Shown: piece after piece, positions 1 through 47,546 of the stretch
Layout: each line of letters opens with the position of its first letter
How positions within the stretch are numbered: the stretch's first letter is position 1
Origin: an uncultured Leifsonia sp.
GTDB taxonomy: Bacteria > Actinomycetota > Actinomycetes > Actinomycetales > Microbacteriaceae
NCBI RefSeq assembly: GCF_945957465.1
Contig: NZ_CAMFLC010000030.1
Location: 1-47,546, forward strand
Direction of reading: 5' to 3'
DNA length: 47,546 nucleotides
Translations under genes and position numbers: made by a program
The notes under the pieces: generated by a model
What the model was told of the DNA's origin: nothing
Database searches by the model: none
The model's input: only the letters and a program-made list of their open reading frames with translations

Positions 1-12
1 TATAAGAGACAG
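1..12. other. Probable Tn5/Nextera adapter remnant at contig end
   Basis: The first 12 bases, TATAAGAGACAG, are identical to the 3' end of the 19-bp Tn5 mosaic end used in tagmentation library adapters. A chance 12-base match exactly at the first base of the window is unlikely, so this is best read as untrimmed adapter at an assembly end. The first four codons of the adjoining reading frame should not be trusted. Confidence 0.8.
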
Positions 13-1273
13 GGACAGGCACGGCGCGGCCGACGGACACCGCGGGCTGGACAGGCACGGCGCGGCCGACGGACACCGCGGGCTGGACGGGCAGGCCGCC
101 GGCTACGCGGGCGACCCGACGCCGACGGGCGCCGCCGGCGACCCGCACGACACCTCCCACGCGGCTCCGCTGCTGCGCACCCGCCCGGAACGCCGCGCGG
201 CCATCCTGCGCGCCGGTCGCCTGATCGCCTCCCTCGGCATCACCAGCTACACCGAGCCCGGGCTCGGCCCGGGCGAAGACGCCGGCGCCACCGGCTGCTT
301 CGGCCAGGATGTGCTGGACGCCTACCTCGATCTCGACGCCGAGCGGGCTCTGACTGCGCGCGTGAACGTCCTGGCGCTGTACGGCGTGCTCGACGGCCCG
401 AGCTCGCTCGGCCCCGTGCTGGCCGGCATGCGCGCCCTGCGCCGCGGGACCGAGCGCCCCGACCGGCTGCGGATCGCCGGCGTCAAGATCTTCGCCGACG
501 GCATCCCGCCGATGCACCAGGCCTGGACCCGGCACACCTACCCGGACGGCACGCACGGCGGCCTGCTCGTAGACGGCCTCGATGCCGCCGAGCGCGCCGA
601 ACGCCTGACCGCCATGATCCGGGAGGCCGCCCGGCTCGGCCTCCAGGTGGGCGTGCACGCGACCGGCGACCGCACAATCGACACGGTCGTGGAGGCCGTG
701 GCCGCCGCCCGCGCGGAGTTCCCGGCCGACCTGCGCCACTACATCATCCACGGCGACCTCATCACGGCGGCCGCCCTGGCCCGGATGCGCAACCTCGGGA
801 TGGGGCTGAACGTCCAGCCCGGCATCGCGGTGCGCACGTCTCCCTGGCTGGCGGGCGTCCTCGGCGACGACGTGGCCGCCGCCGCCTGGCCGCTCGGTGC
901 CGCCCGCGCCGCCGGCGTCGCGGTGTCGCTGAGCTCGGACGCGCCGATCCTCGCACCCGACTGGCGGCAGGGCATCGCCGACGCCGACGCATGGATGGGA
1001 GCCCCGGCCCCCGGCGATGAGCGGGCGCGCATGCGCGGGCTCCTGCACGCCTACACGACGGTCCCGGCCTACCAGGACGGCGCCGAATCGTGGAAGGGCT
1101 CGCTCGAGCCTGGAAAGGCCGCCGACCTCGTCGTCCTCGCCGCCGACCCGCTGCAGCTCTCCCCCGCCGAGCTGCCGTCGGTCGCCGTCGACTTCACCGT
1201 CGTCGACGGCGAGATCGTCTACGACCGCGCCGGGCCCCTCCCGCCTCTGACACGCGCGCCGAGGGGCGCGTAA
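2..1273 (+). CDS. YtcJ-like amidohydrolase family 3, 3' part
   Basis: This is the C-terminal part of a metal-dependent amidohydrolase (TIM-barrel, YtcJ-like branch), truncated by the window start: the frame is open from base 2, although an internal GTG lies at 311. Visible family signatures are VKIFADGIPP (barrel lysine strand), VGVHATGDRTID (metal-ligand histidine), HYIIHGDLI, LSSDAPILAPD (catalytic aspartate) and the C-terminal beta-sandwich stretch SLEPGKAADLVVL. The N-terminal HxH strand is missing because of the edge. It resembles the complete amidohydrolase at 6720-8393, so the two are probably paralogues; the substrate is unknown. The last codons (TRAPRGA and stop) lie in the first unit of the repeat array at 1261, so the repeat defines the C terminus. 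Confidence 0.85.
   Translation: MRDRDRHGAADGHRGLDRHGAADGHRGLDGQAAGYAGDPTPTGAAGDPHDTSHAAPLLRTRPERRAAILRAGRLIASLGITSYTEPGLGPGEDAGATGCFGQDVLDAYLDLDAERALTARVNVLALYGVLDGPSSLGPVLAGMRALRRGTERPDRLRIAGVKIFADGIPPMHQAWTRHTYPDGTHGGLLVDGLDAAERAERLTAMIREAARLGLQVGVHATGDRTIDTVVEAVAAARAEFPADLRHYIIHGDLITAAALARMRNLGMGLNVQPGIAVRTSPWLAGVLGDDVAAAAWPLGAARAAGVAVSLSSDAPILAPDWRQGIADADAWMGAPAPGDERARMRGLLHAYTTVPAYQDGAESWKGSLEPGKAADLVVLAADPLQLSPAELPSVAVDFTVVDGEIVYDRAGPLPPLTRAPRGA
13..84. repeat. 36-bp perfect tandem duplication near the contig end
   Basis: Two identical 36-bp copies (13-48 and 49-84) begin GGACAGGCACGG and end CACCGCGGGCT; a third partial copy starts GGAC at 85. The unit is 12 codons, so the amidohydrolase frame stays open and the peptide DRHGAADGHRGL is repeated. 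It may be a real in-frame duplication, or an assembly artefact since it touches an adapter-derived end. Confidence 0.75.
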
Positions 1274-2040
1274 GCGCCCCTAAACCCGCGAAATAACGGC
1301 ACCAACTCGCCCCTCGCCCGCCCCTCGGAGCAGCGCGCCCGCCGAAGGGCGCGTAAGCGCCCCCAAACCCGTGAAATAACGGCATCAACTCGCCCCTCGC
1401 GCGCCCCTCGCGGAGCGCGGGCTCCGCGCGAGGGGCGCGCGGCTCGGCGCCCGCCGAAGGGCGCGTAAACGCCCCTAAACCCGCGGGACAGGGGCATCAA
1501 CTCGCCCCTCGCCCGCCCCTCGGAGCAGCGCGCCCGCCGAAGGGCGCGTAAACGCCCCTAAACCCACGGAATAGGGGCGTCAGCTCGCCCCTCCCTCACC
1601 CCTCGCTCGCCCCTCGCGGAGCACGGCTTCGCACGGCCGGCACGGCACACGACCCCACTGAAGGGCGCGTAGACGCCCCTAAACCCGCGGGACAGGGGCA
1701 TCAACTCGCCCCTCGCTCGCCCCTCGGAGCAGCGCGCCCCTCGAAGGGCGCGTTAACGCCCCTAAACCCACGGAATAGGGGCATCAACTCGCCCCTCGCC
1801 CGCCCCTCGCGGAGCACGGCTCCGCACGGCCGGCACGGCGCACGACCCCACCGAAGGGCGCGTAAACGCCCCCAAAACTGCGGAACAGGGGCACCAACTC
1901 GCCCCTCGCGCGCCCCTCGGAGCAGCGCGCCCGCCGAAGGGCGCGTAAGCGCCCCCAAAACCGCGGATTAGGGGCAACAACCCGCCCCTCGCGCGCCCTT
2001 CGGGGCGGGCGCGCCCGCCGCGGGGCGCGCAAGCGCAAGC
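1261..2040. repeat. Higher-order GC-rich intergenic repeat array (array 1)
   Basis: Eight copies of a unit starting G(A/G)(A/G)GGGCGCGTAA start at 1261, 1344, 1456, 1539, 1660, 1743, 1853 and 1936, with a decayed ninth near 2020. Spacings are 83, 112, 83, 121, 83, 110, 83. This is four tandem dimers of about 195 bp, each a short A unit (83 bp, ending near CTCGGAGCAGCGCGCCC) and a longer B unit (110-121 bp; later copies end near GCACGGCCGGCACGGC). Each unit can form two hairpins: GGGCG-CGTAAA-CGCCC and AGGGGC-ATCAACTC-GCCCCT. The array fills the 869-bp convergent gap between the amidohydrolase and the SDR. Minus-strand open frames here are by-products of the repeat and are not called. Array 2 at 17810 shares the core. 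Confidence 0.9.
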
Positions 2041-2075
2041 GCGAGCGCCCCGGAGACAGCGGGCCGCGCGCGAGA

Positions 2076-2130
2076 CCGGGGTCGCGGCGCGGCGCCGTCG
2101 CGCCGGTGAGGCGGCGTGCCGCGACCCCGG
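2076..2130. terminator. Large hairpin, likely bidirectional terminator
   Basis: Perfect 13-bp arms CCGGGGTCGCGGC (2076-2088) and GCCGCGACCCCGG (2118-2130), with further imperfect pairing inside the loop. It lies just before the 3' end of the minus-strand SDR and after array 1, between convergent genes. No T-tract follows, as is common in actinobacteria. Confidence 0.6.
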
Positions 2131-2142
2131 AGACGGGAGGCG

Positions 2143-2883
2143 TCAAGCGAGCAGTTGGCCGCCGTCGACGGGGAGGCTCACGCCGGTGATGTGCTGTGCG
2201 CCGGCGAGGAACACGACGGCGGGCGCCACGTCCTCCACCTCGGCCAGCCGTCCGAGCGGGATGCGCGACGACCAGGCCGCGCGCTCGGGCGAGCCCTCGG
2301 GCATCCCGGCGCGCAGCATCGGCGTCAGCACCGGACCGGGCGCGACCGCGTTGACGCGGATGCCCGCGCCCGCGAGCTCGATCGCGGCCCAGCGGGTGAG
2401 GGAGTCGACCGCGGCCTTGCTCGACTCGTACGCGCCCATCCCTGGGGTCGGCTGCCGGCCGCCGATGGAGGAGATGTTGACGATCGCGCCGCCCGTGCCG
2501 TGCGCGGTCATGTGCCGCGCCACCGCCTGGGTCACGGTGAAGGTGCCGAGGATGTTGACCCGCACGATGGTCTCGTAGTCGGCGGTGGAGAGCTCGGTCA
2601 GGCTGCCGTGCAGCGACAGGATGCCGGCGTTGTTGACCAGCACGTCGATGCGGCCGTGGTCGGCGGCGACCTCCTCGACGGCCGCGGTGACAGCGGCCTC
2701 GTCGGTGATGTCGAGCGCGACGGCGGAGGCCCCCGTCCCGAGGGCGGCGGCTGCCGCTGCCACCGCGTCGGCGTCGCGGTCGGCGAGGACGACTCGGTCG
2801 CCCACCGCCAGGAACGCCTCCGCGATGCCGCGGCCGATGCCGCCGGCACCGCCGGTGATCAGGATGGTTCGGGTGTCGGTCAC
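2143..2883 (-). CDS. Short-chain dehydrogenase/reductase (SDR)
   Basis: Classical SDR of 246 aa that would catalyse NAD(P)-dependent oxidation or reduction of an alcohol/ketone; substrate unknown. The cofactor motif TGGAGGIG is at residues 10-17, NNAG at about 84-87, the catalytic serine in NISSIGG (about 138) and the YESSK active site with Tyr152 and Lys156. The C terminus PVDGGQ is typical. The GTG at 2883 (VTDTRTILITGG) is chosen because an upstream ATG at 2910 adds nine residues with no SDR similarity and GAGAGG sits upstream of the GTG. It is transcribed divergently from the aldo/keto reductase. A consensus -10 TATAAT on the minus strand (2941-2936) lies inside the palindrome at 2935-2954. 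Confidence 0.88.
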   Translation of the reverse strand: MTDTRTILITGGAGGIGRGIAEAFLAVGDRVVLADRDADAVAAAAAALGTGASAVALDITDEAAVTAAVEEVAADHGRIDVLVNNAGILSLHGSLTELSTADYETIVRVNILGTFTVTQAVARHMTAHGTGGAIVNISSIGGRQPTPGMGAYESSKAAVDSLTRWAAIELAGAGIRVNAVAPGPVLTPMLRAGMPEGSPERAAWSSRIPLGRLAEVEDVAPAVVFLAGAQHITGVSLPVDGGQLLA

Positions 2884-2934
2884 GGTGGAGCCTCTCTGCT
2901 CGGCAGGCACCCGGCGTTCCGGGTCATGTCGTTA

Positions 2935-2954
2935 TATTATACGAACGTAGAAAA
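2935..2954. promoter_or_regulatory. Operator-like palindrome in divergent promoter
   Basis: TATTATA-N6-TAGAAAA; five of seven positions pair between the arms. It overlaps a perfect minus-strand -10 (TATAAT) for the SDR. Right arm and spacing match the perfect palindrome at 4895-4914, so one repressor may bind both. The TetR gene at 6035-6628 is the nearest candidate; this link is inference. Confidence 0.55.
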
Positions 2955-2982
2955 ACAGCACACCGCACGCAAGGAGGCCTCT

Positions 2983-3963
2983 GTGACCGCTGGAACCGTC
3001 CCCGCCGTCCCCACCCGCACCCTCGGCCCGGGAGGTCCCACGGTGCCGGTCTTCGCCCTCGGCTCCTGGAACACCTGGGACCGCATGACGGCGGACGAGG
3101 CCGTCGCCCTCATCCACCGGGCGCACGAGGTCGGCGCGGCCTTCTTCGATGTCGCCCACTACGACATGGGCCCCCACGCGGAGGGTTCCCGCACCGACAT
3201 CCTGTTCGGCGAGGCGGTGCGCGCGGCCGGGCTGCGGCGGCAGGACTACCTGCTCTGCGGCAAGCTCTGGCTGTGGGAGTACCCGCGCGCGACGTTCGCC
3301 GACCAGCTCACGACCTCCCTCGGCCGCATCGGCGTCGAGCACGCCGACCTGGTCGTGGTCGGCGACTTCTTCGGCGAGGTGGATGTCCCCCGCATCGTGC
3401 GCGAGGTGCAGGCCCAGATCGACGCGGGCCGTTTCAGCGCCTGGGGCGTCAACAACTGGACCATCGACGCGGTGCGCACCGCCCTCGCCGTGGCCGCGGC
3501 GGAGGGGCTCACTCCGCCCACGTTCGCCCAGCTCAAGTACGGGCTGGTGCGCCGCGCGATGGCGGAGGGCTCGGCCTACGGGGAGCTGTTCCGCTCGGGC
3601 GCCCTGGCGCTGCAGGCCTCGGACGTCTTCGAGGGCGGCATCCTGGCCGGCAAGCTCGCGCCGGGGCGCAAGATCGGGGCGGATGTCGGCGGAATCCGCG
3701 ACCGCATCGTGGCCGCGTACCCGCAGGTCGAGCGGATCGCCGCCGGCTTCGACGCGACGCCGACGCAACTGGGCCTCGCGTTCGCCCTCAGCCATCCGGC
3801 CACGGCGAACGTGCTCTTCGGCGTCAGCCGGCTGTCGCAGCTGGAGGACGACCTCGGCGCCCTCGCCCTCCTCGACCGGGTCGGCGCCGAAGCGATCCGC
3901 GCCGCGACGGCCGGGCTCTGGCTCGACCGCGACGTCGCCGCCGACGGCACCTGGACGCCGTAA
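2983..3963 (+). CDS. Aldo/keto reductase, atypical (catalytic His replaced)
   Basis: Aldo/keto reductase fold of 326 aa, an NADPH-dependent oxidoreductase by family. The GTG start follows a strong AAGGAGG (2971-2977). The usual catalytic tetrad is only partly visible: Asp56 and Tyr60 in DVAHYD and Lys94 in LLCGKLW. At the position of the histidine in the DLxxxH motif this protein has ADLVVVGD, that is Gly127. Nucleotide-binding features near the C terminus (LFGVSRLSQLEDDL) resemble the family's NAD(P)-site helix. The histidine position varies in some AKR branches, so activity is not excluded. It is divergent from the SDR and convergent with the alpha/beta hydrolase. Confidence 0.85.
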   Translation: MTAGTVPAVPTRTLGPGGPTVPVFALGSWNTWDRMTADEAVALIHRAHEVGAAFFDVAHYDMGPHAEGSRTDILFGEAVRAAGLRRQDYLLCGKLWLWEYPRATFADQLTTSLGRIGVEHADLVVVGDFFGEVDVPRIVREVQAQIDAGRFSAWGVNNWTIDAVRTALAVAAAEGLTPPTFAQLKYGLVRRAMAEGSAYGELFRSGALALQASDVFEGGILAGKLAPGRKIGADVGGIRDRIVAAYPQVERIAAGFDATPTQLGLAFALSHPATANVLFGVSRLSQLEDDLGALALLDRVGAEAIRAATAGLWLDRDVAADGTWTP

Positions 3964-4010
3964 GCGGACGCGAGACCGCCGCCCCCGAGGAGCCGCCCCG
4001 GACGAAGGGC

Positions 4011-4047
4011 GCGCGGCCGGACCGGAACCCCTTTCGGCCGGCCGCGC
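4011..4047. terminator. Bidirectional terminator hairpin
   Basis: Arms GCGCGGCCGGACCG (4011-4024) and CGGCCGGCCGCGC (4035-4047) pair over 13 bp with a single bulged A, around the loop GAACCCCTTT. It separates the convergent aldo/keto reductase and alpha/beta hydrolase genes. Confidence 0.7.
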
Positions 4048-4057
4048 GGTCGAGGGG

Positions 4058-4840
4058 TCAGCCGAGGAAGCGGATGACCGCGGCCCGGAATTCGGCCGAG
4101 TCGAGGGCACCGCGATGATCGCCCGGAACGCGCACGAAGGTCGCCTCCGGCAGGGCGCCCGCCACCGCCCCGAGGCCGGTCGTCATCAGGTCGTCCGCAC
4201 CCGCGGCGACGAGCGTCGGCACCGTCGGCCCTCCCCCCGCGGGGTCGAACGGCTGCGAAGCGAGGCCGGCCATCAGGGCGAGCAGGGAGGCCGTGTCGCG
4301 TCCGGGCGCGCTCACCATCGCGGCCATCATGCCGGCGAGCGGGTCCCTTGCCGCCCCGGCGCCGGAGGCCGTTTCGCCGCCGGAGACCGCCCCACCCCCG
4401 GAGGCCGCGGCGGCCACCGCATCCACGTCCACCGCCGCGAAGGGCTCGAAGGGGCTCAGCCCTCCCAGCACCAGCCGGCGCACCCGGCCGGTGGCGGCGG
4501 GCAGCTCCCATGCCAACCGTGCTCCGAGGGAGTAGCCGACCACGTCGACGCCGTCGCCTCCGTCGAGCTCCGCGAGCACGTCCGCGAGGGCGCGCACCAG
4601 AGCGGAGGTCGTGGCGGCGTCACCGGAGACGGCGGCCGAGCTCCCGTGGCCGGGCAGGTCGGGCACCTCGACGCGGCGCCCCGCTGCGGCGAGCGCCTCG
4701 GGCCAGCCCGTCGCGATGAAGTCCTCGTCGCCGCTGGCGGCGAAGCCGTGCAGCAGCAGCACCGGCGGGAGGGCCGTGGCACCTGCCGGCGCAGACGCGG
4801 GCGCGGGGAAGCTGCGGCGGTTGAGCGGCGTGGTGGGCAT
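4058..4840 (-). CDS. Alpha/beta-fold hydrolase
   Basis: Serine hydrolase of the alpha/beta-hydrolase superfamily, 260 aa. Visible motifs are the oxyanion loop LLLHGFAASG, the strand PDLPGHGSS, the nucleophile elbow GYSLG, an aspartate in GADDL and the catalytic histidine in PGDHRG. A low-complexity Gly/Ala insertion (about residues 145-170) sits in the lid region. The ATG at 4840 (MPTTPLNRRSF) gives a normal length; the longer open frame upstream would run through the palindrome at 4895-4914 and is rejected. Divergent from the methyltransferase-like gene. Ester, lactone or epoxide substrates are all possible. Confidence 0.85.
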   Translation of the reverse strand: MPTTPLNRRSFPAPASAPAGATALPPVLLLHGFAASGDEDFIATGWPEALAAAGRRVEVPDLPGHGSSAAVSGDAATTSALVRALADVLAELDGGDGVDVVGYSLGARLAWELPAATGRVRRLVLGGLSPFEPFAAVDVDAVAAAASGGGAVSGGETASGAGAARDPLAGMMAAMVSAPGRDTASLLALMAGLASQPFDPAGGGPTVPTLVAAGADDLMTTGLGAVAGALPEATFVRVPGDHRGALDSAEFRAAVIRFLG

Positions 4841-4894
4841 CGTCGTCCGTTTCGTCGGCTGAGAAGAGTGTCGGCGCGACGGGTTCGCGCCGGT

Positions 4895-4914
4895 TTTTCT
4901 ATGATAGTAGAAAA
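4895..4914. promoter_or_regulatory. Perfect 20-bp operator palindrome
   Basis: TTTTCTATGATAGTAGAAAA: 7-bp arms TTTTCTA/TAGAAAA with a 6-base spacer, in the 137-bp divergent region between the alpha/beta hydrolase and the methyltransferase-like gene. The AT-rich block stands out in otherwise GC-rich DNA. It shares right arm and geometry with 2935-2954. A TetR-type dimer is the most likely ligand, which is inferred. Confidence 0.7.
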
Positions 4915-4922
4915 TAAACTCC

Positions 4923-4948
4923 GAAATCGGTAGAGTCATCCCGATTTC
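4923..4948. promoter_or_regulatory. Second inverted repeat upstream of the methyltransferase-like gene
   Basis: GAAATCGG (4923-4930) and CCGATTTC (4941-4948) form perfect 8-bp arms with a 10-base spacer, 30 bp before the GTG start. It could be a second operator or a leader hairpin; the sequence does not decide between them. Confidence 0.45.
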
Positions 4949-4977
4949 ACCGGACACCCGACAGAAAGAGCTGCGAA

Positions 4978-5976
4978 GTGACCACATCCACCGCCACCGC
5001 CACGACGACGCCCGAGGCTATCGTCGACATCGCCATCGGCTTCATGGGGGCGAAGCAGCTGTTCGCCGCCAGCCGCATCGGCCTCTTCTCCGCCCTCGCC
5101 GACGCGCCGCTCGACGCGGCCGGGCTCGCCGCCGCGACCGGCGCTCCGGAGCGCCAGGTGCGCATCCTCGCCGACAGCATGACCGCCCAGGGGCTGCTCA
5201 CGCGAGAGGAGGGACGATACGCGCTCACGCCCGACGCCGCCGCCTACCTGACAGGCGACCGCGCCGAGCTCGACCTCGCCCCGTTCCTCGCCTTCCTCGG
5301 CGCCACGAGCTACCCGCAGTGGCTCGGCTACGACGCGACGGTCGACACCGATGCACCGGGCGTCCTGGAGCTCGACGAAGCGGGCTGGGGCGGCTTCCTC
5401 GCCGGGGTGATGCGGTACAACGAGTTGCACGCGTCGATGCTCGCCCGCCACTTCGACTTCGCCCCCTACCGCGACGCCCTCGACTTCGGCGGCCTGAGCC
5501 CGGCCTTCGCGGTCGAGGGGCTGAAAGCCAACCCCGACCTGCGGGTGCGGTTCGTGTTCGATCCGCAGTCCGTCGAGCCGGTGCGGGAGGCGGTGGCGGC
5601 CGCGGGATTCGCCGACCGCACCAGCGTCGAAGGGGCGGACACCGCGGACGCGCAGCCCGGCGGCGCCCACGATCTCGTGCTGCTCAACCACGTCATCCAC
5701 CGCTTCGACGACCAGCAGAACCGCACCATCCTCCGCAACGCGCGCGCTGCGGCGGCGCCGGGTGCGACCCTCGTGCTGCTCGACTTCTTCCTCGACGACG
5801 ACCCGCGGCAGCGCAAGATCGACGCGCTGCACGCGGGCGAGTACTACAACATCGACGGAACGGTCGTGTACCCGGAGTCGGTCGTGCGCGACTGGCTGGC
5901 CGACGCCGGCTGGCAGGCTGAGCGCACCGTCGCGCTGCCGGGCAGCCCGCGCATCCTGCTCGCGACGGCGGTCTGA
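4978..5976 (+). CDS. O-methyltransferase-like protein with altered SAM motif
   Basis: Protein of 332 aa with the architecture of class-I O-methyltransferases of the plant/polyketide type: an N-terminal winged-helix dimerisation domain (about 15-95, QLFAASRIGLFSAL then LAAATGAPERQVRILADSM) and a C-terminal Rossmann domain. Motif I, usually DxGGGxG, reads DFGGLSP (residues 169-175), losing the glycine run that contacts SAM. The segment where the catalytic histidine falls is LLNHVIHRFDDQ with His238 and His241. The GTG start has AGAAAGAG upstream. It could be an active enzyme with relaxed SAM binding or a non-methylating homologue, as known for RdmB-type proteins. It lies convergent to the TetR gene. 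Confidence 0.8.
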   Translation: MTTSTATATTTPEAIVDIAIGFMGAKQLFAASRIGLFSALADAPLDAAGLAAATGAPERQVRILADSMTAQGLLTREEGRYALTPDAAAYLTGDRAELDLAPFLAFLGATSYPQWLGYDATVDTDAPGVLELDEAGWGGFLAGVMRYNELHASMLARHFDFAPYRDALDFGGLSPAFAVEGLKANPDLRVRFVFDPQSVEPVREAVAAAGFADRTSVEGADTADAQPGGAHDLVLLNHVIHRFDDQQNRTILRNARAAAAPGATLVLLDFFLDDDPRQRKIDALHAGEYYNIDGTVVYPESVVRDWLADAGWQAERTVALPGSPRILLATAV

Positions 5977-5999
5977 CGCTCGCGCGCCCTCAGACGGCG

Positions 6000-6032
6000 C
6001 CGGAGGCCGGGCACGGGAAAACCGGCCTCCGG
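6000..6032. terminator. Bidirectional terminator hairpin
   Basis: Perfect 11-bp stem CCGGAGGCCGG (6000-6010) / CCGGCCTCCGG (6022-6032), with the loop GCACGGGAAAA, between the convergent methyltransferase-like and TetR genes. Confidence 0.8.
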
Positions 6033-6034
6033 TG

Positions 6035-6628
6035 TCACACGGTCGTGATCCGCGCGAAGAACGCGTCCAGCTGAGCCGTCAGCAGCGCAGGAGTCGACAG
6101 GTCGGGGGCGATCAGGCTCATGATGTTCGCCCCCGCGTTGATGAGGACGATCTCGTCCACCAGCTGCTCATCGGGCGTCTCCGTCACGATGTCGCCGTCC
6201 GCGCGGCCCTGCGCGATATACGACGCGAGGCCCGCCCGCCACGCGACCAGGTGGTCGCGATACGCCTGGTGCAGCTCCTCGTTCGACAGGGCCCGCTCCC
6301 AGAAGCTCAGCAGCACGCGGCCCGCCGTGATCGACTCGGCCGTCGTCGGGGCGGAGGCGTAGACGATCGCGCGCAGCGCCTCCAGCCCGGTCTTGTCGCC
6401 GACCGCCGCGTCGACCCCCGAGCTCATCATCCCGAGCGCGCGCTCGTAGGTTCCCTGGATGATCTCGTCCTTGCCGGGGAAGTAGTGCTTCAGGGCGCCG
6501 TTCGCGAACCCCGCCTCCGCGGCGATCTCGCGCATCGTCGCCGCCTCCAGGCCGCCTTTGACGATCAGCCCCCAGGTGACGTCGATGATGTCCGATCGCC
6601 GCTGGTCGTGGTCGATCACCTTGGGCAT
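6035..6628 (-). CDS. TetR/AcrR family regulator
   Basis: 197 aa. The N-terminal helix-turn-helix is clear: RRSDIIDVTWGLIVKGG, then TMREIAAEAGFANGALKHYF (about residues 31-50). The C-terminal ligand domain is of the BetI-like type (LLSFWERALSNEEL, and IVLINAGANIM near the end). GGAGGGAGG precedes the ATG. It is the only regulator inside the SDR-AKR-hydrolase-methyltransferase group and so the likely repressor for the palindromes at 2935 and 4895. The 91 bp upstream of its own start hold an imperfect CACAAGTG-centred palindrome near 6668-6675 but not the TAGAAAA operator, so autoregulation through that site is not supported. Confidence 0.88.
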   Translation of the reverse strand: MPKVIDHDQRRSDIIDVTWGLIVKGGLEAATMREIAAEAGFANGALKHYFPGKDEIIQGTYERALGMMSSGVDAAVGDKTGLEALRAIVYASAPTTAESITAGRVLLSFWERALSNEELHQAYRDHLVAWRAGLASYIAQGRADGDIVTETPDEQLVDEIVLINAGANIMSLIAPDLSTPALLTAQLDAFFARITTV

Positions 6629-6719
6629 GATCCTCCCTCCGACGCCCGGACCGTCCCGGGAATCTCCACAAGTGTAGGGGAAAGATCGGACCGCTCGGGA
6701 ACACGGCGGCCCAGCGGCG

Positions 6720-8393
6720 TCACGTGCCCGCGTACACCTGCTGCCCGGCGAAGAACGTGCGCTCGGCCCGCAGCGTGACCAGCTCGGTGACCGGCACGGA
6801 GAACGGGTCGCGGTCGAGCACCACGAAGTCGGCCGACCTGCCCGGCTCGAGCGATCCGGTCACGTCGCCGAGACCCATCGCCCGCGCTGCGTTGACCGTG
6901 AACACCTCGATGGCCTCCGGCAGCGTGATCGCCTGCTCCGCGCCCAGCACGCCCGGCCGCCTCCCGGACGGGTCGGCACGCGTGACCAGACCCTGGATGC
7001 CCTCCCACGCGTTCGGCGTCTCACTCACCGGCCAGTCGGATCCGCCCGCGACCAGCGCGCCGGAGTCGATCAGGGAACGGTTGGGCTGCATGGCCTCCAC
7101 CTCCTCCGCGGGGCGGACGGTGCCGAGGGCGTCGGCGATCACGCCGGGGAACCAGAGGAACGGCGAGATGTCGGCCGCGACGTCGAGCTGCGCGAAGCGC
7201 GGGAGGTCCTCCGGCGCGATGAACTGGCCGTGGGCGATCTGGTAGCGCGGGGCCGTGTGGCCGTCGGCGCGCACCGCCTCCACCGCGTCCAGCACCATGC
7301 GGACCGACGCGTCACCGGTGCAGTGGATCTTCGCCGAGATGCCCTGCGCCGCCGTCCGGCGCAGCCAGCCGAGCAGCTCGTCCGCCGGCATGGTGGTCGA
7401 ACCGTGGAAGTGGTCGCCGAACCCGTCGGCCGGCAGGTACGGCGTGAGAAAGGCGCCCGAGTGCGCCGGAGGCGTGCCGTCGAGGAAGATCTTGACGAAG
7501 TCCGGCCGGTGGTGGCGGCTCGTCAACTCCTTCCGGTGGGCGATGAGCGCGTCGCCCAGCTCGGCGTAGCCGAAGATCTGGTCGTTGACGGTCATCGACG
7601 ACACCACCCACGCGCGCAGTTCGCCACGCGCGTCGAGCGCGGCCAGCGCGCGCATCTGGTCGAGCGAGATCGCGGCGTCCTGGAATGCGGTGATCCCGTA
7701 CGAGTGCAGGATCTCGATCGCACGCGCCGACGACCGCTGATGCTGCTCCGCGGTCAGCGCGACCGCGGGGGCCGCGGCCTTCTCGACCAGGAGGCCGGCG
7801 GCCTCCAGCAGAACGCCGCTGGGCTCGCCGGTCGCCGGGTCGCGCACGATGACGCCGTGGTCGGGATCCGGGGTGGCGGCGTCGATCCCGGCGAGTTGCA
7901 GGGCGCGGCTCGACGCCCAGCGGTTGTGGTGGCTGTCGTCGGTGAGCAGCACGGGGCGGCCTCCCGCCGCGTCGTCGAGCGCCCGGCGCGCGGAGCTGTG
8001 CGACAGCTCGTCGAGGAGGCCGGTTCCCCAGCTGGCGCCGACGATCCACTCCTCAGGCCCGCGCGTCGCGGCGTACGCACGCACCGCACGCAGGATCTCG
8101 TCGAGCGATGCCGTGTTCGCGAAGGTCAGCTCGAACAGCTCGGCACGACCGGCGAGCGCGTGGTGGTTGTGCACGTCGATCAGCCCCGGCATCGCGAACG
8201 CGTCCCCGAGGTCGAGCGCCCGGGTGCCGGGGCCGCGGAAGGCCGCGATCCCCTCGGCCGACCCGACGGCGAGGATCCGCCCGCCGCGCACGGCCATCGC
8301 CTCGGCGGTCGGCTGCTCGCGGTCGGCCGTGTAGAGCCGCCCCGAGACGATGAGCTCTGCGACGGGCAGGCCGGCGACTCCTCCCACCGTCAC
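6720..8393 (-). CDS. YtcJ-like amidohydrolase (full length)
   Basis: Metal-dependent amidohydrolase of 557 aa. It has an N-terminal beta-sandwich strand (VAELIVSGRLYTADRE), the HxH metal motif in LIDVHNHHA (His75, His77), the barrel segment FVKIFLDGTPP, SAKIHCTGDASV with a metal histidine, YQIAHGQFI, the catalytic Asp in AGGSDWPVSE and the C-terminal SLEPGRSADFVVLDRDP. The family cleaves amide or related C-N bonds; substrate unknown. The GTG start overlaps the stop of the MoaF-like gene (GTGA, 8390-8393), implying translational coupling, so its substrate is probably linked to amine oxidation. It is a paralogue of the truncated gene at the window start. Confidence 0.85.
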   Translation of the reverse strand: MTVGGVAGLPVAELIVSGRLYTADREQPTAEAMAVRGGRILAVGSAEGIAAFRGPGTRALDLGDAFAMPGLIDVHNHHALAGRAELFELTFANTASLDEILRAVRAYAATRGPEEWIVGASWGTGLLDELSHSSARRALDDAAGGRPVLLTDDSHHNRWASSRALQLAGIDAATPDPDHGVIVRDPATGEPSGVLLEAAGLLVEKAAAPAVALTAEQHQRSSARAIEILHSYGITAFQDAAISLDQMRALAALDARGELRAWVVSSMTVNDQIFGYAELGDALIAHRKELTSRHHRPDFVKIFLDGTPPAHSGAFLTPYLPADGFGDHFHGSTTMPADELLGWLRRTAAQGISAKIHCTGDASVRMVLDAVEAVRADGHTAPRYQIAHGQFIAPEDLPRFAQLDVAADISPFLWFPGVIADALGTVRPAEEVEAMQPNRSLIDSGALVAGGSDWPVSETPNAWEGIQGLVTRADPSGRRPGVLGAEQAITLPEAIEVFTVNAARAMGLGDVTGSLEPGRSADFVVLDRDPFSVPVTELVTLRAERTFFAGQQVYAGT

Positions 8394-9214
8394 TCCCCCG
8401 CGGGGTCGTACGGCGCCGGGTGCACGGTGTTCGACAGCAGCCGCCCGCGCGCCCCGAAGGTGAAGTGCGTGGGAACGGTGCCCGACTCGTCGAGTCCGAA
8501 GAGCACGCCGTGCGAGCGGAGGTTGCGCTGATCGCGGTGGTCGGCGATCGTGACGGAGGCGCACGGGATGACCTTCTCGCGCCAGGCGAACACGTAGATG
8601 CCCGGCCGCAGCTGCCAGACCGTGTTCTCGTCGGTGTCGGCCAGCCCCTTCTCCGGGCCGGCGAGGCACTGCCAGCTGTACCAGTCCGGGCTCAGGTAGA
8701 CGTGCTCGTAGGCGTGCTCGGAGCTGTAGACCCACAGCACGCGGCGGCCGATCAGCGAGGTGGTCGGAGCGGGTGCCGGGCCGGTGGCCTCCACGCCCTC
8801 GAGACGCGAGGGCACGAACAGCTGCTTGACGGCGGTGTTGCCCGGGAGGTCTCCCCCGATCGCCTGGATGACCGACAGCGCCCGGCCGTTCGTCAGGTCG
8901 ATGACGAGGGAGACCGCCTCGGCGGGGTTGTATTCGTGGTGGAACTGCGCGAAGTACAGCCCGTCGTCGACCCGGAAGGCCTCGTAGTCGTCGGCGCCCT
9001 CGGTGGCTGGGATGGGGTCGCCCTCCCCCGGCACGTACTCCCACTCGACCCGGCTCTCGCCGAAGCGGTGGACGATGCGCGTTCCGCGATCGTCGACGAG
9101 CGTGACGGTGCGCCCCGCGAGCTCCGAGGTGAGGGGGGCCTTGCCGGCGTCGAATCCCGGCGCCAGCCCGTCCAAGGGCAGCCAGGTGGAGGTGTCGGAG
9201 AGTGTGACAGGCAT
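8390..9214 (-). CDS. moaF: MoaF-like protein of a monoamine regulon
   Basis: 274 aa matching by eye the MoaF family: an N-terminal half with LAPGFDAGKAPLTSELAGRT and RIVHRFGESRVEWEYVPGE, and a C-terminal half with LIGRRVLWVYSSEHAYEHVYLS, WQCLAGPEKGLADTDE and GIYVFAWREKVIPCASV. In enterobacteria moaF belongs to the monoamine (tyramine) regulon and accompanies tyramine oxidase; despite the database name there is no good reason to link it to molybdenum cofactor. Here it sits 42 bp downstream of the copper amine oxidase with a good AAGGAG, and is coupled to the amidohydrolase. The molecular role is unknown; the fold may be lipocalin-like and bind a small ligand. Confidence 0.75.
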   Translation of the reverse strand: MPVTLSDTSTWLPLDGLAPGFDAGKAPLTSELAGRTVTLVDDRGTRIVHRFGESRVEWEYVPGEGDPIPATEGADDYEAFRVDDGLYFAQFHHEYNPAEAVSLVIDLTNGRALSVIQAIGGDLPGNTAVKQLFVPSRLEGVEATGPAPAPTTSLIGRRVLWVYSSEHAYEHVYLSPDWYSWQCLAGPEKGLADTDENTVWQLRPGIYVFAWREKVIPCASVTIADHRDQRNLRSHGVLFGLDESGTVPTHFTFGARGRLLSNTVHPAPYDPAGE

Positions 9215-9256
9215 GGTGCTCCTTCGTCGGGTCGGTCGGTGGTTCTGGTTCGCGGG

Positions 9257-11245
9257 TCAGTGCTCGCAGGTGCAGGCCGCGCCGCCGCAGCACGCCGCGC
9301 CGGCCGCGCCCGCCGCCCCGTCGGGCAGGTCGAGGGCGGGATTGCGGTCGAGGAAGCCGTACGGTTTCAGCGCGAAGCCGGAGTAGTCGACCGGCATCAC
9401 CGGCCAGTCCTCCGGCCGCGGGATGTGGGTGGGGCCGAAGACGTGCCAGAGCACGATGTTCTCGTCGACCAGCGAGCGGTCGGCCGCCGTCCACGCCGGC
9501 AGGCCGGCTCCGCCCGCGTGCGCGTTGGGGTAGTCGCCTGCCGGAAAGCGCTCGGCGGGATCGAAGCGCGTCGCCCACAGGTGCTTGGTCGCGAAGGTCG
9601 CCCTCCCGAACACCGAGGAGTCCGGCTGCGCCATCAGCGTCGCGCCGGGCTGCGGGATGAGGTGGAAGGCCGTCGGCTTGCCGACCGCGTTCGTGCGGGT
9701 CGAGCTGGTGATCTCCCAGACCCGGGAGGTCGCCGGGTTCGCGAGCCGGCCGCCGTCCGACTCCCGTTCGATCGGGGTCGTCGTCCAGGTGAACGCGTTG
9801 CCGTAGGGGTTGTCCGGCCCGGTCGGGATGCCGACGACGTCCACTTCGGCCACTGAATTGCGGTCGCCGTCGACCGCGACGTCGAGCCGGGCGCAGAACA
9901 GGTGCTGGTGCACGGGGGCGAACAGGCCCGGAGCGATCTCGGTGGCGTGCGGGTCGCTGCTGCCGGGGATGCCGGCGCCGGCGAAGACGATGCCGGTCGC
10001 CTTGGCCTCCACCTGGATGGTGCCGTCGAGGTAGAAGTACCAGAAGAAGCCGTAGTCGTAGTTGCCGATGGTCGAGAAGTACGACACCACGAGCCGCCGC
10101 GAACGCCGCACCTCCGCGTTCCCGGCGAGGTCGGTGTGCTTCCAGAGCACGCCGTAGTCCTCCTCGTGCATGCACACGGCCTGCGGGATGGTGACCGGGT
10201 TGCCGTGGTCGTCGGCGACGACGCCGTCGAAGTAGTGGATGACGCCGAGGCAGTCGCAGCCGAGGGCGAGCGTGTTGGCGTTCTTGCCGAGCAGGTACTC
10301 GCCGGCGTCGAAGTAGCTGATCCAGAACCGGGTCGGGGTGGTGTCGCCGTACGGCACCACCATCTCGGGCACCGACGCCCGGTACAGCACCGAGCGGTCC
10401 TCGTCGCCGTCGCGGAACGTCACCTGGTTGAGCACCAGGCCCTCCCTGGCGTTGAACCCCACGCGGAACGTCCAGTTCTCCCACTCCACCGCCTGCCCGT
10501 CGACCCGGAAGCTGGGCCCCTCGGGCTGCGTGATCTCGATGGGCTTGAGGGAGGTGCGGGCCGGGCCGATCGTGGCGGCCCCGTAGTTGCCGTCGAGGTC
10601 GGGCACGGGCACGTCGCCCTCGTCCTCCACGCGGATCACCTCACCACGCGTCAGGTCGATGTGGACGATGAGACCCTCGACCGGGTGCGACCACGGGGAG
10701 TCGTCCTCGTGGGCTCGGAGGAAGGTCAGGCTGCGGATCGCGCGCCGGCCGACCTCGTCGGCGCGGTTGAAATGCCCGGGCGCCAGCGGCGCGCAGAAGG
10801 CGAGGTCGATGCGGTCTTCGAGACCGCGGCGCCGCATCGCGGCCCGCCACTCGGGCGACGCCTTCGCGATCTCCTCGGCGCGGGCGTACTCCTCGAACAG
10901 GTACTGCGGCTGCCCGAACGGCGCCTCGGCGGTGTTCAGCTCCCGATGGTCGACGACCTCCCCGGCGGTCACCGAGACGATCGCCTCGGCCGACCGTCCG
11001 GTCGCGGTGTCGAGCAGCACGAACAGGATGCGACGCTCGATCGGGTCGCCCGGCCGGAAGCTCGCGACGGCATCCCGCTCCGGCTCGACGGGCAGCACGT
11101 CGGGGAAGCGCGTGGTCTCGCCGACGAGCCCGGCGGCCTCCAGAATGGCACGCCCCGCGGCGAGCTCACCGGCGGTGAGGGCGTCGAGCGGGTGGGTGAC
11201 GGCGACCGGACCGGTCGTCGTCGACGTGTGTGCGTGGGCGGCCAT
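9257..11245 (-). CDS. Copper-containing primary amine oxidase (TPQ cofactor)
   Basis: 662-aa copper/topaquinone amine oxidase that would convert primary amines (tyramine, phenethylamine and similar) to aldehyde, ammonia and H2O2. The catalytic base is Asp313 in YFDAGEYLLG, the topaquinone precursor Tyr396 in TIGNYDYGF, and the copper ligands His446 and His448 (VHQHLF) and His607 (GPTHIPR). Length and the N2/N3 domain stretches are normal for the bacterial enzyme without the D1 domain. AAGGA precedes the ATG at 11245. The C terminus carries an extra cysteine-rich tail (Cys652, 653, 658, 660, then Glu-His). It heads an operon with the MoaF-like protein and an amidohydrolase; the AraC gene upstream is the likely activator. 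Confidence 0.93.
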   Translation of the reverse strand: MAAHAHTSTTTGPVAVTHPLDALTAGELAAGRAILEAAGLVGETTRFPDVLPVEPERDAVASFRPGDPIERRILFVLLDTATGRSAEAIVSVTAGEVVDHRELNTAEAPFGQPQYLFEEYARAEEIAKASPEWRAAMRRRGLEDRIDLAFCAPLAPGHFNRADEVGRRAIRSLTFLRAHEDDSPWSHPVEGLIVHIDLTRGEVIRVEDEGDVPVPDLDGNYGAATIGPARTSLKPIEITQPEGPSFRVDGQAVEWENWTFRVGFNAREGLVLNQVTFRDGDEDRSVLYRASVPEMVVPYGDTTPTRFWISYFDAGEYLLGKNANTLALGCDCLGVIHYFDGVVADDHGNPVTIPQAVCMHEEDYGVLWKHTDLAGNAEVRRSRRLVVSYFSTIGNYDYGFFWYFYLDGTIQVEAKATGIVFAGAGIPGSSDPHATEIAPGLFAPVHQHLFCARLDVAVDGDRNSVAEVDVVGIPTGPDNPYGNAFTWTTTPIERESDGGRLANPATSRVWEITSSTRTNAVGKPTAFHLIPQPGATLMAQPDSSVFGRATFATKHLWATRFDPAERFPAGDYPNAHAGGAGLPAWTAADRSLVDENIVLWHVFGPTHIPRPEDWPVMPVDYSGFALKPYGFLDRNPALDLPDGAAGAAGAACCGGAACTCEH

Positions 11246-11385
11246 GGGGATCCTTACGTCGGTGATCCGACCAGTATCCGCCGCGCGCCGCCCCGGGTCG
11301 CCGGTGCCGGCGCGACCGTTCCGATCCAGTCAAACGACGTGCGCGGGCGGCATAATCGCGGCCGTCGGCGGGGGCTCGCGTCGCC

Positions 11386-11568
11386 AACGGAGGACTCACG
11401 CAGCCCTACCGCCCGCAACTCCTCCGTTGCCTGCCTTTCGACCTTCTCGGGATGCCGATCTCCTCCGTTGCCGACGTTGCGGCTAACGGAGGAGATCAGC
11501 GTCGACACGCCCCGCAAAGGCCGTCAGTGGAGGTGTTGCGGCGCGATTCGGAGCGAAGCTCCTCCGTA
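11386..11568. repeat. Five copies of TCCTCCGTT / AACGGAGGA in the amine oxidase upstream region
   Basis: In the 337-bp gap between the AraC and amine oxidase genes the 9-mer occurs as AACGGAGGA at 11386 and 11485, TCCTCCGTT at 11420 and 11461, and TCCTCCGTA at 11560. Pairs 11386/11420 and 11461/11485 face each other. They could be operator half-sites for the amine oxidase promoter or a small REP-type family that forms hairpins. No other gene was seen in the gap. Confidence 0.75.
11457..11497. terminator. Strong hairpin downstream of the AraC gene
   Basis: GATCTCCTCCGTT (11457-11469) and AACGGAGGAGATC (11485-11497) are perfect 13-bp arms, with an inner GCCG/CGGC pair. Read on the minus strand it follows the AraC-family gene and precedes the amine oxidase, so it could be the AraC terminator. 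It uses two of the repeated 9-mers. Confidence 0.55.
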
Positions 11569-11582
11569 ACCGGCACCGAACC

Positions 11583-12569
11583 TCAACCCAGCGCGGCCGC
11601 GCGCGCCTCCGACGGCGACTCGCCGTAGGTCGCCTTGAACACGCGGCTGAAGTGGGCGGCGTCGACGAAGCCCCACCGGGTCGCGATCGACGCGACCGAG
11701 CGAGTGGCCGAGAGCGGGTCCATCAGCTCGCGGCGGCAGCGTTCCAGCCGCCGCGTCCGGATCCAGGCCGACACCGTCGTGCCCTGCTCCTGGAAGAGAC
11801 CCTGGAGGTGGCGGGTGGAGATGTAGTGCTCTGCGGCGATGCGGGTCGGGCCGAGATCGGCCGAGGCGAGGTTGGCCTCGATGTAGTCGCGGATGCGCTG
11901 CATCAGCGCGTGGTGCGGGTCGGCCAGTTCGGCGGCCGTTCCGAGCTGGTCGGCGAAGAGCGTGGTGGTGAGGTCGAGCGCGCTGTGGGCGAGCCGGGCG
12001 CCCGTCGCGCCCGAGAGCTGCTCGAGGTTCGCCACCAGCTGGCCGAGGAACGGGACGACGATGCCGCCGACACCTGTCGCGCCGTCGAACCGCACGGCCG
12101 TGAGCTGCGAGACCAGTTCGGGAGGCAGCCCGATGAGGTGCTTCGGGAACATGATCACCATGGTGCGGAAGTCGTCGTCGAACACGAGGGTGTAGGGGCG
12201 GTGCGTGTCGTAGACGGCGAGGTCCCCGGGCCGCAGCACGGCCTCCCGCCCCTCCTGGATGAGCAGGCCGGTGCCCGAGAGCTGGAGGCTCAGCTTGAAG
12301 TAGTTGCGATCGGCGCGGGCGATCAGCTCGGGAGTGCGCTCGACGACGTGCTTCGAGGCGCTCACCTCCGACACATGGATCTCGTCGGCCTCCGCCGAGC
12401 GGATCCGCCCGAAGAAGGGCTCCGGCCGATCGCTGGTCACCTGCAGGGGCACGAACGACTCGGAGACGGCGGTGCGGAAGGCGCTGAAGTCGAGCGCGGG
12501 CGCGGTCTCGCCTCTGCTGCGGTCCGACTCGATGGACCGGTGAAGCGCGCTGAGCACGATCGACCTCAT
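11583..12569 (-). CDS. AraC family regulator, FeaR-like
   Basis: About 328 aa: an N-terminal AraC-binding-like (cupin-type) domain with ADRNYFKLSLQLSGTGLLIQEGR and LRPGDLAVYDTHRPY, and a C-terminal double helix-turn-helix (RIAAEHYISTRHLQGLFQE, then SVASIATRWGFVDAAHFSRVFK ending YGESPSEAR). This layout is that of FeaR-type activators, which control tyramine oxidase and phenylacetaldehyde dehydrogenase in E. coli. Its place directly upstream of the amine oxidase supports the same role. The start is uncertain: ATG 12569 is given; a GTG at 12557 has GAGG in front; longer forms add residues with no family resemblance. Confidence 0.82.
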   Translation of the reverse strand: MRSIVLSALHRSIESDRSRGETAPALDFSAFRTAVSESFVPLQVTSDRPEPFFGRIRSAEADEIHVSEVSASKHVVERTPELIARADRNYFKLSLQLSGTGLLIQEGREAVLRPGDLAVYDTHRPYTLVFDDDFRTMVIMFPKHLIGLPPELVSQLTAVRFDGATGVGGIVVPFLGQLVANLEQLSGATGARLAHSALDLTTTLFADQLGTAAELADPHHALMQRIRDYIEANLASADLGPTRIAAEHYISTRHLQGLFQEQGTTVSAWIRTRRLERCRRELMDPLSATRSVASIATRWGFVDAAHFSRVFKATYGESPSEARAAALG

Positions 12570-12757
12570 TCTGGACCGGGGACGACTTTGTATACGATCC
12601 GTGATGAGGATGCTAGCACTCGGCGTCAGGTGCGGCACAGCCGCGTCAGCCCACCCCGGTCAGGCGGAATCGCACGTTGACCCCCGGAGAGGTGACTTTT
12701 CTGAGAGAACTCACATAAAGTGGTTCCCCAAACGCCGTGTGCACGAGGGGAGCAACC

Positions 12758-14179
12758 GTGAGCGATCCGTCCTGGACCCAGGTCGTCAAGACCGTCGAGC
12801 CGGAACAGCCGGAGCTGAAGCGTGCGCTCGGTCCGGGCCTGCTCCTGCTCTTCATCGTCGGCGACATCCTCGGAACGGGCGTCTACGCGCTCACCGGGCA
12901 GGTCGCGGCCGAGGTGGGAGGCGCGGCCTGGCTGCCCTTCCTGCTGGCGTTCGGAGTCGCGACCATCACCGCCTTCTCGTATCTCGAGCTGGTCACCAAG
13001 TACCCGCAGGCCGCGGGCGCCGCGCTGTACACGCACAAGGCGTTCGGCATCCACTTCTTCACGTTCATCGTCTGCTTCGTCGTGATGACCTCGGGCATCA
13101 CATCCGCGTCGACGGCGTCGCGGGCGTTCGCCGTGAACCTCAGCGTCGGGTTCGGGCTGCCGGGAGACAACCTCTCGACGCTCCTCATCGCACTGGCCTT
13201 CATCGTGCTCATCATGCTCGTGAACCTGCGCGGGGTGACCGAGAGCGTGTGGCTCAACGTGGTGCTGACCCTCGTCGAACTGTCGGGGCTGCTGCTGGTG
13301 ATCTTCATCGGGCTCTGGGCGATCGGCGGCGGCCAGGCCGACTTCTCGCGGATCGTCGCCTTCGAGAGCCCGGACGACAAGGGTGTGCTGCTCGCCGTGA
13401 GCACCGCGACCTCCCTGGCGTTCTTCGCGATGGTCGGCTTCGAAGACTCGGTCAACATGGCCGAGGAGACCAAGGACCCGTCCCGGATCTTCCCGCGGAT
13501 GATGCTGAGCGGGCTCGGGATCGCCGCCGTCGTCTACGTGCTCGTCTCGATCGTGGTGGTCGCGCTGGTGCCGATCGGCGAGCTCGCCGGCAGCGAGACG
13601 CCGCTCGTGACAGCCGTCGAGGCGGCGGCTCCCGGCTTCCCGATCAACGACCTCCTGCCGTTCATTTCGATGTTCGCGGTCGCCAACACGGCGCTGATCA
13701 ACATGATGATGGCGAGCAGGCTGCTCTACGGGATGAGCCGGCAGCAGGTGCTTCCGCCGTTCCTCGGCCGGGTGTCGGCGAAGCGCCGCACGCCGTGGAC
13801 GGCCATCCTGTTCACCTCGGCCCTCGCCGTCGCACTGATCTCGTACGTCTCGATCGACCCCGCAGGATCCATCGTCGCCCTGCTCGGCGGCACGACCTCC
13901 CTGTTGCTGCTCGCCGTGTTCGCAGTGGTCAACATCGCGGTTCTGGTGCTGCGCCGCCAACCGGTCGACCACGGCCACTTCCGCACGCCGGTGGCGTTGC
14001 CCGTCATCGGCGCGATCACGTGCCTGTACCTGGTCTTCCCGTGGACCTCCGGCCGCCCGGACGGTCAGTACGTCATCGCGCTCGGCCTCCTGGCCATCGG
14101 GGTGCTGCTCTGGGTGGTGGAGCGGATCTACCGGTCGTCGGTCCGGCGGACGGAGGCGGGGCGCCCCCCGCGCGCCTGA
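12758..14179 (+). CDS. APC family amino acid/amine permease
   Basis: 473-aa inner-membrane transporter with about 12 hydrophobic segments. The first helix pair has the APC signature GDILGTGVYALTG, followed by FLLAFGVATITAFSYLELVTKYP and, mid-protein, AMVGFEDSVNMAEETKDPSR, the conserved loop between helices 6 and 7. The GTG at 12758 is chosen because GAGGGGAG (12745-12752) is correctly spaced. It is divergent from the FeaR-like regulator by about 190 bp, which suggests it imports the amine or amino acid substrate of the amine oxidase pathway (inferred). Its 3' end overlaps the convergent TetR gene by 52 bp. Confidence 0.88.
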   Translation: MSDPSWTQVVKTVEPEQPELKRALGPGLLLLFIVGDILGTGVYALTGQVAAEVGGAAWLPFLLAFGVATITAFSYLELVTKYPQAAGAALYTHKAFGIHFFTFIVCFVVMTSGITSASTASRAFAVNLSVGFGLPGDNLSTLLIALAFIVLIMLVNLRGVTESVWLNVVLTLVELSGLLLVIFIGLWAIGGGQADFSRIVAFESPDDKGVLLAVSTATSLAFFAMVGFEDSVNMAEETKDPSRIFPRMMLSGLGIAAVVYVLVSIVVVALVPIGELAGSETPLVTAVEAAAPGFPINDLLPFISMFAVANTALINMMMASRLLYGMSRQQVLPPFLGRVSAKRRTPWTAILFTSALAVALISYVSIDPAGSIVALLGGTTSLLLLAVFAVVNIAVLVLRRQPVDHGHFRTPVALPVIGAITCLYLVFPWTSGRPDGQYVIALGLLAIGVLLWVVERIYRSSVRRTEAGRPPRA

Positions 14180-14784
14180 CCTCGGTTCGGGAGTGACGCC
14201 GCCAGGGCGTTCGCGCGGTCGGCCGGCACACCGAGCGTGAGGAGGCTGGTGACGGCGGCGGCCCGTACGCCGAGCGCGGGATCGCCTCGACGGTCGTCGG
14301 CGATCGCGAACACCGCCGCGTAGGCGATCCGCGCGAGCGCGTCCGGCGGAAGGTGCGTCCCGAACGCTCCGGCGGCCTGGCCCCGCCGGATCAGCGCGGC
14401 GAGCATCGCGTCGACGTTGCCGAGCAGTTCGTGGATCTCGTCGCCGTACTCGCCGCGGCGGAGTGCCAGGAGCACGCGGTACCGGTGCGCGAGGGGCCAC
14501 AGCCTGCCGACGAACCGCACCCACACTTCGTCCGCGGGTGTTGCGGGCGCATCGACGTCGCTCAGCACCACGCCGATCTCGGCCGCCGCGTGCTCCGCGA
14601 GTGTGCGCACGAGGTCGTTACGCGCGGGGAAGTGCCCGTAGACCGTCCGACGCACGACGCCCGCGGCCGCGGCGACCTCCGCCATTCCCGCGTCCGGGCG
14701 CTCCCCCAGCAGCTCTCGGGCGACGTCGAGGATGCGCGCACGGGTCTCCTCCATCGCCCGATCGCGAGCCGTGTCCGTCGCCAT
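14128..14784 (-). CDS. TetR/AcrR family regulator of the epoxide hydrolase operon
   Basis: About 218 aa. Helix-turn-helix: RARILDVARELLGERPDAGMAEVAAAAGVVRRTVYGHF. The C-terminal domain resembles other actinobacterial TetR proteins (VRFVGRLWPLAHRYRVLLALRRG). No Shine-Dalgarno is evident; ATG 14784 is preferred over ATG 14796, which would overlap the operator at 14795-14814. Two near-perfect 20-bp palindromes lie between this gene and the divergent epoxide hydrolase, so autoregulation plus repression of the hydrolase-aldehyde dehydrogenase pair is likely. The 3' end overlaps the permease gene. Confidence 0.87.
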   Translation of the reverse strand: MATDTARDRAMEETRARILDVARELLGERPDAGMAEVAAAAGVVRRTVYGHFPARNDLVRTLAEHAAAEIGVVLSDVDAPATPADEVWVRFVGRLWPLAHRYRVLLALRRGEYGDEIHELLGNVDAMLAALIRRGQAAGAFGTHLPPDALARIAYAAVFAIADDRRGDPALGVRAAAVTSLLTLGVPADRANALAASLPNRGQARGGRPASVRRTDDR

Positions 14785-14794
14785 GAATCCAATC

Positions 14795-14814
14795 ATTGCA
14801 CATAGGTGTGCAAT
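14795..14814. promoter_or_regulatory. TetR operator 1
   Basis: ATTGCACATAGGTGTGCAAT: 8-bp perfect arms with a 4-base centre. Its half-site (TTGCACA) is shared with operator 2, 41 bp away centre to centre. Confidence 0.85.
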
Positions 14815-14835
14815 GAGCTACGGTGGCGGGGAGTC

Positions 14836-14855
14836 GTTGCACACCCGTGTGCAAC
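14836..14855. promoter_or_regulatory. TetR operator 2
   Basis: GTTGCACACCCGTGTGCAAC: 9-bp perfect arms with a 2-base centre, 37 bp before the epoxide hydrolase start. The pair of related sites in a divergent TetR promoter is a classic self-regulated arrangement. Confidence 0.87.
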
Positions 14856-14891
14856 GGAATGTCGGCGAAACCATCGCAAGGGAGAACCATC

Positions 14892-16238
14892 GTGACCGCA
14901 AAGCCCCGCGCCGAAAGACCCCGCGCCGAAAGACCCCGCGCCGAAAAACCCTCGGCCGACACACCGTCCACCGAACCCCGGCGCGCCGCGACGCGCGCCG
15001 TCCGCCCGTTCACCGTCGCGATCCCCGAAGCCGACATCGACGACCTCGCAGCGCGACTCGCCCGCACGCGCTGGCCCGACCCCGAGACGGTCGGCGACTG
15101 GTCGCAGGGGGTGCGGCTCGCGCACGCGCAGAGGTTGGTCCGACACTGGGCCGACGACTACGACTGGCGGCGATTCGAGACCGAGCTGAACCGCCTTCCC
15201 CAGTTCCTGACCGAGATCGACGGGCTGGACATCCATTTCATCCACGTCCGGTCGCCCCACCCCGACGCGATGCCGTTGATCCTGACCCACGGCTGGCCGA
15301 GCTCGTTCGTGGACTTCCTGCCCCTGATCGGTCCGCTGACCGACCCCGTCGCTCACGGCGGCCTCGCCGCCGACGCCTTCGAGGTGGTGATCCCGTCGCT
15401 GCCGGGCTTCGGGTTTTCGGACAAGCCGACGGCGCCCGGCTGGAACGTCGAACGCATCGCCGCCGCGTGGGCCGAGCTGATGCGCCGACTCGGGTACCGC
15501 CGATGGACAGCGCATGGCGGTGACTGGGGAGCCGTCGTGACGACCGAACTGGCGAAGACGCACGCCGACGGCCTGCTCGGGGTGCACCTCACCACTCCGT
15601 ACGCGTTCCCCGAGATCGTCCCCTCGACGCCGTCGTCCGAGGAGCGGCACGCCATCGACACGCTGGCTCTCTACAGCGGAGCGCTCGGCGGCTCGAACCA
15701 CCTGCAGGGCACCAGGCCCGAGACACCGGGCTTCGCCCTCGCCGACTCCCCGGCGGGGCAGGCGGCCTGGATCTACGACAAGTTCCAGTCGAAGACCGAC
15801 AACGACGGGCTCGCGGAGGACGCGATCCAACTCGATGTCATACTCGACACGATCTCGCTGTACTGGTTCACCAACACCGCCGCCTCCTCCGCGCGGATCT
15901 ACTGGGAGAATCGCACCGCGACGATGGCCGGCCCGAGGCTGACGCTCCCGGTCGCCGTGACGGTCTTCCCGAAGGACATCCCCCTCTTGCCGCGGACCTG
16001 GATCGAGGACGCCTACGCCGACCTGATCCACTACGGCGAAGCGAGCGGCGGCGGCCATTTCGCCGCGCTCGAACAACCGATGACGCTGGTCGACGAGCTC
16101 CGGGCAGGTCTGCGGCCACTGCGCAGCGCGAACGCGACGACGGCAGAGCAGGCGACGGAGTCGCGGCCGTCCGTGCACCCTCCGTCATCCCCCCTGCGCG
16201 CACGGACAACCCCGCCGCGCGCAGCGGAGCGAGACTGA
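14892..16238 (+). CDS. Epoxide hydrolase (EHN domain, alpha/beta-hydrolase)
   Basis: 448 aa. After a low-complexity leader the epoxide hydrolase N-terminal domain begins at about residue 38 (RPFTVAIPEADIDDLAARLARTRWP). The alpha/beta core has the oxyanion loop HGWPSS (133-138), nucleophile Asp211 in HGGDWGA, a ring-opening tyrosine in ARIYWEN (Tyr337) and His389 in GGGHFAALEQP. The enzyme would hydrolyse an epoxide to a diol in the cytoplasm. AAGGGAG precedes the GTG. Oddities: three 15-bp tandem repeats near the N terminus encode PRAERPRAERPRAEKP, and about 38 residues of low-complexity tail follow the normal domain end. It is in an operon with the aldehyde dehydrogenase 32 bp downstream. 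Confidence 0.88.
   Translation: MTAKPRAERPRAERPRAEKPSADTPSTEPRRAATRAVRPFTVAIPEADIDDLAARLARTRWPDPETVGDWSQGVRLAHAQRLVRHWADDYDWRRFETELNRLPQFLTEIDGLDIHFIHVRSPHPDAMPLILTHGWPSSFVDFLPLIGPLTDPVAHGGLAADAFEVVIPSLPGFGFSDKPTAPGWNVERIAAAWAELMRRLGYRRWTAHGGDWGAVVTTELAKTHADGLLGVHLTTPYAFPEIVPSTPSSEERHAIDTLALYSGALGGSNHLQGTRPETPGFALADSPAGQAAWIYDKFQSKTDNDGLAEDAIQLDVILDTISLYWFTNTAASSARIYWENRTATMAGPRLTLPVAVTVFPKDIPLLPRTWIEDAYADLIHYGEASGGGHFAALEQPMTLVDELRAGLRPLRSANATTAEQATESRPSVHPPSSPLRARTTPPRAAERD
14904..14948 (+). repeat. Three 15-bp tandem repeats in the epoxide hydrolase leader
   Basis: CCCCGCGCCGAAAGA at 14904 and 14919, with a one-base variant at 14934. Each unit is five codons, so copy number changes would keep frame and only lengthen or shorten the basic N-terminal tail. 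Confidence 0.85.
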
Positions 16239-16270
16239 ACGGACCACCATTCCATCGGAGGAGACCCATC

Positions 16271-17680
16271 ATGACCGATGTCCGTGACCTGCTCGACCGT
16301 GTGAGTGCGCCGGAGGGCGAAGGGCGACCCATCCACGACCCGGCGACCGGGGAGCTCATCGGCAACGCGCCCGAGGCGACCGTCGACCAGCTGGACGCGG
16401 CCATCGCACGCGCCCGGGCGGCGCAGCCCGCGTGGGAGGCGCTCGGCCACGAGGCCCGGTCGGCTGCGCTGGTCGCCGCCGCGGACGCCGTCGACGCCCG
16501 CGCCGAGGAGCTCGCACGGCTGCTCTCCCGCGAGCAGGGCAAGCCGCTGAACGGACCGAACGCGCGCTTCGAGGTCGGCGCCTGCTCCGCGTGGCTGCGC
16601 ACCAACGCCGCGCTGCGGCTGGAGCCGGAGGTGCTGGTCGACGACGGCGAGACGCACGCCGAACTGCACTACCGCGCCGCCGGCGTGGTCGGTGCGATCG
16701 GCCCGTGGAACTGGCCGCTCATGATCGCGGTCTGGCAGCTGGCGCCGGCCCTGCGGATGGGGAACACCGTCGTCGTCAAGCCGTCCGAGTACACCCCGCT
16801 CAGCGTGCTCGCGCTGATCGACGTGCTGAACGAGGCGCTGCCCGCCGACGTGCTGATCGGCGTCTCCGGCGGCCGGGAGGTCGGCGCCCGGCTGGCCTCC
16901 CATCCCGACATCGACAAGGTGATGTTCACCGGCTCCACCGCCACCGGAAAGAAGATCATCGAGAGCTCGGCCGGCAACCTCGCCCGGCTCACGCTGGAGC
17001 TCGGCGGCAACGACGCCGGCATCGTCCTGCCGGGCGTCGACGCGAAGGCGATCGCGCAGGACCTGTTCTGGGGCGCGTTCATCAACACCGGGCAGACCTG
17101 CGCCGCGCTCAAGCGGCTCTACGTGCACGACTCCGTGTACGACGAGGTCGTGGAGGCCCTGGCCGAGGTCGCCCGCGCCACCCCGATGGGCAACGGACTC
17201 GACGAGTCGAACGTGCTCGGCCCGCTCCAGAACAAGCAGCAGTTCGACATCGTGAACCGCCTGGTGGAGGATGCCAAAGCGAACGGCGGGCGCATCGTCA
17301 CGGGCGGCTCCCCCGCCACCGCACTGGGCGACCTGTTCTACCCGATCACGCTCGTCGCCGACGTCGAAGACGGCACCGCCCTCGTCGACGAGGAGCAGTT
17401 CGGGCCGGCGCTGCCGATCATCCGCTACACCGACGTGGAGGACGCGATCGCCAGCGCGAACCGTCTCGACGTCGGCTTGGGCGGCTCGGTCTGGGGTCCC
17501 GACCGCGACGAGGCCATCGCGATCGCCAACCGCCTGCACACGGGCACCGTCTGGATCAACTCGCACGGAGGCGTGCACCCGATGATCCCGTTCGGCGGTG
17601 TCAAGGGCTCGGGCTACGGTGTCGAATTCGGCGTCGAGGGCCTCAAGGCCGTCTCGGTGCACCGCGTCATCAACGGCTGA
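16271..17680 (+). CDS. NAD(P)+-dependent aldehyde dehydrogenase
   Basis: 469-aa aldehyde dehydrogenase superfamily member that oxidises an aldehyde to its acid. The catalytic set is intact: Asn147 in GPWNWPL, Glu243 in LELGGND and Cys277 in NTGQTCAAL; the cofactor site FTGSTATGK is at about 219-227. The ATG is preceded by GGAGGAG. It is translated after the epoxide hydrolase and likely under the TetR operators. It could dispose of aldehydes made by the amine oxidase, analogous to FeaB in tyramine degradation; that link rests on neighbourhood only. Confidence 0.92.
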   Translation: MTDVRDLLDRVSAPEGEGRPIHDPATGELIGNAPEATVDQLDAAIARARAAQPAWEALGHEARSAALVAAADAVDARAEELARLLSREQGKPLNGPNARFEVGACSAWLRTNAALRLEPEVLVDDGETHAELHYRAAGVVGAIGPWNWPLMIAVWQLAPALRMGNTVVVKPSEYTPLSVLALIDVLNEALPADVLIGVSGGREVGARLASHPDIDKVMFTGSTATGKKIIESSAGNLARLTLELGGNDAGIVLPGVDAKAIAQDLFWGAFINTGQTCAALKRLYVHDSVYDEVVEALAEVARATPMGNGLDESNVLGPLQNKQQFDIVNRLVEDAKANGGRIVTGGSPATALGDLFYPITLVADVEDGTALVDEEQFGPALPIIRYTDVEDAIASANRLDVGLGGSVWGPDRDEAIAIANRLHTGTVWINSHGGVHPMIPFGGVKGSGYGVEFGVEGLKAVSVHRVING

Positions 17681-17809
17681 CGCCGCCCTCCCCGTCGGCG
17701 ACGACCGCCGCCCTGCGCCGGAGTCATCGGGGAGGTCGTGCGCGCCCGCCGGTTCCACATCGGCCGCGCCGGCCGCCGCAGCAGCGTCCTCACGACGCGT
17801 CGGCCGCCG

Positions 17810-18272
17810 GGCACCCGAAGGGCACCCGAAGGGCGCACGAAGGGCGCATAGGCGCCCCTAAATGGGCGCTTTAAGCGCCCTTCGGCGCCCCTCGCCCGCC
17901 CTTCAGCACGGGGCGGCCGAAGGGTACGCCAGGCGCAGGTGAGGGGCAGGCGAAAGGCGCATGAGAGGCGCACGAAAGGCGCACCAGGGGCGCACACGAG
18001 GGGCGCACAAAGGCCCCTAAAGAGGCAGTTTAGGGGCGTATGGACGCCCCTCGGCCGCCCTTCAGTGGGGCACGGGCGGAGGCACCCGAAGGGCTCGCGA
18101 AGGGCTCGCGAAGGGCGGGTGAGGGGCGCGCAAACGCCCCTAAAGGAGCGTTTTAGGGGCGTTTGGACGCCCCTCGTCCGCCCCTCAGCGAGGGGCGGAC
18201 GAGGAGCGGGTGAGAGGCGCGCGAGGGGCGCGCGAGGGGCGGACGAGAGGCGCACGAGGGGCGCACGAAGGG
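17810..18272. repeat. GC-rich intergenic repeat array 2 (same family as array 1)
   Basis: Three imperfect units centred on CGCCCCTAAA (CCCCTAAA starts at 17855, 18014 and 18137). The best unit, about 18121-18174, is a long inverted repeat: GAGGGGCG, CAAACGCCCCTAAA, a short centre, then TTTTAGGGGCGTTTG and GACGCCCCTC. Between units lie runs of GAAGGGC(G/T)C and GAGGGGCGCACGA repeated every 9-15 bp. It shares the CGCCCCTAAA core and GAAGGGCGC edge with array 1 and, like it, fills a gap between convergent genes (aldehyde dehydrogenase and APC permease). From 17681 to about 17809 nothing recognisable is seen. Confidence 0.85.
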
Positions 18273-18278
18273 GCCGCG

Positions 18279-19796
18279 CTACAGCTCGGGCGCGTTCTGC
18301 TCCTCGGTGCCGTGGCCGATCTGCGCATACACGCGCGGGTTGCGGCGCTTGAGGGCGTAGCCCCAGATGATGCCGCCCACTCCGGAGAGGATCACGATCG
18401 CCGGGAGGAGGAACGTGGTCGCCGACGGCGGGGCGGTGGGGTCGCTGGTCAGCAGGGTGTTGAAGTACACGACGATCAGGATGAAGATCGCCGTCAGGCC
18501 GACTCCGGAGACGACGGGCGCGACGATCCGCTGCCGGACGCCGAGGCCGTGCTGGGAACGGCGGAAGAAGCCGACGACCGCGAACGAGACGATCGCCATG
18601 AGCAGCACCAGACCGAGCGCGCCGGTGTTCGTCAGCCACGAGAAGAGAGTCAGCACCGGGAACAGGATCGCCGGCGCGCCCTTCGGAGGAACCCAACCGA
18701 CGCTGGCGAGGGCGAACGCGGCGATCACGACCAGCGCAAGGACCGTCTGGGTGAGCGAGCCCGCCCACGGTGCCCGGCTGTGCGCGCGCACGCGGGCCAG
18801 CCACGACGGCAGCACGCCCTCGCGGCCGAGCGAGAAGAAGTAGCGCGCGACGGCGTTGTGGAAGCTGACGAGCGACGCGAACAGGCTCGTGATGAACAGC
18901 ACCTGGGCGATGTCGCTGATGAGCACGCCGACGTTCGACTCCAGGAAGGTGAAGATGAGGTTCGGGCCCTGCTCGGTGGAGTCCTTGATCACGTGGCTCG
19001 GTCCGGAGGCGATCGTCATCGCCCACGACGACAGTGCATAGAAGAGGGCGATCACCCCGACGGCGGTGTAGGTGGCGCGCGCGACCGTGCGCCTCGGATC
19101 CTTGGCCTCCTCGCCGTAGATCGCGGCTCCCTCGAAGCCCATGAAGGCCGCGATGCCGAACGCGAACACCGCACCGATGCCGGGCACGAACAGGGCGGAC
19201 GGGCTGAGCGCCTGGGCGCTGACGCCCTCCGGTGCCACGACGAACGCCGAGATGTCGTAGACGATGACGACCAGGAACTCGAGTGCGACGAGCACGCCGA
19301 GCACCTTCGCCGACAGGTCGACCCGGTTCACGCCGAGGATGCCGACGATCGCGATGCACACGATGATCGGCAGCCACCAGGGCAGGTCCCAGCCGAACTT
19401 CGTGTTCAGCAGGGAGGCCACCTGATAGCCGAAGAGTCCGTAGACGCCGATCTGCATCGCGTTGTACGACACCAGTGCGACGATCGAGACGCCGACGCCG
19501 AGCGGACGTCCGATGCCCTGCGACACGTACGAGTAGAAGGCGCCGGCGTTGGTCACGTAGCGACTCATGGCGGCGTAGCCGACCGCGAAGATCGCGAGCA
19601 CGCTCCCGAGCAGCAGGAACGACAGGGGCACGCCGAGCACGCCGGTGACGGCGAAGGTCGTGGTGACCCCGCCGGCGAGGACGGTCAGCGGAGCGGAGGC
19701 GGCGACGATCATGAAGGTGACGGCCGGCACGCCGAGCCGGCGGTGGGCGGCGGGTTGGGCGGCGGTGCTGACAGCGGTGTCAGAAGGTGAGGTCAC
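18279..19796 (-). CDS. APC family amino acid/amine permease
   Basis: 505-aa membrane transporter with about 12-13 hydrophobic segments. APC hallmarks are VTFMIVAASAPLTVLAGG in helix 1, AFMGFEGAAIYGEEAKDPRR between helices 6 and 7, and FNTL/SDPTAPPSATTFL before the last helices. The GTG at 19796 is preceded by GAGGAG at 6-7 bp. It lies directly after array 2, which may provide its 3' end. The substrate is not deducible; proximity suggests an amine or amino acid. Confidence 0.87.
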   Translation of the reverse strand: MTSPSDTAVSTAAQPAAHRRLGVPAVTFMIVAASAPLTVLAGGVTTTFAVTGVLGVPLSFLLLGSVLAIFAVGYAAMSRYVTNAGAFYSYVSQGIGRPLGVGVSIVALVSYNAMQIGVYGLFGYQVASLLNTKFGWDLPWWLPIIVCIAIVGILGVNRVDLSAKVLGVLVALEFLVVIVYDISAFVVAPEGVSAQALSPSALFVPGIGAVFAFGIAAFMGFEGAAIYGEEAKDPRRTVARATYTAVGVIALFYALSSWAMTIASGPSHVIKDSTEQGPNLIFTFLESNVGVLISDIAQVLFITSLFASLVSFHNAVARYFFSLGREGVLPSWLARVRAHSRAPWAGSLTQTVLALVVIAAFALASVGWVPPKGAPAILFPVLTLFSWLTNTGALGLVLLMAIVSFAVVGFFRRSQHGLGVRQRIVAPVVSGVGLTAIFILIVVYFNTLLTSDPTAPPSATTFLLPAIVILSGVGGIIWGYALKRRNPRVYAQIGHGTEEQNAPEL

Positions 19797-19841
19797 GGGG
19801 GTTCTCCTCGGTGGGACGCGCTCACGGGATGCGCGATTGAA

Positions 19842-19856
19842 CACGATCCAATCGTG
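19842..19856. promoter_or_regulatory. Palindrome in the divergent permease/SDR region
   Basis: CACGATCCAATCGTG, 6-bp arms and a 3-base centre, with a further overlapping CGATTG/CAATCG pair to the left. It lies 46 bp before the permease start. It may be an operator; no cognate regulator is adjacent. Confidence 0.4.
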
Positions 19857-19966
19857 CGCGGGCCCGCAGCGCTTGCCCGCCGGTGCACGGCGGTTGACCA
19901 CAGCGGAACAGTCGGGACGACCTCGCCCGCCGCACGCCCTATCGTGGACGGCGGAAGGGAGTGCGG

Positions 19967-20623
19967 ATGGCACACATCACGGTTCTCGGAGGCACCGGCT
20001 ACGCCGGAGGGGCGATCGTCGCGGAGGCGGTGAGGCGAGGCCATCAGGTGACCTCGGTGAGCCGCAACGCTCCCGCGGAGGAGATCGAGGGCGTCGACCA
20101 CGTGATCGGCTCGGTGCTCGACCCCGCGGTCCTCGACCGGGTCGTCCCCGGGAGCGATGTGGTCGTCAGCGCGCTGTCGCCGCGCGGCGACATGGCGGGC
20201 GAACTGGAGGGCGTCCTCCGGGAGCTCGCCCGGCGCGTCGACGGCACGTCCACCCGCGTCGGCCACGTCGGCGGCGCCTCGTCGCTGCACGTCGAGCCGG
20301 GCGGCCCCACGCTGTGGGACGTCACGGTCGACACGCTGCCCGACGAGGTGAAGCCGGAGATCCTGACCGGGATGCGCATCCTGGACGACCTGCGGGAGAC
20401 GCCGGAGTCCGTCGACTGGTTCTTCGTGAGCCCTCCCGAGGTGTTCGGCGCGTGGGCGCCGGTCCCGGCGAACGGGAGGTACCGCCTCGGCGGCGACGTG
20501 CTCCTCCGCGACGAGGAGGGCGAGTCGACGATCTCCGCCGCCGATCTGGCGGTCGCCATCGTCGACGAGATCGAGCGCCCGGCCCACCACCGGGGCCGGT
20601 TCACCGCGATCCGGGAGGCCTGA
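19967..20623 (+). CDS. NAD(P)-binding Rossmann protein, atypical SDR
   Basis: 218 aa with N-terminal MAHITVLGGTGYAGGAIV, the GGTGYxGG nucleotide loop of atypical SDR/NmrA-like proteins, then HQVTSVSR at the end of strand 2 and VVVSALSPRGD at strand 4. There is no classical YxxxK. Members act as NAD(P)H reductases or cofactor sensors. ATG 19967 is chosen because GGAAGGGAG is six bases upstream and would overlap the GTG at 19961. It is divergent from the APC permease. Confidence 0.8.
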   Translation: MAHITVLGGTGYAGGAIVAEAVRRGHQVTSVSRNAPAEEIEGVDHVIGSVLDPAVLDRVVPGSDVVVSALSPRGDMAGELEGVLRELARRVDGTSTRVGHVGGASSLHVEPGGPTLWDVTVDTLPDEVKPEILTGMRILDDLRETPESVDWFFVSPPEVFGAWAPVPANGRYRLGGDVLLRDEEGESTISAADLAVAIVDEIERPAHHRGRFTAIREA

Positions 20624-20671
20624 GCGCGACGCGGGCTCGCCCGCCGCAACGGCGCGTGGCAGCCTGGGGAG

Positions 20672-21109
20672 GTGATCTCCCCGCAGACGCTCGACGATGC
20701 CGACCGCCGCGCTGCCGCCGCCTGGGCGGCCGATTGCGCTGAGCGGGTGCTCCCGCTCTTCGAGGCGGAGGCGCCGGACGATCCGCGGGCGCGCGAAGCG
20801 ATCGGCCGGGCCCGGGCCTACGCGCGCGGCGAGCTGACCGCGGCCGTCGCTCATGTCGGCGCCCACGCGCTGGGCGCCGCCGCCTACGCGGCGCGTGCGG
20901 CCTCCCTCGCTGTGCCCGGCGACCCGCACGTCCTCGACGACGAGGTGAACTGGCAGCTGGAGCGGATGAGCCCCGACGTCCGCGCCGCGCTCGGACGCAT
21001 ACCGCGACTGGGCGAGGACCGCTCCGGCCCCCTCGGCCCCGGACTGCTGGCCTCCGGAGTGCTCGCCACGGTCATCCGCACGCTTCAGGAGGCGGTGGGT
21101 CGTAGCTGA
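20672..21109 (+). CDS. Imm-5-like putative immunity protein
   Basis: 145-aa, Ala-rich helical protein. The segment AAAWAADCAERVLPLFE followed by DPRAREAIGRARAYARGEL and HVGAHALGAAAYAARAA is what I know from proteins annotated as Imm-5-like or putative immunity protein. No toxin, WXG100 or polymorphic-toxin gene is nearby, so immunity is a family label rather than an inference from context. The GTG start is immediately preceded by GGGGAG, too close for a normal ribosome site, so the transcript may be leaderless or the start unusual. Convergent with the membrane protein at 21134. Confidence 0.7.
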   Translation: MISPQTLDDADRRAAAAWAADCAERVLPLFEAEAPDDPRAREAIGRARAYARGELTAAVAHVGAHALGAAAYAARAASLAVPGDPHVLDDEVNWQLERMSPDVRAALGRIPRLGEDRSGPLGPGLLASGVLATVIRTLQEAVGRS

Positions 21110-21133
21110 GACCAGACAACGATCTGGACACTC

Positions 21134-22099
21134 TCACGAATCTCTTCGTCGCAGCAACGCCCGGAATACGCTCAGAGCTTGCTCTGCGTCAGGCGTTGTC
21201 ACCGCGATTTCCCCTCCGCCGCGCAGAGTGACCACGATAGCCGGACCACCACGGAGGACGAGGGCTCTCCCACGAGCACCGATCCGGTAACCCCAGCCTC
21301 CCCAACGCAGCGGCTCGAGAGTGATCGTACGCACCGAGGTCACATCTTCGAGGCCAACTGACAGAAGTCGGATCCCGATCGTCCCTGACAGTGCTCGAAG
21401 CCCACGCAAGTCCACGGTCACTCGGACCCGCGCGAAGGCAGAGAACATCACAACGAGGAGTGACGCCACGATGGCAAAGCTCAGATTGGACCCCTCGGGG
21501 CCAGCCAAGAACCACGGCAGGTATCCAAATGCAATTGCGACCAGGACGCAGGCCACCGACGCCCATACGAAGATCGGGACGACCTGGGTCTGCGACCACG
21601 CAAGTATCTCGGTCTGGGTGATGTCCAGCTCGTCCGGGTTCCCACGTTCACCGGTCGTCACGTTCGCGGGCGCACATGCGAACGGGAACAATCCGTAGAA
21701 CAGCGCTGCGACCGCAACCAACCCGGCGCCGCCGATTTCTTGGCCGGGATGACGTGCGACGATAACGCTGATAAGCCATGCTGCCGCAGTGGCGCCCGCG
21801 ACTGAACCCGAAATCAAGAACCCCCGACGGTGATATTCGCCGTTGCGAGGGCTCATCGCAGCATGCCACGCGAATAGCGCGGCACCACCAGAAATTGCGA
21901 CCGCAGAGCCGGCGAACACAAAAGTGGGCAGGCGCGAAACCACCTCGTCCCCGGCCCACTGCGTAGGCAACTCCGCGGGGAGCGCCGGCATCCACGCCAG
22001 CAGCGACCACACAATCACGAGCGCCGGGGCGGAAACCAGGACTGCCGCAACGCTCCTTCTCGCAATACCGCTGCCGGCATCCGCGATCTCGTCGTTCAT
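21134..22099 (-). CDS. Membrane protein, probably DUF1648-like
   Basis: 321 aa with about six to seven hydrophobic segments: VLVSAPALVIVWSLLAW, FVFAGSAVAISGGAALFAW, SVAGATAAAWLISVIV, GLVAVAALFYGLFPFA, VWASVACVLVAIAFGYLPWF and AIVASLLVVMFSAF. A cytoplasmic C-terminal domain reads VRVTVDLRGLRALSG ... IVVTLRGGGEIAVTTPDAEQAL. The first helix followed by PTQWAGDEVV is reminiscent of DUF1648 proteins. The start overlaps the upstream GntR gene stop (ATGA, 22096-22099). Base composition is less GC-rich than its surroundings. Function unknown; partners of YtrA-type regulators are often membrane proteins. Confidence 0.7.
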   Translation of the reverse strand: MNDEIADAGSGIARRSVAAVLVSAPALVIVWSLLAWMPALPAELPTQWAGDEVVSRLPTFVFAGSAVAISGGAALFAWHAAMSPRNGEYHRRGFLISGSVAGATAAAWLISVIVARHPGQEIGGAGLVAVAALFYGLFPFACAPANVTTGERGNPDELDITQTEILAWSQTQVVPIFVWASVACVLVAIAFGYLPWFLAGPEGSNLSFAIVASLLVVMFSAFARVRVTVDLRGLRALSGTIGIRLLSVGLEDVTSVRTITLEPLRWGGWGYRIGARGRALVLRGGPAIVVTLRGGGEIAVTTPDAEQALSVFRALLRRRDS

Positions 22100-22446
22100 G
22101 AGATTTCCTCCAGATATCTGACGAGCTGCGGGCGAGTGACTCCCCGACTGGCGGCTCCCCGTACGAGTGCATCGATGGCGTCGAGGACCTCGTTCGGTAG
22201 TCTCTCCGGTCGCGGCAAGACACGTGCTCCCCGTCCTTGGCGAAGCTCGACGACACCGGCCGCGCGCAAGATCGAGTACGCCCGAAGAACTGTGTGCACG
22301 TTGACCCCAAGTCCCGCGGCCAGGTCTCGTGCCGCCGGAAGTTTCTCCCCCGCCGCTAAAGCTCCCGTACGTACCTGGTCCTGAATAGCCGCGGCGATCT
22401 GCTCCGCCAACCCGACCAGCGACGCCCGATCGAGTTGAATTAGCAT
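22096..22446 (-). CDS. GntR family regulator, YtrA type
   Basis: 116 aa: an N-terminal winged helix with the GntR signature (LAEQIAAAIQDQVRTGALAAGEKLPAARDLAAGLGVNVHTVLRAYSIL) and only a short C-terminal dimerisation helix (about 75-116). This short form is the YtrA subfamily, normally cotranscribed with a membrane protein or ABC gene and autoregulated. That is the case here, with a 4-bp overlap to the next gene. The ATG overlaps a direct repeat and shows no ribosome site, so the message is probably leaderless. Confidence 0.87.
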   Translation of the reverse strand: MLIQLDRASLVGLAEQIAAAIQDQVRTGALAAGEKLPAARDLAAGLGVNVHTVLRAYSILRAAGVVELRQGRGARVLPRPERLPNEVLDAIDALVRGAASRGVTRPQLVRYLEEIS

Positions 22447-22472
22447 ATTTGAACCGTACTAGAGATATTTGA
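22445..22472. promoter_or_regulatory. Direct repeat ATATTTGA at the GntR promoter
   Basis: ATATTTGA at 22445-22452 and 22465-22472, 20 bp apart, in an AT-rich patch covering the GntR start codon. Two turns apart on one DNA face fits a regulator dimer or promoter elements of a leaderless transcript. Confidence 0.45.
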
Positions 22473-22515
22473 GGAGCCTACTCAGTGGTTCACAAATCGC
22501 CGAAGTGTCGCCCCC

Positions 22516-23178
22516 TCACCGCAACGCCCGCGCCACCCGTTCCGCCGCCGCCGTCAGGGTCGCGGCGATCGCGTCCACCTCGTACTCGTGCGTGATGTAG
22601 ACCACCGCCAGCGATGACGGCGTGCCGTCGGGGACGCGCAGCGGCACCGCGACCGAGGACAGCCCCGGGATGATCTCGTCGCTGCTGACCTCGAAGGCGC
22701 GGGGCGGGTGAGCGGCCGGGTCGAGCTGGGAGCGGATGACCCGGCCCGGTGCTCCTCGGTCGATGGAGTGCCGGCTGCCCGGCCGTTGCGCCACCGTCGC
22801 GGCCGCCCCGCGCGGCTCGGCGGTCGAGAGCGTCACGGCGGCCTCCCCGTCGAAGGACACCACGAACGACGTCATGCCCAGGCCGTCGGCCAGCTCGGCG
22901 AGCACGGGAGCCGCGGCGATGTGCAGGGCGCGGGCGACGTTGCGGGCGAGGGCCACCAGCCGGACACCGAGCTCCAGCTCGCCGGAGGGCGTTCGGGTCA
23001 CGAAGCCGTGGGCTTCGAGCGTGCGGACCAGCCTGTACACCATGGAGCGATGGAGGCCCAGCCGGGCCGCCAGGTCGGCGACGGTGAGCGGTGTCGGCGA
23101 CTCCCCGATGAGCGCCAGGACGGTCAGGCCGCGTGAGAGGGTCTGCGACCCGCCGTCCGCGCCGGTCGTTTCGGCCAT
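22516..23178 (-). CDS. IclR family regulator
   Basis: 220 aa. N-terminal winged helix: QTLSRGLTVLALIGESPTPLTVADLAARLGLHRSMVYRLVRTLEAHGFV. The C-terminal effector domain of about 140 residues (LADGLGMTSFVVSFDGEAAVTLSTAEP, then IPGLSSVAVPLRVPDG) is typical of IclR regulators of aromatic catabolism. GGGAGGG precedes the ATG. It is divergent from the MobA-like hydroxylase, which is its most likely target, with an aromatic acid as likely effector (inferred). Confidence 0.9.
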   Translation of the reverse strand: MAETTGADGGSQTLSRGLTVLALIGESPTPLTVADLAARLGLHRSMVYRLVRTLEAHGFVTRTPSGELELGVRLVALARNVARALHIAAAPVLAELADGLGMTSFVVSFDGEAAVTLSTAEPRGAAATVAQRPGSRHSIDRGAPGRVIRSQLDPAAHPPRAFEVSSDEIIPGLSSVAVPLRVPDGTPSSLAVVYITHEYEVDAIAATLTAAAERVARALR

Positions 23179-23302
23179 GACGCCCTCCCTGTTGCCGCGC
23201 TACCGACGAAGAGTTAGCCTTGTAGCGATTATTAGATCAGTGTTCCAACTATAGAGACAACACTCTCGGGGCACAACGGTCGTCATTCGAGGAGGAATGA
23301 GC

Positions 23303-25267
23303 GTGCAGATCCACTACCGCGGCTACGAGTCCGGCGATCCCCGCGTCAAGCCGGCAGCCGGTCACGGCGTCGACCGCCCACGCGAACTGCCCGACCGGAT
23401 GGACGTCCTGATCGTCGGGACCGGCCCCGCCGCCGCCGTGGTGACCGCCCAGCTGTCGCGTTTCCCCTCGATCGACGCGCGCGCGATCGAGAAGCGCCCC
23501 GGCCGGCTGGAGGTCGGCCAGGCCGACGGCATCCAGGCGCGCTCGGTGGAGACCTTCCAGGCGTTCGGGTTCGCGGGCGAGGTCATCGAGGAGGCGTACC
23601 GCAACGTCGAGATGTGCTTCTGGAAGCCCGACCCCGCCGACCCGTCGCGCATCGTGCGAGCCTCCCGCGCCCCCGACGACGCGACCGGGATCAGCGAGTT
23701 CCCGCACATCTACGTCAACCAGTCGCGCATCCTCGACTACTTCCTGCGCGACGCCGAACGCGCACCGGGCCGCATCGTGCCCGACTACGGCATCGAGTTC
23801 GTGGACTGCGAGATCGACCCCGACGCGGAATACCCGGTGAGCGCGCGCATCCGCTACTGCCACGGCCCGCGATCCGGGGAGGAGCGCACCGTTCGCGCCA
23901 AGTACCTGGTCGGCGGCGACGGCGCACGCAGCAGCGTGCGCACCTCGCTCGGCCACCGCCTGCACGGCGATGCGTCGATGCACGCCTGGGGCGTCATGGA
24001 CATTCTGGCGAACACGGACTTCCCCGACATCCAGGTGAAGTGCTCGATCCAGTCGCACGACGCCGGAAACATCCTGCTCATCCCGCGCGAGGGCGGCTAC
24101 CTGGCACGGATGTACGTCGATCTCGGCGAGGTCGACGACGCGAACCCCGGCGCAGTGCGGGCCACCCCGATCGAGGACATGATCGCGAAGGCCAACCGCA
24201 TCCTGCGCCCCTACACGCTCGACGTGAAGGCCGTGACCTGGTGGTCCGTCTACGAGGTCGCGCACCGCATCACCGACGGCTTCGACGACGTGCCGCCCGA
24301 GCTGACCGGCGAGCGGCACCCGCACGCGTTCATCATGGGCGACGCCTGCCACACCCACTCGGCCAAGGCAGGCCAGGGGATGAACGTCTCCATCCAGGAC
24401 GGCTTCAACCTCGGCTGGAAGCTCGCCGCCGTGCTGGAGGGCCGCGCGCCCGAGGAACTGCTCGACACGTACGCGGCCGAACGCAAGGTGATCGCGCAGA
24501 ACCTCATCGACTTCGACAAGGAGTGGTCGGGGATGATGGCCAAGCCCGTCGACGACTGGGAGGACCCCGCCGAGCTGGAGCACTGGTACGTGAAGACGAT
24601 GGAGTTCCCGGCCGGCTTCATGACCCAGTACGCGGAATCGCTCATCACCCTCGGCGGCGAGCATCAGGAGCTCGCTCCCGGTTTCCCGATCGGCAAGCGC
24701 TTCAAGTCGGCGGAGGTCATCCGCCGCGCAGACAACCGCTGGCGTCACCTCGGGCACTTCCACGAGGCCGACGGCCGCTGGCGCGTCTACGTCTTCGCCG
24801 ACGCCGCCGCTCCCGCCCTCGTCGGGACACCCACCGCCGACTTCGCGGAGTGGTGGGCGACCGATCCCTCCTCGCCCCGCGTGCGCTACACGCCGGCCGG
24901 AGGCGACGACGACGCGGTCTTCGACACCAAGGTGGTCTACCAGCAGGACTACACCGACGTCGAGCCCGGCGACGTGCCCGCCGCGTTCAAGCCGGCCAAG
25001 GTTCCGTACGGCCTCCACGACCTCAATCAGATCTTCTCGGCGGGCCACGGCCGCGACATCCACCGCGACCGCGGCATCGGACCGGAGGGCGCGATCGTGA
25101 TCGTGCGTCCGGACCAGTACGTCGCCGCCGTCCTCCCGTTGACCGCCCGCGCGGAACTGACCGACTTCTTCGCCCGGCACATGCTCGAACCCGCGCAGAG
25201 GCTGGCGGACGCCGGCCGCAGCGAACGCGACGAGGTCGAGATCGGCGCCCGCGTGAACCTGCTCTGA
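23303..25267 (+). CDS. mobA: FAD monooxygenase, MobA-like 3-hydroxybenzoate 4-monooxygenase
   Basis: 654-aa class A flavoprotein hydroxylase. The FAD/NADH loop GTGPAA is at 39-44, followed by the family stretch GQADGIQARSVETFQAFGF; the DG motif is VGGDGARSSVR and the second FAD site is IMGDACHTHSAKAGQGMN. The C-terminal thioredoxin-like domain ends VVRPDQYVAAVLPL. Over most of its length it resembles Comamonas MobA, which turns 3-hydroxybenzoate into protocatechuate with NADPH and O2; phenol 2-monooxygenase is the alternative. GTG 23303 is preferred to ATG 23297: GAGGAGG lies 7 bp before it, and the resulting N terminus MQIHYRGYESGDP aligns with homologues. Probably controlled by the divergent IclR. 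Confidence 0.85.
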   Translation: MQIHYRGYESGDPRVKPAAGHGVDRPRELPDRMDVLIVGTGPAAAVVTAQLSRFPSIDARAIEKRPGRLEVGQADGIQARSVETFQAFGFAGEVIEEAYRNVEMCFWKPDPADPSRIVRASRAPDDATGISEFPHIYVNQSRILDYFLRDAERAPGRIVPDYGIEFVDCEIDPDAEYPVSARIRYCHGPRSGEERTVRAKYLVGGDGARSSVRTSLGHRLHGDASMHAWGVMDILANTDFPDIQVKCSIQSHDAGNILLIPREGGYLARMYVDLGEVDDANPGAVRATPIEDMIAKANRILRPYTLDVKAVTWWSVYEVAHRITDGFDDVPPELTGERHPHAFIMGDACHTHSAKAGQGMNVSIQDGFNLGWKLAAVLEGRAPEELLDTYAAERKVIAQNLIDFDKEWSGMMAKPVDDWEDPAELEHWYVKTMEFPAGFMTQYAESLITLGGEHQELAPGFPIGKRFKSAEVIRRADNRWRHLGHFHEADGRWRVYVFADAAAPALVGTPTADFAEWWATDPSSPRVRYTPAGGDDDAVFDTKVVYQQDYTDVEPGDVPAAFKPAKVPYGLHDLNQIFSAGHGRDIHRDRGIGPEGAIVIVRPDQYVAAVLPLTARAELTDFFARHMLEPAQRLADAGRSERDEVEIGARVNLL

Positions 25268-25271
25268 TCGT

Positions 25272-25329
25272 CGAGACGTGAGTAATCGCCGGAATCGGAC
25301 CTCGGATTCCGGCGATTACTCACGTCTCG
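25272..25329. terminator. 25-bp perfect hairpin between convergent genes
   Basis: Arms of 25 bp (25272-25296 and 25305-25329) pair without mismatch around the 8-base loop GGACCTCG; the arm begins CGAGACGTGAGTAATCGCC. It fills almost the entire 68-bp gap between the hydroxylase and the SDR. It works as a bidirectional terminator candidate but is much longer than usual and may be a mobile REP-type element. Confidence 0.8.
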
Positions 25330-25335
25330 GCGCGT

Positions 25336-26124
25336 CTAGAGCAGACCGGTGAGCACTCCGCCGTCGGCGCGGATCGCCGCGCCGTTCGTGGCGGAGGCCA
25401 GCGGACTCGCGAGGTACGCGACCAGCGACGCCAGCTCGCTCGGCTCGAGGAACCGTTCGAGCAGGGTGGTGCGGTTCTGACCGATGATCGCGGCTTTCAC
25501 CGCGTCGACGGGAGCGGAACGGTCGGCCGCGATGGACTCCACAGCGGCGGCGACGCCCTCGGAGTACGTCGGGCCGCCGAGCACCGTGTTGACCGTGACG
25601 GCCGTGCCGCGGGTGAGCTTGGCCAGCCCGTTGCCGAGAGCGGTCATCGCCGCCTTCGTGACGCCGTAGTGGATCATGTCGGCCGGCACGTTCACGCCCG
25701 ACTCGCTGCCCACGAACACGATGCGACCCCAGCCGCGCTCGAGCATGCCGGGGAGGACGCGGCGCGACAGCCGCACGCCGCTCATCAGGTTGACCTGCAG
25801 GTAGCGCGCCCACTCGTCGTCGGTGATCGAGCCGAACGCCTCCACCCCGAAGAGTCCGACGTTGTTGACCAGGATGTCGACGTCGCCCAGCCGGTCGAGC
25901 AGCCGCTCCACCTGCGCCGGGTCGGCGAAGTCCGCCACGAGGCCGCCGTGTTCGCCGGGGTGCGCACGCCGCAGCCGCTCCGTGGCGGCGGCGACGGACT
26001 CCTCGCGCCGGCCGTTCAGGATGACGCGGGCGCCCTCCGCGGCGAGCGCCGAGGCCACCGCGTAGCCGATCCCCTGCGTCGACCCGCTGACGAAGGCGGT
26101 CGTGTCGTTCAGCTGCAGCTCCAT
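25336..26124 (-). CDS. SDR family oxidoreductase
   Basis: 262 aa, classical SDR: cofactor loop SGSTQGIG (13-20), NNVG (88-91, where NNAG is usual), catalytic Ser140 in FVGSESG, Tyr153 and Lys157 in HYGVTK, C terminus GGVLTG. The ATG at 26124 follows GGGGAGGAGAGG. It is divergent from the MarR gene with two operators between them, so it is probably repressed by that MarR. Substrate unknown; fatty-acyl-type and quinone reductases are both common in this branch. Confidence 0.88.
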   Translation of the reverse strand: MELQLNDTTAFVSGSTQGIGYAVASALAAEGARVILNGRREESVAAATERLRRAHPGEHGGLVADFADPAQVERLLDRLGDVDILVNNVGLFGVEAFGSITDDEWARYLQVNLMSGVRLSRRVLPGMLERGWGRIVFVGSESGVNVPADMIHYGVTKAAMTALGNGLAKLTRGTAVTVNTVLGGPTYSEGVAAAVESIAADRSAPVDAVKAAIIGQNRTTLLERFLEPSELASLVAYLASPLASATNGAAIRADGGVLTGLL

Positions 26125-26160
26125 GCCTCTCCTCCCCTGCGGTCGCCGCCGCACCGGTTT

Positions 26161-26178
26161 CACTTGCTCAGGAAAGTG
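26161..26178. promoter_or_regulatory. MarR operator, site 1
   Basis: CACTTGCTCAGGAAAGTG, an imperfect palindrome with CACTT/AAGTG ends. It is nearly the reverse complement of site 2 (one mismatch in 17), so the two sites face each other. Confidence 0.7.
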
Positions 26179-26193
26179 ACACTACCCGTCTTC

Positions 26194-26209
26194 ACTTGCC
26201 TGAGCAAGT
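26194..26209. promoter_or_regulatory. MarR operator, site 2
   Basis: ACTTGCCTGAGCAAGT, perfect 6-bp arms around CTGA, 17 bp before the MarR ATG. With site 1 it spans the whole divergent SDR/MarR promoter. Confidence 0.78.
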
Positions 26210-26226
26210 CAGTTAGGCTCGTCCCC

Positions 26227-26730
26227 ATGACGCCACCGACCGATTCCACCGGTCTGAGCACAGCGCAGCTGGAGGCCTGGGCTTCGATCGCGACGCTCCT
26301 GGAGCGGCTGCCCGCGGCGCTCGACGCGCAACTGCAGCGCGACAGCGGACTCACCCACTACGAGCAGGGCCTGCTCTACGCGCTCGACACCGCGCCCGAC
26401 CGCACTCTGCGCCTGAGCACGCTCGCCGGCTACGCCAGCAGCACGCTCTCGCGGCTCTCCCGGGCGATCTCGCGGCTCGAGAAGAAGGGCTGGGTGCGAC
26501 GGGAGGTCGACCCGACCGACGGCCGCTTCACCCTGGCGATCCTGACCGGAGCAGGGCACGACCAGGTCACCCGGTCGACGCCGGCGCACCACGCGCTCGT
26601 CGAGCAGCTCGTGTTCGCGCCGCTCACGGACGCGCAGGTGCGGCAGTTCGCGGCGAACTGCCGACGGATCGCGTCCACCATCGACCCGACCGCGCCGGTC
26701 TGGTCGCCTCCGTCGCCGAAAGGCGCGTGA
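26227..26730 (+). CDS. MarR family regulator
   Basis: 167 aa: helices LEAWASIATLLERLPAALDAQLQRDSGLTHYEQGLLYAL and the winged helix TLRLSTLAGYASSTLSRLSRAISRLEKKGWVRREVDPTDGRFTLAILT, the standard MarR DNA-binding core with the DPTDGR wing. No Shine-Dalgarno precedes the ATG, so the message may be leaderless. Twin palindromes upstream suggest autorepression and repression of the divergent SDR. Confidence 0.9.
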   Translation: MTPPTDSTGLSTAQLEAWASIATLLERLPAALDAQLQRDSGLTHYEQGLLYALDTAPDRTLRLSTLAGYASSTLSRLSRAISRLEKKGWVRREVDPTDGRFTLAILTGAGHDQVTRSTPAHHALVEQLVFAPLTDAQVRQFAANCRRIASTIDPTAPVWSPPSPKGA

Positions 26731-26738
26731 GGGAGCGG

Positions 26739-26843
26739 CTACCCGCCCGGGTTCTCGACGGGCGCGCCCTCCGGGTCGGTCCCGTGCTCGGGGTCGACCT
26801 GGTCCGGTTCCGGCTGGTCGCCCGGCCGAGCCTCAGCGGTCAT
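26739..26843 (-). CDS. Small acidic protein, 34 aa
   Basis: Begins MTAEARPGDQPEPDQV, is rich in Pro, Asp and Glu, and ends PVENPGG. GGAGGCGGAG lies just before the ATG, inside the 3' end of the upstream small gene, with which it overlaps by 11 bp. Probably intrinsically disordered. It may be real because of the ribosome site and coupling; no homology is recognised. Confidence 0.5.
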   Translation of the reverse strand: MTAEARPGDQPEPDQVDPEHGTDPEGAPVENPGG

Positions 26844-26955
26844 CGGCTCCGCCTCCCGACGCCGTGTCCCCGCCGTCGTCCGGCTGTTCCGGATCGGTCC
26901 CCGAGCCGTCCGGGAGGTCGTCGGCATCCGGTCGTGCTGCGGCGTCTCGTTCCAT
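26833..26955 (-). CDS. Small acidic protein, 40 aa
   Basis: Begins MERDAAARPDADDLPDGSG and continues with EQPDDGGD-type acidic sequence, ending ADDR. A strong AAGGAG stands seven bases before the ATG, which is the main evidence for translation. No hydrophobic segment and likely disordered. It forms a two-gene unit with the 34-aa ORF; both run divergently from the arginase-fold gene. Function unknown. Confidence 0.6.
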   Translation of the reverse strand: MERDAAARPDADDLPDGSGTDPEQPDDGGDTASGGGADDR

Positions 26956-27163
26956 CGTGCGTCTCCTTGTCGTCGATCGCGCGACGGTACGCCGGGTCGC
27001 CGCGGCGCGCCAGGGGCGCCCGAGGAATTGAGTGGGGAAGCCCAGGCGAGCCGGCACCGCGACCCGCCCAGCGGCCCCAGTTCTGGGTGGAGATGCGCAC
27101 GCTCGGGCGCGCCTATCCTGATCACGTCGTTCCCATGCGCTGACCCGAAAGGCGCCGGTTGAA

Positions 27164-28063
27164 ATGAACTCCGTCGTCGACCTCACCCCGAGCCCGGCTG
27201 CGGTTCCCCCACGACCTCGGGAGGCCTCCCCCGCCGCCTCCGCCGTGCCCTCCACCCGCGCGGCCGTGACCGCGTTCGTCGACGGCGTGTCCGGCCACAA
27301 CGACCGCGCCGGGCGGGCGACGCTCGCGCTCGCGCGTGAGCTGGGCACGCGCCTCGGCGCGCCGATCTCCGTGATCGGCGAGACCTCACCGGGCCGCAGC
27401 CTCGGCTGGCGGGCCGCGTTGCAGCAGTCGCAGCCCGAGTTGGAGGCGCTGGCCGACGCCGCCGCGCACTCACTGCGCACCAGCGCGTTCAGCGCGTTCT
27501 GCGTGACCAGGAACGCCGCTGCGATCGCGACCCTCCCCGCCGTCGCCCGCGCGCATCCGGACGCCGCGGTGGTGTGGATGGGCGCCCACCCCTGCTTGCA
27601 CAGCCCGGGCACCACCCGCACCGGCGACCTCAGCGGCATGGCCCTCGCCGCCGCGACCGGCCTGTGGCCTTCCGGTCACGGTGACGACCTCGCCCTGTCG
27701 AACGTCGTCCTGCTCGGAGCCCGCGACCTCGACCGCGCCGAGAAGCACGTCATCGCCAACTCGCCCATCCGCATCATCGCCTCGGGCCCGCTGATGCAGG
27801 AGGAGCTCGCCGCGACGATCGCCGGACGCGACGTGTTCGTCCACTTCTCCGCCGACGCCCTCCGCCCCGGCATCGTGCCCACCGACTTCCAGGTCGCCGA
27901 CGGCCTGACGATCGACACGGTCGCGGAGACGGCTCGCACGCTCGCGCACGAGCGCGTGATCGGCCTTCAGATCACCGAGCTGGAGGCCGACCCGACCGAC
28001 CGTTTCAGCACCTCCGCGCAGCTGATCGTCGAGATGCTCGTCCCGCTGCTGCCGCGCGGCTGA
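27164..28063 (+). CDS. Arginase/agmatinase-fold protein with lost metal ligands
   Basis: 299 aa that align by eye along the ureohydrolase fold: VVWMGAHPCLHSP where enzymes have WxDAHxDxNTP, then SGMALAAATG, VVLLGARDLD, VFVHFSADALRPGIVP where enzymes have HxDxDVLDP, and GLQITELE. The Mn ligands are largely gone: the GGDH position reads VTRN (114-117), DAHxD reads GAHPC (140-144, only His142 kept), and the DxD motif reads SAD (229-231, one Asp kept). A long disordered N terminus (1-30) is extra. Hydrolysis of arginine or agmatine is therefore unlikely, so it may be a regulatory or binding pseudoenzyme. It stands alone between divergent small genes and a terminator pair. Confidence 0.8.
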   Translation: MNSVVDLTPSPAAVPPRPREASPAASAVPSTRAAVTAFVDGVSGHNDRAGRATLALARELGTRLGAPISVIGETSPGRSLGWRAALQQSQPELEALADAAAHSLRTSAFSAFCVTRNAAAIATLPAVARAHPDAAVVWMGAHPCLHSPGTTRTGDLSGMALAAATGLWPSGHGDDLALSNVVLLGARDLDRAEKHVIANSPIRIIASGPLMQEELAATIAGRDVFVHFSADALRPGIVPTDFQVADGLTIDTVAETARTLAHERVIGLQITELEADPTDRFSTSAQLIVEMLVPLLPRG

Positions 28064-28124
28064 GCCCCGCAGGGCACGGCGCCGCGTGGCCGGCGCTGCG
28101 GGCCGTGCGGGCGTAGCCCGCGCA

Positions 28125-28175
28125 GGGGACGCAACACGCCGCTATGGCTCCCGGGTGACGGCGTGTTGCGACCCC
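28125..28175. terminator. Hairpin 1 after the arginase-fold gene
   Basis: Arms 28125-28141 and 28159-28175 pair over 17 bp with one A:A mismatch (inner 11 bp perfect: GCAACACGCCG/CGGCGTGTTGC). The arm ends GCGACCCC and GGGG resemble those of the hairpin at 2076-2130. It is in a 210-bp convergent gap with no gene. Confidence 0.65.
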
Positions 28176-28203
28176 GGGGCGGCGAGCGGGCGCGGACATG
28201 CTG

Positions 28204-28249
28204 CGAGGGCGGGTCGCCGGCCGTTGGCGCCAGGCGCGACCCACCCTCG
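28204..28249 (+). terminator. Hairpin 2 after the arginase-fold gene
   Basis: CGAGGGCGGGTCGC (28204-28217) and GCGACCCACCCTCG (28236-28249) form a 14-bp stem with one mismatch, followed by TCCCTATTTCT, the nearest thing to a T-tract here. Suited to end transcription from the plus strand. Confidence 0.6.
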
Positions 28250-28273
28250 TCCCTATTTCTGAGGATACCTCAA

Positions 28274-29254
28274 TTAAGCGGGATCGGCTGCGAGCATTCC
28301 CAGATCACGGAGGCTGGTCGCGGTCTCGACGATCGTCTCGACCGCCGGCCGCGGCCGGAACCCCAGCTCGGCCTTCGCGCGCTCGTTGTGGATGACGAGC
28401 GGCGTGGGCTCCTCGCCCGGCACCTCCGCCGTCGGAACCCGGCTGGCCAGGTCGCCGAGCTCAGCTCGCAGCACGTTCGCGACGTCGAGGAACGTCATGG
28501 TCGGGCCGTCGGCGAGCACGAGGTAGCGCTTGCCCGCAGCGCCGGGAGTCGTCATGGCGGCGATGTGCGCCGCGGAGACGTCCCGCACGTCCGCGATCCC
28601 GAACCGCTGGCGCGGGACCGCCGTCATCACGCCGTCGAGCATACCCGTGAAGAACTGCAGCGACGAGCGTGCCGAGCCGGTCAGGGTCGGCCCCGCGATC
28701 CACGTCGGGTTGACGACCACGAGCTCCGTGTCTCCGCCCTCCCGGTCGACGAAGTCCCAGGCCGCGCGCTCCGCGACCGCCTTCGACAACGGGTACACGG
28801 GGAGGCCGGGTGTGGCCGGGTCGGTCCAGTCGGACTCGTCGTACTCGCGCACCGGTTTGGGCGAGTAGCCGACGGCCGCGAACGAGGAGGTCAGCACCAC
28901 GCGGCGCGCTCCCGCGTCGCGGGCCGCCCTCAGCGCACGCAGGGCGCCGTCCCGCGCCGGCACGACGACCTCCTCGGGAGCGGTCGTCTGGATCATCGGC
29001 GAGGCGACGTGATAGACGTCCTCGACTCCCGCCAGTGCCGACGACCAGCCGTCGTCCTCGGTGAGGGACGCCGCTGCGAACGACAGCCCGGCGTCGTCGA
29101 CGCCCCCGCGTCGCACGGCCTGCCGCACCTCGTCGGCACGATCGAGGCTCCGGACGGTCGTGCGCACGTCGATGCCGGAGGCGAGAAGATCGGCGATGAG
29201 CCGCGTGGCCAGATAACCGGTACCGCCGGTGACGAGAACCCGTGCGCCGCTCAT
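28274..29254 (-). CDS. Extended SDR, NAD(P)-dependent epimerase/reductase
   Basis: 326 aa, like dihydroflavonol-4-reductase/aldehyde reductase relatives: TGGTGYLA cofactor loop near the N terminus, TTVRSLDRADEV after strand 2, VYHVASP at strand 4, catalytic Ser in VVLTSSFAAVGY and YPLSK as the YxxxK site, then VNPTWIAGPTL. It would reduce a carbonyl with NADPH. The ATG at 29254 overlaps the MerR stop (ATGA), making a two-gene operon whose product may detoxify the MerR effector (inferred). Confidence 0.87.
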   Translation of the reverse strand: MSGARVLVTGGTGYLATRLIADLLASGIDVRTTVRSLDRADEVRQAVRRGGVDDAGLSFAAASLTEDDGWSSALAGVEDVYHVASPMIQTTAPEEVVVPARDGALRALRAARDAGARRVVLTSSFAAVGYSPKPVREYDESDWTDPATPGLPVYPLSKAVAERAAWDFVDREGGDTELVVVNPTWIAGPTLTGSARSSLQFFTGMLDGVMTAVPRQRFGIADVRDVSAAHIAAMTTPGAAGKRYLVLADGPTMTFLDVANVLRAELGDLASRVPTAEVPGEEPTPLVIHNERAKAELGFRPRPAVETIVETATSLRDLGMLAADPA

Positions 29255-29691
29255 CGGAACGTCGCCTCGAGTCGCGGGAGCATGGCCTGGAGCTCGACCT
29301 GCGCCTCGGCCTCCGCCGCGGCGTCCGCTCGGTCGCGGGCATCCCACAGCGAGGCCTTGGCACGAAGGTAGTCGAGGTGAGTGCGCAGCGTCACGATCTG
29401 CTCCTCCACGCGCTCGGCGTGCCGCAGCAGGATGTCGCGCTGCTCTGCCGCGGCCTTCTGACCCCGGCTCCGGTTGGACTGGTATGTGCGCATGTCTTCG
29501 ATGCCGACGCCCATCGCCCGCAGGCAGGCGAGCACCTGCGCCGCGTCGAGATCGCCGTCGTTGTACCTGCGGTGCCCGCTGCTGTCGTCGCGGGCGATCG
29601 GCCCGAGCAGGCCGACCTCCTCGTAGTACCGGAGCGTCGGCTCGCTGAGCCCGCTCTGCCGGGACACGTCCTGGATGGTGAACCTTGTCAT
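29251..29691 (-). CDS. MerR family regulator
   Basis: 146 aa: FTIQDVSRQSGLSEPTLRYYEEVGLLGPIARDDSSGHRRYNDGDL is a textbook MerR DNA-binding domain, followed by a coiled-coil dimerisation helix (HAERVEEQIVTLRTHLDYLRAKASLW). No cysteines suited to metal sensing, so it is probably of the organic-ligand type (TipA/BltR-like). The promoter at 29698-29728 has the 19-bp spacer of MerR control and would start transcription at or next to the A of the ATG, giving a leaderless mRNA. Confidence 0.9.
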   Translation of the reverse strand: MTRFTIQDVSRQSGLSEPTLRYYEEVGLLGPIARDDSSGHRRYNDGDLDAAQVLACLRAMGVGIEDMRTYQSNRSRGQKAAAEQRDILLRHAERVEEQIVTLRTHLDYLRAKASLWDARDRADAAAEAEAQVELQAMLPRLEATFR

Positions 29692-29697
29692 GGCTCC

Positions 29698-29728
29698 ATC
29701 AGAACAGACCTCAAGCGCTTGAGGTCAA
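29698..29728 (-). promoter_or_regulatory. MerR-type promoter with 19-bp spacer and operator
   Basis: On the minus strand: -35 TTGACC (29728-29723), 19-bp spacer, -10 TCTGAT (29703-29698). The spacer region holds ACCTCAAGCGCTTGAGGT (29708-29725), a perfect 18-bp palindrome. The overlong spacer with the operator between the boxes is the established MerR activation geometry; half-site CCTCAAG resembles the SoxR one. Confidence 0.85.
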
Positions 29729-29792
29729 GAGGCGTCTCAGTAGCCCGCGAGTACGATCGAGCTGCACTCGACCACGGGAGGATCCGCACGGC

Positions 29793-30947
29793 ATGAGCGA
29801 CCCAGACGTCCACGGCACCGCCCGCGCCGGGTTCGAACGCGTCGCCGACGCCTTCCGGCGGGGCTTCGACCGCCGCCCGACGATGGGCGCCGCCGTGAGC
29901 GTGCGCATCGAGGGCGAGACGGTCGTCGACCTCTGGGCGGGCATCGCCGACGAGCGCGACGGGAGGCCCTGGCAGGACGACACGGCCTCCGTCATCTTCT
30001 CGTGCACCAAGGGGCTGATGTCGATTCTCGTGGCACGCCTCGTCGAGGACGGCCGCCTCGACTACGACGCGCCCGTCTCACGGTATTGGCCGGAGTTCGC
30101 GGCGGCGGGCAAGAAGGGCGTCACCGTCGCGGAACTCGTCTCGCATCGCGCCGGGCTCTCCGCGCTGCGGCAACCGCTCGCCCTCGACGACCTCCTCGTG
30201 TGGGGAACGGTGCCGCGGCTGCTCGCTGCCGAGGAGCCGCTCTGGGAGCCGGGCACCGGCTACAGCTACCACGCGCTCACCCACGGGTGGCTCACCGGAG
30301 AGCTGGTCCGCCGGATCACCGGCGAGCAGCCGGGTGCTGCCTTTGCCCGGCTCATGCGGCCGTGGGCTTCGGATGTCTGGATCGGCGTACCGCAGTCCGA
30401 GGAGCACCGCGTGGCGCACCTCCAGCTCTCGGAGAGCCAGCGGGCGGCGGCGCGCGCCTCGGAGGCGGAGCCCGTGCGCTGGAACCTCCTCGCCTCCACG
30501 CTCGGCGGCGCGCTGCCGGCCGAGCTGGCCACGCCCGACGGCGGCTTCAACGACCCGCGCGTGCACGCCGCGCAACTGCCCGGTGCCGGCGGCATCGCGA
30601 CCGCGCGCGCACTCGCCTCGATCTGGTCGGCGACCGTGACTCCGACCGACGGAGTGCGCCTGCTGAGCGACGACACCCTCGACGCGGCCCTCGTGCCGAT
30701 GAGCAGCGGCGAACCGGTGTTCCCCACGCCCGGTCCGTGGCCCGTCTGGGCGCGCGGGTTCATGGTCCGGACCGCCGCCGACACCCTTCTGGGCCCGCGC
30801 AGCTTCGGCCACGACGGCGCCGGCGGCCAGCTCGGCTTCGCCGACCGCGACGCCGCCGTGGGCTTCGGCTACGTGACCAACTGGATGGAGGCGGGCGACC
30901 GCCGCTCCGCCGACATCGTCGACGCGCTGCGCACGGCTCTGGCCTGA
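29793..30947 (+). CDS. Serine hydrolase, beta-lactamase/class C fold (EstB-like)
   Basis: 384 aa with the penicillin-binding/esterase family VIII fold: SxxK at SCTK (Ser70, Lys73), the tyrosine motif in GYSYHALTHG (Tyr157/Tyr159) and FGHDGAGGQLGFADRD in the place of the KTG strand. No signal peptide, so it is cytoplasmic and more likely an esterase than a beta-lactamase. ATG 29793 is preceded by GGGAGGA. It is divergent from the MerR-SDR operon and shares the intergenic region that holds the MerR promoter. Confidence 0.87.
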   Translation: MSDPDVHGTARAGFERVADAFRRGFDRRPTMGAAVSVRIEGETVVDLWAGIADERDGRPWQDDTASVIFSCTKGLMSILVARLVEDGRLDYDAPVSRYWPEFAAAGKKGVTVAELVSHRAGLSALRQPLALDDLLVWGTVPRLLAAEEPLWEPGTGYSYHALTHGWLTGELVRRITGEQPGAAFARLMRPWASDVWIGVPQSEEHRVAHLQLSESQRAAARASEAEPVRWNLLASTLGGALPAELATPDGGFNDPRVHAAQLPGAGGIATARALASIWSATVTPTDGVRLLSDDTLDAALVPMSSGEPVFPTPGPWPVWARGFMVRTAADTLLGPRSFGHDGAGGQLGFADRDAAVGFGYVTNWMEAGDRRSADIVDALRTALA

Positions 30948-30968
30948 CCGCCGGACGTCGGCGCTCGG

Positions 30969-31013
30969 CGAGCACCATGCCCGCGAGCGCCATACTCGCG
31001 AGCACCGTGCCCG
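30969..31013. repeat. Three 15-bp tandem repeats in a convergent gap
   Basis: CGAGCACCATGCCCG (30969), CGAGCGCCATACTCG (30984) and CGAGCACCGTGCCCG (30999), between the serine hydrolase and the VOC gene. No hairpin of note; apparently a minor tandem duplication. Confidence 0.75.
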
Positions 31014-31039
31014 GCACACCGCGCCGATCGCTTCGGCGG

Positions 31040-31408
31040 TCAGGCGCGGTCGTGCAGAGTGACGTGGTAGCCGTCGGGATCGGCGAACGTGAAGGTGCGG
31101 CCGAACGGGCCGTCGATCGGCGCCGCGACGATCGCGTGCCCGTCGGCCGCGAGCGCGTCATGGATCGCCTGCACGTCCGTCGCGTGCAGCCAGAGCGCGA
31201 CCCCGACGCCGGGCTGGGCGGCGGAGGCGAGGTCGGTGCCGGGCAGGAGGTCGCGGAGCGCGAACGCGATGGGCGACGTGGCGAACACGACGGCGTGCGG
31301 AGGCCCGGCGGGCGAGCGGGCGAGGCCGAGGTACTGCTCGTAGAAGGCCTGTGAAGCGTCGAGGTCGCGGACCTGCAGGGAGATGAAATCGGGACCGGTG
31401 GCGGGCAT
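31040..31408 (-). CDS. VOC family protein (glyoxalase/bleomycin resistance fold)
   Basis: 122 aa, one complete VOC domain: FISLQVRDLDASQAFYEQYLGL at the N terminus, PIAFALRD in the middle, GVGVALWLHATDVQAIHDAL, and FGRTFTFADPDGYHVTLHD, the conserved FxDPDGxxxxL end. Proteins of this size bind a metal or sequester a hydrophobic compound. AAGGAG precedes the ATG. Divergent from MarR, with operators between, so it is a probable MarR-controlled detoxification gene. Confidence 0.9.
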   Translation of the reverse strand: MPATGPDFISLQVRDLDASQAFYEQYLGLARSPAGPPHAVVFATSPIAFALRDLLPGTDLASAAQPGVGVALWLHATDVQAIHDALAADGHAIVAAPIDGPFGRTFTFADPDGYHVTLHDRA

Positions 31409-31426
31409 GATGTGCTCCTTCAGTTG

Positions 31427-31442
31427 TGTCAGTTTTCTGACA
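31427..31442. promoter_or_regulatory. MarR operator A
   Basis: TGTCAGTTTTCTGACA: perfect 6-bp arms with spacer TTTT, 18 bp upstream of the VOC gene start. Same half-site as operator B. Confidence 0.88.
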
Positions 31443-31452
31443 TAGCGACCCT

Positions 31453-31470
31453 ATGTCAGACTACTGACAT
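31453..31470. promoter_or_regulatory. MarR operator B overlapping the start codon
   Basis: ATGTCAGACTACTGACAT: perfect 7-bp arms with spacer ACTA. Its last two bases are the first two of the MarR ATG (31469), so bound repressor would cover the start region. No Shine-Dalgarno is present, consistent with a leaderless MarR mRNA. Confidence 0.88.
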
Positions 31471-31924
31471 GAGTCCAGAGCGTGCCGGGATCGATTTGGA
31501 GACCTCGCTCGGCTACCTGCTGAAGGAAGCCTCCAGCGCCCTGCGCTCAGCGATGGAGGACGTGCTCCGACCGCTGGGGATGAGCGTGACCCACTACTCG
31601 TGCCTCGAACTGCTCGCCCAGCGCCCCGGCCTGTCGAACTCCGAGCTCGCCCGCGGCGCCTTCGTCACCCGGCAGACGATGAATGTGCTGCTCCAGGCGC
31701 TCGAACGCGACGGCTTCGTCACCAGGGCGACGCATGCGCCCGTCGGCAAAGCCCTGCCGACGCGGCTCACGCCCCGCGGCCGCCGAAGCCTCGACACGGC
31801 GACCGCCGCCGTCCGCGGCGTCGAACTGCGGATGCTCTCCGGCATGACGGCGGCCGAGCAGTCGGCGGCATTCCACAGCCTCCAGAGCATGGTCCGGGCG
31901 CTGCGCGCGGGGTCAGGCGACTGA
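31469..31924 (+). CDS. MarR family regulator
   Basis: 151 aa: the helix LGYLLKEASSALRSAMEDVLRPLGMSVTHYSCLELLAQRPGLSNSELARGAFVTRQTMNVLLQALERDGFV is the MarR winged-helix core, followed by LPTRLTPRGRRSL. ATG 31469 is chosen because upstream codons run through the operators and have no family resemblance. The RQT recognition helix is well conserved. Self-regulation and control of the VOC gene are strongly suggested by operators A and B. The 3' end overlaps the TetR fragment by 12 bp in convergent orientation. Confidence 0.9.
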   Translation: MSPERAGIDLETSLGYLLKEASSALRSAMEDVLRPLGMSVTHYSCLELLAQRPGLSNSELARGAFVTRQTMNVLLQALERDGFVTRATHAPVGKALPTRLTPRGRRSLDTATAAVRGVELRMLSGMTAAEQSAAFHSLQSMVRALRAGSGD

Positions 31925-32200
31925 GCGCGGCCGGAGCGCCGGAAGCAGCACGTGGTCGACGAGCTCGGTCACGGCCGCGGCGTCGAGCGCGCGCTGCCGC
32001 AGCGTCACGCTTCCGAACGCAGCTGTCGGGATGATGCCGGCGATCAGCTCGACCCGCACGTCGTCGGGTACCTCGCCGCGCTGGATCCAGCGGTGGATGA
32101 CCTCGACCAGTGCCCGCACCGGTGGGCGGCCGATGGCCGTGTTCGCCGCCTGGAACAGCTCGGGGTCGTTGCGGAGTTCGCCCAGCAGGCTGGCCGTCAC
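31913..32200 (-). pseudogene. TetR C-terminal domain fragment lacking the DNA-binding domain
   Basis: 95 aa that match only the C-terminal ligand/dimerisation region of TetR proteins: LLGELRNDPELFQAANTAI, VIHRWIQRGEVPDDVRVELIAGIIPTAA and VTELVDHVLLPALRP. The helix-turn-helix (about 100 residues) is absent and not found in any frame upstream, where the MFS gene is intact. The GTG start overlaps the MFS stop (GTGA, 32197-32200), so the fragment may still be translated by coupling. It is a decayed regulator or a free-standing ligand-binding/dimerisation domain. Confidence 0.7.
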
Positions 32201-33792
32201 CGCGCCGCGCGCCGCACCGCCTCGGTCTGCAGCAGGTGCTCGACGACCGGCTCTCCGTCGGCGAGCGCCCTGGCACGGTCGAGCAGCTGGCGGTCGTACT
32301 CGGTCATCCGCTCCTCATGCTGGCTCAGGTGCTCGCTCCACGATCCCACCTGGAAGGCCTCCACGACGATCGCCGGGTCCTCACGATCGGTGTACAGCCG
32401 CCAGTCGCGCGCTCCGGTGCGGCGGCGCGAACGGCCGACCGCGTCCATCCGCGCGGCGAAGTCGTCCCGCCGTTCTGCGGGCACCGTGTAGCGGATCAGC
32501 ACCAGCACCGGGTTCGCCGCCGAGTCGTCTAGCGGCTCGCCCGAGACCAGGGGTACGTCGGTCAACGGCATCGTGACGATCGCGCGGCCCTTGTGGCGCG
32601 TGTCGATCGCCGGGCGGAGCGCACCGACGATCCCGAGCACCACCAGGAGCACGCCGCAGCCGATCAGGACGCCGACGACTCCCGCCCAGGTCGCCAGCGC
32701 TCCGGTTACCGCCGCACCGACCGCGGTCGAGCCGAAGAGCACCAGCTGATAGATCGAGAGCCCGCGCGTGCGCACCCACACCGGCAGGAACGACTGGACC
32801 GTGCCGTTGATCGTCGCGATCACGCCGATCCACGCGAAGCCCGCGACGGCCAGCACGAGGAGCACGAGCCAGAGCGACGAGATCACGGCCACGGCGAGGG
32901 TGCAGAGGCCGAACACGGCCGAGGCGGCGGCGACGATCGCCCCGGTGCTCCAGCGTGCCCGCAGCGGCGGGAGCAGGAAGGCCCCACCGACCGAGCCGAC
33001 GCCGAGCGAGGCGAGCAGCAGGCCGTAGCCACCGGCGTCGAGATGGAGCTCGGCACTCGCGAGCACCGGCAGGAGCGCCCACAGCCCGTTCGCCGGCAAC
33101 AGGAAGAGGGCGAGCCGCAGGTACAGCCCGCGGATCGCACCGGCGTTCCGCACGTAGCGCACCCCGGCGCGGGTCGCATCCAGGAAGCGCTCCGGCCGGC
33201 CGCGCGGCGGCACGTACCGGCGCCAGACGAACAGGGCGACCAGGAACACCAGGAACGACAGGGCGTTCGCGACGAAGACCGCCGTCACCCCCGACTGGGC
33301 GACCACCAGGCCGGCCAGCGCCGGACCGATCGCGCGTGCGACGTTGACACCGATGGACGACAGCACCGCCGCGTCCGCGATCATGGGCGTGGGCACCACG
33401 TCCGGCACGACCGCCTGATAGGCGGGCAGCTGGAGGGCGGAGCCGGCGCCCAGCAAGAAGGTCACGGCCAGCAGCAGTGCGGGCGTCATCGCGCCGGCCC
33501 AGGTCAGCCCGGCCAGGCCGAGCACGATCAGGAACTGAGCGGTCTGCACGACGATCAACAGCGTCCGCCGGTTGAAGAACTCGCCGAGCACCCCGGCTGG
33601 GAGGGCGAGCAAGAGCACGGGCGCCGCGGCGGCGGTCTGCACGAGCGCCACGACCGACGCCGGACTCCCCTGCTCGACGAGCAGCCACTGCGCACCGACG
33701 GTCTGCATCCAGCTGCCGATGTTGCTCACCAGCCCGGCGATCCAGAGCAGACGGAAGACACGCACACCGAGCGGGGCGAAGGCGGAGGTCAT
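32197..33792 (-). CDS. MFS_3 family exporter
   Basis: 531-aa major facilitator with about 10-12 membrane helices (FRLLWIAGLVSNIGSWMQTVGAQWLL at the start; FLLGAGSALQLPAYQAVVPDVV after helix 4) and a cytoplasmic C-terminal domain typical of MFS_3/EntS-like exporters (IRYTVPAERRDDFAARMDAVGRSRRRTGARDWRLYTD, then VGSWSEHLSQHEERMTEYDRQL). These export siderophores or drugs. GGAG lies upstream of the ATG. Cotranscribed with the headless TetR fragment. Confidence 0.9.
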   Translation of the reverse strand: MTSAFAPLGVRVFRLLWIAGLVSNIGSWMQTVGAQWLLVEQGSPASVVALVQTAAAAPVLLLALPAGVLGEFFNRRTLLIVVQTAQFLIVLGLAGLTWAGAMTPALLLAVTFLLGAGSALQLPAYQAVVPDVVPTPMIADAAVLSSIGVNVARAIGPALAGLVVAQSGVTAVFVANALSFLVFLVALFVWRRYVPPRGRPERFLDATRAGVRYVRNAGAIRGLYLRLALFLLPANGLWALLPVLASAELHLDAGGYGLLLASLGVGSVGGAFLLPPLRARWSTGAIVAAASAVFGLCTLAVAVISSLWLVLLVLAVAGFAWIGVIATINGTVQSFLPVWVRTRGLSIYQLVLFGSTAVGAAVTGALATWAGVVGVLIGCGVLLVVLGIVGALRPAIDTRHKGRAIVTMPLTDVPLVSGEPLDDSAANPVLVLIRYTVPAERRDDFAARMDAVGRSRRRTGARDWRLYTDREDPAIVVEAFQVGSWSEHLSQHEERMTEYDRQLLDRARALADGEPVVEHLLQTEAVRRAAR

Positions 33793-33904
33793 GGCCGGGC
33801 TCCAAGCGACGAAGACGTGAGAGAGCCAACGGTAGTTCGCCCGGGCCGCCTCCGCAAAGAGCCGTCGCGCACGCTGCGGCAGCCGGGCCGGCAGGTCTCG
33901 GCGG

Positions 33905-34933
33905 CTACCCCGCCGCTCGCGCGGTCGAGGCCCGCACCACCAGTGTCGTCGACAGGTCGACGCGCGGCAGCACGGCGGGCGCCGGCTCGCCGGAGAGCTC
34001 GGGAGCGCCGAGCAGGAGCCGCACCGCGACCTCGCCCATCTCGGCGATCGGCTGCCGCACAGTCGTCAGGGGAGGCGTCCCCCAGCTCGCCTCCGGTACG
34101 TCGTCGAACCCGACGACGCTGAGGTCGGCGGGCACGCGCAGCCCGGCGGCCTGCGCCGCGTCGTACACACCCATCGCCATCAGATCCGAGCAGGCGAACA
34201 CCGCACCGGGGCGGTCAGGGCCGCGCAGCAGCGGGGCGATCGCGTCGGCGGCGCGGCGGCGGTCCCAATCGCCGTGCACGACCACCGGCGCCGGAGCTCC
34301 CTGGAGCTCCAGCGCCGAACGGAACCCGTCGATCCGCGCGCGGCTGTACAGATGCGTCCGGTCGCCCCCGACCACAGCGAACGCACGGTGACCGAGCGCG
34401 AGCAGGTGCTCGGCGGCCGTCCGGCCGCCGTCCCAGTTGGTGACGCCGACACGCATCGCGGGAGCGCTCGGCTCACTCATCGGCGTGACCAGCACGACGG
34501 GGATGCGCGCCGCCTCCAGCGCGGCGAAATGGCTCGGGGCCGGGTCGACCAGGACGACGATGGCGCCCTGAGAGGGCCGGCGCAGCAGTCGGGACACCCA
34601 GTTGCCGTCCTCCCGGGCCACCGTGATGACGACGTCGACGTTCGCGGCGGTGGCCGCGCTCTCGACACCGGTGAGCACGCCGTTCGCCCAGGTCCCGTGC
34701 ACGTGATTGACGACGAGGTCGATCATGGCCGGTGCGTCGGGCTCCGGGGCGCTCGGCCTCGTGGCGCGCGCATACCCGACGGCACGCACCGCTTCCATGA
34801 CCCGGTCGCGCGTGGCCGGTGAGACGTCCGTCCCCCCGCGGAGCACCTTGGACACGGTCGGGATGCTCGTGCCGGCCATCCCAGCGACATCGGAGAGGGT
34901 CGGTCGGTCGCGCCTGGCGTCCTCACCGTTCAT
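33905..34933 (-). CDS. LacI family regulator of the sugar ABC importer
   Basis: About 342 aa: N-terminal LacI helix-turn-helix and hinge (PTLSDVAGMAGTSIPTVSKVLRGGTDVSPATRDRVMEAVRAVGY), then a periplasmic-binding-like domain ending SVVGFDDVPEASWGTPPLTTVRQP, the standard LacI signature. ATG 34933 has GGATAGG eight bases upstream; a GTG at 34939 is possible. It is divergent from the sugar-binding protein gene, with TTGCGCAA palindromes between them. Confidence 0.9.
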   Translation of the reverse strand: MNGEDARRDRPTLSDVAGMAGTSIPTVSKVLRGGTDVSPATRDRVMEAVRAVGYARATRPSAPEPDAPAMIDLVVNHVHGTWANGVLTGVESAATAANVDVVITVAREDGNWVSRLLRRPSQGAIVVLVDPAPSHFAALEAARIPVVLVTPMSEPSAPAMRVGVTNWDGGRTAAEHLLALGHRAFAVVGGDRTHLYSRARIDGFRSALELQGAPAPVVVHGDWDRRRAADAIAPLLRGPDRPGAVFACSDLMAMGVYDAAQAAGLRVPADLSVVGFDDVPEASWGTPPLTTVRQPIAEMGEVAVRLLLGAPELSGEPAPAVLPRVDLSTTLVVRASTARAAG

Positions 34934-34960
34934 GCGCACAGCCTATCCGCGGCGAAGTCA

Positions 34961-34968
34961 TTGCGCAA
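34961..34968. promoter_or_regulatory. LacI operator core 1 (TTGCGCAA)
   Basis: TTGCGCAA with a CG centre as LacI-family proteins prefer, in the context CATTGCGCAAAC, 28 bp before the LacI start. The same core recurs 87 bp away. Confidence 0.72.
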
Positions 34969-35045
34969 ACTTTCGTGGAGTTCTTCTCTTGCGCGTCGGT
35001 CAGTTCGCTGAAAGTATGGCCCGGCGACGATGTCGAGCGTCGAAA

Positions 35046-35057
35046 ATTTGCGCAAAT
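35046..35057. promoter_or_regulatory. LacI operator core 2 (ATTTGCGCAAAT)
   Basis: A perfect 12-bp palindrome containing TTGCGCAA, 80 bp before the binding-protein start. The two cores about eight helical turns apart could support looping. Confidence 0.8.
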
Positions 35058-35136
35058 CGCTCGACCACGCCACCTCTTCAGGTGTTCGACGAAGAAAGCC
35101 GCCGGCGTTTCCCCGGCCGATAGAGGAGAAGACAGC

Positions 35137-36444
35137 ATGACGAACGGGTCGAGTTCCGGAACCATCACTCGCCGAGGACTGCTCGCCGGCACCGGCGGGC
35201 TCGCCGTGCTCGCCGCACTCGCGGCGTGCAGCGCGCCGGGCGGCACCTCGTCGTCGACCGTCAAATTCTGGAACATGCCGTGGGGAGGGACCGCCTTCTC
35301 ACCCCTGGACAAGAAGATCACGCTCGCCTACAAGCCGGCGAAGGGGCTGCCCGCCGCCGGGTACCAGGCCGTGCAATGGTCCAACTTCACCACGACGTTC
35401 GCGTCGGCGATCGCCTCCAACACCGGCCCCGCGGTCAGCAGCGGCAGCGGCACCCAGGCGTTCCAGTTCGCCGAGAAGAACTACATCGCGTACGCCGACG
35501 CGCTCCTCGACTCGTGGAAGGGCAACGGCCTGTTCGACGACTTCCTGCCGGGCGTCCTCGACACGATGAAGACGAGCAAGGGCTACGTCGCCGTCCCCTA
35601 CAACCTCGACATGCGCGCCCTCTGGTACCGCAAGTCCCTCCTCGAGAAGGCCGGGGTGGAGCCGCCCACCGATTGGCAGTCGTACCTCGACGTGAGCGCG
35701 GCGCTCAAGAAGATCGGCGTCTTCGGCTTCGGAATCGCATCCGGGGCGCAGGGCAACGGTTTCCAGGCGCTCGTCGGGCTGCTCATCAACAACGGCGGAG
35801 GCCTGTTCAATGCCGACCAGAAGCCCGACTGCGTCACTCCGGCCAACATCGAGGCGCTCGAGTTCGTCGTCGAGCTGATCCGCAAGGGCTACATGGACCC
35901 GGGCAGCGTCAGCTACTCGACCACCAACGCGCAGAGCCAGTGGAAGGCCGGAACGTTCGGGATGGGCTTCGAAGGGCCGGGCCTGGCGCAGGTGCTCGGC
36001 GGTCCGCTGGTGCAGGACATGGCGGTCACCGAACCCCTGACCGGCGCGCGCGGAGGCAAGGGCGCGCTGTACTTCCCGAACAACATCATGATGTACAAGC
36101 ACACCCCGAGCCAGAAGGGGTCGGAGGCCTTCCTCACCTACTACTACAAGAACATGGCGCCGCTGTGGACGCAGAACACCGGCATCGGGCTCCCCGTGCT
36201 CAAATCGATCGCGAACACCCCGCAGTTCCGGTCCGACGCCAATGCCGTCACCATGATCGAGAAGTGGCAGCCGATCTGCAAGACCTGGGCCGCGCCGGGA
36301 GGCGACGCCCTGTTCGCCGACGTCACCCTGGTGGACAGCACGCCCGCGATGAGCACCTGGGCGCAGAGCGTCCTGTCGCTGAAGGCCACTCCGAAGGAGT
36401 CGCTGCAGACCCTCCAGAAGACGCTGACCTCCCAGCAGAAGTGA
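35137..36444 (+). CDS. ABC sugar-binding lipoprotein (solute-binding protein family 1)
   Basis: 435 aa extracellular solute-binding lipoprotein. The signal peptide has a twin-arginine-like TRRGLLAGTGG, a hydrophobic core and the lipobox LAAC with lipidated Cys31. The mature protein has family-1 features: GYVAVPYNLDMRALWYRKSLLEKAG and PPTDWQSYLDVSAALKK, as in maltose/oligosaccharide binders. AGAGGAGAA precedes the ATG. First gene of the operon with two permeases; the exact sugar is unknown. Confidence 0.92.
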   Translation: MTNGSSSGTITRRGLLAGTGGLAVLAALAACSAPGGTSSSTVKFWNMPWGGTAFSPLDKKITLAYKPAKGLPAAGYQAVQWSNFTTTFASAIASNTGPAVSSGSGTQAFQFAEKNYIAYADALLDSWKGNGLFDDFLPGVLDTMKTSKGYVAVPYNLDMRALWYRKSLLEKAGVEPPTDWQSYLDVSAALKKIGVFGFGIASGAQGNGFQALVGLLINNGGGLFNADQKPDCVTPANIEALEFVVELIRKGYMDPGSVSYSTTNAQSQWKAGTFGMGFEGPGLAQVLGGPLVQDMAVTEPLTGARGGKGALYFPNNIMMYKHTPSQKGSEAFLTYYYKNMAPLWTQNTGIGLPVLKSIANTPQFRSDANAVTMIEKWQPICKTWAAPGGDALFADVTLVDSTPAMSTWAQSVLSLKATPKESLQTLQKTLTSQQK

Positions 36445-36449
36445 CCCGC

Positions 36450-37409
36450 ATGGCCACCCCGACCGCACTCGAATCCGTCCGCCGCGCCCGACGCGGTGTC
36501 GCCGTCGCCGGGCGCGGGCGCCCGGGCGCCCGACCGCCCCGCCGCCCGAACTCGGGGACCCTGACGTTCGTGCTGTTCGCGACGCCGGCGGTCCTCCTGC
36601 TCCTGCTGCTCAACCTGTACCCGCTCCTCTACGCCGGCCAGCAGTCCCTGCGCAACGGCGATCTCGTCGATGCGGGCACCTTCGTCGGCCTGCAGAACTA
36701 CGCGACCGTGCTCACCTCTCCGCAGTTCTGGCACGCCGCCTGGTTCACCGTCGTCTTCACGGTCGTCGGCGTCTTCGGCAGCTGGGCGATCGGTCTGGCG
36801 CTCGCGCTGGTGCTGCGCACCCGAGTGCCGGCGAACGGGCTGCTCAAGGTGCTCCTGCTGCTGCCGTGGGTCGTGCCGATCGTCGTCTCGTCCACGTCGT
36901 GGAACTGGCTGGTCGCCACCCCGCAGAGCCCGCTGCCGCTGGTGGCCAAGGCGCTGGGCTTCGGCGACGTGCTGTTCCTGGCCGACCCGCTGCTCGCGCA
37001 GCTCACGGTCTGCGTGTTCAAAGTGTGGGTGAGCTTCCCGTTCATGATGATGATGATGTCGTCCGCGCTCGCCTCCGTCGACACCAACGTCTACGAGGCG
37101 TCGCGCGTCGACGGCGCGTCCGGCTGGAAGACCTTCCGGTTCATCACGCTTCCGATGGTCGCGCGGCCCACCTACATCAGCTGGATCCTGATGACGATCT
37201 TCTGCGTGAACGACTTCCCGACGATCTTCCTGCTGACCGGCGGCGGCCCGGTCGACTCGACCCAGACCCTCGTCGTCCTCGCATACACGACGGTGTTCCA
37301 GAACTTCCAGACCGGTCCCGGCGTCGCCATCGCGTTCCTCATGACGCTCGTGCTCGTCGTCGTCAGCGTCACGCTCTACCGGCAGATCCGAAAGGCGGCC
37401 ATCGAATGA
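36450..37409 (+). CDS. ABC sugar permease, MalF-like
   Basis: 319 aa with six membrane segments, the first after a basic cytoplasmic N terminus (FVLFATPAVLLLLLLNLYPLLYAG). The EAA loop that docks the ATPase reads YEASRVDGASGWKTFRFITLPMV. It starts five bases after the binding-protein stop and overlaps the second permease by ATGA. Confidence 0.92.
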   Translation: MATPTALESVRRARRGVAVAGRGRPGARPPRRPNSGTLTFVLFATPAVLLLLLLNLYPLLYAGQQSLRNGDLVDAGTFVGLQNYATVLTSPQFWHAAWFTVVFTVVGVFGSWAIGLALALVLRTRVPANGLLKVLLLLPWVVPIVVSSTSWNWLVATPQSPLPLVAKALGFGDVLFLADPLLAQLTVCVFKVWVSFPFMMMMMSSALASVDTNVYEASRVDGASGWKTFRFITLPMVARPTYISWILMTIFCVNDFPTIFLLTGGGPVDSTQTLVVLAYTTVFQNFQTGPGVAIAFLMTLVLVVVSVTLYRQIRKAAIE

Positions 37410-38275
37410 CGGCACTGGTCCAGCGGACCGCTCCGCGTGCACCCCGCACCCGCGTCCGGCCCCGGCCGGCCGGTGACCGCGGCCGGTGGTGGAGGTTCAG
37501 CCTGCTCGCCGTGATCACCGCCCTCGTGCTCGTGCCTCTGGTCGCCGTGGTGCTGCTCTCGCTGCAGCCTGCTCTCGGCAGCTCCGCCACCGGGGTCACC
37601 CTCGACAACTACGTGAGCGTGATCACCTCCACCGATCTCGGGCGGTGGGTGGGCAACAGCCTCCTCGTCACGCTCGCGACGGTCGTCGTGTCGGTCGTGA
37701 TCGCCGCCCCCGCGGGGTATGTGCTGTCACGCGGACGCGGGAGGCTGGTCGCCGGCTTCTCGCTCACGCTGTTCGTCATCCAGTCGCTGCCGGTGGTGAC
37801 GGCGATCATCCCGCTGTTCATCCTGTTCGCCGGGCTGGGACTCGTCGACACGTTGGGCGGCGTCGTGATCCTGTACGTCGGCGGCACCCTGTCCGTCGCG
37901 ATCTGGATGATGGCGGCGTACTTCGACTCGATCCCGATCAGCCTGGAGGAGGCGGCGTGGATGGACGGCTGCTCCGTCTTCGGCAGCTTCTCGCGAGTGG
38001 TGCTGCGCAACTCGCTGCCCGGCATCCTCTCCACCGCGATCTTCGCGTTCCTCCTCGCGTGGAACGACTACCTCGTCGCCGTGGTGTTCCTGCGATCGGA
38101 TCAGAGCTACACCCTCCCCATCGGGTTGCAGACCTTCTTCCAGCAGAACCAGACCGACTGGGGGCCGGTGATGAGCGTCGCCGTGGTGATGATGATCCCC
38201 CCGATCATCGTGTTCGCCGTGCTCAACCGCTACTTCAGCGTCGGCGGGATCGGCGGTTCGCTGGCCGGGCGCTGA
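37406..38275 (+). CDS. ABC sugar permease, MalG-like
   Basis: 289 aa, six membrane segments (FSLLAVITALVLVPLVAVVLLSL first), EAA loop LEEAAWMDGCSVFGSFSRVVLRNSLP and the C-terminal FSVGGIGGSLAG typical of MalG-type permeases. The ATG overlaps the previous stop. No ATP-binding gene follows; in actinobacteria such importers commonly share a single MsiK-type ATPase encoded elsewhere. Confidence 0.92.
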   Translation: MTALVQRTAPRAPRTRVRPRPAGDRGRWWRFSLLAVITALVLVPLVAVVLLSLQPALGSSATGVTLDNYVSVITSTDLGRWVGNSLLVTLATVVVSVVIAAPAGYVLSRGRGRLVAGFSLTLFVIQSLPVVTAIIPLFILFAGLGLVDTLGGVVILYVGGTLSVAIWMMAAYFDSIPISLEEAAWMDGCSVFGSFSRVVLRNSLPGILSTAIFAFLLAWNDYLVAVVFLRSDQSYTLPIGLQTFFQQNQTDWGPVMSVAVVMMIPPIIVFAVLNRYFSVGGIGGSLAGR

Positions 38276-38291
38276 CAGCTGCCGATGGGCG

Positions 38292-38405
38292 CTACTGCCG
38301 CTGCGGAAGCGCGACCGATCCGGTGGTGACGGGGACGGTCTCGGCGGTGATGCTGTGGTCGGTGTCGCGGAGGGTGCGCTCGATGTGGTCGCGGAGCGAG
38401 CTCAT
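38292..38405 (-). CDS. Putative 37-aa protein
   Basis: A short reading frame starting MSSLRDHIERTLRDTDHSI and ending VALPQRQ, with AAGGA nine bases before the ATG. Predicted: an amphipathic N-terminal helix then a Thr/Val-rich tail. It sits alone on the minus strand after the permease operon. Good codon bias and a ribosome site favour it, but no homology is recognised. Confidence 0.5.
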   Translation of the reverse strand: MSSLRDHIERTLRDTDHSITAETVPVTTGSVALPQRQ

Positions 38406-38507
38406 GGGGGTGGTTCCTTATCGTGCTGTCGGGTGACCAGGACATCCTGCGCCATGCTTCCTGAGAACTCCCAGAGCAAGCGGGGCCGATGGCGGTATGG
38501 TCACGGC

Positions 38508-38804
38508 ATGTGCCGGAACATCCGCTGCCTCCACAACTTCGAACCGCCCACCACCGACGACGAGGTGCGCGAGGCCGCCCTGCAGTTCGTCCGCAAGGTG
38601 AGCGGCTCCACGCGCCCGTCCCGTGCGAACGCCGCCGCCTTCGATCAGGCGATCGACGAGATCGCCGAGGCCACGCGCCGGATGCTCGACCAGCTGGTCA
38701 CGAACGCACCCCCGAAGAGCCGCGAACTCGAGGCTCTCAAGGGCAGGGAGCGCCACGAGAAGCGCATGGAGCGCGAAGTCCGCATCCGCACCGCCACCGT
38801 GTGA
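38508..38804 (+). CDS. DUF2277 family protein
   Basis: 98 aa starting MCRNIRCLHNFEPPTTDDEV, the invariant beginning of DUF2277 proteins, followed by REAALQFVRKVSGSTRPSRAN, AIDEIAEATRRMLDQL and a basic C-terminal helix. Small cytoplasmic protein of unknown function, widely conserved. The CxxxxxC near the N terminus (Cys2, Cys7) is worth noting. No clear ribosome site. Confidence 0.9.
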   Translation: MCRNIRCLHNFEPPTTDDEVREAALQFVRKVSGSTRPSRANAAAFDQAIDEIAEATRRMLDQLVTNAPPKSRELEALKGRERHEKRMEREVRIRTATV

Positions 38805-38825
38805 CCGCCGCGGCGGCCCGCCGGG

Positions 38826-39997
38826 TCACTGCCCGACGGACCGGCGCTTGTTGTAGACGTCGAACGCCACGGCGGCGAGCAGCACCAGACCCTTGATGAG
38901 CAGCTGGTAGTCGCTGTCCACTCCGAGGATCGACATGCCGTTGTTCAGCACGCCGATGATCAGACCACCGATGATGGCACCGGTCACCGTGCCGATGCCG
39001 CCGGTGACGGCCGCACCTCCGATGAACACGGCGGAGATCGCGTCCAGTTCGAACCCGTTGCCCGCGCTCGGGCTCGCCAGGTTGAGCCCCGCGGTGAACA
39101 CGAGCCCGGCGACCGCGGACAGCACACCCATGTTGACGAACAGGAGGAACGTCACGCGCTTCGTCTTCACGCCCGAGAGCGCAGCCGCCTGCAGGTTGCC
39201 GCCGATGGCGTAGATGTGACGGCCGAAGACCGAGCGGTTCATCACCGCCGAATAGGCGACCACCAGCACCGCGAGGATGATCAGCACGATCGGCGTGCCG
39301 TTGTAGCTGGCGAGCAGCAGGGTCATCACGAGCACGAGCGCGACCAGGAACACCAGCTTGACGGTGAACCACCACAGCGGCTCGTCCTCGAGGTCGTACT
39401 TGCGTCGAACGGCGCGCTGACGGATCGACGTGTACAGGATGGCGACGCTGGCCAGCAGGCCGAGGATCATCGTCAGCGGCTCGTAGCCCGTCGTGCCGAA
39501 GGCCGGGAGGAACCCGGACCCGATCGCGCGGAACTCCTTGGGGAAGAACGAGATCTGCTGGTTGCCGAGCGCGATCTGCGCGGCGCCGCGGAACGCGAGC
39601 ATGCCCGCCAGCGTCACGATGAACGCCGGAATGCCGAAGTACGCGATCCAGAAGCCCTGCCAGGCGCCGACGAGCGCTCCGAGCACCAGGCAGAAGAACA
39701 CCGCGAGCGGCCACGGGAGATGCCACTGCGAGATGAACACGCCGGCCATCGCACCGATGAAGGCGACCACGCTGCCGACCGACAGGTCGATGTGGCCGGC
39801 GATGATCACCATCACCATGCCGATCGCGAGGATGAGGATGTAGCTGTTCTGCACGATCAGGTTCGAGACGTTGATCGGCGCCAGCGTGATCCCGCTCGTC
39901 GCGATCTGGAAGAAGACCACGATGGCGATCAGGGTGATGAACAGCCCGATCTGACGCAGCTGCCCGGCGAGGTAGTTGAGTGCTTTGGTGAGCGGTT

Positions 39998-40001
<4 letters not shown>
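38826..40001 (-). CDS. mmsB: Multiple monosaccharide ABC transporter permease
   Basis: 391 aa, 10-12 membrane segments; [53 protein letters not shown] and [21 protein letters not shown] are hallmark stretches of the MmsB/GguB (XylH-like) permeases for xylose, arabinose, galactose and glucose. The start overlaps the ATPase stop (ATGA). Last gene of chvE-mmsA-mmsB; converges with DUF2277. Confidence 0.93.
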
Positions 40002-41539
<1,538 letters not shown>

Positions 41540-41561
41540 GGTTTCCCTTGCTCGGGTGCGT

Positions 41562-41594
41562 CCCGGGCGGCCCGCTCGGCGCGGGCCGCCCGGG
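41562..41594 (-). terminator. Intercistronic hairpin between chvE and mmsA
   Basis: Perfect 14-bp stem CCCGGGCGGCCCGC (41562-41575) / GCGGGCCGCCCGGG (41581-41594) with the loop TCGGC, just after the chvE stop. In binding-protein operons such structures stabilise the upstream message and attenuate the downstream one, giving excess binding protein; that role is inferred. Confidence 0.8.
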
Positions 41595-41606
41595 AGCGCG
41601 TCGACG

Positions 41607-42734
41607 TCACTTGAGGTCGGACTCCTTGTAGTAGCCGCTGTCGACGAGGACCTTCTGGTAGTTGTCCTTCGTGACCACGACCGGCTGGAAGAGGTAGCTC
41701 GGCACGACCTTGACCTTGTTGTCGTAGCTCTTGGTGTCGTTGACTTCGGGCTTCTTGCCCGTCAGCAGGTCGTTCGCCATCTTGGCGGCCTCGTTGGCGA
41801 GCTTGCGGGTGTCCTTGTAGATCGTCGAGTACTGCGTGCCCGCGATGATCTGCTTGACGCTGGCCACCTCGGCGTCCTGGCCGGTGATGATCGGGATCTG
41901 CTTGCCGCCCTGTCCGTAGCCGGCGCCCTCCAGTGCGCTCAGGATGCCGTCGGAGAGGCCGTCGTAGGGCGAGAGCACGCCCTGCACGGTCGCCCCGGTC
42001 GAGTACGACTTGGCGATCAGGTCCTGCATGCGGGCCTTGGCCGTGGCCGGGTCCCAGCGCAGGATCGCGACCTGGTTGAAGTTGGTCTGGCCGCTCTTGA
42101 CGACCAGCGTGCCGTCGGCGATGTAGGGCTTGAGCGTGTCCATCGCGCCGTTGTAGAAGAACGTGGCGTTGTTGTCGTCCGGGCTTCCGGCGAACACCTC
42201 GATGTTGAACGGCCCCTTGGCTCCGGTCTTGTTGCCGCTGGCGTCGAGCACGCCGAGGCCGGTGAGGAGCGAGTTGGCCTGGTAGACGCCGACCTTGTAG
42301 TTGTCGAACGAGACGTAGTAGTCGACGTTCTTGTCACCGGTCAGGAGGCGGTCGTACGAGATGACCTTGATGCCGGCCTTCGCGGCGGCGTCGAGCTGGT
42401 CGGTCAGCGAACCACCGTCGATGGAGGCGATGATCAGCACCTTCGCGCCCTTGGTGATCATCGTGTTGATCTGCTGCACCTGGGTCGGGATGTCGTTGTT
42501 GGCGTACTCGAGATCGACCTTGTAGCCGTTCTTCTCGAGGTCCGCCTTGACGGCGTTGCCGTCGGCGATCCAGCGCTCCGACACCTTCGTCGGCATCGCG
42601 ACACCGACCAGCGCGCCCTTGTTGTCCGTGCTGCCGGAGCCGCCGGCGTCGCCGCCGCGGCCTCCGGTGCAGGCGGCGAGCGCGATCACGGCGCCCAACG
42701 CCACTGCGGCCAAAGCCACCTTCTTGAGTTTCAC
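41607..42734 (-). CDS. chvE: Monosaccharide-binding lipoprotein ChvE
   Basis: 375 aa. Lipoprotein signal [20 protein letters not shown] with lipobox LAAC (Cys22). The mature part follows Agrobacterium ChvE closely: [59 protein letters not shown] and the C terminus [11 protein letters not shown]. It would bind xylose, arabinose, galactose or glucose outside the cell. GTG 42734 is chosen because AAGGGGA lies six bases upstream. Confidence 0.94.
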
Positions 42735-43094
42735 TGTGATTCCCCTTCGAGCGATGAGGCGACCGGTACGCCGAATGCGTACGGACTCGCCGGACCGGGA
42801 ACCGTCGGCAGTGCGGCCTCCAGCGTTCGACGGGGCGATGTGCAACACCAGGCGCCGCGGCTGTGCGGCCAGAGTGCTGACATCCGTGACTCCCTCGTCG
42901 TATGCTGGACCGCATCCGATATATGTGACCGGTCCCAGAACGTGTTAGACGATATGGCCATTCCCCGATCCCGTCAAGTGGATCGCGGCGAAGCGACCGA
43001 AGAAGGGGCGAGCCGGAACGCACAGGATGCGCAATATGATCAGCACATCGATCGAGCGTGGCAGTGGCGCCGTGCTCCTCACGGGACAGGATGC
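42735..43094. promoter_or_regulatory. chvE/LacI divergent intergenic region
   Basis: 360 bp without a gene. The best operator candidate is GTGACCGGTCCC (42925-42936), a CG-centred near-palindrome (five of six pairs), next to an AT-rich TCCGATATATG that could contain a -10. An ATGC-N6-GCAT pair lies at 42902-42915. Nothing else is recognisable. Confidence 0.4.
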
Positions 43095-44120
43095 ATGGAA
43101 GACCGCAGCACAGGCGATCAGCGGCCGCTCTCGATCCGGGACATCGCCCGCCTCGCCGGGGTGTCCCGTCAGACGGTCTCGCGCGTGCTCAACGGCGAGC
43201 GCTACATCAAGCCGTCGACCGAGGCCGTGGTCCGCAAGGTCATCGACGAGAACGCGTGGCGGCCGAACAGTGCCGCGCGAGCGCTGGCCACCTCCAAGAC
43301 CAGGACGATCGGGGTCCTCGTCTCGGCCCGGTCGCACTACGGACCGTTCAGCGCGGCCGCCGCGATCGACGACGCCGCCCGAGCCAGGGGCTACGCGATC
43401 CTGTCGGCGACACTCGAGCGGGAGGACGACGCGAGCATCTCGGCGGCGCTGGACGAACTGGTGACCCACGGGGTCGAGGGCGTCGTGATCATCGCTCCGC
43501 AGCAGCGCGCGCACGAGGCGCTGCAACGCGTCGCCATCCGGGTGCCGTCCGTGAATCTGCACTGGGCGGACGAGCAGGGCGGCCACACCGTCTCGATCGA
43601 CCAGGAGGCGGGCGCGCGCCTCGCGACGCGGCACCTCATCGAGCTGGGGCACACGCGCATCCGCCATCTCGCCGGCCCGCAGGACTGGAAGGAGGCGGAG
43701 GACCGCATGAACGGCTTCCTCGCCGAGCTCTCCGACCACGACCTCCCCGCGACCGCGCCGCTGCTCGGAGACTGGACGGCCGATCTGGGCTACGAGGTGG
43801 GGCTCCGCCTCCTCGAGCATCCCGACTTCACCGCGGTCTTCGCATCGAACGACCAGATGGCGCTCGGCCTGATCCACGCCGCGACCGAACTGGGGATGTC
43901 CATCCCGCGCGACCTCAGCATCGTCGGCTTCGACGACATCCCCGAGGCGAAGCACTTCGCGCCGCCGCTGACGACGATCCGACAGGAGTTCGCCTGGATC
44001 GGCGCCCGCGCGATGGATGTGCTCTTCGCCGCGATCGAGGGCATCGAGACGCCCGCGATCGAACATCCGGCGCCGCAGCTGATCGTGCGGGCGAGCACGG
44101 GACCGCCGCCGGGGATGTGA
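43095..44120 (+). CDS. LacI family regulator of the chvE operon
   Basis: 341 aa: LSIRDIARLAGVSRQTVSRVLNGERYIKPSTEAVVRKVIDENAWRPN is the LacI DNA-binding domain with hinge ARALATSKT; the effector domain ends SIVGFDDIPEAKHFAPPLTTIRQEF. ATG 43095 (MEDRSTGDQRPLS) is the last start before the domain; GGGACAGG precedes it. Divergent from chvE, so it most likely represses the monosaccharide importer. Confidence 0.92.
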   Translation: MEDRSTGDQRPLSIRDIARLAGVSRQTVSRVLNGERYIKPSTEAVVRKVIDENAWRPNSAARALATSKTRTIGVLVSARSHYGPFSAAAAIDDAARARGYAILSATLEREDDASISAALDELVTHGVEGVVIIAPQQRAHEALQRVAIRVPSVNLHWADEQGGHTVSIDQEAGARLATRHLIELGHTRIRHLAGPQDWKEAEDRMNGFLAELSDHDLPATAPLLGDWTADLGYEVGLRLLEHPDFTAVFASNDQMALGLIHAATELGMSIPRDLSIVGFDDIPEAKHFAPPLTTIRQEFAWIGARAMDVLFAAIEGIETPAIEHPAPQLIVRASTGPPPGM

Positions 44121-44141
44121 CGGCCCTTCCAGGTCGACCCC

Positions 44142-45401
44142 TCACACGTCGCGGTCGAAGAGGTCCTCCCAGGTCTCGCGCCGGATGACGGCGCGCGCCT
44201 CGCCGTCGCGCACGAACACCACCGGCGGCCGCCGGTAGCCGTTGTAGTTGTTCGCCATGGTGTGCGTGTACGCGCCGGTGGCCGGGACGGCGAGGAGGTC
44301 GCCGACCCGGGACACCGGCAGCCGCAACGGGTCGATGAGCACGTCCCCCGACTCGCAGTGCCGGCCCACCACCACGACCTCCTCCTCGTCCTCGTCGTGC
44401 ATGCGGCCGGCGAGGACGGCCTCGAAGCGCTGCTGGAAGAGCGCGACCTCCAGGTTGTCGCCCATGCCGCCGTCGACGGCGACGAAGTTCCGCGCGTCGC
44501 GCTTGACGGTCGTGACCGTGTAGAGCGTGAACGCCGACCCGTTGACCATGCTGCGGCCGGGCTCGATGATGATCTCGGCGTCGGCGGGCAGGTGCTCGTC
44601 GGCCGCCGCGAGCAGCGCCTGGACGTACTCGTCGACGGTCGCGGGCCGATCGGCGGTCGTGTACCGGGCGCCGAGTCCGCCGCCCAGGTCGTAGACCGGG
44701 AACGCGCCCAGGGCGGCCAGCGGTGCGACGGCCGCCGCGAGCTCCGCCGGGTCCATGATCTGCGACCCGACATGGGCGTGCACGCCTCGCAGCTCCAGGA
44801 GCGGGCTGGCCTCGATGCGCGCCATCAGGGGGCGCGCGGCGGCGGCGGTCAGCCCGAACTTCGAGCCCACCTGCCCGGTCTGCACAGCGGGGTGCGTCGA
44901 CGACTCGACTTCGGGGACGATCCGGACCAGCACGCCCTGCGCGCGTCCCGGCGCGACCAGCTGCTCGAGCCGGTCGACGTCGTCCGCGTTGTCGACGACG
45001 ACCAGGCCGATCCCGGCCTCCACCGCGATCCGCAGCTCCTCCGTCGTCTTGGCGTTGCCGTGCATCACGACGAGCGCCGGATCCACTCCCGCGCGCAGTG
45101 CGCCGAGGGTCTCGCCGCCGCCCGCGACATCCAGGCCGAGCCCCTCCTCGACCATGACCCGCTGCACCGCGGTCGCCGGGAACGCCTTCGACGCGAACAC
45201 AACGCGGGCGTTGGCGCGGCGCGACGTGAGAGCCGTGCGGTACTCGCGCGCCCTGGCGCGCAGGGCGGTCTCGTCGACGACGATCGCGGGGGTCCCGAAC
45301 TCGCGCGCGAGGTCGTCGACCCGGCAGCCGCCGACGACGAGCGTGCCGTCGGGGTCGACGGCGGCGCCGGTCGGGAACAGATCGAGAAGGGGGTGGGTCA
45401 T
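44142..45401 (-). CDS. lysA: Diaminopimelate decarboxylase
   Basis: 419-aa PLP enzyme making lysine from meso-diaminopimelate. Lys72 in FASKAF is the PLP anchor; HAHVGSQI, YDLGGGLG and EPGRSMVNG are phosphate- and substrate-binding stretches; CESGDVL carries the partner-subunit cysteine and GAYTHTMANNYNGYRRP closes the site. Last gene of the permease-USP-lysA group, 43 bp after USP. Actinobacteria often keep lysA with argS, hom and thrC; its place here may mean a second, dedicated copy. Confidence 0.92.
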   Translation of the reverse strand: MTHPLLDLFPTGAAVDPDGTLVVGGCRVDDLAREFGTPAIVVDETALRARAREYRTALTSRRANARVVFASKAFPATAVQRVMVEEGLGLDVAGGGETLGALRAGVDPALVVMHGNAKTTEELRIAVEAGIGLVVVDNADDVDRLEQLVAPGRAQGVLVRIVPEVESSTHPAVQTGQVGSKFGLTAAAARPLMARIEASPLLELRGVHAHVGSQIMDPAELAAAVAPLAALGAFPVYDLGGGLGARYTTADRPATVDEYVQALLAAADEHLPADAEIIIEPGRSMVNGSAFTLYTVTTVKRDARNFVAVDGGMGDNLEVALFQQRFEAVLAGRMHDEDEEEVVVVGRHCESGDVLIDPLRLPVSRVGDLLAVPATGAYTHTMANNYNGYRRPPVVFVRDGEARAVIRRETWEDLFDRDV

Positions 45402-45444
45402 CGGTGCGTCTTTCGGTCCGGTTCTGGTGCGGTGCTTCGGAGGA

Positions 45445-46350
45445 TCAGTCCCGTTCGCGGCCGTGGAGTCCGTGCGGCACGACGACGACCGGCACAGGCG
45501 AGTGGCGCAGGATCTTGGCGGCGTGCGAGCCCAGGAACACGCGCGCGATGGGGCCGAGCGTGCTGGATCCGACGACGAGCAGCTCGCCCGGTTGCCAGCC
45601 GATGTCCGCCAGCGCGTCCTCCCAGGTCTCGCCGCGTCCCACGGCCACATCGGAGACGGCCGGAGCGTCCGGCAGTTCGGACAGCTGGCGGACCACCGAC
45701 GCCGCATGCTTCTCCACGTCCGCCGCCCAGGTGTCGGCGATCGCGACCTCGGCGTCGAAACCGGCGCCCGACGTGCCGGAGTCGCGGGGCACGACGGCGA
45801 AGGAGGCGACCCGCAGGTCCGCGCCGACCGTCGCGGCCACCTCGGCCGCCCCGAACACCAGGTCGGCCGAGGCGCCGGTGCCGCGGTAGGCGGCGGTGAC
45901 CCGGCCGACGCGCGCGTCCTCCTCGGTGCGGTACCCGGCCGGCGCGATCGCGACGGGGACCGGCGATGCGTGCAGCAGGGTGTCGCTCGCCGAGCCGAGC
46001 GCGATCCGCCCGGGCTCTCCCCCGCCGGCGGAACCGACGACGATCAGCGACGCCCCGCGCTGCTCCGCCAGCTCCAGGAGGCCGCGTCGGGCCGACGGCG
46101 CCTCGTACAGCAGATACTCGGCCCGGATCGACCCGCCGAGCACGGCCGCGGCGTGGTCGAGTGCGCTGTCCGCGTTCTCCCGGGTGAAGCCGCGCCACTC
46201 CGCGTCGGCGCCTCCCGCCGTGGTCGGCCAGGCGGGCGGCACGATCGCGGCCACGACGAGGTCGGCGCCCGACGAGCGTGCGAGCATCGCCGCCAGGTGC
46301 AGAGCGGACGCCGACCGATGCGCGGGAGCCACCCCGACGACGATGCTCAT
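45445..46350 (-). CDS. Universal stress protein with two UspA domains
   Basis: 301 aa, tandem UspA folds. Domain 1 (1-138) ends with VVGSAGGGEPGRIALGSASDTLLHASPVPVAIAP, domain 2 (150-295) with VVGSSTLGPIARVFLGSHAAKILRHSPVPVVVVP. Both keep the G-x2-G-x9-G(S) type ATP-binding pattern. The start overlaps the permease stop (ATGA), so the stress protein is coupled to the transporter, a known pairing where USP modulates a permease. Confidence 0.92.
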   Translation of the reverse strand: MSIVVGVAPAHRSASALHLAAMLARSSGADLVVAAIVPPAWPTTAGGADAEWRGFTRENADSALDHAAAVLGGSIRAEYLLYEAPSARRGLLELAEQRGASLIVVGSAGGGEPGRIALGSASDTLLHASPVPVAIAPAGYRTEEDARVGRVTAAYRGTGASADLVFGAAEVAATVGADLRVASFAVVPRDSGTSGAGFDAEVAIADTWAADVEKHAASVVRQLSELPDAPAVSDVAVGRGETWEDALADIGWQPGELLVVGSSTLGPIARVFLGSHAAKILRHSPVPVVVVPHGLHGRERD

Positions 46351-47546
46351 TTCCTGCCCGCCTTCCTGCGCTCGGCGGCCGCTCTGATCTCGCTGCGACT
46401 CGGCTGCCCGAAGTTGCTCGTGTACGGCGCCTCGGACTCCACGACCGGCCGCCCCGCCTGCAGGGCGGAGTGCGTGCGGCCGTAGAACCAGTAGAAGACG
46501 AGGAAGGCGGCAGTCCAGATCAGGAAGACGACGATGGTGATGAGCCGCAGCTGCGTGATGATCGCGATGCAGCCCACGATCGACAGGATCGGGATGGTCC
46601 AGCCCAGCGGCAGCCGGAATCCGCGCTCCAGGTGCGGCTCGCGCACCCGCAGGATGATGACGCCGAGCGACACCACGAGGAACGCGACCAGGGTGCCGAT
46701 GCTCGTCATCTCGGCGAGGAAGTCGATCGGGATCACGGCGGCGAGGATGCTCGTCGCGATCATCACGATGACCGTGTTCTGCACCGGCGTCATCGAGCGC
46801 GGGTTGACCTTGGCGAACACCTTCGGGATCATCCCGTCGCGCGACATGGCGAACAGGATGCGCGTCTGACCGTAGAGGACGACGAGGGTGACGGAGAAGA
46901 TCGAGATGATCGCGCCGATCGCGACGATGGTTCCCGGCCAGCTGGAGCCGACGATGTTCTGCAGGATGGCGGACAGGCCGGCGTCCTGGTTCGCGAACGC
47001 AGCCGGAGCCTGCGCGCCGAGGGCGGAGATGCAGGTCAGCACGTAGAGCGCGATGATGATCAGCAGCGCGAAGATGATGGCGAGCGGCAGGTTCCGCTTC
47101 GGGTTCTTCGCCTCCTCACCGGCCGTCGACACGGCGTCGAGACCGACGAACGAGAAGAAGATGATTCCGGCCCCTCCGACGATCCCGGCGAATCCCGCGG
47201 GGGCGAAGTCGTGGAAGTGGTCGGCGTTCCACCCGGTGAAGGCGACGGCGCAGAAGAACAGCACGACGGCGATCTTGATGACCACCATGATGCTGTTGAC
47301 GGTCGTCGACTCACGCGCCCCGCGCAGGAGCAGGAGCGAGCACAGCACGATGACGATCACGGCGGGGATGTTGACGATGCCGCCCTGCTCGGGAGCCTGC
47401 GAGAGCTGCACCGGGAGCTGCCAGCCGAAGAGGTTCTGCAGCAGCTGGTTGACGTACTGCGACCATCCCACGGCGACCGCCGCGGTGGACACGCCGTACT
47501 CCAGCAGCAGGCAGGCCCCGACCGCCATCGCCGTGCCTTCGCCGAG
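46347..47546 (-). CDS. APC family cationic amino acid permease, N-terminally cut
   Basis: Open from the right edge, where the codons before ATG 47528 read LGEGTA in frame, so the true start is outside the window. At least 9-10 membrane segments; LLLEYGVSTAAVAVGWSQYVNQLL, FFSFVGLDAVSTAGEEAKNPKRNLP and the C-terminal FGRTHSALQAG identify the CAT/YfnA branch that moves cationic amino acids. Its coupling to USP and neighbouring lysA suggests lysine or diaminopimelate transport (inferred). Confidence 0.9.
   Translation of the reverse strand, partial: LGEGTAMAVGACLLLEYGVSTAAVAVGWSQYVNQLLQNLFGWQLPVQLSQAPEQGGIVNIPAVIVIVLCSLLLLRGARESTTVNSIMVVIKIAVVLFFCAVAFTGWNADHFHDFAPAGFAGIVGGAGIIFFSFVGLDAVSTAGEEAKNPKRNLPLAIIFALLIIIALYVLTCISALGAQAPAAFANQDAGLSAILQNIVGSSWPGTIVAIGAIISIFSVTLVVLYGQTRILFAMSRDGMIPKVFAKVNPRSMTPVQNTVIVMIATSILAAVIPIDFLAEMTSIGTLVAFLVVSLGVIILRVREPHLERGFRLPLGWTIPILSIVGCIAIITQLRLITIVVFLIWTAAFLVFYWFYGRTHSALQAGRPVVESEAPYTSNFGQPSRSEIRAAAERRKAGRK

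What the first reader, a model, noticed from the sequence alone, without database searches (positions are those of the whole stretch)
1261..2040. Higher-order tandem array with alternating 83 and 110-121 bp units
Eight units start at strictly alternating distances (83, 112, 83, 121, 83, 110, 83), giving four tandem dimers, each monomer with two potential hairpins. Alpha-satellite-like dimer organisation is unusual in a bacterial intergenic region; it suggests expansion by dimer duplication of an element that might act in termination, nucleoid binding or RNA structure.
Basis: seen in the sequence. Interest (0 to 1): 0.72.

Follow-up and report, generated by a model that had tools for sequence, protein, structure and literature searches.

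The report
Palindromic gene-end repeat, tandemly amplified
The array is eight side-by-side copies of a 57-base palindrome that this Leifsonia bacterium scatters just after the ends of its genes, where it probably forms hairpins that close or protect gene ends; repeats of this kind are known from other bacteria, but the fixed length of this family and the way related species carry different ones at the same gene ends are unusual.

Summary
The array is real: eight gap-free 57-bp units at 1260-1991, starts 83,112,83,121,83,110,83 apart, plus a ninth partial arm to 2036. The alternation lies in the linkers; the cores do not split into A and B classes. The unit is an amplified, partly decayed member of a dispersed Leifsonia palindrome (S1): 91 copies in the stretches taken, in 7 of 28 genus genomes including this one. 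A sister family, S2, is in 5 of 28. Facing half-sites are exactly 57 bp apart in 83 of 84 (S1) and 63 of 63 (S2) pairs. Elements sit a median 17-19 bp after stop codons; 90 of 140 placed clusters are between convergent genes, baseline 101 of 495. The 25-bp hairpin shows moderate covariation (3 of 5 measures above shuffles), the two-hairpin fold none. At orthologous junctions relatives carry S1, S2, a third palindrome or nothing. No RAYT, consistent target duplication or REP tag was found, nor a U-tract at the array. Best reading: a REP-like two-way 3'-end hairpin element, multiplied here by tandem duplication. Function is inferred, not shown.

The parts
1260..1316 (.). unit 1 (dimer 1, A): 57-bp S1 palindrome; holds the stop codon of the upstream amidohydrolase (TAA 1271-1273)
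   Evidence: ORF 311-1273 ends at 1273
1343..1399 (.). unit 2 (dimer 1, B)
1455..1511 (.). unit 3 (dimer 2, A)
1538..1594 (.). unit 4 (dimer 2, B)
1659..1715 (.). unit 5 (dimer 3, A)
1742..1798 (.). unit 6 (dimer 3, B)
1852..1908 (.). unit 7 (dimer 4, A)
1935..1991 (.). unit 8 (dimer 4, B); folds as two short hairpins
2009..2036 (.). partial ninth copy, left arm only
   Evidence: family D2
1398..1441 (.). extra perfect inverted repeat (arms 1398-1412 / 1427-1441) at the start of the first B linker
   Evidence: I25
2076..2130 (.). long GC-rich inverted repeat downstream of the SDR gene; a similar one lies at the same place in relative G010
   Evidence: I9; similarity read by eye
311..1273 (+). 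amidohydrolase (Amidohydro_3), 3' end runs into unit 1; the open frame reaches the start of the contig
2143..2910 (-). short-chain dehydrogenase, converging on the array
17838..17894 (.). S1 element in the second cluster of the window (convergent junction 17680/18279)
17997..18053 (.). S1 element, second cluster
18120..18176 (.). S1 element, second cluster; near-perfect hairpin, -45.1 kcal/mol
18189..18274 (.). tandem 11-mers (CGAGGGGCGCA) next to the element: the outer-arm 11-mer repeated

Best explanation
The array is a local tandem amplification of a 57-bp interspersed palindrome (S1) of Leifsonia. The element sits just past stop codons, mostly between convergent genes, and each copy can form a hairpin of up to 25 bp (11-14-7-14-11 layout) on either strand. 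I think it most likely works as a two-way 3'-end element: transcripts arriving from either gene fold into a strong GC hairpin that stops or pauses RNA polymerase and/or shields the mRNA 3' end. Extra copies in an array would add further hairpins. The A/B spacing arose because a two-unit block with its linkers was duplicated by recombination or slippage. Shown: the family, its placement, its length, and gain/loss or replacement between species. Partly shown: pairing kept through changes. Inferred: action on RNA, termination or protection, and the duplication route.
For: Placement: own genome 36 of 59 placed clusters convergent and 2 divergent; five relatives (plus one locus of a sixth) 54 of 81 and 0; baseline 101 convergent, 293 co-directional, 101 divergent of 495. 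Convergent junctions offer two gene ends each, i.e. 202 of 495 ends (41%), yet take 90 of 138 non-divergent clusters (65%; p 6e-9). Stop codon to element: median 17 bp (180 gene ends, convergent) and 19 bp (48, co-directional). Hairpin, 71 of the 91 own S1 copies: 85.4% of cells paired; 73 double-change cells against 56.9 in shuffles and covariation score 0.145 against 0.127, 0 of 500 reach either. S2, 24 copies: 94.8% paired; score reached by 1 of 500. S1 and S2 keep the same 57-bp hairpin plan with different inner arms. Two single S1 copies fold at -43.6 and -45.1 kcal/mol, z -9.0 and -8.5. Strong palindromes of any family at 57 of 137 convergent, 40 of 322 co-directional and 15 of 163 divergent junctions of 12 stretches (summed by hand). 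Other S1 arrays in the genome.
Against: The two stricter covariation measures do not beat shuffles: pairs with a change on both sides 12 against 11.3 (234 of 500) and pair types 32 against 30.4 (128 of 500) for S1; 196 and 176 of 500 for S2. No U-tract terminator in 1000-2400 (0 found; shuffles mean 1.6), and whether mycobacterial polymerase stops at hairpins without U-tracts is disputed (passages and reference titles of PMC12288462). If RNA pairing were selected, G-U should beat A-C mismatches on the mRNA strand of co-directional elements: own 39 vs 22 (p 0.04 by cells, 0.12 by sign), relatives 26 vs 27; together 65 vs 49, p 0.16. A fixed 7-bp spacer of free sequence is not expected of a plain RNA hairpin. 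Three of 15 orthologous junctions have only 12-22 bp and no element, so it is dispensable there. The three array units folded have weaker folds than the single copies.
Confidence: 0.47

Rival explanations
1. A non-autonomous mobile palindrome (REP- or MITE-like) with no job for the cell: it spreads by an unknown enzyme and survives mainly after stop codons because insertions elsewhere are purged.
For: Dispersed, lineage-restricted, high copy. Gain/loss at orthologous junctions with 12-22-bp empty sites. A species-specific change of pair 9-49: G at column 9 in 171 of 182 symmetrised rows here, A in 17 of 18 (G008), 27 of 28 (G024), 17 of 18 (G031), 19 of 22 (G023), 8 of 8 (G010) and 2 of 2 (G022) rows of relatives, as after a burst from a changed founder. 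S1 elements shared with G024 at two junctions are no more alike (73.7-75.4%) than random pairs (74.6%).
Against: No Y1 transposase (RAYT) in 28 of 28 genus genomes, the control ringing in 5 of 14. No consistent target-site duplication in 141 single copies. Convergent bias beyond the number of gene ends on offer: 65% against 41%. One length change in 147 half-site pairs where substitutions are common.
Confidence: 0.27
2. A duplex-DNA site: a nucleoid protein or topoisomerase binds the four GGGGCG/CGCCCC tracts (centres about 12, 21 and 12 bp apart by my count) and relieves supercoils or blocks polymerases between convergent genes, as recalled for BIMEs.
For: Rigid 57-bp length in 83 of 84 and 63 of 63 half-site pairs although the 7-bp spacer is only 45-73% (S1) and 50-83% (S2) conserved per column. 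Outer arms repeated head to tail at exactly 11 bp, about one helical turn (35 and 15 of 189 elements on the right and left flank). Convergent placement.
Against: Some covariation of the long hairpin beyond column shuffles, and S1 and S2 inner arms differ together across the axis; a duplex site needs symmetry but not such exchange of letters. No binding protein identified; not testable here.
Confidence: 0.19
3. Assembly artefact: the copy number or order of the array is made by the short-read assembler.
For: Draft genome in 112 contigs; S1 elements or arrays lie close to contig ends (C71, C105, C15, C77, C36), and the window's own first bases look like a library adapter remnant (recalled).
Against: Units differ from each other by 4-18% and linkers differ, so reads could be placed. 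The array is inside a contig. Four- and five-copy arrays lie inside C5 and C11 too. The single-contig relative G031 carries the dispersed family.
Confidence: 0.04

Closest known systems
REP / REPIN elements (RAYT-mobilised)
   Same: High-copy extragenic palindromes mainly downstream of genes, between convergent and unidirectional ORFs (PMC3733652 abstract and passages); tandem clusters that include flanks (PMC3116915, one section read and passages).
   Different: 57-bp near-complete palindrome rather than a 20-40-bp unit; no RAYT in 28 genomes; no consistent GTAG or CGTC end tag.
CGTC REPs without a known transposase (PMC3733652)
   Same: Palindromes in 3' intergenic space with no dedicated transposase known (abstract).
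   Different: CGTC touches the element end in only 14 (left) and 15 (right) of 187 elements; 'Leifsonia', 'Actinobacteria', 'Microbacterium' and 'Clavibacter' each have 0 occurrences in the main text of that paper.
MITEs
   Same: Short, inverted-repeat, dispersed, lineage-restricted.
   Different: No consistent target-site duplication; no parent transposon was looked for.
Hairpin terminators without U-tract in actinobacteria ('I-shaped') and hairpin clusters
   Same: GC hairpin within about 50 bp of the stop codon; hairpin clusters argued to terminate better, with tandem hairpins after gyrA of M. smegmatis as example (PMC8355165 and PMC12288462 passages).
   Different: Those are defined per gene by structure; here one sequence family with fixed length recurs across the genome.
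Rickettsia palindromic elements
   Same: S2 elements are read in frame at the 3' end of EamA genes in four species and in an FlhB gene.
   Different: About 150 bp and inserted in frame within ORFs (PMC10969869 passages); S1/S2 were called inside a gene in 8 of 157 clusters only.

Membership tests
REP / REPIN | High-copy extragenic palindrome, mostly downstream of genes | tested here: met
   91 S1 copies in the own-genome stretches; 90 of 140 placed clusters convergent, 48 co-directional, 2 divergent; 8 more of 157 called inside a gene, 9 at contig edges
REP / REPIN | RAYT (Y1 tyrosine transposase) in the genome | tested here: not met
   PF01797 in 0 of 28 genus genomes; control positive in 5 of 14
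REP / REPIN | GTAG or CGTC tag at one end | tested here: not met
   GTAG near ends 2 of 189 (shuffled flanks mean 10). CGTC 51 against 39 in shuffled flanks, a weak excess, but at the element end itself in only 14 and 15 of 187
REP / REPIN | Unit of 20-40 bp (size as given in PMC3733652) | tested here: not met
   57 bp in 146 of 147 half-site pairs; pairing beyond the ends at shuffle level
MITE | Target-site duplication | tested here: not met
   141 single copies, 2-8 bp, ten offsets: no consistent excess; largest 15 against 10.0 (2 bp) and 3 against 1.1 (4 bp)
MITE | Parent transposon with the same inverted repeats | not tested
   No search was made for an insertion sequence with these ends
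Canonical intrinsic terminator | Stable GC hairpin close after the stop codon | tested here: met
   Median 17-19 bp; -25.7 to -45.1 kcal/mol in the six elements folded, while a 76-nt stretch across linker and half a unit folds no better than shuffles, z -0.5
Canonical intrinsic terminator | U-tract after the stem | tested here: not met
   0 sites in 1000-2400; no run of T-rich columns in the flanks of 189 elements
Canonical intrinsic terminator | Transcripts end there | not testable with these tools
   Needs Term-seq
Alpha-satellite-like higher-order repeat | Two monomer classes alternating, each more like its own class | tested here: not met
   Cores A-A 87.8, B-B 85.8, A-B 86.4% (averaged); only the linkers alternate
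Known Rfam RNA | Match to a curated family | tested here: not met
   0 matches at gathering scores in the window
BIME / gyrase or nucleoid-protein site | Specific protein binding | not testable with these tools
   No binding data

The most novel reading that the evidence does not exclude
Leifsonia gene ends are plug-in sites for length-locked palindromes (57 bp for S1 and S2, others in other species) that are read as hairpins by a dedicated, still unknown protein. That protein both copies them without RAYT or target duplication and uses them as two-way barriers between convergent genes, so whole sets of gene-end elements are replaced from species to species while their position and geometry stay.
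Probability: 0.13. Interest if true: 0.75.

Novelty: new variant of a known kind. Interest (0 to 1): 0.45.

Why it matters
Small palindromic repeats at gene ends are best known (recall) from bacteria with a RAYT. Here an actinobacterial genus has high-copy families with strict length, no RAYT and no consistent target duplication, and orthologous convergent junctions that carry different families in different species. That makes a natural experiment on how gene ends of high-GC actinobacteria are closed without U-tracts, and on how such repeats spread. The array shows the unit multiplying in place. Eight literature searches on this topic (one search listed 12 of 269 papers and 8 of 31) listed no paper whose title or abstract start describes it; subscription journals are largely not held.

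Tried and rejected
Rejected: a unique satellite (86 matches in the genome, some being the two strands of one place). Two core classes A/B. Two short hairpins as the conserved fold: 91.1% paired, but all five measures at shuffle level. RAYT-driven REP. MITE with target duplication. Phage origin: 0 viral contigs with the exact core pattern. Family-wide element: R1 hits in 2 of 150 sampled family genomes, one of them this genome and the other with a best E of 2e-4; stricter filters applied.

Null or adverse results kept: the two stricter covariation measures. G-U versus A-C test (own 39/22, relatives 26/27; together p 0.16); a first version on all own elements looked better for co-directional ones (39/20) but was uneven in convergent ones too (61/106), which I put down to array copies. 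8 of 157 clusters were called inside a gene: four are tails of one EamA orthologue, one is an FlhB tail, and L128, L234 and L240 stay unresolved. Nine own clusters at contig edges were left out of the context counts. CGTC has a weak excess near the ends (51 against 39). At three further junctions relatives have S1 or S2 and this genome has neither (J5-J7). The palindrome count by loop size was uninformative because it recounts one centre; replaced. One search's tblastn part failed on file names and was redone. The peptide search (7, 46, 99, 47 and 61 matches in five genomes) mostly re-found S2 elements in six-frame translation and was not used further. The whole array folds at -435 kcal/mol, z -7.7 on 20 shuffles, which does not tell one fold from another.

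Limits: genes were called by a codon-usage script of mine, not by an annotation pipeline; the first version missed the SDR gene and was loosened. Copy numbers are lower bounds: one search is capped at 150 rows, i.e. about 75 places on two strands; C71 and C105 may overlap and count some copies twice. Stretches were chosen because they matched a 57-column model or a dimer query; both allow gaps, but strongly changed lengths could be missed. A3 holds 71 of 91 own S1 copies: the 8 array units and 12 others, nearly all from other arrays or contig ends, were left out. S1 loci from G023 and G031 were taken from the top of the list, so their high mutual identity is biased. Shuffle counts are not probabilities. 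The junction comparison is a small sample (15). Genome names for G008, G010 and G024 rest on equal contig lengths. The BIME-gyrase link and the Nextera end sequence are recalled.
Full report
OBSERVATION. The eight units are there at the stated spacings. The repeat finder returns nine copies of a 28-nt core spaced 83,112,83,121,83,110,83,84, and TRF finds period 193 x 3.7. In register, each unit is a 57-bp core with no gap; the ninth copy is only a left arm (to 2036). All four A linkers are 26 nt and nearly the same; the B linkers are 55, 64 and 53 nt, the last two sharing most of their length. Core identities do not form two classes (A-A 87.8, B-B 85.8, A-B 86.4%, averaged from that matrix). 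So 'four dimers' is right for spacing and linkers, and dimers 2 and 3 look like copies of each other, but there are not two monomer types.

WHAT THE UNIT IS. A query with one dimer gives 86 matches in the same genome, some being two strands of one place. Aligning copies gives a gap-free 57-column element, 11-14-7-14-11: outer 11-mer CGA[AG]GGGCGCx, inner 14-mer often ending CGCCCCTAAA, a free 7-bp spacer, and the mirror image. A matrix scan of the 57 own-genome stretches found 92 sites, one of them weak; with a second matrix, a stricter cut and three more loci, 91 S1 and 5 S2 sites. These stretches were chosen because they matched, so the numbers are lower bounds. Of 69 own clusters, 58 hold one element and 11 hold two to eight; this array is the largest. 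The outer 11-mer is sometimes repeated head to tail at 11 bp (35 of 189 elements on the right flank and 15 on the left); the second cluster of the window, 17838-18274, shows this well.

LENGTH. Looking for facing half-sites anywhere from 35 to 85 bp apart, S1 (57 own stretches) gave 83 pairs at 57 and one at 58; S2 (57 loci) gave 63 of 63 at 57. In the aligned S1 set of 71 there are 712 departures from consensus, 209 of them in the 7-bp spacer, and no gap (rows were cut at 57 bp, which is why the half-site test matters). Pairing stops at the 57-bp edge: beyond it, complementarity is at shuffle level. Fixed length with free spacer sequence is the oddest property of the family.

STRUCTURE. On 71 of the 91 own S1 copies the 25-bp hairpin is paired in 85.4% of cells, with 73 double-change cells (shuffle mean 56.9, 0 of 500 reach it) and score 0.145 (0.127; 0 of 500), and double changes and pairing are well above the slid controls. 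The two stricter measures, pairs with a double change (12 against 11.3) and pair types (32 against 30.4), are not above shuffles. S2 (24 copies) keeps the same plan with other inner arms and gives the same mixed result. So pairing is strong and covariation moderate. In the array the hairpin is partly decayed: units 3, 4 and 8 fold at -27.0, -32.3 and -25.7 kcal/mol, unit 8 as two hairpins, against -45.1 and -43.6 for two single copies.

PLACE. My codon-usage gene caller put own-genome clusters at 36 convergent, 21 co-directional and 2 divergent junctions, 1 inside a gene and 9 at contig edges; relatives' clusters at 54, 27, 0 and 7 inside. Baseline junctions on contiguous stretches: 101, 293, 101 (binomial p 1e-11 and 3e-19 for convergent excess). 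Counted by gene ends on offer, convergent junctions hold 41% and take 65% of the non-divergent clusters (p 6e-9). The distance from stop codon to element has median 17 bp at 180 convergent and 19 bp at 48 co-directional gene ends. In 11 gene ends the stop codon lies inside the element, 7 times at columns 12-14; this is so for the amidohydrolase at 1271-1273.

RELATIVES. Model R1 is found in 7 of 28 genus genomes, this one included (rows 150, 150, 112, 96, 34, 29, 8, mostly two rows per place, 150 being the cap), and in 2 of 150 sampled family genomes. Of 32 loci in the genome collection holding the exact core pattern, the 15 from Leifsonia match R1 over 48-57 positions, 6 others over at most 35, and 11 not at E 0.001. 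S2 is found in 5 of 28, this one included. At five junctions with S1 in this genome (four on C5 and the array junction), 15 orthologous junctions in relatives could be read. S1 was in 2, S2 in 3, and neither in 10. By eye, 5 of these 10 carry a third, ATTCGTG-type palindrome, 3 have gaps of only 12-22 bp, and 2 have long gaps I did not resolve. At three more junctions relatives have S1 or S2 where this genome has neither. The array junction holds two S2 elements in G010, and, by eye, short unrelated inverted repeats or none in four more distant species. Those four species, in which S1 and S2 were not found, have other long palindromes at some convergent ends (15 of 53 such junctions over the cut-off).

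SPREAD. There is no Y1 transposase, no consistent target duplication, no GTAG tag and only a weak CGTC excess. In this species pair 9-49 is G-C in nearly all copies where relatives have A-T, so the set has turned over together, by re-expansion or homogenisation. S1 elements at the two junctions shared with G024 are no more alike than random pairs. One S2 element, by contrast, is found at the 3' end of orthologous EamA transporter genes in four species and is translated there.

FUNCTION. Position, two-way symmetry and stem strength argue for a 3'-end hairpin serving both converging transcripts. Hairpins without U-tracts within 50 bp of stop codons are described for mycobacteria, and a U-tract requirement has also been claimed (PMC12288462, passages and reference titles seen); hairpin clusters are argued to terminate better (PMC8355165, passages). 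My one direct test for selection on RNA, G-U over A-C on the mRNA strand, was null in sum, and the fixed length points to recognition of geometry, so a DNA-level role or plain mobility stay serious rivals. I put 0.47 on the 3'-end hairpin.

KNOWN OR NEW. It works like REP-type gene-end palindromes but fails the tested REP markers (size, tag, RAYT), so I do not file it as REP. The kind is known; this family, its length lock and its species-by-species replacement I found in none of the listings I saw.

Noticed in passing
window 1-12: The contig begins TATAAGAGACAG, which I recall as the tail of the Nextera transposon end, followed by a 36-bp near-duplication at 13-93: probably adapter remnant and contig-end artefact.
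   Followed up: no
L184:546-1562, L237:555-1562, L245:555-1562, L183:1496-2506: In four Leifsonia species orthologous genes (82-93% identical; L184 matches EamA) end in an S2 element read in frame, giving the tail KGTSLSL...SDN.VPLG; the linker before it is variable.
   Followed up: partly
L249:399-1598: An FlhB gene of G024 carries nearly the same S2 peptide in the same frame in its C-terminal tail, just before the next gene.
   Followed up: partly
L185:13733-14151; L192:10253-10305; G023 and G006 stretches: A third palindrome type built of ATTCGTnACGAAT-like or ATTTGTG-like blocks, several about 53 bp by my count, at convergent gene ends and in arrays in several Leifsonia species.
   Followed up: partly
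G004 and G007 stretches, L250-L259: A palindrome of roughly 60-65 bp (AATCGA...GGGACTTATGCACG-like arms, loop often with CGACACGCCG) recurs at convergent gene ends of two species in which S1 and S2 were not found.
   Followed up: no
G000 contigs C71 end, C105 start, C15 start, C77 start, C36 end: S1 elements or arrays sit close to contig ends; C71 end and C105 start carry the same 105-bp-period array and may adjoin or overlap.
   Followed up: no
L032:8-409: Another S1 array with alternating spacing, 125, 94, 126 bp, at a contig edge: a second dimer-like array.
   Followed up: partly
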